A stretch of 28,009 bases of DNA from a virus: positions 1-28,009 of IMG/VR virus record IMGVR_UViG_3300042291_000849; one strand, 5' to 3'. The position numbers were made by a program, and so were the translations under genes. Below, piece by piece: positions 1 to 28,009 of this stretch. The notes below the pieces were generated by a model, which was not told the DNA's origin, did no database searches, and was given only the letters and a program-made list of their open reading frames with translations. Within the stretch, counting starts at the first letter, position 1; the number at the start of each line of letters is the position of its first letter.

Positions 1-117
1 AGTACGTCGACGAGTTCAGCCCCCTGGACATCCAGGAGTTCGGCATGCAGTACCTCATCAACGCTTACGCGAAGACCGCCGCTCAGGCCATCGTCGACAA
101 GTGCTGGGAAGAAATCG
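1..117. repeat. Terminal direct repeat, left copy (circular overlap)
   Basis: These 117 bases are identical to positions 27893-28009. The repeat falls inside the capsid coding sequence and keeps its reading frame across the junction. This is what a circular or circularly permuted genome looks like after assembly into a linear contig. It is not a plausible physical genome end, which would normally lie near the terminase genes. The non-redundant genome length is therefore 27,892 bp. Confidence 0.95.
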
Positions 118-629
118 GCGCCGTCTTCACGACCGCCAACTTCGCCACGGAAGAAATCGTTACCGTCAATGACTTCGGCTATGATGACGTGGTGAACGCT
201 CAGTTCCTCCTCGACTCCGCCAAGGCTGGTCAGCCTCGCTCCTTCCTCGTCGGCAACGGCTACCTGAAGGCCCTCCGCAACTCCGCCTCCCTCGTCAGCT
301 CCCTCAACCCGAGCGCCAACACCGTTGTCACCACCGGCAACGTCGGTCAGGTCGCCGGCATGGACATCTATCAGTGGAACCAGATCCCGAACGTCGAGAA
401 TCTCGCGGGCGTGGCTATGGGACCCGATTCGCTGCTGGTCGCCACTGGGGTGCCGATGGCTGAAATCGCCGGCTTCACCTCCAGCGTCGCCACCGCCGAG
501 TCCGGCCTGTCGATTCAGGTCCTCGTCGGTCAGGCTGAGACGGGCAACATCCGTTGCATCGCTCAGATCCTCATCGGCGCCAACAAGGGCCGCGGTACCT
601 CGGCTGTTCGCTACGTCACCGCTGCCTAA
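1..629 (+). CDS. Major capsid protein, C-terminal part (continues from 27643)
   Basis: This is the 3' part of the major capsid gene, cut by the contig end. Joined in frame to 27643-27892 it encodes 292 residues, and this piece starts at residue 85. The reading frame is open from position 3. The HK97-fold assignment is inferred from gene order (terminase, gpW, portal, S49 protease, scaffold, then this gene) and from size; I see no diagnostic motif. The protein would form the icosahedral shell after scaffold-directed assembly and protease maturation. The strong terminator at 651-678 follows directly, which fits a highly transcribed capsid gene whose transcript is partly stopped before the tail genes. 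The gene has the regular GC-rich codon use of a well-expressed gene. Confidence 0.88.
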   Translation, partial: YVDEFSPLDIQEFGMQYLINAYAKTAAQAIVDKCWEEIGAVFTTANFATEEIVTVNDFGYDDVVNAQFLLDSAKAGQPRSFLVGNGYLKALRNSASLVSSLNPSANTVVTTGNVGQVAGMDIYQWNQIPNVENLAGVAMGPDSLLVATGVPMAEIAGFTSSVATAESGLSIQVLVGQAETGNIRCIAQILIGANKGRGTSAVRYVTAA

Positions 630-650
630 TCGCAGTCTGACGTTCAAATC

Positions 651-678
651 AAGGGGCTCCGCAAGGGGCCCTTTTTTT
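651..678 (+). terminator. Rho-independent terminator after the capsid gene
   Basis: AAGGGGC at 651-657 can pair with GCCCTT (668-673) with one bulged G, and a run of seven T follows at 672-678. It lies 22 bases after the capsid stop codon and directly before the repeated TTGCCAAT element of the next gene, so the head and tail transcripts are probably separated or attenuated here. Confidence 0.82.
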
Positions 679-686
679 GTGCCTGT

Positions 687-712
687 TTGCCAATGGTCGC
701 AGGTTTAGAATG
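687..712 (+). promoter_or_regulatory. TTGCCAAT/GCAGG start-associated repeat, copy 1
   Basis: TTGCCAAT (687-694) is followed by CGCAGG (698-703) and the start codon ATG at 710, 23 bases after the first T. It matches copy 2 at 22 of 26 positions. The AGG lies six bases before the ATG and could act as a weak Shine-Dalgarno. Because it sits just after a terminator, this copy could also initiate transcription. Function is inferred from position only. Confidence 0.6.
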
Positions 713-1087
713 AGCCTCTTTGCTGAATTCCTCCCTGACGCGAAGGAGATGGTGGCCGACTTCCCCGTGGCCGGCACGGCTAACTCTGGGGCGATTACCT
801 TCTCCTGCCTCATCTCTGACCCGGCCATGCAAACCGTGCTCGAATCTGGGGGCTATATGGAGCGGACCCAGTACTCTGTCAGGCTCCCCGCCGCAACGGC
901 CTCCTGGAGCCTCCCAGACGGCTCTACGGGGGCGTCCACGGCCATCATCAGCGGAGGCCTCCCCATCGCCAGCCTAGGCCAGGGTAAGAAGATAGTCGTC
1001 GGCGGGAAGACCGTCCGCATTATCACCCAGACCTACAAGCCCGCGTCAGCCTGGTTGACCCTGATCGTCATCGACGACAACCAGTAA
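710..1087 (+). CDS. Head-tail joining (neck) protein, putative
   Basis: 125 residues beginning MSLFAEF. The ATG at 710 was chosen over one at 677 because the latter lies in the terminator T-run and because the conserved upstream element ends exactly at 710. The protein is rich in beta-type sequence, with no membrane segment. Its place directly after the capsid gene and before the tail completion protein, together with its size, fits a lambda gpFII-like joining protein that docks the tail onto the head. I see no diagnostic motif, so the role rests on synteny. Its stop codon overlaps the next ATG (TAATG). Confidence 0.6.
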   Translation: MSLFAEFLPDAKEMVADFPVAGTANSGAITFSCLISDPAMQTVLESGGYMERTQYSVRLPAATASWSLPDGSTGASTAIISGGLPIASLGQGKKIVVGGKTVRIITQTYKPASAWLTLIVIDDNQ

Positions 1088-2049
1088 TGCCGGCCAAGGT
1101 CTCCATCGAGCCGAAGTCCCTGCAACAGTTCGTCGAGGCCTGCCGCCAGTTTGCCGCGGGCATGAAGATTACCATGCGGGACGCCGTGCTCGAGCAGGCC
1201 ATGCTCGCCTGTCAGGACGCGGCCAAGTTTACACCCCCCCTCCCCCTAGGCGGCGGCGACGGCCTGAGCCCCGCAGCTAAGAAGGCAGGCCTGAACGCCG
1301 TGGCCGGGGACATCTCCAAAATCTTCGTGGCCGCAAACGACTCGACCAACAGGTCTGCGGTCGGCTTGATTATTAACCAGATTGCCTTTGCGGTTAAGTC
1401 GAACGACATCGGCGCCTTTACGCGCCTGACCACCGGAGGCAGTGCCCTTAGCCAGATCAGCAGCCGGAACATCCTCTCGAAGATTGTGCAAGACTCCGAC
1501 AAGACCCGGGCTTTTGCCAAGGCCAAGAACTTCCTGAACCGGGCGACCCCCATCAAGAACGAGTACGGCACGCAGGGCTTCGTCACGAACCTTAGGACCA
1601 TCCATGACCAGGTCAAAGGTCGCTTCGGCGGCCGCCTCAAGAGGGGACAGAAGGCCGTCTCGGCCAAGCTCTTGGTCGAAGATAAGAACGAGCTGCAAGA
1701 CTACATCCTCAAGCGCCAGAAGATGGTCGGCATGGTCAAGTCTGGCTGGGCCAAGGCCATGAGCAGCCTGCCTCGGCCGAAGGATAACAACGGCCAGCAA
1801 GGCGAGCCCGGGGCCGAGCTGCGCAAGGCGACTTGGGTGACCTTGCATTCTGGCGTAGCCGGCTACAATAAGAACACCTTCACCGACAAGATCGCGGAGG
1901 TCTCTGTGACCAACCCTATCGGCAACATCAACGGCATCTCTGACGAAGCGGGAGTCCTCCCCCTGGTCTACGGCAACCGCGTTAAGCAAATGCCCGCCAT
2001 GGTCCGCTATCGCATGCGCAAGCCGGTCAACAAATTTAACAACAAATAA
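1087..2049 (+). CDS. Tail completion protein, gp10/gpZ-like
   Basis: 320 residues, start overlapping the previous stop by one base. The N-terminus is helical and contains the pattern of head-tail adaptors of the HK97-gp10/lambda-Z type: an early helix, a basic middle, and a C-terminal region with GMVKSGW, where such proteins usually carry a K-x-G-x-x-x-x-S-W-like turn. At 320 residues it is longer than typical gp10 (about 150) and closer to lambda Z (192) plus an extension. It is expected to act at the neck between connector and tail terminator. The family call is inference from order (joining protein before, tail terminator after) and this weak motif. Confidence 0.5.
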   Translation: MPAKVSIEPKSLQQFVEACRQFAAGMKITMRDAVLEQAMLACQDAAKFTPPLPLGGGDGLSPAAKKAGLNAVAGDISKIFVAANDSTNRSAVGLIINQIAFAVKSNDIGAFTRLTTGGSALSQISSRNILSKIVQDSDKTRAFAKAKNFLNRATPIKNEYGTQGFVTNLRTIHDQVKGRFGGRLKRGQKAVSAKLLVEDKNELQDYILKRQKMVGMVKSGWAKAMSSLPRPKDNNGQQGEPGAELRKATWVTLHSGVAGYNKNTFTDKIAEVSVTNPIGNINGISDEAGVLPLVYGNRVKQMPAMVRYRMRKPVNKFNNK

Positions 2050-2052
2050 CCC

Positions 2053-2487
2053 ATGGGCACACGTTCTATTCGCCACGTCGTCGAGGCCACTCTCGCGACT
2101 TATCTCTCGACCCAGACCGGGCTGACCACCGTGCAGTTCCTGACCGGGGACAGTAACGTCACGCAGACCCTGCCCAAGGCCGTGGTCCTATGCGACTCCG
2201 CAAGCCCTCCCGCAGACCTGCCCGAAGGCCTCGGCAACTTCAGCTGCTCGGTCCGCATCACGCTCTTCTCGAACGCTGACGACACGACGCTCGCCGATCA
2301 CCGCGCTCGATGTGCCGCCCTTTCCGGCAACATGAATGACGTGGCCTCCATTAAGGCTGCCTTCGCCGCTACGGGCGACGCGACCTGTTATGACGTCACC
2401 CCAAGGTCCGAAGACGAAGGCATCGACGAGCGCTCCTGGGCGACGTCCTTTGCCTATGACGTCCTCACCGTCCTGCCCCCTGCCTAA
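2053..2487 (+). CDS. Tail terminator protein, putative (gpU-like)
   Basis: 144 residues. It opens with a helix (RHVVEATLATYLSTQ), then short strands and a PPADLPEGLGNF segment, followed by a strand-helix pair containing LFSNADDTTLADHRARC and a C-terminal strand. This is the layout of the small alpha/beta tail terminator family (lambda gpU, DUF3168-like), which caps the tail tube once the tape-measure-defined length is reached. Location between the completion protein and the tube protein is the canonical place for it. There is no membrane segment or signal peptide. Confidence 0.6.
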   Translation: MGTRSIRHVVEATLATYLSTQTGLTTVQFLTGDSNVTQTLPKAVVLCDSASPPADLPEGLGNFSCSVRITLFSNADDTTLADHRARCAALSGNMNDVASIKAAFAATGDATCYDVTPRSEDEGIDERSWATSFAYDVLTVLPPA

Positions 2488-2490
2488 GGG

Positions 2491-2516
2491 TTGCCAATTC
2501 TCGCAGGTTTAAGATG
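2491..2516 (+). promoter_or_regulatory. TTGCCAAT/GCAGG start-associated repeat, copy 2
   Basis: TTGCCAAT at 2491-2498, TCGCAGG at 2501-2507, ATG at 2514, spacing 23 bases. It begins four bases after the tail terminator stop codon and fills the whole gap before the tube gene. It is identical to copy 6 (inside the scaffold gene) at 25 of 26 positions. That makes these two the closest pair in the set. Confidence 0.6.
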
Positions 2517-2897
2517 TGCGCCGCTGTAAATACCGGAACTGTTTGCCTCTACGGAATTGGAGCCGGCCAAGAGGCCTCGCTTTTCGTGCAGAGCTACACC
2601 GTCTCGTCTGGCTTCAATAACACCGGCACGGTCGTCGATGAGACTGGCCGCACCATAACGGCTCGCTATGACGACCGCCGCTCTGAGATTACGGTCGAGG
2701 GCGTTGCAAGCGCTTCGTCGATTCCTGCTCTCGGCGCTACTCTTTCCTTCACGGTCAAGACCGCTTCGGCTTATCCGGGCGGCTCTGCTTCGGTCAGCTT
2801 CTCGGGCGTGATCACAAAGGTCGACGACCGCGGCAGCTCGAAAGGGTTCGTGACAGTCTCTCTGACTGCCGAGTCCTTTGAAGAGATTACCTATTGA
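2514..2897 (+). CDS. Major tail tube protein, putative
   Basis: 127 residues, mostly beta strands with regular alternation (ITARYDDRRSEITVEG, FSGVITKVDDRGSS, VTVSLTAESFEEI). It is the only good candidate for a tube subunit, lying between terminator and assembly chaperone. Tube proteins of the beta-sandwich type can be this small but are usually 150-250 residues. The alternative is a small neck or tube-initiator protein, with the tube formed by one of the proteins at 4326-6211. The upstream element suggests strong expression, as expected for a tube protein. Confidence 0.5.
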   Translation: MCAAVNTGTVCLYGIGAGQEASLFVQSYTVSSGFNNTGTVVDETGRTITARYDDRRSEITVEGVASASSIPALGATLSFTVKTASAYPGGSASVSFSGVITKVDDRGSSKGFVTVSLTAESFEEITY

Positions 2898-2898
2898 T

Positions 2899-2920
2899 TG
2901 ACTCCCCTGTTGTGGGGGTA
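2899..2920 (+). other. Small hairpin between tube and chaperone genes
   Basis: A C-rich arm (ACTCCCC) and a G-rich arm (GGGGGT) can form about six pairs around a TGTTG loop. No T-run follows, so it is a weak terminator at best. It could attenuate transcription after the tube gene or affect initiation at the GTG of the next gene. Confidence 0.3.
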
Positions 2921-2930
2921 ATCTGAAGGG

Positions 2931-3503
2931 GTGGACCGCCGCTTCCTAGATAGTCAAATCGACCCGGCGCCCCTCAAGTTCCTAGGGCGTACGCTCTACC
3001 CTTTCTGCCTCAAGTACCGGGTGCGTCTGATGGCCTTCGACTCCCCGCTGGTGACCGGCTCCCGCGGCGTGACGCCTGCCGACCTTATCTTCGCCTGCCA
3101 AGTATGCGCTGAAGAACCCCTGGGCGGGCTCAGCTGGGTCGACAAGCTGCGGATCGGGCGGATGAACGATAACCCCGCTAAGTTTGAACTGATGCTCAAG
3201 GCCTTCGCCGACTACATCCTGGTCAGCCACTGGCCGAAGTTCTGGGACCAGACCGATAAGAAGACCGGCGGGAGCAGTAAAGCACCATGGCCCCTGATGG
3301 TCGTCGCAAACCTAGTGGCAAATAACATCGAGGAAAAGCGCGCATGGGAGATGCCGGAGTGTCAGGCCATCTGGCTGAATGCCGCCTTTGCCATGCGCAA
3401 GGGCGTCGACGTGGCGATCATGTCGCCCGAGGAAGAGGCCTATATCGAGTCCGAACTAAAGCGGCAGGCCGAGTCCGCCGCCGTTGCCAATCCAGCAGGT
3501 TAA
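2931..3503 (+). CDS. Tail assembly chaperone, putative (GTG start)
   Basis: 190 residues read from a GTG at 2931; an in-frame TAA at 2919-2921 leaves no earlier start, and the first ATG (3030) would remove a segment (LGRTLYPFCLKYRVRL) that looks like a conserved N-terminus. The protein is soluble and helical with an acidic C-terminal tail (SPEEEAYIESELKRQAESAA). Its place immediately before the tape measure is that of lambda gpG, which keeps the tape measure soluble during tail assembly. I looked for a slippery heptamer that would give a gpGT-like frameshift product and found none convincing. The last codons double as repeat-element copy 3. Confidence 0.55.
   Translation: MDRRFLDSQIDPAPLKFLGRTLYPFCLKYRVRLMAFDSPLVTGSRGVTPADLIFACQVCAEEPLGGLSWVDKLRIGRMNDNPAKFELMLKAFADYILVSHWPKFWDQTDKKTGGSSKAPWPLMVVANLVANNIEEKRAWEMPECQAIWLNAAFAMRKGVDVAIMSPEEEAYIESELKRQAESAAVANPAG
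3484..3503 (+). promoter_or_regulatory. TTGCCAAT/GCAGG repeat, copy 3 (in the chaperone 3' end)
   Basis: TTGCCAAT at 3484-3491 and GCAGGTTAA at 3495-3503. It encodes the last residues VANPAG and the stop of the chaperone gene. The tape measure ATG (3516) lies 32 bases after the first T, with its own AAAGGAAA Shine-Dalgarno at 3502-3509, so this copy is more degenerate than the others. Confidence 0.4.
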
Positions 3504-3515
3504 AGGAAACCGAAC

Positions 3516-4319
3516 ATGGCCCAAGACCTTACCGTAAACATCAAGACGACCTCCGACGTTCCCCAGGCTATGGGCAAGGCCGGCTCGGCTGTTACTGGAT
3601 TAAACAAGCAGATGGATGACATCGGCAAGAAGTTCGGCAACTCATTCAAGGACATCTTCCTCGGCTTTGCGGCGCCCATGGTTATCCTTCAGGGTGCAAT
3701 TCAGATGATTACGTCGGCCATTGCTCAGGCTAAACAAGACGCAAAAGACGGGCTCGATCTTATCGCAAAAGGCGAAACGGTTTTTGCCACTTCTGAAGAA
3801 AAGAAGATGGCCGCCCTTTTCAAAGCCAAGAAACAAAGGGAAGAAGAACTGAAGCTTATCGAGGCAGGTAAAGAAGAAATGACGCGCCAATTTCTGACTC
3901 AGACAAAGGAAGGTCAAGGGGTGGCGCAGCGTATTGTCTCTGGTGCTGTTTCAATGCAGACGCCGGCGCCTTCGATTGACCAGATGTCTAAGATGAAAGA
4001 AGTCCAGGGAGAAGCCCTAGACAGGTTTTTGAAATCTCCAGAGGGTGCACAGTACGCTAAGATTCTCGCTGAAGAAGACGCAAAGAACGCGGCCAAGGAC
4101 CAGCAAAAGGCCGGCTCATTCAAGGGCCCAGAAGGTTTCGGCACGGTCGTCGGCGTAGGCGCCAACCCTGTCATGGAAAAGATGACCCGCCAGAACGAGC
4201 TCATGGAGGAAATCAAAATCATCCTGCAAGAGCAGTTCATCCTCAACCGCAGCGGCTCTGTCCCCGCGCCCTTCACCGAGCGCGTCCCCCTCACCATGCA
4301 GAAGGCAGGCCTTTCTTAA
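3516..4319 (+). CDS. Tape measure protein, unusually short
   Basis: 267 residues, starting after a good ribosome binding site (AAAGGAAAC). The N-terminal 45 residues contain a helix typical of tape measures. A hydrophobic segment follows (IFLGFAAPMVILQGAIQMI, about residues 48-67) and then a long charged, coiled-coil-like helical region (about 70-200). Tape measures set tail length at roughly 0.15 nm per residue, so this would give a tail of only about 40 nm. Base composition between about 3700 and 4100 is visibly lower in GC than in neighbouring genes, suggesting a different history. The role is inferred from position after the chaperone and from the helix-hydrophobic-helix layout. Confidence 0.6.
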   Translation: MAQDLTVNIKTTSDVPQAMGKAGSAVTGLNKQMDDIGKKFGNSFKDIFLGFAAPMVILQGAIQMITSAIAQAKQDAKDGLDLIAKGETVFATSEEKKMAALFKAKKQREEELKLIEAGKEEMTRQFLTQTKEGQGVAQRIVSGAVSMQTPAPSIDQMSKMKEVQGEALDRFLKSPEGAQYAKILAEEDAKNAAKDQQKAGSFKGPEGFGTVVGVGANPVMEKMTRQNELMEEIKIILQEQFILNRSGSVPAPFTERVPLTMQKAGLS

Positions 4320-4325
4320 TTCACC

Positions 4326-5195
4326 ATGACCATCGTCGCTACAGGAAACAATCTCACGACCGACAAGATCCAGCCAGGCTGGACCGTCGTCACGGACGGC
4401 TTCGGCCTCGTCACGGCCACGGCGACCTACAAGCTCGACTGGGCCGTCAGCGCTGCATCGCTCACCGCTCGCGGCACGGCCTTCGGTCAGGCCGGCTATA
4501 CTTACCTCAAGGCGCACAAGGCCAGCATCTCTTTTGACTCGCTTCAGTATCAGACGGTCAAGGTGGATTACGTCGGCATTGACCCGACCGTCAACGGTGG
4601 CACCCGGACCAACGCTAACACCTCCGCGGCTAACGGCCTTACCGCCGAGAATATCACAACGCACCCGAACTTCTTCACCGCGGCAACGGGCTACGGTGGC
4701 ACCGCCCTGGCTGGCCTGCCGGCTGACTTTGGCGGCTCATACAATGACTCAACCCTCGGGCCTCCCGTCACCGTTATCAGTGCGACCACCGGCAAGCCCG
4801 TTGTGGTCCCTTCCTGCGAAGGAAACTACGGCGCCTGCTTTGAGACCGGCATGGGCGGCCGCTTCATCGGCTTTGTCGACCCGGATTATCCGGACATCTA
4901 CGGCAAGACCCAGTACCTCGCCCGCACGACGACTTATTCAGGCGTCTGCTATTATAACGACGCCACGTTTGTGCAGGCTCTTTATTTGCTTCTCGGTAAG
5001 GCAACCGCTACCAACAGCTGGGGCGCGTCCTTCCCCCTCATCCCAGCTTGGGGACCGACTGGCGCTGGCCTTTACGGAAACACGAATCTGCTTTCTCAAA
5101 TTAACGTAGAGGAATACGGATCGCTTTATAAAGTGATGTACGAAATTCGATACTCTGTCGAAGGCTGGCCGTTTGATGTTTATATCAACATCTAA
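4326..5195 (+). CDS. Tail-tip structural protein, function unrecognised
   Basis: 289 residues, rich in Thr, Gly, Tyr and Asn and predicted mostly beta, with no signal peptide or membrane segment. It follows the tape measure where distal tail and baseplate hub proteins are expected. I recognise no motif. A segment with paired Tyr and aromatic residues (GRFIGFVDPDYPDIYGK) and a C-terminal strand region (YEIRYSVEGWPFDVYINI) suggest a packed beta domain. It is probably a distal tail or hub-like component. The ATG lies seven bases after the previous stop without a Shine-Dalgarno, so translation may be coupled. Confidence 0.45.
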   Translation: MTIVATGNNLTTDKIQPGWTVVTDGFGLVTATATYKLDWAVSAASLTARGTAFGQAGYTYLKAHKASISFDSLQYQTVKVDYVGIDPTVNGGTRTNANTSAANGLTAENITTHPNFFTAATGYGGTALAGLPADFGGSYNDSTLGPPVTVISATTGKPVVVPSCEGNYGACFETGMGGRFIGFVDPDYPDIYGKTQYLARTTTYSGVCYYNDATFVQALYLLLGKATATNSWGASFPLIPAWGPTGAGLYGNTNLLSQINVEEYGSLYKVMYEIRYSVEGWPFDVYINI

Positions 5196-5198
5196 GCC

Positions 5199-5798
5199 AT
5201 GAGCGTCCAACCAGGAACGGGCTATACCTTTACGTCCTCTAGCCTAGGGACTAACCTCAACATCGAGACGCGCTGGGCGCCTTGGGCCATGACCGGATAT
5301 TTCGAGGAGCCAGGACACCCCTTTAAAATCATCAACGTCAGCATCAACGCAGGCGGCAATGTCATCTATCAGGTGCAGTCTGGCATAATCAATAACATCG
5401 TTCCACTGCTCGATGATTACATTTCTGGGACAACGGTTTTACTAAACCGAGTAACCGCTGGCGTTGCCGACCCGCCGACCGCCGAACTTACTTCGGTAAA
5501 TTACGATGCGACCACCAAGACCTCGTATATCGTTTTGCGGTCTGGACCTGACGCCACAACCAACGACTTCCCTTCCTCAGATGTGGCGAGCGCCCGTTAC
5601 CCTCAAGTGATTGGTGGGAACGACCCGGCAGTTGCCGATACTGATACGCAGGGCTTTATCTTCCTAGGCACGATCACCGTCGACAACGTCACCACCCCGA
5701 CGACCTTCACGGTCAGCCAGAACATCACCGGCTCCTTGTGGTCCGACCGCCTAAAGCTCGGCACAAACACGGCTGTCTATTATTACGCCCGCATCTAA
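5199..5798 (+). CDS. Tail structural protein, function unrecognised
   Basis: 199 residues, beta-rich, beginning MSVQPGTGYTF three bases after the preceding stop codon. It has no hydrophobic export signal. The composition (Thr, Val, Asn, Ala) is that of tail-tip or fibre-associated proteins. It is flanked on both sides by proteins of similar type and overlaps the next start by one base, so the three genes at 4326, 5199 and 5798 probably form one translationally coupled set building the tail tip. No known domain recognised. Confidence 0.45.
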   Translation: MSVQPGTGYTFTSSSLGTNLNIETRWAPWAMTGYFEEPGHPFKIINVSINAGGNVIYQVQSGIINNIVPLLDDYISGTTVLLNRVTAGVADPPTAELTSVNYDATTKTSYIVLRSGPDATTNDFPSSDVASARYPQVIGGNDPAVADTDTQGFIFLGTITVDNVTTPTTFTVSQNITGSLWSDRLKLGTNTAVYYYARI

Positions 5799-6211
5799 TG
5801 GGCTACATCATCGGAGAGTACTCTCATCCTGCTACATGGCGGGGAATTCGCAGCGTAGTTTCAAACTTTGACGCGACCCCGAGTGCTCCTACGTTTGGAG
5901 ATCACAACGCAGCCTACCCCGCCAGCGCTGCATGGCTTAAAACTACAGCAGGCAACGGCCTGTTAAGGAATCAACACAATTTGGGCGGTCAGGAAATTAG
6001 GTTCACTCAGAACACCCCACCTACCAGTGACAGTATGAAGCTTGATTACTTTTACGACCCCTACCCAGTCGACCTACTGGGCCAGACAGTCACGACCAGC
6101 ACTAGCTCGTTTACAATCATTGCAGGCCACTTCAGTCCTAACGGCGCTGCGGCAGGCGTAGGAGGCACAACTCCCGTCCTTACGATTGGCTACTTGCAGA
6201 ATATCACCTAA
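5798..6211 (+). CDS. Tail structural protein, function unrecognised
   Basis: 137 residues starting MGYIIGEYSHPATW. The ATG at 5798 shares its A with the TAA of the previous gene; an earlier in-frame ATG at 5738 would lie within that gene and was not chosen. The sequence is beta-rich with many Thr, Ser and Gly and no membrane segment. By position it is another tail-tip component. The codon use includes more A/T-ending codons than the head genes. Nothing in it points to an enzymatic role. Confidence 0.45.
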   Translation: MGYIIGEYSHPATWRGIRSVVSNFDATPSAPTFGDHNAAYPASAAWLKTTAGNGLLRNQHNLGGQEIRFTQNTPPTSDSMKLDYFYDPYPVDLLGQTVTTSTSSFTIIAGHFSPNGAAAGVGGTTPVLTIGYLQNIT

Positions 6212-6222
6212 CCCCCACCCCC

Positions 6223-6253
6223 TTGCCAATCCCCGCAGGATTAAGACCCGATG
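6223..6253 (+). promoter_or_regulatory. TTGCCAAT/GCAGG start-associated repeat, copy 4
   Basis: TTGCCAAT at 6223-6230, CCGCAGGATTAAGA at 6233-6246, ATG at 6251. Spacing to the start is 28 bases, five longer than in copies 1, 2 and 6. It occupies the 39-base gap between two tail genes. Confidence 0.55.
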
Positions 6254-6577
6254 AGCTGCTCTAACACCGTAACCATCTCGCAGGGCAATACGTTCGCCTG
6301 CACCTTTGCCTGGACGCCCGGAGCATCAGGGCCGGCTAACCTGTTGACCACCACCCTGACCTCGGATGTCGAGGATCGCGCCGGCACGGTTTACCCCCTC
6401 ACGATTGTGACCGCAAACGATGGCTTGTCCTTCACGGTCACCTATCCCGACAGCACCGCCGACTGGGCGCTGGGCCTTGGCCGATGGGACATCAAGTTCG
6501 CCTTCCCCGGCCCTCCCGCTGCCATCTCGCGTACCGAGGTCTTCCGTATCAACGTCATCGACAGCGTCACGGAATAA
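6251..6577 (+). CDS. Small Ig-like/baseplate-type tail protein
   Basis: 108 residues forming what looks like a single beta-sandwich: a strand with ITISQGNTF-type opening (TVTISQGNTFACTFAW), a central VTYPDSTADWALGLGRWDIKF segment and a closing strand TEVFRINVIDS. This resembles the short N-terminal domain of lactococcal BppU-like baseplate proteins and similar modules that precede fibre genes. It lies seven bases before the large fibre gene and has its own repeat-element leader. It is likely an adaptor that attaches the fibre to the tail tip. The assignment is by fold impression and position. Confidence 0.45.
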   Translation: MSCSNTVTISQGNTFACTFAWTPGASGPANLLTTTLTSDVEDRAGTVYPLTIVTANDGLSFTVTYPDSTADWALGLGRWDIKFAFPGPPAAISRTEVFRINVIDSVTE

Positions 6578-6583
6578 TTCCCC

Positions 6584-9064
6584 ATGCCTGACGCGACGAT
6601 TTCCTCGACGGCCTCGACCTTCGGGACCATCTCCGGCACGTTTGCCGCGGATCAGTCTACGGTCACCGGCACAATCACGGCTATCACTGGTAGCGTGGAC
6701 GGTTCGGTCGGCGTCCCCGGCCCCCAAGGCCAGCAAGGCATCCAAGGCATCCAAGGTATCCAAGGCGACCCCGGCAGTCCCGGCGCTCCTGGTCAAGGCG
6801 TGGCGGCTGGCGGCAGTACCGGGCAGGTGCTCCAGAAATTATCCGCGACCTCCTACGACACTGGCTGGCTGACCCTTCCCTCTGACTTTATTACCAGCGT
6901 CTCTGCCCCGCTGGCCGTTGCCTCTGGCGTCCTATCGGTGGACCTGTCGACCTATCTTCTGAAGTCGGGCGGCTACATGACCGGCGATATCCAGTCTAGC
7001 AATAACTCTGCTTACCGCAGCTGGGACGGCGTGTATAACACTGCCATTCTGAAGGCTGACTATCTACAGCTGGGTAACAGCAACGTCGGCGGCAATACGC
7101 TGACTGTCGAATGGGACGGCATCACCTTTGCCGACGGCAAGCAGACGGTTAAGTTCCCCGGAGCCGCGACCTTGTTTGCCAACGCAGCGCTGACTGGCAA
7201 CCCTAGCGCCCCGACGCCTGCTACCAACGATGACGACACCAGCATCGCCACCACGGCCTTCGTCAAGGCGCAGGGATACCTCACCTCAGCCCCGGTCACC
7301 TCGGTCGCTGGCAAGGTGGGCGTGGTGACCCTCGACAATACCGACATCTCTGGACTCGGCACGATGGCAACAGCTACGGCCTCCGACTACTCGACGACTG
7401 TCGCGGCAGACGGTCTGTATTACCCCCTGAGCGGTAACCCTAGCGGATTTTTAACTTCTGTTCCCCCGCCTACTCTTACAAATCTAACCAGCGACATCAG
7501 CTGGGACGGCTCTGCACAAATTGGCCGGTTGTACATTGCTGGCGTTGTTGATATTGGCAGTGGCTTTACTGAGGGCCGACTTAACTTTACAAGCGGAGTT
7601 CCGAACCAGCCAGCCACTGGCGACTTCTGGACCAACGGTACTGATTTCTTCTATCGTGAGAGCGGCAGCACAAAGACGATTGCCTCGCAGACGTACGTTA
7701 ACGCGCAAGGGTTCATCACTTCGTCGGCGCTGACTCCGTACGCCCCGCTTTCTTCCCCGACCTTCACGGGCAACCCCACCGCCCCGACCCCGGCGACCTC
7801 TGATAATGATACCTCCATCGCTACCACGGCCTACGTCAAGGCCCAGGCGTTCGGCGACCGCTACCTGACTAGCTCGACGACGAGCAACACTGTCAGCAAC
7901 GGCAACAAGACCTTCACGATCGGCACGGGCCTCTCATACACGCCGACCCAGAACATCACGATTTCTTACGACGCGTCGAACCATATGCACGGCGAGGTAC
8001 TGACGTACAACTCAGGCACTGGCGTCCTGACGGTGGACGTTAATCACCACACCGGGTCGGGTACATACGCCTCTTGGGTGGTCAACGTGGGCGGCGTCAC
8101 CCCTGCGACCTCCGTAGCCTTCGCTGACATCACTGGGGCAGTCTCTGGAAATACGAACTTGCAGGCGGCGCTGGACCTGAAGTCGAACTTAGCCTCCCCG
8201 ACCTTCACTGGCACACCGACCCTGCCGACTGGCACGATCGGCACGACGCAGTCTCCGGGCAACAACACCACGGCGCTGGCGACTACGGCGTTCGTCACGG
8301 CGGCGGTTCCGGCTTTTGCGACATTTACGACGCCGACACCGACAAGCACTACGACGTCAGTAAGCCCAGCCCTAGCCATGGACTTCCTGATGCACCCTGG
8401 CTATCGGGTATGGGGTACGCGTGGATCGTCGGCTACTTCTGGAGCGGGCGCGTCTTTGACTACTTACTCAACCACCGTCACAGAAGTTGTAGGCCCTAAC
8501 GTCCTTACAGCTGGCTACGCCATGGCAATCTGGGATACCTCTGCTGTCAGCATGGGGATGCTAGGCATGACGCGCGGAACCAACGCCAACAACCGTGCAT
8601 GGAACAAACCTGTTTATGCTTCTGGCCGTGGTCAGTTTGGCTACCCGCCTAACGCCACCTATAACGGCGACGCAAATAGCACAATCCGAGTCAGCGTCGG
8701 TGGCAAGTCATCTGCGGCCTCTGGGGATATTAGCATCAACGAACCTGGCTTCGGTTTCAAGTTCACCCCAGGCAGCGCCATGGTCTTGCAGTTATCTCAA
8801 GGCAACGGAACGTCCCTGACTAATGTCACTTCTAGTTTCACGCCGGTTGTGAAAGAGGCGTTTGACTGGAAGATTTACAGCGACGGAACTGGCAACGTCA
8901 CTTTGTATATTAACGACTCCTCGGTCGCCACTTCGGCCAATGGTCCATCTACTTCGACGCCTGAATCCTCTAATTTCTACTTTGAGATGGCCGAGCAGAC
9001 AGTACTAGCTACGGTACGCATATTTTGGCTGTCTATTAACCCTAAGATTTACTGGGGCGTATGA
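6584..9064 (+). CDS. Tail fibre / receptor-binding protein with collagen-like repeats
   Basis: 826 residues. After about 42 N-terminal residues comes a collagen-like Gly-X-Y stretch (about 43-75, GPQGQQGIQG and onwards), a trimerisation feature of phage fibres, then GSTGQVLQKLS, common in fibre shafts. Three homologous shaft repeats of the TFTGNPTAPTPAT...TTAFVKAQ type lie near residues 200-230, 388-421 and 535-573. The last 230 or so residues are unrelated, aromatic and Thr/Ser-rich, and are the probable receptor-binding domain. Parts around 7440-7600 and the C-terminal third use more A/T-ending codons, which fits domain exchange. There is no obvious chaperone or endosialidase autocleavage motif. 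The stop overlaps the next start (ATGA). Confidence 0.82.
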   Translation: MPDATISSTASTFGTISGTFAADQSTVTGTITAITGSVDGSVGVPGPQGQQGIQGIQGIQGDPGSPGAPGQGVAAGGSTGQVLQKLSATSYDTGWLTLPSDFITSVSAPLAVASGVLSVDLSTYLLKSGGYMTGDIQSSNNSAYRSWDGVYNTAILKADYLQLGNSNVGGNTLTVEWDGITFADGKQTVKFPGAATLFANAALTGNPSAPTPATNDDDTSIATTAFVKAQGYLTSAPVTSVAGKVGVVTLDNTDISGLGTMATATASDYSTTVAADGLYYPLSGNPSGFLTSVPPPTLTNLTSDISWDGSAQIGRLYIAGVVDIGSGFTEGRLNFTSGVPNQPATGDFWTNGTDFFYRESGSTKTIASQTYVNAQGFITSSALTPYAPLSSPTFTGNPTAPTPATSDNDTSIATTAYVKAQAFGDRYLTSSTTSNTVSNGNKTFTIGTGLSYTPTQNITISYDASNHMHGEVLTYNSGTGVLTVDVNHHTGSGTYASWVVNVGGVTPATSVAFADITGAVSGNTNLQAALDLKSNLASPTFTGTPTLPTGTIGTTQSPGNNTTALATTAFVTAAVPAFATFTTPTPTSTTTSVSPALAMDFLMHPGYRVWGTRGSSATSGAGASLTTYSTTVTEVVGPNVLTAGYAMAIWDTSAVSMGMLGMTRGTNANNRAWNKPVYASGRGQFGYPPNATYNGDANSTIRVSVGGKSSAASGDISINEPGFGFKFTPGSAMVLQLSQGNGTSLTNVTSSFTPVVKEAFDWKIYSDGTGNVTLYINDSSVATSANGPSTSTPESSNFYFEMAEQTVLATVRIFWLSINPKIYWGV
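6716..6805 (+). repeat. Collagen-like Gly-X-Y coding repeat
   Basis: A run of nine-base units encoding GIQ GIQ GIQ and related Gly-X-Y triplets lies in the fibre gene. The near-identical units (CAAGGCATC) can slip in replication, changing shaft length. Confidence 0.75.
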
Positions 9065-9252
9065 TTACCTACAAAGTCACAACGGCTTTTCAGCCTGAAT
9101 GGACTAACGTCTTTACCTTACTTTTCCCGGGCAAGCAGCACGACGCATCTGTCATTAATCCTACCGAAGCGTACTTCTCTTTCATCGACACTACCGTCAC
9201 CCCCGCCGACCTCGGCCCGCTCGTCGTTGTCACCGTCATCCCGAACCCATGA
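9061..9252 (+). CDS. Small protein after the fibre gene, unknown
   Basis: 63 residues beginning MITYKVTTAF, start overlapping the fibre stop by ATGA and its own stop overlapping the next start the same way. It has a compact beta-like sequence and no membrane segment. Position suggests a fibre accessory protein (assembly chaperone or capping subunit), but no motif supports this. Confidence 0.5.
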   Translation: MITYKVTTAFQPEWTNVFTLLFPGKQHDASVINPTEAYFSFIDTTVTPADLGPLVVVTVIPNP

Positions 9253-9371
9253 TTACCCTGCTCCTCATCGTCGTCGCCTTCGCTGGCGGCTTCTACGCTG
9301 GCCTGAAGAACGCCAACTCGTCTAAGGTCGAGAAGGCCAAGTCCATCATCGACCAACTCAAGGGCAAGTAA
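9249..9371 (+). CDS. 40-residue membrane protein
   Basis: ATG at 9249 overlaps the preceding TGA; the frame runs to TAA at 9369-9371. The first 18 residues (MITLLLIVVAFAGGFYAG) are a membrane anchor, followed by a short charged tail ending SIIDQLKGK. It sits between the fibre accessory gene and the lipoprotein, so it is probably part of the lysis or membrane region. Tight ATGA coupling on the 5' side and a three-base gap on the 3' side support it being real despite its length. Confidence 0.6.
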   Translation: MITLLLIVVAFAGGFYAGLKNANSSKVEKAKSIIDQLKGK

Positions 9372-9374
9372 GGT

Positions 9375-10094
9375 ATGCGCTCGCTCCTGGTCATCGCTCT
9401 CTGCCTGACCGGGTGCAGCACGTCCTCGACTGACCCGCTGCCGAAACAGCCGGACGCCCCGACCTCTCAGGCCGTCGTCACGACCCTAGGCAAAGACCTC
9501 GACAAGACGGATCACCGCGTCGGCGCCGCCCTTGTGGTCATCGAGCGTAACGCTACCTCCCCCAAGGTCGTCGTCGCTGAGTCCCGCCTAGCCCAGTCCT
9601 ACCTCCCTGCCCCGCCCGAGGCTGACGTCGCCTTCGCTATGGCCCGCGCCACCAAGGCCGACCCGCTGGACTACAAGAAGCAGATGGAGTTTGGCCGCAA
9701 GTTAGCCACCGCCGTCACCTTAGCCTGGGAGAAGCTCGAGGCCGACCAGAAGGAAGCCGCCCGCGTCTCTGGACTCAAGGACGCCCGCATCAAGGAACTC
9801 ACCGCCGAGGTCGAGCGCGTGAAGCGGGAAGCCTCCGACAACATCTGGACACTCGCAGGCGTAGGCATAGCCGTCATCGGTGCCATCGCCACGGCCTTTG
9901 CCGGCCCCAAGGTAGGCATCCCCCTGCTCCTCTCGGGTGCCGCCATCGGTGCCTTCCCCTTCGTCGTCGACTCTGAGTACTTTTCCTACATCGCCGGCGG
10001 GACTCTAGCCTTGGCCGCTGGCCTTGGCATCTATTGGCTTTGGGACCGAGTACGCGACAGCGCCAACGCCCCCTATGAGCCGCCGCAAAAGTAA
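9375..10094 (+). CDS. Lipoprotein with C-terminal membrane segments, spanin candidate
   Basis: 239 residues. The N-terminus is a lipoprotein signal with lipobox LTGC, lipidated Cys at about 14. A helical, charged domain follows, with a coiled-coil-like stretch at about 110-153 (LEADQKEAARVSGLKDARIK). Three hydrophobic segments lie at about 156-176, 180-198 and 205-223, then a short polar tail. A lipid-anchored N-terminus joined by a coiled coil to C-terminal membrane helices is the design of unimolecular spanins, which link outer and inner membrane in the last lysis step; these usually have one membrane helix, not three. Neighbouring holin-like genes support a lysis role. An alternative is a superinfection-exclusion lipoprotein. 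Confidence 0.55.
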   Translation: MRSLLVIALCLTGCSTSSTDPLPKQPDAPTSQAVVTTLGKDLDKTDHRVGAALVVIERNATSPKVVVAESRLAQSYLPAPPEADVAFAMARATKADPLDYKKQMEFGRKLATAVTLAWEKLEADQKEAARVSGLKDARIKELTAEVERVKREASDNIWTLAGVGIAVIGAIATAFAGPKVGIPLLLSGAAIGAFPFVVDSEYFSYIAGGTLALAAGLGIYWLWDRVRDSANAPYEPPQK

Positions 10095-10359
10095 AGTGAA
10101 GGTCGTCTGGCGTAAACTCGGCAAGGAGAAGGCATGGGGTCAGGCCACGATCGGCGAGAACCTTATCGAGATTGACCCGCGTCTCGGTGCTAAGCGTCAG
10201 CTCGAAGTGCTCTGCCATGAGCAAGGGCATCTGACTTTCCCGGACAAGCCCGAGACCGAGATTGACCGACTAGGCAAAGACCTCGCCGCCCTCCTCTGGG
10301 CTCAGAACTACCGCAAGGTGGTCCTCGCCCCTAACGCCAAGCCCCCGCGCATCACATGA
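10075..10359 (+). CDS. HEQGH mini-metalloprotein, unknown role
   Basis: 94 residues starting MSRRKSKVKVVWRKLG. The ATG at 10075 was chosen; it overlaps the lipoprotein gene by 20 bases, and the only earlier ATG (10024) reads far into that gene. The core is LEVLCHEQGHLTFPD followed by an acidic helix with ETEIDRLGKDLAALLW. HExxH plus a downstream Glu is the zinc-binding signature of metallopeptidases, but the protein is about the minimum size for such a fold. Similar HExxH miniproteins of about 90 residues occur in many environmental phages without known function. A structural zinc site is as possible as peptidase activity. Confidence 0.6.
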   Translation: MSRRKSKVKVVWRKLGKEKAWGQATIGENLIEIDPRLGAKRQLEVLCHEQGHLTFPDKPETEIDRLGKDLAALLWAQNYRKVVLAPNAKPPRIT

Positions 10360-10523
10360 CCACGGAGACGTTCACGACCATCGTCGTGCCAGGGGTTGCC
10401 TCGGTGGCCTACGCGTCCGCCGGCGTCGCCTGCTTCTTCGCCCATCGCCCCGCCCTGGCTATCATGTGGCTGTGCTACGCCATCGCTAACATCTGCCTGC
10501 TGTCCACCGTCCTCCGTAAATGA
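10356..10523 (+). CDS. 55-residue two-helix membrane protein, holin-like
   Basis: ATG at 10356 overlaps the preceding TGA, and its own TGA overlaps the next ATG. The translation (MTTETFTTIVVPGVASVAYA...) has two hydrophobic segments, about 8-28 and 32-50, with FFAHRP between them and a short basic tail TVLRK. Size and two membrane helices fit class II holins or antiholins. It directly precedes the better holin candidate, so the pair could be holin and antiholin. Confidence 0.55.
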   Translation: MTTETFTTIVVPGVASVAYASAGVACFFAHRPALAIMWLCYAIANICLLSTVLRK

Positions 10524-10897
10524 GCCCGCCCCCTCCCATCGACCCGGAGTCCTTCCCGAAGGAACTGAAGGACGGCGTCATTGCCTCCATCCTCGGCGGC
10601 CTTGCGATGACGGCCCGCTTGCTCCTATCGCAGGAGCCGGTCTCTGTTGGCTGGGTCATCCGCCGCGTCCTCGCTGCCGCTATCACCGCGGCCTTGGTCG
10701 GTTACGCCATCACGGATCACATCGAAAGCCCGGGCCTCCGCATGGGCGTCGTCGGTGCCGCTGGCTACGCAGCCCCTGAGTGCCTCGACTACCTGATGCG
10801 CTACATCAAGAACAAGGGAGACGCGGAGGTCGGTGCCTCTCAAAAGAAACCCCATGGCAAAAACAAAGCCCCTGCCAAAGGAAAGCGGAAGCGCTAA
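10520..10897 (+). CDS. Holin, putative (LydA-like three-helix type)
   Basis: 125 residues. Three hydrophobic stretches lie near residues 21-37, 48-68 and 74-92, separated by short polar turns, and the last 30 residues are very basic (SQKKPHGKNKAPAKGKRKR). This is the layout of LydA-type and lambda-S-like class I holins: hydrophobic helices plus a charged cytoplasmic tail that controls timing. The pattern GVIASILGGLAMTARLLL with Arg before the second helix resembles that family. It is embedded in a run of coupled small membrane protein genes. The candidate endolysin is 1.8 kb downstream rather than adjacent. Confidence 0.6.
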   Translation: MSPPPPIDPESFPKELKDGVIASILGGLAMTARLLLSQEPVSVGWVIRRVLAAAITAALVGYAITDHIESPGLRMGVVGAAGYAAPECLDYLMRYIKNKGDAEVGASQKKPHGKNKAPAKGKRKR

Positions 10898-11183
10898 CCT
10901 GCTCCTCGCGGTTACGCTGCTGACGGCCTTCGCTGGCGTGGCGGCATTGTCGTCGGCTTACATCTCCGGCTACGTCCTCGACACCCTTCAATCTCGGGAC
11001 GCCCTGGTCATGATCGTGACGGACTCGGGCATCAAGTCGGACTCGGCCACTGTCGAGCAGGGTCTCTCAGCTGCGACCCTAGCGCTGAAGGCTGTCCGCG
11101 ACCTTGGGTGGGCCTTGGCTGTGGGGTGCCTAGGGGTGGGTCTGGCGGTCTTCTTACGCTCCCGCCGTCAAAAGGCTTCCTAG
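10854..11183 (+). CDS. Two-helix membrane protein, unknown
   Basis: 109 residues from the ATG at 10854, overlapping the holin gene. A GTG at 10833 would add seven residues and has GGAGGT only two bases before it, too close for normal use, so the start is uncertain. Hydrophobic segments lie at about 16-40 and 83-101, with a soluble loop between them and a short RSRRQKAS tail. The loop is probably exported. Its place at the end of the lysis region makes an antiholin or a lysis inhibitor conceivable. Confidence 0.5.
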   Translation: MAKTKPLPKESGSANLLLAVTLLTAFAGVAALSSAYISGYVLDTLQSRDALVMIVTDSGIKSDSATVEQGLSAATLALKAVRDLGWALAVGCLGVGLAVFLRSRRQKAS

Positions 11184-11193
11184 GGCAAACCAG

Positions 11194-11210
11194 AGGGGTC
11201 TAATACCCCT
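11194..11210 (+). terminator. Hairpin after the lysis region, possible terminator
   Basis: AGGGGT and ACCCCT form a perfect six-pair stem around a CTAAT loop, 10 bases after the stop at 11183. Only two T follow, so factor-independent termination would be weak. Because the arms are self-complementary the signal reads the same on both strands. Confidence 0.4.
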
Positions 11211-11357
11211 TGACGGACGGACACCTAGGGGCATAGTTAATGCCAGAACAGACCTAAACGGCGACTTGAGACTATCGGGCTTCACGCGGGAGCCCCTCGT
11301 GCGCCGGGTCGGTTGAGGCCGGTCGCCTCGGTACCCTCGCCGGAGGGCACCCTATGC

Positions 11358-11390
11358 CCGTCAAAAGTTTTGGTAAAGGATGTTGACGCA
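11358..11390 (+). promoter_or_regulatory. Early-region element: CCGTCAAAA and TTGACGCA
   Basis: CCGTCAAAAGTTT at 11358-11370 and TTGACGCA at 11383-11390. Both parts recur at 19056-19075 upstream of the helicase gene. TTGACG resembles a sigma-70 -35 box, and 17 bases further the hexamer GAGGAT is a poor -10. This is the most likely start of the early transcript, but a real -10 is not evident. Confidence 0.4.
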
Positions 11391-11431
11391 ATGCAATCCG
11401 TAGCCGAGGATGTTCTGGCACCACCAAGAAC

Positions 11432-11689
11432 ATGACCACCGATAACCTCAACCTCAACGCCCTGACCCACGAAGCCCTGTCCGCGATCTTCTTCGCCGAC
11501 ATGAAGCTCGTCGGAACGCCCGCCTATATCGGCGTCGGCTTCTTCTGGAGCATGGAATACAAACACACCCTGCGCGATGCCTCGGTCTCTGCTCGCCGAA
11601 AGGTTCACAACGCCTTCCTCAAGGCCGGCCTCGCCGTTGACGGCGCCTCTCCTGCCCACGCGGCTATCGTCGCCCGCTTCGCCCGCTAA
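11432..11689 (+). CDS. Early protein of unknown function, 85 residues
   Basis: First gene of the early region, starting MTTDNLNLNALTHEAL. It is predicted helical and soluble, with no motif I recognise; the C-terminal half is basic (SARRKVHNAFLKAG). First-transcribed phage genes are often host-takeover or anti-defence proteins, which is a guess from position. The leader lacks a Shine-Dalgarno sequence. Confidence 0.6.
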   Translation: MTTDNLNLNALTHEALSAIFFADMKLVGTPAYIGVGFFWSMEYKHTLRDASVSARRKVHNAFLKAGLAVDGASPAHAAIVARFAR

Positions 11690-11703
11690 TCTCCACCCAC
11701 ACC
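11687..11703 (+). repeat. C-rich leader repeat, copy 1
   Basis: TAATCTCCACCCACACC, starting with the stop codon of the preceding gene and ending seven bases before the next ATG (11710). A near-identical copy lies at 11818-11834. Both lie directly upstream of start codons that have no Shine-Dalgarno. Confidence 0.55.
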
Positions 11704-11709
11704 AAACCA

Positions 11710-11820
11710 ATGACCAAACTCCTCGCCATCCTCTTCTGGGCCACGCTCGCCGCGTTCGCTCTCGCCACCTTCCTCGACCCGGAGTTCCCGGGCATCTTGG
11801 AAATCTTGAACAACTTCTAA
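11710..11820 (+). CDS. 36-residue single-pass membrane protein
   Basis: The frame runs from ATG at 11710 to TAA at 11818-11820. Residues about 4-20 (LLAILFWATLAAFALAT) are a membrane helix, then an acidic-amphipathic tail FLDPEFPGILEILNNF. It is small but placed between two genes sharing the same C-rich leader, which supports expression. Function unknown; small membrane peptides of this type can alter host envelope processes. Confidence 0.5.
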   Translation: MTKLLAILFWATLAAFALATFLDPEFPGILEILNNF

Positions 11821-11834
11821 TTTCCACCCACACC
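11818..11834 (+). repeat. C-rich leader repeat, copy 2
   Basis: TAATTTCCACCCACACC matches copy 1 at 16 of 17 positions and again starts at a stop codon. The next ATG is at 11849. Looser versions occur at 13861 and 15172 (TAATTTCCCACCACC then ATG). Confidence 0.55.
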
Positions 11835-11848
11835 CAAACACAAATACC

Positions 11849-12109
11849 ATGCCTAAAGAAGCAGACATCACCACGATCACCATCGCCGGACGCCCGATCA
11901 GGCTCAAGCGACCCATGCAGTCCTGGGCGGCAAGTAAACTGGAACAGACGTTCCCGCAGCTGAACGCCCTGAACGAAGCCGGCAAGACTCAGGGCGACGC
12001 CGCCGCCGCGCTGGGCGTATCGCTCAACTCCGTTCGCAACTGGGCCGCCAACACCGGCCTCGAGTGGAAGAACATCGACCGCCGCGGTCCTTACAAGCGC
12101 ATCAAGTAA
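11849..12109 (+). CDS. Helix-turn-helix protein, 86 residues
   Basis: The C-terminal half holds a helix-turn-helix: KTQGDAAAALGVSLNSVRNW at about residues 47-66, with the GVS turn and an N-rich recognition helix, followed by a basic tail RRGPYKRIK. The N-terminal part contains PIRLKRPMQSWAASKLEQTF. This could be a small transcriptional regulator (Cro-like in size) or a DNA-binding accessory factor. It is the best candidate for an early gene regulator. Its stop overlaps the next ATG (TAATG). Confidence 0.65.
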   Translation: MPKEADITTITIAGRPIRLKRPMQSWAASKLEQTFPQLNALNEAGKTQGDAAAALGVSLNSVRNWAANTGLEWKNIDRRGPYKRIK

Positions 12110-12396
12110 TGCCTGACCCGCTCGCCCACTCCACCGACATGATCACCACCATCCGACCGAACAAGATGCCCGCCTTCTGGTGGCTCGTCCCCTGGGCTTA
12201 CGCCCGAACCCTGCACATGAGCGCCAACGCCCTCAAGGCTTACGCTGACCGCCTCGACGACCTGCTCGACATCCAGCGCAGCATCATCGAGGAACAGGCC
12301 GCCGACATCCGACTGCTTCGGCAGCGCGTCCGCGATCAGGACGACGCCATCATCCGAGGCACGGCCATCACCCCCGACGCTTACCCCCATGACTGA
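12109..12396 (+). CDS. Coiled-coil protein of unknown function
   Basis: 95 residues from the ATG overlapping the preceding stop; an alternative start is MITTIRP at 12139. The N-terminal half has a hydrophobic patch (PAFWWLVPWAYARTLHMS) that could contact a membrane. The C-terminal half is a probable coiled coil (LDDLLDIQRSIIEEQAADIR). No family recognised. Confidence 0.55.
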   Translation: MPDPLAHSTDMITTIRPNKMPAFWWLVPWAYARTLHMSANALKAYADRLDDLLDIQRSIIEEQAADIRLLRQRVRDQDDAIIRGTAITPDAYPHD

Positions 12397-12673
12397 CTTC
12401 CGCCATCTTGACGCCATGCGTCACCTCATCGAAGAGCTGTTTTTCGTGAATGAGAGAATCATGACCGGAGACATAGTGTCAGCCAAGGCCGCAATCGCTT
12501 CGACTAATGTGAAGAAGATTCTGAACCATTACCACGAAGCCCTAAGCGAGGAAGGCGCGACGATGATTTCGCTTCAGGCCTACGTCGCCGCCGGCGGATG
12601 GATCGGCATCGCCTACTCCTTCGAGCTAGATGGCTGTAACTTCGAGGGCTCCCAAGTCCCCCGCCGCATATGA
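12389..12673 (+). CDS. Hypothetical protein, 94 residues
   Basis: Starts inside the end of the previous gene (8-base overlap) and stops in an ATGA overlap with the endolysin gene. The first two thirds are helical (HLIEELFFVNERIMTGD, KKILNHYHEALSEEG), ending in a short Gly-rich segment. No motif recognised. Its coupling to the transglycosylase gene may only reflect dense packing. Confidence 0.5.
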   Translation: MTDFRHLDAMRHLIEELFFVNERIMTGDIVSAKAAIASTNVKKILNHYHEALSEEGATMISLQAYVAAGGWIGIAYSFELDGCNFEGSQVPRRI

Positions 12674-13116
12674 CCCGCCCCTTCTCCATCGTCGCTCTGT
12701 TCCTCCTTGGCTTCAACTCCGCTGCGGCCTCCGACGCTACCTTCCTTGAGGCCATCGCTCAGGTCGAGTCAGGCCAGAACCGCAAGGCCATCGGCAAGGC
12801 CGGGGAGCGTGGAATGTATCAGGTCGGAAAGGCTGCGTGGTCTGATGCCTGTGCCCTGCTAGAGTCCGAGAAGCACTTTCACTATCAGTGGTCGCAGTGG
12901 CGCAACATCACCGCCCAGGACATGATCGCGGCGGCCCACCTCCGCATCCTCCGTAAGCGCTTCAAGGCTGACGGCTACTCGACCCCCACCCCTGAGCAAC
13001 TGGCCGTCGCTTGGAACCGTGGCTACGAAGGCGCCAAGTCCTACGGCTTCGCCCCGAACGACTACGCCACCCGAGTCGGGAATTTATTCCGCTCGCAAAA
13101 GGTTTTGACCCGTTAA
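12670..13116 (+). CDS. Exported lytic transglycosylase, probable endolysin
   Basis: 148 residues. An N-terminal signal peptide (about 1-20, SIVALFLLGFNSAAA) precedes a lysozyme-like SLT domain: the catalytic Glu lies in AIAQVESGQN (about Glu33), followed by GERGMYQV, a helix with AAAHLRILRKRF, and AVAWNRGYEGA, all in family order. The enzyme would cleave glycan strands in peptidoglycan. The signal peptide implies Sec-dependent export, or a SAR-type release if it is not cleaved, so the holin would then set timing rather than provide passage. It lies away from the holin-like genes. A virion-associated role is less likely given the signal peptide. Confidence 0.75.
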   Translation: MTRPFSIVALFLLGFNSAAASDATFLEAIAQVESGQNRKAIGKAGERGMYQVGKAAWSDACALLESEKHFHYQWSQWRNITAQDMIAAAHLRILRKRFKADGYSTPTPEQLAVAWNRGYEGAKSYGFAPNDYATRVGNLFRSQKVLTR

Positions 13117-13126
13117 AAGTTTCGAC
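13110..13126 (+). promoter_or_regulatory. Early-region element CCGTTAAAAGTTT
   Basis: CCGTTAAAAGTTTCGAC spans the stop of the endolysin gene and ends at the ATG of the resolvase gene. It matches the elements at 11358 and 19056 in CCGTYAAAA followed by TTY. Here it is too close to the ATG to be a normal promoter for that gene. Confidence 0.3.
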
Positions 13127-13591
13127 ATGGCGCATCTGATTGTCTGCATCGACCCCGGCCAGAGCGGCGGCATCTGCTGGTCGGTCGACGGTGAGCCGGT
13201 CACCTGTGAGAAGATGCCCGGTACCGATGTCGAGGTCTGCCAACTGATCGCCGACCTGAGCTCGAAGGCCAAGGACGTTGAACTCTTCCTCGAAGAGCCG
13301 TCAGTCGCCGGCTACGGCCCGCTCATCCCCGCTGCCGCCATCGCCCGACTCGCCCAGAATTACGGCATGATCTACGGCGCCGCCGTCGCTATGGGTTTTA
13401 TCATCCACCGCGTGAAGCCCCAGGCATGGCAGGCCGCTCACTCCCTGGGCAAGAAGAAGGACCACGGCAAAGGCTGGAAGGCTCATCTCCGTGCCCGGGC
13501 TCAAGAACTCTTTCCCACGCAGTCGGTGACCCTCTGGTCTGCCGATGCCCTCCTGATTTTCGACGCGGCAACCCGACGCGCAATTAACTGA
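13127..13591 (+). CDS. RuvC-like Holliday junction resolvase
   Basis: 154 residues. The first strand and catalytic Asp are in LIVCIDPGQSGG (Asp9), the second acidic site in LFLEEPSV (Glu56/57), and the C-terminal helix carries SADALLIFDAATRR (Asp140 and Asp146). This is the RNase H-like fold of RuvC and phage resolvases. It would cut four-way junctions made by recombination-dependent replication or by the ERF/exonuclease pair, clearing DNA for packaging. It opens the recombination block and is separated from it by 47 bases. Confidence 0.8.
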   Translation: MAHLIVCIDPGQSGGICWSVDGEPVTCEKMPGTDVEVCQLIADLSSKAKDVELFLEEPSVAGYGPLIPAAAIARLAQNYGMIYGAAVAMGFIIHRVKPQAWQAAHSLGKKKDHGKGWKAHLRARAQELFPTQSVTLWSADALLIFDAATRRAIN

Positions 13592-13638
13592 GTTTACATA
13601 ACTCGACAAAACCCTCCCTTTTGTAACCTTCCCAACCT
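13592..13638 (+). promoter_or_regulatory. Intergenic leader, possible promoter region
   Basis: The gap holds TTTACA at 13593-13598 within a small AGTT/AACT palindrome, and a C/T-rich leader ending at the ATG at 13639. TTTACA could be a -35 box, but the nearest -10-like hexamer (TGTAAC at 13622) is 23 bases away. Confidence 0.25.
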
Positions 13639-13863
13639 ATGAAAAAGAACCTCCCCACTTCCACCGCCGAGATCCGCGTCATCCCGAAGACGCAGTACAT
13701 TCTGCTCCCTGATAACAAGGTCGCCCGTCTCCTGACGCCCACCGTCCGCCCCTCCGGCGATAACTACAACCTCCGCATCGACGGTCGCACCCGCCAGTTC
13801 ACGCTCGACGCTATCAAGGCCATCATCGACGGCGCTGACCCGGCCACCGTCGGCAACAAGTAA
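13639..13863 (+). CDS. Hypothetical protein, 74 residues
   Basis: The sequence has KVARLLTPTVRPSGDNYNLRIDGRTRQFTLDAI, an arrangement of short strands and a helix reminiscent of small DNA-binding modules next to HNH nucleases (NUMOD4-like), here without a nuclease. The following helix AIKAIIDGADPATVGN may be a recognition helix. It precedes the ERF gene by seven bases and is likely co-transcribed with the recombination genes. The resemblance is weak. Confidence 0.5.
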   Translation: MKKNLPTSTAEIRVIPKTQYILLPDNKVARLLTPTVRPSGDNYNLRIDGRTRQFTLDAIKAIIDGADPATVGNK

Positions 13864-13870
13864 TCTTCCC

Positions 13871-14353
13871 ATGAGCACCACGCCCAAGAACCAAACCCCC
13901 ACCGCCGACCTGATTGCCGCCCTGGCTCAGCTCGACAACGTCAAACCTAACAAGGTCAACCCTGGCTTCAAGAATCGGTACGTCTCTCTCGACGCGCTGC
14001 TCGACGCCATCAAGCCCGTCCTCCTCGAGCATAACCTCGCTCTGATCCAGACGCTCATCTCCGAGGAAGGTAAGGTCGGTATCAATACCGCCTTCCTCCA
14101 TTCCTCTGGCGAACGCTTCGACTTTGGTCGCCTGATGGTCAAGGCCGAGGGACTCGACGCCCAGAAGATTGGCGGAGCCATTACCTACATTCGCCGGCAG
14201 TCCATCCAAACGGCCTGCGGTATCTCCGTCGACCTCGACGACGATGGGGCCGTGGCGGCCTCTGGCTTCCGTTCTGCGGCCACTTCCCAGACTATCCTAG
14301 GCGGAGGCTCCGCCCCTGCCTTCTCCCCCGCCCCTCGCCCCCTGACAAAATGA
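13871..14353 (+). CDS. erf: ERF-family single-strand annealing protein
   Basis: 160 residues. ERF family signatures are present in order: NPGFKNRYVSLDALLDAIKP near residues 36-55, a Gly-containing strand region, then KIGGAITYIRRQSIQTACGI and the acidic DLDDDG. ERF proteins bind single-stranded DNA and anneal complementary strands, supporting genome circularisation and recombination. The C-terminal 30 residues are a Pro/Ala/Ser tail. A RecE-like exonuclease and an SSB-like protein follow within 2.5 kb, giving a complete annealing system. The gene ends in an ATGA overlap. Confidence 0.85.
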   Translation: MSTTPKNQTPTADLIAALAQLDNVKPNKVNPGFKNRYVSLDALLDAIKPVLLEHNLALIQTLISEEGKVGINTAFLHSSGERFDFGRLMVKAEGLDAQKIGGAITYIRRQSIQTACGISVDLDDDGAVAASGFRSAATSQTILGGGSAPAFSPAPRPLTK

Positions 14354-14589
14354 GCGACCCTAAGCCCTTCGACCCCTTCGACCCCATTTCCGCCGCAATG
14401 GGCGCCATGCACGGCCAGAACCTCCTCGCGGCTAAGGACGCCCGCATCAAGCAGCTCGAGGAACGACTCGAAGGCATGCGCGAGGCCGGCGACGAACTCT
14501 GGTACTGCGTCCGCCACGCCCAGCGCATCGACGCCGACGCCCTGATTGAGGCTATCGAGGAATGGCAGGAAGCCCGCAACCATGCCTGA
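14350..14589 (+). CDS. Small coiled-coil protein
   Basis: 79 residues. After a low-complexity start (KPFDPFDPISAA) most of the chain is a charged helix (AKDARIKQLEERLEGMREAG) with heptad spacing, then an acidic C-terminus. It overlaps both neighbours, so it is probably translated by coupling. No function recognised. Confidence 0.55.
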   Translation: MSDPKPFDPFDPISAAMGAMHGQNLLAAKDARIKQLEERLEGMREAGDELWYCVRHAQRIDADALIEAIEEWQEARNHA

Positions 14590-14821
14590 CATCCCCGCCG
14601 GCATCGAACGAATCGCCCGCACCGTCAAAGGCCAGTACGCCCTGCTCCTGCTCCTCGATGGTTATCCTTATGTCGAGATGACCGCCCGCAAGCACGCCGA
14701 CTATCTCTCCGACCTAGGCCTCTGGAAGCGCAAGACCCACCCGTCCCTGGCACGATCACAAGTCCGCTTCTTTACGCTCGCTCCCAGTGGAGAACTAAAA
14801 GAACTTACCTTCACCCGATGA
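14582..14821 (+). CDS. Hypothetical protein, 79 residues
   Basis: Starts MPDIPAGIERIARTV within the end of the previous gene and ends in an ATGA overlap. It is a compact alpha/beta sequence with a helix containing ALLLLLDGYPYVEM and a basic region LGLWKRKTHPSLARSQVRFF that could be a winged-helix-like DNA contact surface. It may be a small regulator or DNA-binding accessory protein; evidence is slight. Confidence 0.5.
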   Translation: MPDIPAGIERIARTVKGQYALLLLLDGYPYVEMTARKHADYLSDLGLWKRKTHPSLARSQVRFFTLAPSGELKELTFTR

Positions 14822-15174
14822 CCAATCGCGAATACCTGAGGAACATCCTCACTCAGCTCGGTGGCGAAGTCGCCGCCTTACGTCCGACCCCCGATGATTC
14901 TCACCGCCTTGCCGGTGACGACCTGTATCATTTGCAACTCGCCATCAATGAGGCCGCTGCCGAACTCGAGCGCCTGAGCGCCGACGACATCGAAGAGGCT
15001 TACCACATCAAACCGATCTACGACCGCCTGAAGGCCGTGGTCGCTCATGAGCGCGTCCTCCGCAATCAGCTGGACCGCGTGGCCCTCGCCGCCGACAACG
15101 CCATCGACCTTTGCAACCTTCTTTCAGCGCACGTCGAAGAAGCCAACCCAAGCGAAGACGACGCCGCCCTTTAA
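14818..15174 (+). CDS. Helical acidic protein of unknown function
   Basis: 118 residues, almost entirely helical and acidic, with several Leu/Ala-rich heptads (LQLAINEAAAELERL, RNQLDRVALAADNAI) and an acidic tail EEANPSEDDAAL. It precedes the exonuclease gene by 12 bases containing the C-rich leader TTTCCCACCACC. An acidic helical bundle could be a DNA mimic or a host-enzyme binder, but nothing specific is visible. Confidence 0.5.
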   Translation: MTNREYLRNILTQLGGEVAALRPTPDDSHRLAGDDLYHLQLAINEAAAELERLSADDIEEAYHIKPIYDRLKAVVAHERVLRNQLDRVALAADNAIDLCNLLSAHVEEANPSEDDAAL

Positions 15175-15186
15175 TTTCCCACCACC

Positions 15187-15987
15187 ATGCCACAAATCCA
15201 CGACAGAAAAGAATACCGCGCCTTTCCAGCGCTTAACCAGTCAGCCGCAAAACATCTCCTGGTCAGTGCCTTGCACTATCAGGCCTACATCAACACGCCC
15301 CACGAAGAGACAAAGGCTCTGAAGTTCGGAACCTTCGTTCACTCGGCCGTGCTCGAGCCTCACACCCTTAACGACCTCTACGCCACGGCGCCGGAGTGTG
15401 ATCGCCGGACCAAGGAAGGAAAAGAGATCTGGGCGGCCTTCTCTACGGCTAACAAAGGCAAGACCATCCTCGACGCGGAAGAGTCCGCTACCGGGCACCT
15501 CGTCGCTTCTTCCGCCCGTCACGCGCTTAAAGTGCACGGCGTTAAGTTTGACGAGACCGAAGTCATGTACCACGTCGACTATAACGGCATCCCGCTCAAG
15601 GCCGCCATCGACGGCGTGGCCGGTGACTATCTCTGGGACATCAAGACGACAGAAGACGCCTCAGCTGCGGGCATGCTCAAGGCGATTCGTAATCCTCAAT
15701 ACAAATACAACCTTCAGGCCTATTGGTACCGCGTCGTCTACGAGCTCGCCACGGGCAAACGTCCTCTCGGCTTCAGGTTTTTATTCGTCGAAAAATCTCC
15801 ACCCTTCGCTTGGTCTGTTTGTGAGATCGGTCCCGACCTCATGTCCTGGGCAGTCGCCGATTTTGAGAAGGCCGTGAACCTGTACCGCGAGTGCAGCGCC
15901 TCCGGCGTCTGGCCCGCCTACCCGGAAGACGTCCAGGTCATCGACGTCAAGAGCACGACCACCGCAACCCCTATCACCTTCGCCTAA
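15187..15987 (+). CDS. RecE/PD-(D/E)XK-type exonuclease
   Basis: 266 residues. The N-terminal half has NQSAAKHLLVSALHYQAYIN and KFGTFVHSAVLEP, both typical of the RecE C-terminal/DUF3799 family. The nuclease core is IPLKAAIDGV (Asp) followed by YLWDIKTTEDA (Asp-x-Lys), then a helix with NPQYKYNLQAYWYR containing the Gln-x-x-x-Tyr motif of motif IV. The enzyme should degrade one strand of linear duplex DNA, giving single-stranded ends for the ERF protein. The two together form a RecET- or Red-like recombination pair. The C-terminal tail is Thr-rich. Confidence 0.82.
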   Translation: MPQIHDRKEYRAFPALNQSAAKHLLVSALHYQAYINTPHEETKALKFGTFVHSAVLEPHTLNDLYATAPECDRRTKEGKEIWAAFSTANKGKTILDAEESATGHLVASSARHALKVHGVKFDETEVMYHVDYNGIPLKAAIDGVAGDYLWDIKTTEDASAAGMLKAIRNPQYKYNLQAYWYRVVYELATGKRPLGFRFLFVEKSPPFAWSVCEIGPDLMSWAVADFEKAVNLYRECSASGVWPAYPEDVQVIDVKSTTTATPITFA

Positions 15988-15991
15988 CACC

Positions 15992-16324
15992 ATGTTACCT
16001 GAAAAAACACTTAAAGCACCGATTTGGTTTGAGAACAGCCATTGGTTTGTTGGCGAGCAAGGCGTCGTCGATAAGGAAACCAACACGATCGTCACATGGG
16101 ATGAGGTCAATAAGTTTGCCGAACTGTCAGTGAGCACAATCCATCCGTTTTGGATTCAGCCTTGGCCCTTCTGGGCATCTACCAAGAAGGAAGCCTGGTT
16201 TAACTACGAGTCCTACTCTGAGGCGTTTAAATACGCCCTTGGTCACGTTGTCATCAAGCGCTTTCATCAAAAAGCAGCACGCCGGTACTTACAAAATTTC
16301 CCTAACGATTTCCCAAACGACTAA
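15992..16324 (+). CDS. Hypothetical protein with atypical composition
   Basis: 110 residues, rich in aromatic residues (five Trp in the first 65 residues, ENSHWFVGEQG and FWIQPWPFWAS). Its GC content is clearly lower than that of both neighbours, which suggests recent acquisition. A short C-terminal repeat (NFPNDFPND) ends the chain. It is inserted between exonuclease and SSB genes, a place where phages often carry extra genes. No domain recognised. A moron or host-interaction gene is the inference. Confidence 0.5.
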   Translation: MLPEKTLKAPIWFENSHWFVGEQGVVDKETNTIVTWDEVNKFAELSVSTIHPFWIQPWPFWASTKKEAWFNYESYSEAFKYALGHVVIKRFHQKAARRYLQNFPNDFPND

Positions 16325-16328
16325 CAAC

Positions 16329-16772
16329 ATGACCACCGAAAACAACGACCGCCCCCCGCTCACGTCCATCTCGACCAACGGCACCTACAAGCTGAAGCTC
16401 ATCAAGCCCAAGTTCGAGAAGGTCAAGGTCTGGGAGGACGGCACCTGCTCCGCCCGCCTCTTCTTCGTCGACGATAAGGGCTTCTGCCTGTCGAAGAACT
16501 TCTCCAGCAAGTACGGCAAAGCCCTGGCTATGCTCGTCGGCAAGTTCTCCGGCAAGTTCACGAACGAGATCAGGCTCGACGCAACGCCGGCAGAGTATCT
16601 CGAATACATCGCACCTGCCTGCGGCCAGACCATCCTCGTCGGCGTGGAGTGCGAAGCCAATGGCGAGTACAACGGCAAGCCCCAGTACAAGTACAAGCTG
16701 ACGTACCCGAAGGGCAGCCAGAAGCCGACGGTTGCGAACGACCTGCCGAACCCCGAAGACGTCCCCTATTAA
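16329..16772 (+). CDS. Single-stranded DNA-binding protein-like
   Basis: 147 residues from the ATG at 16329; an earlier in-frame ATG at 16239 lies inside the previous gene. The chain has a beta-rich core consistent with an OB fold (GTYKLKLIKPKFEKVKVW, ARLFFVDDKGFCLSK) and ends DLPNPEDVPY, an acidic tail with a final hydrophobic/aromatic tip similar to the DDDIPF tail through which SSB proteins recruit partners. Position after annealing protein and exonuclease supports an SSB role. The fold is inferred, not proven. Its stop overlaps the next ATG (TAATG). Confidence 0.65.
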   Translation: MTTENNDRPPLTSISTNGTYKLKLIKPKFEKVKVWEDGTCSARLFFVDDKGFCLSKNFSSKYGKALAMLVGKFSGKFTNEIRLDATPAEYLEYIAPACGQTILVGVECEANGEYNGKPQYKYKLTYPKGSQKPTVANDLPNPEDVPY

Positions 16773-16936
16773 TGAGCAACCGCCTCAAGATGCGTCAGGC
16801 CCTGGTCGAAGCGCTGCTCAAGGCGCCCGACCTCAACCTCCGCCGGGTTCGCCGGCGCATACGCATGTCCGCAAGACAGACGCGTCTCGCTTCCCGCGAG
16901 GCCAAGGCCATCCGCAAAGCCAACGCCTCCGAATGA
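16772..16936 (+). CDS. 54-residue basic protein
   Basis: Starts MSNRLKMRQALVEALLKAPD and continues with a very basic helix (LRRVRRRIRMSARQTRL). High Arg content and lack of acidic residues in the middle suggest nucleic-acid binding. It overlaps both neighbouring genes at its ends. Function unknown. Confidence 0.5.
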   Translation: MSNRLKMRQALVEALLKAPDLNLRRVRRRIRMSARQTRLASREAKAIRKANASE

Positions 16937-17514
16937 CCACCATGGCCGCCCCGACCCTTGTTCTAATCTGCGGATATGCAAGGGCCGGGAAGGACACCCT
17001 AGCCTCGGGCATCTTGGAATGGGCGACAAGGCCGGCGCGTAAGCAGTCGTTCGCAGACCACCTAAAAGACGCGGCAAACGACTATCTCATGAGCCTCAAT
17101 CTGGAGGGCGACTTTCATAACGAACCCTTTAAGGTACAACATCGGGATTTTCTGGTAGCTGCTGGTCGACTTGCCCGGTCAATCGATAAGGACATCTTCG
17201 CAAAGAACCTTGCCTACTATTGCCCGATCCAGATGACGCCAGGGGAACAGGCGCCGGAGACGGTTATATGCTCCGACTGGAGGTATGGAAATGAGCTGGT
17301 CGTGTGTCAGGAAATTTTGCACGACCTCGGCTGGAAGGTCCGCACGGTCTACGTCTCGACCGCCGGCATCGGCCCCGCAAATAACGAAGAGCTCGACAGC
17401 ATCCTCGACATCCGCGAGCGCCACTGCTTCGACCTTGAACTGACTTTTGCCCCTAACTCCCGCAATGCCATCATGCAGGAAGGGCGCTACATCGCGAAGA
17501 CATGGCGACTCTGA
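16933..17514 (+). CDS. Deoxynucleoside monophosphate kinase-like P-loop protein
   Basis: 193 residues. The ATG at 16933 overlaps the previous stop; earlier in-frame ATGs lie within other genes. A Walker A loop GYARAGKDT is at about 14-22, followed by SFADHLKDAAND, the pattern of phage dNMP kinases (T4 gp1-like: GxxGxGKDT then FADPLK). Later come ICSDWRYGNELVV, a Walker B/lid-like part containing Asp, and a C-terminal strand. It would phosphorylate dNMPs to dNDPs for replication. It is slightly shorter than T4 gp1 (about 240). Confidence in the P-loop kinase fold is high, substrate less so. Confidence 0.72.
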   Translation: MTTMAAPTLVLICGYARAGKDTLASGILEWATRPARKQSFADHLKDAANDYLMSLNLEGDFHNEPFKVQHRDFLVAAGRLARSIDKDIFAKNLAYYCPIQMTPGEQAPETVICSDWRYGNELVVCQEILHDLGWKVRTVYVSTAGIGPANNEELDSILDIRERHCFDLELTFAPNSRNAIMQEGRYIAKTWRL

Positions 17515-17834
17515 TCATGGAGAAAGAGCTGTCCCTCGAGGAACGCATACTCTGGGCTCGCCGTGCAGGTCTTAGCCAGGAGCGAATCGACTTTCTCCTA
17601 TCGTGCCCTAAGTACACCCGGGCAGGTCGGGACGGCCGCGACCCGATCATCAAGGCCGAGAACCCCAATCACCATCTCCAGAAGCTGGGCGACTGCTGGT
17701 GGCTGCGCATCCGCCGGCGCAAGACCGACATCCTCCACAACCTAGGCAAAGACCTCGACACCGCCCGCCGGCACCGCGACGAGATGCTGACCGCTTACGA
17801 CTTAGGCCTACCCATCCCTCACCTAACAAAATAA
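17502..17834 (+). CDS. Small DNA-binding-like protein (AP2/integrase arm-type)
   Basis: 110 residues, starting 13 bases inside the kinase gene; MEKELSLEER at 17517 is an alternative start. The second half reads HHLQKLGDCWWLRIRRRKTD then LGKDLDTARRHRDEML: three short strands with Trp and Arg followed by a helix. This is the arrangement of AP2-like and integrase arm-site DNA-binding domains. No catalytic recombinase domain follows, so it is a stand-alone DNA-binding protein at most. The N-terminal helix ERILWARRAGLSQERIDFLL looks HTH-like. Confidence 0.45.
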   Translation: MATLIMEKELSLEERILWARRAGLSQERIDFLLSCPKYTRAGRDGRDPIIKAENPNHHLQKLGDCWWLRIRRRKTDILHNLGKDLDTARRHRDEMLTAYDLGLPIPHLTK

Positions 17835-18604
17835 TGAGCATCATCCGCTGGATAGCCGCCGGGGACAATCACGGGCATCACGTCTGCAAAGAGACTGAAG
17901 AAGCCCTCGCCGTTCACATCGGCCGCTGGAAACCTACGCTGCGCATCGCCCTCGGAGACTGCTTTGACTTTGGGGCGTGGCGTAAAGGCGCCTCTACCGA
18001 AGACCAGGAGGAAGGCATCGAAGCCGACCTCAAGGCCGGCAATCACTTCATCCGCAAGGTGCTCAAGCCGACCATCTTCATGCAGGGCAATCACGACATC
18101 CGCGCAGAGGAACAGATGCTCTCCCGCAACGGTGACCGGGCAGACAACGCTCGCCGCGCCGTGCAGTCCTACACTGACTCGCTCCAGGCTATCGACTGCC
18201 GCGAGATCCACCGCTACTCGGTCAAGGGCAAGAGCTCGAAGGACGTCAACCGCTTCCGCGTCGGCAAACTCACCGGCACCCACGGCTTCAAGACTGGCGT
18301 CACGGCCACCCGCGAGACCGCCCGCACCCTAGGCCGACCAGGGGATGTCGTCATTCACGGGCACACCCACGACTTCGCCCTTTGCACGATTGAGCACCTC
18401 GAGGCCAACATCGTCGGCGTCTCAGGGATGTGCCTGATGGACATCAATAAGGCCGACTACGCCCTCCGGCGCCTAGCCACGACCAAGTGGTGCAACGGCT
18501 GGCTCCATGGGGTCATCGACGAGAAGAGCGGCGACTGCAAGGTCTGGACCGCCCACCGCTTCCAGGGTAAGTTCATCTGCTCGACCGCTTACGACCTGAT
18601 CTGA
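17834..18604 (+). CDS. Calcineurin-like metallophosphoesterase
   Basis: 256 residues. All metal-binding motifs of the family are present in order: GDNHG (Asp11, His13), GDCFDF (Asp42), GNHD (Asn86-His87-Asp88), GTHG (His150), and HGHTHD (His177, His179). The fold would bind two metal ions and hydrolyse phosphoesters. Relatives include SbcD/Mre11 nucleases, lambda phosphatase and cyclic nucleotide phosphodiesterases; the size, without a capping domain, fits a phage-type phosphatase or nuclease. Its place between the nucleotide kinase and helicase genes suggests DNA or nucleotide processing. Start and stop both overlap neighbours. Confidence 0.8.
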   Translation: MSIIRWIAAGDNHGHHVCKETEEALAVHIGRWKPTLRIALGDCFDFGAWRKGASTEDQEEGIEADLKAGNHFIRKVLKPTIFMQGNHDIRAEEQMLSRNGDRADNARRAVQSYTDSLQAIDCREIHRYSVKGKSSKDVNRFRVGKLTGTHGFKTGVTATRETARTLGRPGDVVIHGHTHDFALCTIEHLEANIVGVSGMCLMDINKADYALRRLATTKWCNGWLHGVIDEKSGDCKVWTAHRFQGKFICSTAYDLI

Positions 18605-19062
18605 TGCGCGTCGCCGACTTCATAAAGGCCGTCGTCAAAGCAAAGCCTATGCACGTAGATCGTGCACAACCCGCCGACCTCGCCGGCTGGATCAGAACCA
18701 AAGACCTGTTGCCACTTATCGGCGTGAAGACCTTGGCCGGCATCCGTACGCCCCTCGAACGCATCGTCAAGGCTGGCTTCGCAGAGGTTAAACTCATCAC
18801 GAAGAAAAATCTAGCCTACCGCCTGTCGAAGAAGTTCAAGACCTGGGACGCAGCGCACAACGCCGCCATCGAGCTCGACCGCTTCAAGGCTCCCGCCGGC
18901 TGGGTCACGCTCACGCAGTATGCCCGCAAGCAGCGCCGCACCGTCCGCGGCATCCAGTACCGCGTCGACGGCATGGACATCGACACCCGCGTCTACAAGA
19001 CGCCCCGCCCTGTCCCGCACTACCGACGCACCGACCTCGACCGCTTATTGCGCGTCCGTTAA
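18604..19062 (+). CDS. Basic protein with winged-helix/MerR-like end, unknown
   Basis: 152 residues, start overlapping the previous TGA. It is strongly basic. Two regions look like DNA-binding helices: KTLAGIRTPLERIVKAGFAE and, near the C-terminus, VTLTQYARKQRRTVRGIQYR followed by HYRRTDLDRLL. The latter resembles an excisionase/MerR-type site where a helix-turn-helix is followed by a strand ending in (Y/F)xxxDLD. It is possibly a replication initiator or regulator of the helicase gene that follows after a short promoter-like gap. Confidence 0.5.
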   Translation: MRVADFIKAVVKAKPMHVDRAQPADLAGWIRTKDLLPLIGVKTLAGIRTPLERIVKAGFAEVKLITKKNLAYRLSKKFKTWDAAHNAAIELDRFKAPAGWVTLTQYARKQRRTVRGIQYRVDGMDIDTRVYKTPRPVPHYRRTDLDRLLRVR

Positions 19063-19075
19063 AACATTTGACGCA
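19056..19075 (+). promoter_or_regulatory. Early-region element: CCGTTAAAA and TTGACGCA
   Basis: CCGTTAAAACATTTGACGCA. It matches the element at 11358-11390 in both halves, though there the halves are 13 bases further apart. It lies 38 bases before the ATG of the helicase gene and overlaps the stop of the preceding one. No -10 box is visible at the right distance. Confidence 0.4.
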
Positions 19076-19113
19076 GGGCATCCACGCCCCCACACCTCCA
19101 AACCTCTCTTCCC

Positions 19114-20418
19114 ATGATCCCGCCGAATAATGTCGCCGCGGAACGCCACCTCCTCGGCGTCCTGCTCCGTGATGCTCTCCCCTTCCCGCCTGACCTCAAG
19201 GCCTCCGACTTCTTCGATGGTACGCATGCCGACATCGTCGGGGCTATGCTATCCCTCGCCGTTGATGGCATACGCGCCGACGAACTGACCGTCACCCAGA
19301 AGCTGCGCGAGATGAAGTCGCCGGTCGAAGCCGGCACGGTTTCCCTTCTCTCAACTGACGCGGGCGTTTCCGAATACCGTCAAGAGCACGTCGACCTGAT
19401 CGCAAGCGCTGCCCTTCTCCGTCAGGCCTCGGACGCCGCCGCCAACGCAACAGACCCTGACGCCCTGCTCGACCACTATGCCCGACTGGCAGAGCAGCGC
19501 AAGGCCACCAAGCGCGAGAAGGACATCGGCGAATGGTTCGACCTCGACGCCCTCGACACCTTCAACCCGCTCGACGACAAGACCGTGCTCGTCGGCAAGT
19601 CCCGTCGCTGGCTCTGCGAAGGTTACGCGGTTTCCATTGTCGGCTTCTCCGGCACCGGCAAGTCTTCCCTCATGATGCAGATCGCAACAGCCTGGGCACT
19701 CGGTCAGTCCGTCTTCGGTCTAGCCCCCGTGCGTCCCCTACGCACTTTGATTCTTCAGGCCGAGAATGACGGCGGGGACATTGCGGAATCTTGGCAGGGC
19801 TCGACGTGCAAGATGACCGAGAGCGAGAAGACCAGGCTGAAGCAGAACATCGCCATTGTCCGCGACACGAAGCACATCGGCGGCGCCTTCCCTGAGTTCC
19901 TCGAAGCGCTCATCCTTCGACATAACGCCGAGGTAGTCTGGATTGACCCGCTTCTGGCTTACGCGGGATTTGACATCGCAGACCAGTCCCTGACGACCGA
20001 ATGGCTCCGCACCCAAGTCGACCCGGTCCTCAAGCGCACTAAGGCCGCTATGATCTACATGCACCACACGACGAAGCCGAAGTCAGCCGACGACCTCGAC
20101 AGCATGACGCCCTCGCAGCTCGCATATCTCGGGGCCGGCTCCGCGGAGTGGGTAAACTACAGCCGCGACGCTGGCTTCCTTTACCGAACCAAGGGCGAAC
20201 CTGCCCGGTACAAGTTCGGCTTCTCGAAGCGAGCCTCCCGCTGCGGACTCGAAGATGTTGACGGCCAGCGCTCGAAGTCGGGCTTCATCTACCTCCAGCA
20301 CTCCCCCGAGGATAAAGTCCTCCGCTGGGAGCATGCCCCATCAGGTACCGAGACCGCCCCCCCGCATACCGATTCCAGACCCGCTAAGGGGTCTAGGAGC
20401 CGTCCTGACTACGTCTGA
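19114..20418 (+). CDS. Replicative helicase, DnaB N-domain fused to RepA-like ATPase
   Basis: 434 residues. Residues about 5-110 (AAERHLLGVLLRD, FFDGTHADIVGAM, LTVTQKLREM) match the helical N-terminal domain of DnaB. The ATPase core has Walker A GFSGTGKSS at about 177-185, a Walker B strand VVWIDPLLAY, and MIYMHHTTKPK, the pattern of RepA-like hexameric ATPases (AAA_25). The fusion would unwind the phage template and perhaps recruit host primase through the DnaB-like part. No DNA polymerase or primase is encoded, so the host replisome must be used. The leader has a C/T-rich, Shine-Dalgarno-less start. The last 40 residues are a disordered basic tail. Confidence 0.78.
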   Translation: MIPPNNVAAERHLLGVLLRDALPFPPDLKASDFFDGTHADIVGAMLSLAVDGIRADELTVTQKLREMKSPVEAGTVSLLSTDAGVSEYRQEHVDLIASAALLRQASDAAANATDPDALLDHYARLAEQRKATKREKDIGEWFDLDALDTFNPLDDKTVLVGKSRRWLCEGYAVSIVGFSGTGKSSLMMQIATAWALGQSVFGLAPVRPLRTLILQAENDGGDIAESWQGSTCKMTESEKTRLKQNIAIVRDTKHIGGAFPEFLEALILRHNAEVVWIDPLLAYAGFDIADQSLTTEWLRTQVDPVLKRTKAAMIYMHHTTKPKSADDLDSMTPSQLAYLGAGSAEWVNYSRDAGFLYRTKGEPARYKFGFSKRASRCGLEDVDGQRSKSGFIYLQHSPEDKVLRWEHAPSGTETAPPHTDSRPAKGSRSRPDYV

Positions 20419-20451
20419 GGGTACTGACACCCTCCCGACCCTTTAGACCCC
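20388..20451. repeat. Inverted repeat GGGGTCTA ... TAGACCCC
   Basis: GGGGTCTA (20388-20395) and its perfect complement TAGACCCC (20444-20451) flank the end of the helicase gene, 48 bases apart. A smaller GGGT/ACCC hairpin lies between them at 20419-20432. The same GGGGTCTA is part of the hairpin at 11194-11210. Confidence 0.45.
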
Positions 20452-20585
20452 CCTCCCGCCTCTAATCATGACCTCGTCGCCACGGTATGCAACTCCGTCT
20501 CCCACAGGGGGAGTATTTAATAACGCTACCCCCTCTGCTGGCGCGGCGGGGCGTATTAAATAAATTAAGCCGCCACCCTACCGAG
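20419..20585. other. Intergenic region with AT-rich inverted repeats
   Basis: About 167 bases, assuming the next gene starts at 20586. A CTCCC/GGGAG hairpin lies at about 20499-20513 (20495-20514 region). The larger imperfect inverted repeat at 20515-20561 is described separately. The two AT-rich tracts are rare in this GC-rich genome. This is a candidate origin or operator. Confidence 0.45.
20515..20561. repeat. Imperfect inverted repeat, AT-rich arms
   Basis: ATTTAATA at 20515-20522 continues through CGC to CCCC (20529-20533). It pairs with GGGG (20548-20551), CG and TATTAAAT (20554-20561), about 14 pairs interrupted by an extra A and an extra TA. The loop is about 15 bases. Two similar TATTAAAT/ATTTAATA boxes in opposite orientation also suit a dimeric protein binding site. 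Confidence 0.55.
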
Positions 20586-21008
20586 ATGTCCCCGCGTCGA
20601 CCCTTAACCCCGGCTCAACTGAACCTCCTCCGCATCCGGCGAGAACTGACCGCCCGAAGACGCTGGCTCTGGAAGAACAAGCGCCACCTCATGGAGCAAG
20701 CCCAGGCTAAGGCCACGACCAAGGCCACCGAGATCCGGGCGACCGCTAACACTTACTTTCTCGAGACAGTCAGGGAATGGCCCGAGTGCATGACCCCCAC
20801 GCAGCTCGACGACCTACTCCGAGACATCCCGTATACCCGTAAGGGAAAGAAGCGCCGTAAGCGCCGCGACTCCCTCATCCGCCGGCTAAGGCTCCTCGGC
20901 CTGATCGCGTACGTCCCGAGGTGTAACACCTGGCTAAACCTTTGCACATTGCCCCAGTCGAAACCTTCTGCACCGTCACAACCGAATGACGAAGGCTCGC
21001 ATCAATGA
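20586..21008 (+). CDS. Basic DNA-binding-like protein, unknown
   Basis: 140 residues from the ATG at 20586 (MSPRRPLTPAQLNLL). An ATG at 20487 would add 33 residues but its codons lie in the inverted repeats, so I prefer the later start. The protein is very basic and helical, with a probable winged helix at the end: MTPTQLDDLLRDIPY, then RRDSLIRRLRLLGLIAYV and a short wing RCNTWLN. The position, between helicase and late genes, fits a regulator or replication accessory protein that may act on the inverted repeats just upstream. It overlaps the next gene by 23 bases. Confidence 0.5.
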   Translation: MSPRRPLTPAQLNLLRIRRELTARRRWLWKNKRHLMEQAQAKATTKATEIRATANTYFLETVREWPECMTPTQLDDLLRDIPYTRKGKKRRKRRDSLIRRLRLLGLIAYVPRCNTWLNLCTLPQSKPSAPSQPNDEGSHQ

Positions 21009-21507
21009 CCTCGAGGCTCCCACCAAAGAGGCTAAGTCGTTCGACGCCTGGTTCTTTTCCCAGTCGGTTAAGAATCAAGAGAAGATGCGCAACGCTGGCG
21101 TCCTGCCTTACCGCGAGATGGTGCAGAGCCGGCACGTCTTTAAAATCAAAGACGAGCACGTCCGCTGGATGCAGGATTCTATCGTCGCCGCTAGAGAGCA
21201 GCATGTCGAAGTGGACAGTTTTATTTCCCGCGAGCACGTCGGAGTCATGCTCAAGGCCTTTATCGATGCCCTGGCTATGAGCGGCTCAATGGAGATTCGC
21301 CGGCACGTCGAGCTCGTACGCTGGGCGCTCAGTCTGCCCGGGTGTATGTCCTCGCGTATGATCGCTAAGATGTACGGCCTGACACATGAGGCCATGCGCA
21401 AGCGAGCCCGCGTCATACAGCTGGCCGTCAACTCGGACGCCCAGGGCTTGTTCCCTCACTGCAACAGCAAGCGCGATAAGATGCGCGTGACGTTCAACCG
21501 TCATTAA
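20986..21507 (+). CDS. Putative late-gene regulator with C-terminal HTH
   Basis: 173 residues. The N-terminal part is charged and helical. Residues about 125-150 contain SSRMIAKMYGLTHEAMRKRA followed by RVIQLAV, a helix-turn-helix similar to sigma region 4 or sigma-like regulators. It is the last gene before the 222-base gap and the packaging operon, the place occupied by Q-type antiterminators or late activators in many phages. I infer that it switches on late transcription from 21508-21729 and perhaps from the TTGCCAAT elements. A small-terminase-like DNA-binding role is the alternative. Confidence 0.5.
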   Translation: MTKARINDLEAPTKEAKSFDAWFFSQSVKNQEKMRNAGVLPYREMVQSRHVFKIKDEHVRWMQDSIVAAREQHVEVDSFISREHVGVMLKAFIDALAMSGSMEIRRHVELVRWALSLPGCMSSRMIAKMYGLTHEAMRKRARVIQLAVNSDAQGLFPHCNSKRDKMRVTFNRH

Positions 21508-21519
21508 AATCATTTAGTT

Positions 21520-21699
21520 ATGATTGAACCCTCGAATAAAAAAGAGCCCAAAAGCCGTCAGTCCCCACTGGTCACCCACCAGCGACCCACCATGACCGTC
21601 AATATACCCCCCCTAAGGAATCTTTTTGGGCGTTCCACCCACCGCGTTGGGCGACACCTGCCGCTCTTTTACACGGGGGCACCACGCAGTTTCATATAA
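21520..21699 (+). CDS. Possible small basic protein, 59 residues
   Basis: An open frame from ATG at 21520 to TAA at 21697-21699 encodes MIEPSNKKEPKSRQSPLVTH and onwards, ending FYTGAPRSFI. It is basic and Pro-rich with no recognised motif. The frame fills most of the gap, but its codon choice is unlike that of neighbouring genes and the inverted repeats there argue for a non-coding role. A shorter start, MTVNIPPLRN at 21592, is also possible. Confidence 0.3.
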   Translation: MIEPSNKKEPKSRQSPLVTHQRPTMTVNIPPLRNLFGRSTHRVGRHLPLFYTGAPRSFI

Positions 21700-21703
21700 A
21701 ACA
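21692..21703 (+). promoter_or_regulatory. Possible late promoter -10 region
   Basis: TATAAA at 21695-21700 is one of the few good -10 hexamers in the genome. TTTACA at 21668-21673 is 21 bases before it, too far for a standard -35, so an activator may be needed. It lies 30 bases before the small terminase ATG. Confidence 0.3.
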
Positions 21704-21729
21704 GCAAACGGGGGAACTCCAGCACTCTA

Positions 21730-22293
21730 ATGACGCGTAAACCTAGCAACCTCGAGATCGGCACGGCGCTGAACATCACGCCGCAGCGCGTCTCCGTGCT
21801 CAAGCGCGAGGGCATGCCGACGGATACGGTCGAAGCCGCCCAGGCATGGCGAGCAGCTCGAGAGGTTGCCCGGTCAGCGAAGGCGCCGAAGGCCGCGCCG
21901 GCGAACCTCGACGACGGAACGCTGGCCGACACGATCAGCGAGCACCGCGCCTTAGTCGGTCGGGCTCGCGGCGTCTGGCTTGCATCGATGGAAGGCGGCG
22001 ACCCGAACCAGGGGAAGTATCAGACCGCGTACAACCAGAGCCTCAAGACTTTGGTCGCCCTCGAGGAAGAGCAGGAGCGACGACTCATCCTGGCTAAGGA
22101 CTACATCAGCTCGAAGGAAGCGACGGAGGCCATGCGTCAACTGATGGGCGAGGTCGTCAACCGTCTCGACAAGTTAGCGCTCGATGTCGCCGAGGCCTGC
22201 AACGGCGAGAACCCAGCCCGGGCCGTGAAGGCGCTCGAGCTCTGGGTACGCAGAACGAAGGCCGACCTATCCGCGAACGATGAACAAGGCTGA
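21730..22293 (+). CDS. Terminase small subunit (Nu1-like)
   Basis: 187 residues. The N-terminus has the winged helix-turn-helix of Nu1-type proteins: NLEIGTALNITPQRVSVLKR then EGMP and AAQAWRAAR, corresponding to Nu1's LADIFGAS...NWQEQGMP. The middle is a charged linker and the C-terminal 90 residues are helical, for oligomerisation and contact with the large subunit. It would recognise the packaging site on phage DNA. Start is the first ATG after the structured gap; the end overlaps the large subunit gene by 14 bases, typical for this pair. Confidence 0.78.
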   Translation: MTRKPSNLEIGTALNITPQRVSVLKREGMPTDTVEAAQAWRAAREVARSAKAPKAAPANLDDGTLADTISEHRALVGRARGVWLASMEGGDPNQGKYQTAYNQSLKTLVALEEEQERRLILAKDYISSKEATEAMRQLMGEVVNRLDKLALDVAEACNGENPARAVKALELWVRRTKADLSANDEQG

Positions 22294-24073
22294 CCTGCTC
22301 CGCGTAGGCCGTGACGTGCTCAAGCCGGCGGACTCTGGTGATGTGGTCCAATGGCTCGAAGACAACGTCCTCGCCATCCCTGACTCTCCGATGCCCGGGC
22401 CATTCAGGTCGGAGCGGACGCCGTGGATCGCCGAGGCCCTGCGCATTGCGGCAGATGCCGAGACGAAGATGCTCACCATCCTCGCCAGCATTCAGTCGGG
22501 CAAATCTCTCTTCGCCCGCCTGTTCACCTGCCACATCATCGCCAACGCTCCAGGGCCGACGGCTGTCTTTCAGTCCACCGATGCCGAGGCAAAAGACTTT
22601 GCACTGCGCTACATGCGCCCGGTCTGGAACAACTGCCCGCCCGTCAAGGCCCGCGTCTCGGTCGACGACATGGACCGCTCGACGACGACGGACTTCGACC
22701 GCATGACGCTTTATTGCCGAGGCCTGTGGAACGAAGCGAACCTTCAGCGCCTCTCGCTCCGTTATACCATCGCCGACGAATGCTGGCAGGCACCTCCCGG
22801 GCACCTAGCCGAATTAAGCGCTCGAGTGACTGCCTTCGGCTGGATGGGCAAGCGCATCTTCATGAGCCAGGGCGGACGGGCTGGTCAGGAATTCCATCAG
22901 CTGCACGAATCCACCGATCAGCGTGACTGGAACTTTCGATGCCCCGTTGAATCTTGTTCGCATCTTCAGCCCTACCTCTGGGAGCAGGTTCGCTTTCCAG
23001 AAGACGCGAAGCTGACGGGCTCATGGGATTTGCAGAAGGTCAGCGCTGGCACGACTTACGAGTGCGCCGGCTGCCAGACCCGCCTGCCCGATACCAACGC
23101 CACCCGCATGGAAGCAAACGCTCGCGGCTGCTTTGTGGCTACAGCCTCTTCCGCTAACTCCGGGCACATCGGCCTTCACTGGAACTCGCTCGCGTCTATG
23201 AGCTGGGGCGAGCTGGCCGTCATGATGATTAAGGGGAAGGAAGACTATGAGGTGTACGGCAGCGATGACGCTCGTCGCCAGTTCAAGCAGAAGAGGCTGG
23301 CACTTCCGTGGGCCGAAGAGGGCGGCGAGATCGTGAACATCGCTCAGGCCGCCAACTACAACATGGCCGACGACTGGGACGGCGAGTCAGTCATCACACC
23401 CAAGGGCCGAGTGGTCGACCGCGAGGGAGCGCCAGAAGGTTCGTTCCCTTTCCGCACCGCCGGCATCGACGTGCAACGTGGTCACCTATATTGCGTAGTC
23501 CGCCGCTGGAGTCGCACCGGGCACAGCCGCCTGAAGGCCTTCGCCAAGATTGACACCTGGCAGGACGTCGAGGCCTTCGTCAAACTCCACGCCGTGCATC
23601 CGGCCCTCGTTATGGTCGATGCCGGAGACCAAGCCCAAGACGTATATCGCCAGACCGCCATGCGTGGCTGGAAGTGCGCAAAGGGTTCGGGCAACGAAGA
23701 CTTCAGCGTCACGACCAAGGACGGCAAGACTACCCGCCGCTTTTATTCCGACAAGCAGACGATCATGGTGCCCGGTCTCCAGACCCGCGCCGTGCTCCTG
23801 GTCTGGTCGAATCTCGGGGGCAAGGATCTGATGCACGGGCTCCGCTCACGCCGCGCCTTTTCGTACGCCCTAGACGCTGGTCAGGACTACGTGGACCAGA
23901 TGAGCGCCGAGGTCCGCGTAAAGGACAGGCGCACGGGCAAGCCCCAGTGGCTGTTGCCCCAGGGCAAGAAGGACAATCACGCTTTCGACTGCGAGCTGCT
24001 CGGCCTACTGGCCGCCGTCCGCTGGGGCATCGTGGGCAAGGAAACGACCGAAACCGACTTGCCTTCCGCATGA
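22280..24073 (+). CDS. Terminase large subunit (GpA family)
   Basis: 597 residues. This is the packaging ATPase and nuclease that cuts concatemers and pumps DNA into the prohead. The ATPase loop is ILASIQSGKS at about 67-76, a variant Walker A as in lambda gpA. Walker B-like acid is in YTIADECWQAP (about 165-175). A zinc-finger-like CPVESCSH ... CAGCQTR insertion lies near residues 220-275. The C-terminal nuclease has AGIDVQRGHLYCVVRRW (about 394-410) and PALVMVDAGDQAQD, the Asp residues of an RNase H-like fold, and DNHAFDCELL near the end. Length is close to lambda gpA (641). GpA-family enzymes usually cut at cos sites. Confidence 0.9.
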   Translation: MNKADLLRVGRDVLKPADSGDVVQWLEDNVLAIPDSPMPGPFRSERTPWIAEALRIAADAETKMLTILASIQSGKSLFARLFTCHIIANAPGPTAVFQSTDAEAKDFALRYMRPVWNNCPPVKARVSVDDMDRSTTTDFDRMTLYCRGLWNEANLQRLSLRYTIADECWQAPPGHLAELSARVTAFGWMGKRIFMSQGGRAGQEFHQLHESTDQRDWNFRCPVESCSHLQPYLWEQVRFPEDAKLTGSWDLQKVSAGTTYECAGCQTRLPDTNATRMEANARGCFVATASSANSGHIGLHWNSLASMSWGELAVMMIKGKEDYEVYGSDDARRQFKQKRLALPWAEEGGEIVNIAQAANYNMADDWDGESVITPKGRVVDREGAPEGSFPFRTAGIDVQRGHLYCVVRRWSRTGHSRLKAFAKIDTWQDVEAFVKLHAVHPALVMVDAGDQAQDVYRQTAMRGWKCAKGSGNEDFSVTTKDGKTTRRFYSDKQTIMVPGLQTRAVLLVWSNLGGKDLMHGLRSRRAFSYALDAGQDYVDQMSAEVRVKDRRTGKPQWLLPQGKKDNHAFDCELLGLLAAVRWGIVGKETTETDLPSA

Positions 24074-24185
24074 ACTCGGGGACACTGAATTCAAGCGGCG
24101 GCGCCGATGGTTGCGGGAAGGAAGAGTCTCGTGGCGTGGACATGGGCGTCGCCGCCCCCTATCGTTGCCAATTCACGCAGGTCAA
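24074..24185. other. Short gap between terminase and gpW genes
   Basis: 112 bases with no preferred gene. An open frame from ATG at 24070 (ATGA overlap with the terminase stop) reads 62 codons to 24258 but runs out of frame through gpW. The gap ends in repeat-element copy 5. Confidence 0.5.
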
Positions 24186-24188
24186 ATG
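24165..24188 (+). promoter_or_regulatory. TTGCCAAT/GCAGG start-associated repeat, copy 5
   Basis: TTGCCAAT at 24165-24172, ACGCAGGTC at 24175-24183, ATG at 24186; spacing 21 bases. It lacks the TTTAAG part seen in copies 1, 2 and 6. It defines the start of the gpW-like gene. Confidence 0.55.
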
Positions 24189-24443
24189 GCTCAAGGGTAC
24201 TTTATTGGCCTCACTGAATGTGAGCTGCTCGACCTCAAGGCGAAAGCGCTGTCTCTGATCATGGACGGCAAAACGCTCATGTCCTACGCAGACTCCGGGT
24301 CTTCCGCGACCAAGGCTTTTCCAGGCATGACGCCGAAGGAGGTCTTGAACGAATCCATGTTCGCCCTGAGCCGCCTCGACCCGGGCAAGTACGGTCGCCG
24401 CGTGACCATGGTTAACACCCGATGGGACAACCGCATCGACTAA
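24186..24443 (+). CDS. gpW-like head-tail connector protein
   Basis: 85 residues starting MAQGYFIGLTECELLDLK. The ATG at 24186 fits the upstream element; one at 24111 would add 25 residues out of character. The layout matches the gpW family: an N-terminal helix (LLDLKAKALSLIMDGK), a short beta hairpin (TLMSYADSGSSATKAF), a second helix (PKEVLNESMFALSRL) and a basic tail. gpW (68 residues in lambda) joins the portal and acts as a stopper after packaging. Position between large terminase and portal is exactly that of lambda W. Confidence 0.75.
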   Translation: MAQGYFIGLTECELLDLKAKALSLIMDGKTLMSYADSGSSATKAFPGMTPKEVLNESMFALSRLDPGKYGRRVTMVNTRWDNRID

Positions 24444-24446
24444 TTT

Positions 24447-25958
24447 ATGCCCCCCCGCAAGAAAGTCCCGACTGTCAGCCTGCGCCCGAAGAAGGGCAAG
24501 CCGTCCACCCGCAAGGGTACGCCGGCGCCGCAGGCCGCAACTGTATCTCAGGGCCGTTTCAATAACCAGTACAGCGGGAACGAGTGGGGCTCGACCGTAC
24601 AGACCTACGCCCGCCGCGTCATCTACGCTCCGCAGCCGGATGACATGCGCCGCGACATGTCCCCATGGGACCGCAACGAGATGGTCAAGAAGTGTCGCTG
24701 GGCCGAACGCGAGTCCTCTCTCTTCCGCTCCATTCTGAATGACCTTGTCATCTACGTCTCGGGCGACGGCATCAAGCCGCAGTCCCACGCAAGCGACCCC
24801 GAGGTTGCCCGCCAGTACGAAGAATACTTCGCCCGCGAATCCAAGCGCATCGACGTCTCTGGCAAGTCCTTTGCCCAGTGCCAGTCAATCTTAGTCCGGG
24901 CTATGGTCCGTGACGGTGACGCCTTTGCCATCAAGGTCGTCAACGGTGACCGGGCACAGGTGCAGATCGTCGAGGCCCACCGTTGTGGCGACCCGACCGA
25001 CACTGATACCCCTTCGGATTGCTGGGACGGCATTGGCTTCGGTAAGTTTAACGAACCGATTTACTATTCTATCTATCAGGCTGACGGTTCCTCCCGCAAA
25101 GTCGAGGCTCAGTCTGTCATGCACATCGTCGACATGGAGACGGCATCGGGCTCCCGCGGCGTCCCTGTCCTTCAGTCTGCGCTCTGCGGAGTCCAGGACG
25201 TCAAAGAAATCCTCGACCTAGAACGCCGCGCAGTGAAGGACAACGGGGACGTGAATCGAGTTATTTTCAAGGGCTCAGGCTTCCTCGACGAAGATGCGGC
25301 CTCTGAGATTTCAAATAGCCGTGGCTCTGCCGAGAACGTCGCAAGCCAGATGGGCGGCAAGGCTATCGTACTCGAGAGTTCTGATCGCTTTGAAAGTTTT
25401 GAGTCAAAAAGACCGAACAGCACCTTCGTCGGATTCCTCGCGGCGCTGGAGAAAGACATTTGCTCCGTGCTCCCGTACGAATTCGTAAAAGACGTAACTT
25501 CGGCCGGCGGAGCTGGGGTTCGATTGGTGACCGCCAAGGCCGCACGGGTCTTCGGAAAATATCAGCAGGTCATTCTGACGACCTTCTGTCAGCCGACTTG
25601 GGAATACATTATCGCCGACGGCATCGCCAAGGGAGAAATCCCTGACGACCCTCGCTGGTGGTCTACCTCCTGGACCACCCCTAAGTCTGTCACCGTCGAC
25701 GCTGGCCGTGACGCGGCTAATGATCGCGCCGACATTGAGATGGGTCTCATGTCCGTCAGCGAGCTCTACGGTCAGAGGGGTCTCGATTTTTCCACTGAAA
25801 TGGAACTGCGAGCAAAAGACATGGCTTATATCCAGAACCTCTCGAAGACCTACGGCATTCCCTTCGAGCTGCTCTTCCGCCCGACCAACACTCCCCTCGG
25901 CACGGTCGCACAAGTCGACCAGGCTGAACCGCTCCCCGGAACCAACCTTAACAAATAA
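24447..25958 (+). CDS. Portal protein (lambda gpB family)
   Basis: 503 residues. The basic N-terminus (KKGKPSTRKGTPAPQ) leads to the conserved core with RRVIYAPQPDDMRRDM, KKCRWAERESSLFRSILND, and VSGDGIKPQ, typical of lambda-type portals. The stem/wing region contains YYSIYQADGSSRKVEAQSVM and HIVDMETASGSRGVPVL, where the family has DVxHxxxxxxPGQxRGVP. The protein forms the twelve-fold ring through which DNA enters and leaves. Length compares with 533 for lambda gpB. The start lies three bases after the gpW stop with ATG; a weak leader TTT precedes. Confidence 0.9.
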   Translation: MPPRKKVPTVSLRPKKGKPSTRKGTPAPQAATVSQGRFNNQYSGNEWGSTVQTYARRVIYAPQPDDMRRDMSPWDRNEMVKKCRWAERESSLFRSILNDLVIYVSGDGIKPQSHASDPEVARQYEEYFARESKRIDVSGKSFAQCQSILVRAMVRDGDAFAIKVVNGDRAQVQIVEAHRCGDPTDTDTPSDCWDGIGFGKFNEPIYYSIYQADGSSRKVEAQSVMHIVDMETASGSRGVPVLQSALCGVQDVKEILDLERRAVKDNGDVNRVIFKGSGFLDEDAASEISNSRGSAENVASQMGGKAIVLESSDRFESFESKRPNSTFVGFLAALEKDICSVLPYEFVKDVTSAGGAGVRLVTAKAARVFGKYQQVILTTFCQPTWEYIIADGIAKGEIPDDPRWWSTSWTTPKSVTVDAGRDAANDRADIEMGLMSVSELYGQRGLDFSTEMELRAKDMAYIQNLSKTYGIPFELLFRPTNTPLGTVAQVDQAEPLPGTNLNK

Positions 25959-25959
25959 T

Positions 25960-26754
25960 ATGTCCCGCTTTTTATCTCATGCAATCAAGGGCCGTGAGCC
26001 GATGCTTATCGACCCTGCCAAGGCTCAAGACTTCTGCGTCATGGCCGAGAAGTTTGGCTTCACTGACATGCTCGCCCAGTTCTTCGGCGTGGCCCCGGTG
26101 CCCTACGTCCAGAACGGCGTCGGCGTCATTCCGATTGCCGGCGTGATCGGCAAGAACCTAAGCCCCATCGAGAAGATGATGGGCGCCGTGGACGTGAACG
26201 ACATCTCCATGGCCGTCGACCTTTTCGCGGCTGACCCTGCGGTCGAGAAGATTGCCTTTAACATCTCATCCCCTGGTGGCACGGTCACCGGCGTCGAAGA
26301 ACTAGCGAACAAGATTCGCGACCTCGGCAAGCCGACCATGGCTTACACTGACTCCGAGATGGCTTCGGCTGCTTACTGGCTTGGCTCTCAGGCTGATCGC
26401 GTCGTGTCCTCAAGCTCTGCCACCGTCGGCAGCGTGGGCGTCTACATGGCCGTCCCTGACATGAGCAAACTCTACGAGGACTCTGGCGTCCGCATGGTCG
26501 TCATCAAGTCGTCTGGCTCCCCTCTCAAGGGCGCCGGCATCGAGGGCACGTCCCTCTCTGACGAGCAGGTCGCCGACCTACAGGCTGGCGTCGACTCGAT
26601 TCACGAAGACTTTAAGGCCGCCATCCGCTCCAAGCGTACACTCGTCGCAGACTCCGCCCTCCGTGGTCAGGTCTTCTCCGGCAAGCAGGCCGCCGCCCAG
26701 GGCTTGGTCACTGGTCTCGCCGACTCCTTCAACAAAGCCCTAGCCTCTTTCTGA
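25960..26754 (+). CDS. S49-family prohead protease
   Basis: 264 residues from the ATG at 25960, one base after the portal stop. The ClpP/SppA-like fold is clear: GVIPIAGVIGKN, FNISSPGGTVTGVEELA (oxyanion region, about 100-116), the nucleophile in DSEMASAAYWLGS (Ser136), VGSVGVYMAV, and a Lys about 54 residues later in IKSSGSPLKG, the general base. It corresponds to lambda gpC, which processes scaffold and portal during head maturation. Unlike lambda C it is not extended by a scaffold domain; the scaffold is the next gene. Confidence 0.88.
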   Translation: MSRFLSHAIKGREPMLIDPAKAQDFCVMAEKFGFTDMLAQFFGVAPVPYVQNGVGVIPIAGVIGKNLSPIEKMMGAVDVNDISMAVDLFAADPAVEKIAFNISSPGGTVTGVEELANKIRDLGKPTMAYTDSEMASAAYWLGSQADRVVSSSSATVGSVGVYMAVPDMSKLYEDSGVRMVVIKSSGSPLKGAGIEGTSLSDEQVADLQAGVDSIHEDFKAAIRSKRTLVADSALRGQVFSGKQAAAQGLVTGLADSFNKALASF

Positions 26755-26755
26755 C

Positions 26756-27619
26756 ATGCCCCGCATCTTCACCGACATCGACGACACCATCCTGAAGGAC
26801 GGCCAGCCTGTCGAGCGCGTCATCGACTACATCCACGCCCATGGCGAAGAGGTCGTCGTCCTGACGAACCGCTCTGAGTCCGAACGCGAGAAGACCGTGG
26901 CCGACCTCGATGCCATCGGCTTCGAGTACGACGCCCTGATCATGAATGACTCCGGCGCCGAAGCCCCTGCGTTCAAGGCTGGCGTGGTCAAGGCCGAGCT
27001 CGATGCCGGCCGCCCTGTCGACCTGTTCATCGACAACCGTCAGGACACCCGCGACGCTGTCTCTGCCCTGGGCGTGGAGGTCATGGACCCCGCTGCCATC
27101 CCTGAGATGGTCGAGGAAGATGACGTCGAAGAGGTTCCCGTGCAGGAATCTCCTGAGGGCACGGTTGCCAATTCTCGCAGGTCTAAGATGACCATCGAAG
27201 AGCAACTCGTCACGGCCGCCGCCTCTCTGGCCGGCCTTACTGCCGAACGCGACGACCTCCGCAGCACCGTGGAGAAGATGACCGTCGGCGCTTCTGCCGA
27301 ACTTGACGCCCTTCGCGTCGAGGCCTCGGTCAAGGAAGCAACCATCGCTTCCCTCACGGAAGCCCTCAAGGTTTGCGAAGCCGAACTTTCTACCTTTAAG
27401 GCCAAGGCCACTGAGCTCGAAGCCACCAAGGTGACCGCCTCCAAGGAAGCCGCCAAGATCGTGGCGTCCTTTGGCACCGAACCCGTCGAACTTCCGAAGG
27501 GCGACAGCCCCTCGAAGATGAGCAACGCCGACATCAAGTCCGCTTACCTCGCCCTCCCTGCCGGTCAGGCCCGCATCGCGTTCTTCAACGCGCATAAGGC
27601 CGCTCTCATTTCTTTCTAA
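26756..27619 (+). CDS. HAD-type phosphatase domain fused to capsid scaffold
   Basis: 287 residues. Residues 1-115 are a HAD-superfamily domain: TDIDDTIL (Asp7, Asp9, then Thr) near the start, VVVLTNRS for motif II, and VDLFIDNRQDTRD for motif IV; such domains dephosphorylate nucleotides, sugars or DNA 3' ends. An acidic linker (MVEEDDVEEVPVQESPEG) leads to repeat-element copy 6. The remaining 143 residues are a helical, coiled-coil scaffold-like domain with a C-terminal helix (MSNADIKSAYLALPAGQARI). The place directly before the capsid gene fits a scaffold. A phosphatase fused to a scaffold is unusual. The fusion could be cleaved by the S49 protease upstream. Confidence 0.75.
   Translation: MPRIFTDIDDTILKDGQPVERVIDYIHAHGEEVVVLTNRSESEREKTVADLDAIGFEYDALIMNDSGAEAPAFKAGVVKAELDAGRPVDLFIDNRQDTRDAVSALGVEVMDPAAIPEMVEEDDVEEVPVQESPEGTVANSRRSKMTIEEQLVTAAASLAGLTAERDDLRSTVEKMTVGASAELDALRVEASVKEATIASLTEALKVCEAELSTFKAKATELEATKVTASKEAAKIVASFGTEPVELPKGDSPSKMSNADIKSAYLALPAGQARIAFFNAHKAALISF
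27165..27190 (+). promoter_or_regulatory. TTGCCAAT/GCAGG repeat, copy 6, inside the fusion gene
   Basis: TTGCCAAT at 27165-27172, TCGCAGG at 27175-27181, ATG at 27188, spacing 23 bases. It differs from copy 2 at one of 26 positions. It is in frame with the surrounding gene and encodes VANSRRSKM, so the same bases serve as linker codons and as the presumed start signal. Confidence 0.6.
27188..27619 (+). CDS. Scaffold protein, predicted internal-start product
   Basis: 143 residues beginning MTIEEQLVTAAASLAG, in frame with the longer gene. The start is proposed because it is preceded by the same element that marks the starts of five other structural genes. The chain is helical with heptads (LTAERDDLRSTVEKM, IASLTEALKVCEAELST) and a C-terminal helix-turn-helix-like region that would contact capsid protein. 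A free scaffold alongside a minor fusion product copies the lambda logic in which Nu3 is made from within gene C. Its size matches Nu3 (about 130 residues). Expression is inferred, not shown. Confidence 0.6.
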   Translation: MTIEEQLVTAAASLAGLTAERDDLRSTVEKMTVGASAELDALRVEASVKEATIASLTEALKVCEAELSTFKAKATELEATKVTASKEAAKIVASFGTEPVELPKGDSPSKMSNADIKSAYLALPAGQARIAFFNAHKAALISF

Positions 27620-27642
27620 CCCTCCCTACCTAACACACTAAT

Positions 27643-28009
27643 ATGGCTACCGTCCTCCCTACCGCACCCGCAATCCTGAGCGACTACATCGTTCAGACCG
27701 TTGCCGGCAAGCTGCCCATCCTCAACAACATCTCCGTCAATCTCTCGGCCTCCGTTGGCCGCGCTGGCAAGACTGTCTTCGTCCCGATCATGGGTTCGGG
27801 CACGGCCTCGGAATTCAATAAGGCCTCCAACACCCTCGCGGATGTTGACGGCGCCACGATGACCAACTCCTCGGTCACCCTGAAGCACTTCAAGTACGTC
27901 GACGAGTTCAGCCCCCTGGACATCCAGGAGTTCGGCATGCAGTACCTCATCAACGCTTACGCGAAGACCGCCGCTCAGGCCATCGTCGACAAGTGCTGGG
28001 AAGAAATCG
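27643..28009 (+). CDS. Major capsid protein, N-terminal part (continues at 1-629)
   Basis: The start is ATG at 27643 (MATVLPTAPAILSDY), 23 bases after the fusion gene's stop, with a C/T-rich leader lacking a Shine-Dalgarno. This part encodes residues 1-122 including the 117-base overlap, then continues in frame at the left end. The N-terminal residues (about 1-40) with ILSDYIVQTVAGKLPILNN could be an N-arm of an HK97-fold capsid protein; there is no separate delta domain, which fits use of a free scaffold. No decoration protein gene lies between scaffold and capsid, unlike lambda D. Confidence 0.88.
   Translation, partial: MATVLPTAPAILSDYIVQTVAGKLPILNNISVNLSASVGRAGKTVFVPIMGSGTASEFNKASNTLADVDGATMTNSSVTLKHFKYVDEFSPLDIQEFGMQYLINAYAKTAAQAIVDKCWEEI
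27893..28009. repeat. Terminal direct repeat, right copy (circular overlap)
   Basis: Identical to positions 1-117. See the left copy: the duplicated bases belong once in the circular genome, inside the capsid gene. Confidence 0.95.

Follow-up and report, generated by a model that had tools for sequence, protein, structure and literature searches.

Comparative analysis points to an independently initiated scaffold nested in a HAD phosphatase fusion gene of a probable Verrucomicrobiota phage

Does the gene that lies between the protease and MCP genes of this phage give rise to one protein or to two? The question is raised by a short sequence that recurs before late genes and is also found, in frame, inside a gene of 287 codons, where a first-pass annotation had read it as the start signal of a free scaffold. 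The window analysed here is the whole stretch of 28,009 nucleotides of IMG/VR record IMGVR_UViG_3300042291_000849. It carries an exact terminal direct repeat of 117 bp (1-117 identical to 27893-28009), and the genome is therefore a closed circle or terminally redundant. The late genes run in the order TerL, gpW-position gene, portal, S49 protease, HAD-scaffold and MCP:

22280-24073: TerL
24186-24443, plus strand: small gene at the gpW position, between TerL and portal
24447-25958: portal, lambda-type
25960-26754, plus strand: S49 (ClpP/SppA-like) head maturation protease, a gene of its own with an in-frame ATG at 25960 (Pfam Peptidase_S49, 8.4e-22; PHROG 53, 4.3e-52)
26756-27619, plus strand: HAD-scaffold fusion gene, 287 aa, beginning 1 nt after the protease stop (26754)
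27643-28009, plus strand: 5' part of the MCP gene, which crosses the junction to 629 (292 aa; PHROG major head protein)
651-680, plus strand: intrinsic terminator 3' of the MCP gene, about 6 nt upstream of the next element

The start of the fusion gene at 26756 is probably coupled translationally to the protease stop. The terminator is strong, is kept in relatives (GGGGCCC-TTTTTTT-GTGCC) and abuts an element copy at 686. The phage is probably of lake type. Its host is probably a member of the Verrucomicrobiota, since the closest cultured phage in portal comparisons is Verrucomicrobia phage P8625, with an Akkermansia phage among the next, and since contigs of Opitutae and Verrucomicrobiota MAGs carry relatives of the HAD-scaffold gene. 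Elsewhere in the window, positions 11849-12109 encode a protein of 86 aa that weakly matches HTH regulators and may be a candidate regulator of the phage.

Our structural predictions divide the 287-residue protein into two parts joined by a flexible stretch, and the boundary of the second part falls at the internal methionine, Met145, where the disordered linker gives way to a long helix:

26756-27109, plus strand: HAD phosphatase domain, residues 1-118, with a PNKP-like fold (Pfam, PHROG, AF2, Foldseek, invariant residues)
27110-27181, plus strand: acidic disordered linker, residues 119-142 (AF2 pLDDT below 50), whose 3' end carries the start element
27164-27187, plus strand: start-associated element GTTGCCAATTCTCGCAGGTCTAAG, 24 nt, directly 5' of ATG 27188 and read in frame as V-A-N-S-R-R-S-K
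27188-27619, plus strand: scaffold from the internal ATG, a predicted 143-aa product (invariant Met; standalone gene in contig L077 and others; AF2)

By fold and motifs, the N-terminal domain is a PNKP-like HAD phosphatase. It passes the Pfam cut-off for Hydrolase_6 (6.5e-07) and falls short of the gathering score for HAD_PNKP (14.8 bits versus 27.6), and it matches PHROG 415, polynucleotide kinase, at 2e-08. Its AF2 model (residues 1-118, pLDDT about 90) retrieves the phosphatase of T4 Pnkp in Foldseek (5uj0, 1.1e-04), together with 4xru and 2ia5 (E about 1e-4). The HAD motif set is complete (DxDxT, Thr motif II, Lys motif III and acidic motif IV), and the catalytic residues D7-I-D9-D-T11, T37, K74, K79 and D93 are invariant among 10 diverse relatives. 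The C-terminal part is modeled as a single long helix (147-238) followed by short C-terminal helices (257-285); it matched no scaffold family in Pfam or PHROG, where only PHROG 4780 and 530 appeared below threshold, and we assign it as a scaffold from synteny and predicted fold.

The element itself is not peculiar to this gene. Its core in the fusion, TTGCCAATTCTCGCAGG, occupies 27165-27181, in frame with the 287-codon gene and upstream of ATG 27188, and differs by a single nucleotide from the copy before ATG 2514, which bears out the first-pass description of a near-identical in-frame copy ending at ATG 27188. The core pattern TTGCCAAT-N3..4-GCAGG occurs six times in the window, 4-16 nt 5' of ATGs and on the plus strand only, none having been found on the minus strand. 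The copies other than that at 27164 are:

686-709, plus strand: element copy before ATG 710
2490-2513, plus strand: element copy before ATG 2514, with 1 mismatch to the 27164 copy
3483-3500, plus strand: variant element before ATG 3516, with a 5-nt instead of a 6-nt spacer
6222-6245, plus strand: element copy before ATG 6251
24164-24185, plus strand: element copy before ATG 24186, the gpW-position gene

All of them fall in the late structural region, mostly at late genes that are loosely spaced from the upstream stop (gaps of 112, 26, 12 and larger) or inside an open reading frame, and the genes of the window that begin 1-6 nt behind an upstream stop lack it. Exceptions are the MCP gene (gap 23) and the gene at 2931 (gap 33), which have no element despite their gaps. 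The earlier name of a structural-gene start element is thus apt in that the element marks late genes, but too broad, as the portal, protease, HAD and MCP starts are without it. The MCP starts at 27643 and at L077:5489 share instead a CTAACACAC-like leader immediately 5' of the ATG. At gene 3516 the 5-nt spacer recurs in clades A and B; the element there overlaps the end of the previous reading frame (AVANPAG, then stop), and AAAGG lies nearer to the ATG.

In 618 kb of related contigs we counted 225 forward matches to the element (up to 7 mismatches) and no reverse match, and shuffled or reversed control patterns gave 0-2 matches in the same sequence. The element is therefore far above chance expectation, and this strand asymmetry together with the shuffled-pattern counts rules out a chance motif.

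Is the element kept inside the fusion for the sake of the protein or of the nucleotides? Among distinct HAD-scaffold genes, whose products are 67-98% identical and whose kinship means that the counts overstate independence, Met145 is invariant (51/51), Val137 is spelt GTT in 50/50 as against 5.7% of the remaining Val codons of these genes, and Arg142 reads AGG in 43/43 as against 2 of 563 other Arg codons (0.4%). The Met also stands at the correct position in 283/283 loci of a redundant set gathered with the scaffold core, and not the Met, as the search key. Neighboring residues vary at 140 (S/F/L/Y), 141 (R/G/S), 143 (S/T/F/L) and 144 (K/S/N), and residue 141, whether Arg, Gly or Ser, is always spelt NGC. 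Because rare codons are fixed although the encoded residues vary, the comparison indicates that it is the nucleotides and not the protein that are conserved over the element, and conservation of the linker at the protein level can be discarded. This codon evidence outweighs a windowed scan for synonymous depletion, in which residues 137-143 scored 0.29 and windows 17-23 and 222-228 were equally low. In a related scaffold family, beginning MTIEEKL, the same letters (TTGCCCACCTCCGCAATCTTTAAG) are found in a different codon phase. By these criteria the scaffold is a unit in its own right, and within the fusion selection acts on the nucleotides of its start.

These observations bear on two readings in which the element has no role in expression today. 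According to the first, only one protein is translated, and the S49 protease cuts it in the linker to free the scaffold, the element being incidental. A disordered acidic linker is predicted at exactly this place and the adjoining gene encodes a head maturation protease, but the linker residues vary where nucleotides and rare codons do not, standalone relatives begin at the same Met, and in the MTIEEKL family these nucleotides are read in a different phase; we regard this reading as very unlikely. According to the second, the element is a fossil, a remnant of the 5' leader that the scaffold gene had when it was still separate, inherited since the fusion without a present function. Standalone relatives with a related leader would fit such a history, yet the retention of rare codons among proteins at 67-98% identity, and the in-step variation described below, call for ongoing selection, and we give a functionless relic almost no credence.

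The scaffold also occurs on its own. A search with the scaffold part alone returned 366 relatives, the best of which are mostly separate genes that follow the protease stop and open with the identical MTIEEQL (L077 and others), and no in-frame alternative start was found in these standalone genes. In other relatives the scaffold is fused in frame to a different domain, which we call domain X, or to X and HAD in one reading frame. Over all fetched loci, a redundant set, the upstream partner is HAD in 125, none in 79, X in 46 and X plus HAD in 31, and nearly all loci of these four architectures keep a version of the element together with the common scaffold and its start. A tree of 53 scaffolds implies about 14 changes of partner, a figure to be read with the tree's modest branch support; its starred branches require a minimum of 2-5 changes for each label. 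Given this range of partners and number of changes, the upstream position looks, on comparative grounds, like an exchangeable slot. Hence the suggestion that a nested strategy had been retained, with a new upstream domain, goes further than the comparison. The prediction of a free scaffold from ATG 27188 beside the fusion, on the other hand, is strongly supported by the comparison, through the standalone genes that begin at the same Met and the constraint on the element as nucleotides.

Domain X comprises about 111-120 residues, forms part of PHROG 2859, is unrelated to HAD and had no fold match in the PDB. Examples, with a triple fusion from a distant clade, are:

L120:715-1086: domain X
L026:4608-4940: domain X
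L338:2980-3330: domain X
L312:2737-3927: X-HAD-scaffold triple fusion, distant clade

Apart from its fusions to the scaffold and to HAD-scaffold, domain X is found at the C-terminus of a portal (L338) and in the protein annotated as prohead protease in Pontimonas phage phiPsal1, and by this distribution it is a head-associated module. The divergent X-HAD-scaffold fusions L312 and L314 have a Met at the junction, with AAGG about 8 nt upstream and no recognizable element. This corresponds in part to what the first-pass annotation had named as evidence against its reading, namely relatives in which the two domains form one unit without the element, but in a distant clade only.

With an upstream partner that is repeatedly swapped and an element that lies at module borders, it is conceivable that the element is a recombination site through which domains enter the slot, and not an expression signal; gene conversion would also explain why its copies change in step. 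However, the element is found on one strand only and goes with start codons, and it stands before four other late genes, beyond the swapped slot. We consider a recombination site improbable and return to a signal that acts at gene starts.

What reads this signal? The element differs by clade, and in the same manner, at five gene starts: the scaffold, the gpW-position gene, 710, 2514 and 3516. In clade A, TTGCCA is present at the scaffold in 22 of 23 contexts, the 23rd (L064) having TTGCCA with a changed right arm, and likewise at the gpW-position gene (21/21), 710 (15/16), 2514 (5/5) and 3516 (19/19), the right arm being mostly GCAGG. In clade B, TTGCCA is found at none of the five loci; most copies have TTCCA with GCAA or GCAT, as in the variant form TTCCAAT-N4-GCAA, and gene 710 has CTACCA or CTCCCA. 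Parallel change at independent sites suggests a co-evolving, trans-acting reader of the element, or gene conversion. One Verrucomicrobiota MAG contains a contig of such a phage, and across 57 genomes related to that MAG the motif is no more frequent than expected by chance, which rules out a host-wide motif; for the same reason either the reader is probably encoded by the phage or the signal is probably phage-specific.

Base pairing with 16S rRNA at its 3' end (helix 45 and anti-Shine-Dalgarno) exceeds shuffles for the window's clade A copies and a few clade B copies; as a common basis it fails in L021 and L054 and in the remaining copies of clades B and C. An RNA hairpin of the form TTGC(C)...(G)GCA is weak and is missing from the majority of the copies in clades B and C. 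No sigma-70 promoter was found at the element.

The element could nevertheless be a late promoter of another kind, producing a near-leaderless transcript from about ATG 27188 through MCP to the terminator at 651-680 and making the scaffold independent by transcription. The spacing from CCA to GCA is 6 in nearly all copies and the motif is confined to the phages, both of which would suit a promoter, and the terminator just 5' of the copy at 686 keeps this reading alive. On the other side, conservation stops 3-11 nt short of the ATG and does not extend upstream, so that a normal -35/-10 pair would not fit; the element tracks the start codons of genes uncoupled from an upstream stop; and among the genes scanned we recognized neither an RNA polymerase nor a sigma gene. 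The flexible spacing before the ATG and the absence of upstream conservation lead us to favor a signal for translation, and we think a promoter unlikely, if still worth serious consideration.

In conjunction, these analyses lead us to propose the following model, which we hold with good confidence as regards its central claim, namely that 26756-27619 yields two proteins, a HAD-scaffold fusion and, from ATG 27188, a free scaffold, in the manner of lambda C/Nu3 and with an exchangeable cargo partner. The full 287-residue fusion would begin at 26756 by coupling to the protease stop, and the free 143-residue scaffold would begin at the internal ATG, driven by a phage-specific element that is shared with other uncoupled late genes and would act in translation initiation instead of as a promoter. 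Because relatives swap or drop the upstream domain yet keep the start, a free and a cargo-bearing scaffold are probably both made. The free form, presumably in excess, would build the procapsid with the MCP encoded next, and the minor fusion would bring the HAD phosphatase into it through the common scaffold part, by analogy with the delivery of the protease in lambda and Mu, while the slot 5' of the scaffold start would take different domains in relatives. More speculatively, and with less than even confidence, we suggest that a co-evolving phage factor reads the start signal that nests the scaffold in interchangeable cargo genes, and that this arrangement is a general cargo-loading slot of the capsid, any domain being delivered on a minor fusion beside free scaffold.

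What is the relevance of such an arrangement? The nested protease-scaffold logic would here operate with exchangeable partners, a PNKP-like phosphatase, domain X or both, and thereby offers a natural experiment on scaffold cargo that suggests which enzymes phages want in the shell. Since the element varies in step at several gene starts, it points to a candidate phage factor for late-gene initiation, and it provides a concrete sequence with which such initiation can be tested.

Several known systems resemble parts of this locus. The N-terminal domain shares the phosphatase-domain fold and HAD motifs of T4 polynucleotide kinase/phosphatase, but it has no kinase domain and is fused to a coiled-coil scaffold. 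Phage P8625 has a protease with a C-terminus that is coiled-coil-like by inspection, directly 5' of the capsid gene, but neither HAD nor a separate scaffold gene; the profile similarity between our scaffold and that protease tail is not significant. A 127-aa gene between the protease and capsid genes of Akkermansia phage Moulinsart was set aside, its translation not being coiled-coil-like by inspection.

The start-associated element finds its closest parallel in the SAS and ESAS of cluster K mycobacteriophages, short asymmetric repeats in one orientation a few nucleotides 5' of start codons, mostly at genes set apart from their neighbor, the ESAS consensus being specific to subclusters (PMC3203893). 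Orientation, position and clade-specific consensus are alike. The sequences are unrelated, GGGATAGGAGCCC with a Shine-Dalgarno core there and TTGCCAAT-N4-GCAGG without an AGGAG core here; SAS and ESAS occupy the non-structural half of the genome and our element late structural genes, one copy lying inside a reading frame. A literature search for HAD together with scaffold in phages found nothing, and in the literature outside subscription journals we found no report of a HAD-scaffold fusion or of a start-associated repeat combined with a nested scaffold.

Nested protease-scaffold genes are textbook knowledge in lambda and Mu, where the fusion takes the protease into the procapsid. The overlap of lambda C and Nu3 was reportedly described by Shaw and Murialdo in 1980. 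In-frame internal scaffold starts lie within the protease genes of Mu and Mu-like phages (PMC4378225), and PMC8508860 cites Shaw and Murialdo 1980 for lambda. Our locus resembles lambda C/Nu3 and Mu I/Z in having a scaffold that occupies, in frame, the 3' end of a longer gene, with a predicted free product beside the fusion, and in its position between portal/protease and MCP. Unlike in those phages, the partner here is HAD, or X, or both, and the protease is a separate gene ending at 26754; the analogy drawn by the first-pass annotation therefore holds for how the locus may work, and not for a protease replaced by a phosphatase. The initiation signal also differs, a phage-specific 24-nt element taking the place of a plain Shine-Dalgarno sequence. 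With lambda C/Nu3 in particular, the locus appears to share an internal start that has its own initiation signal, here conserved among relatives.
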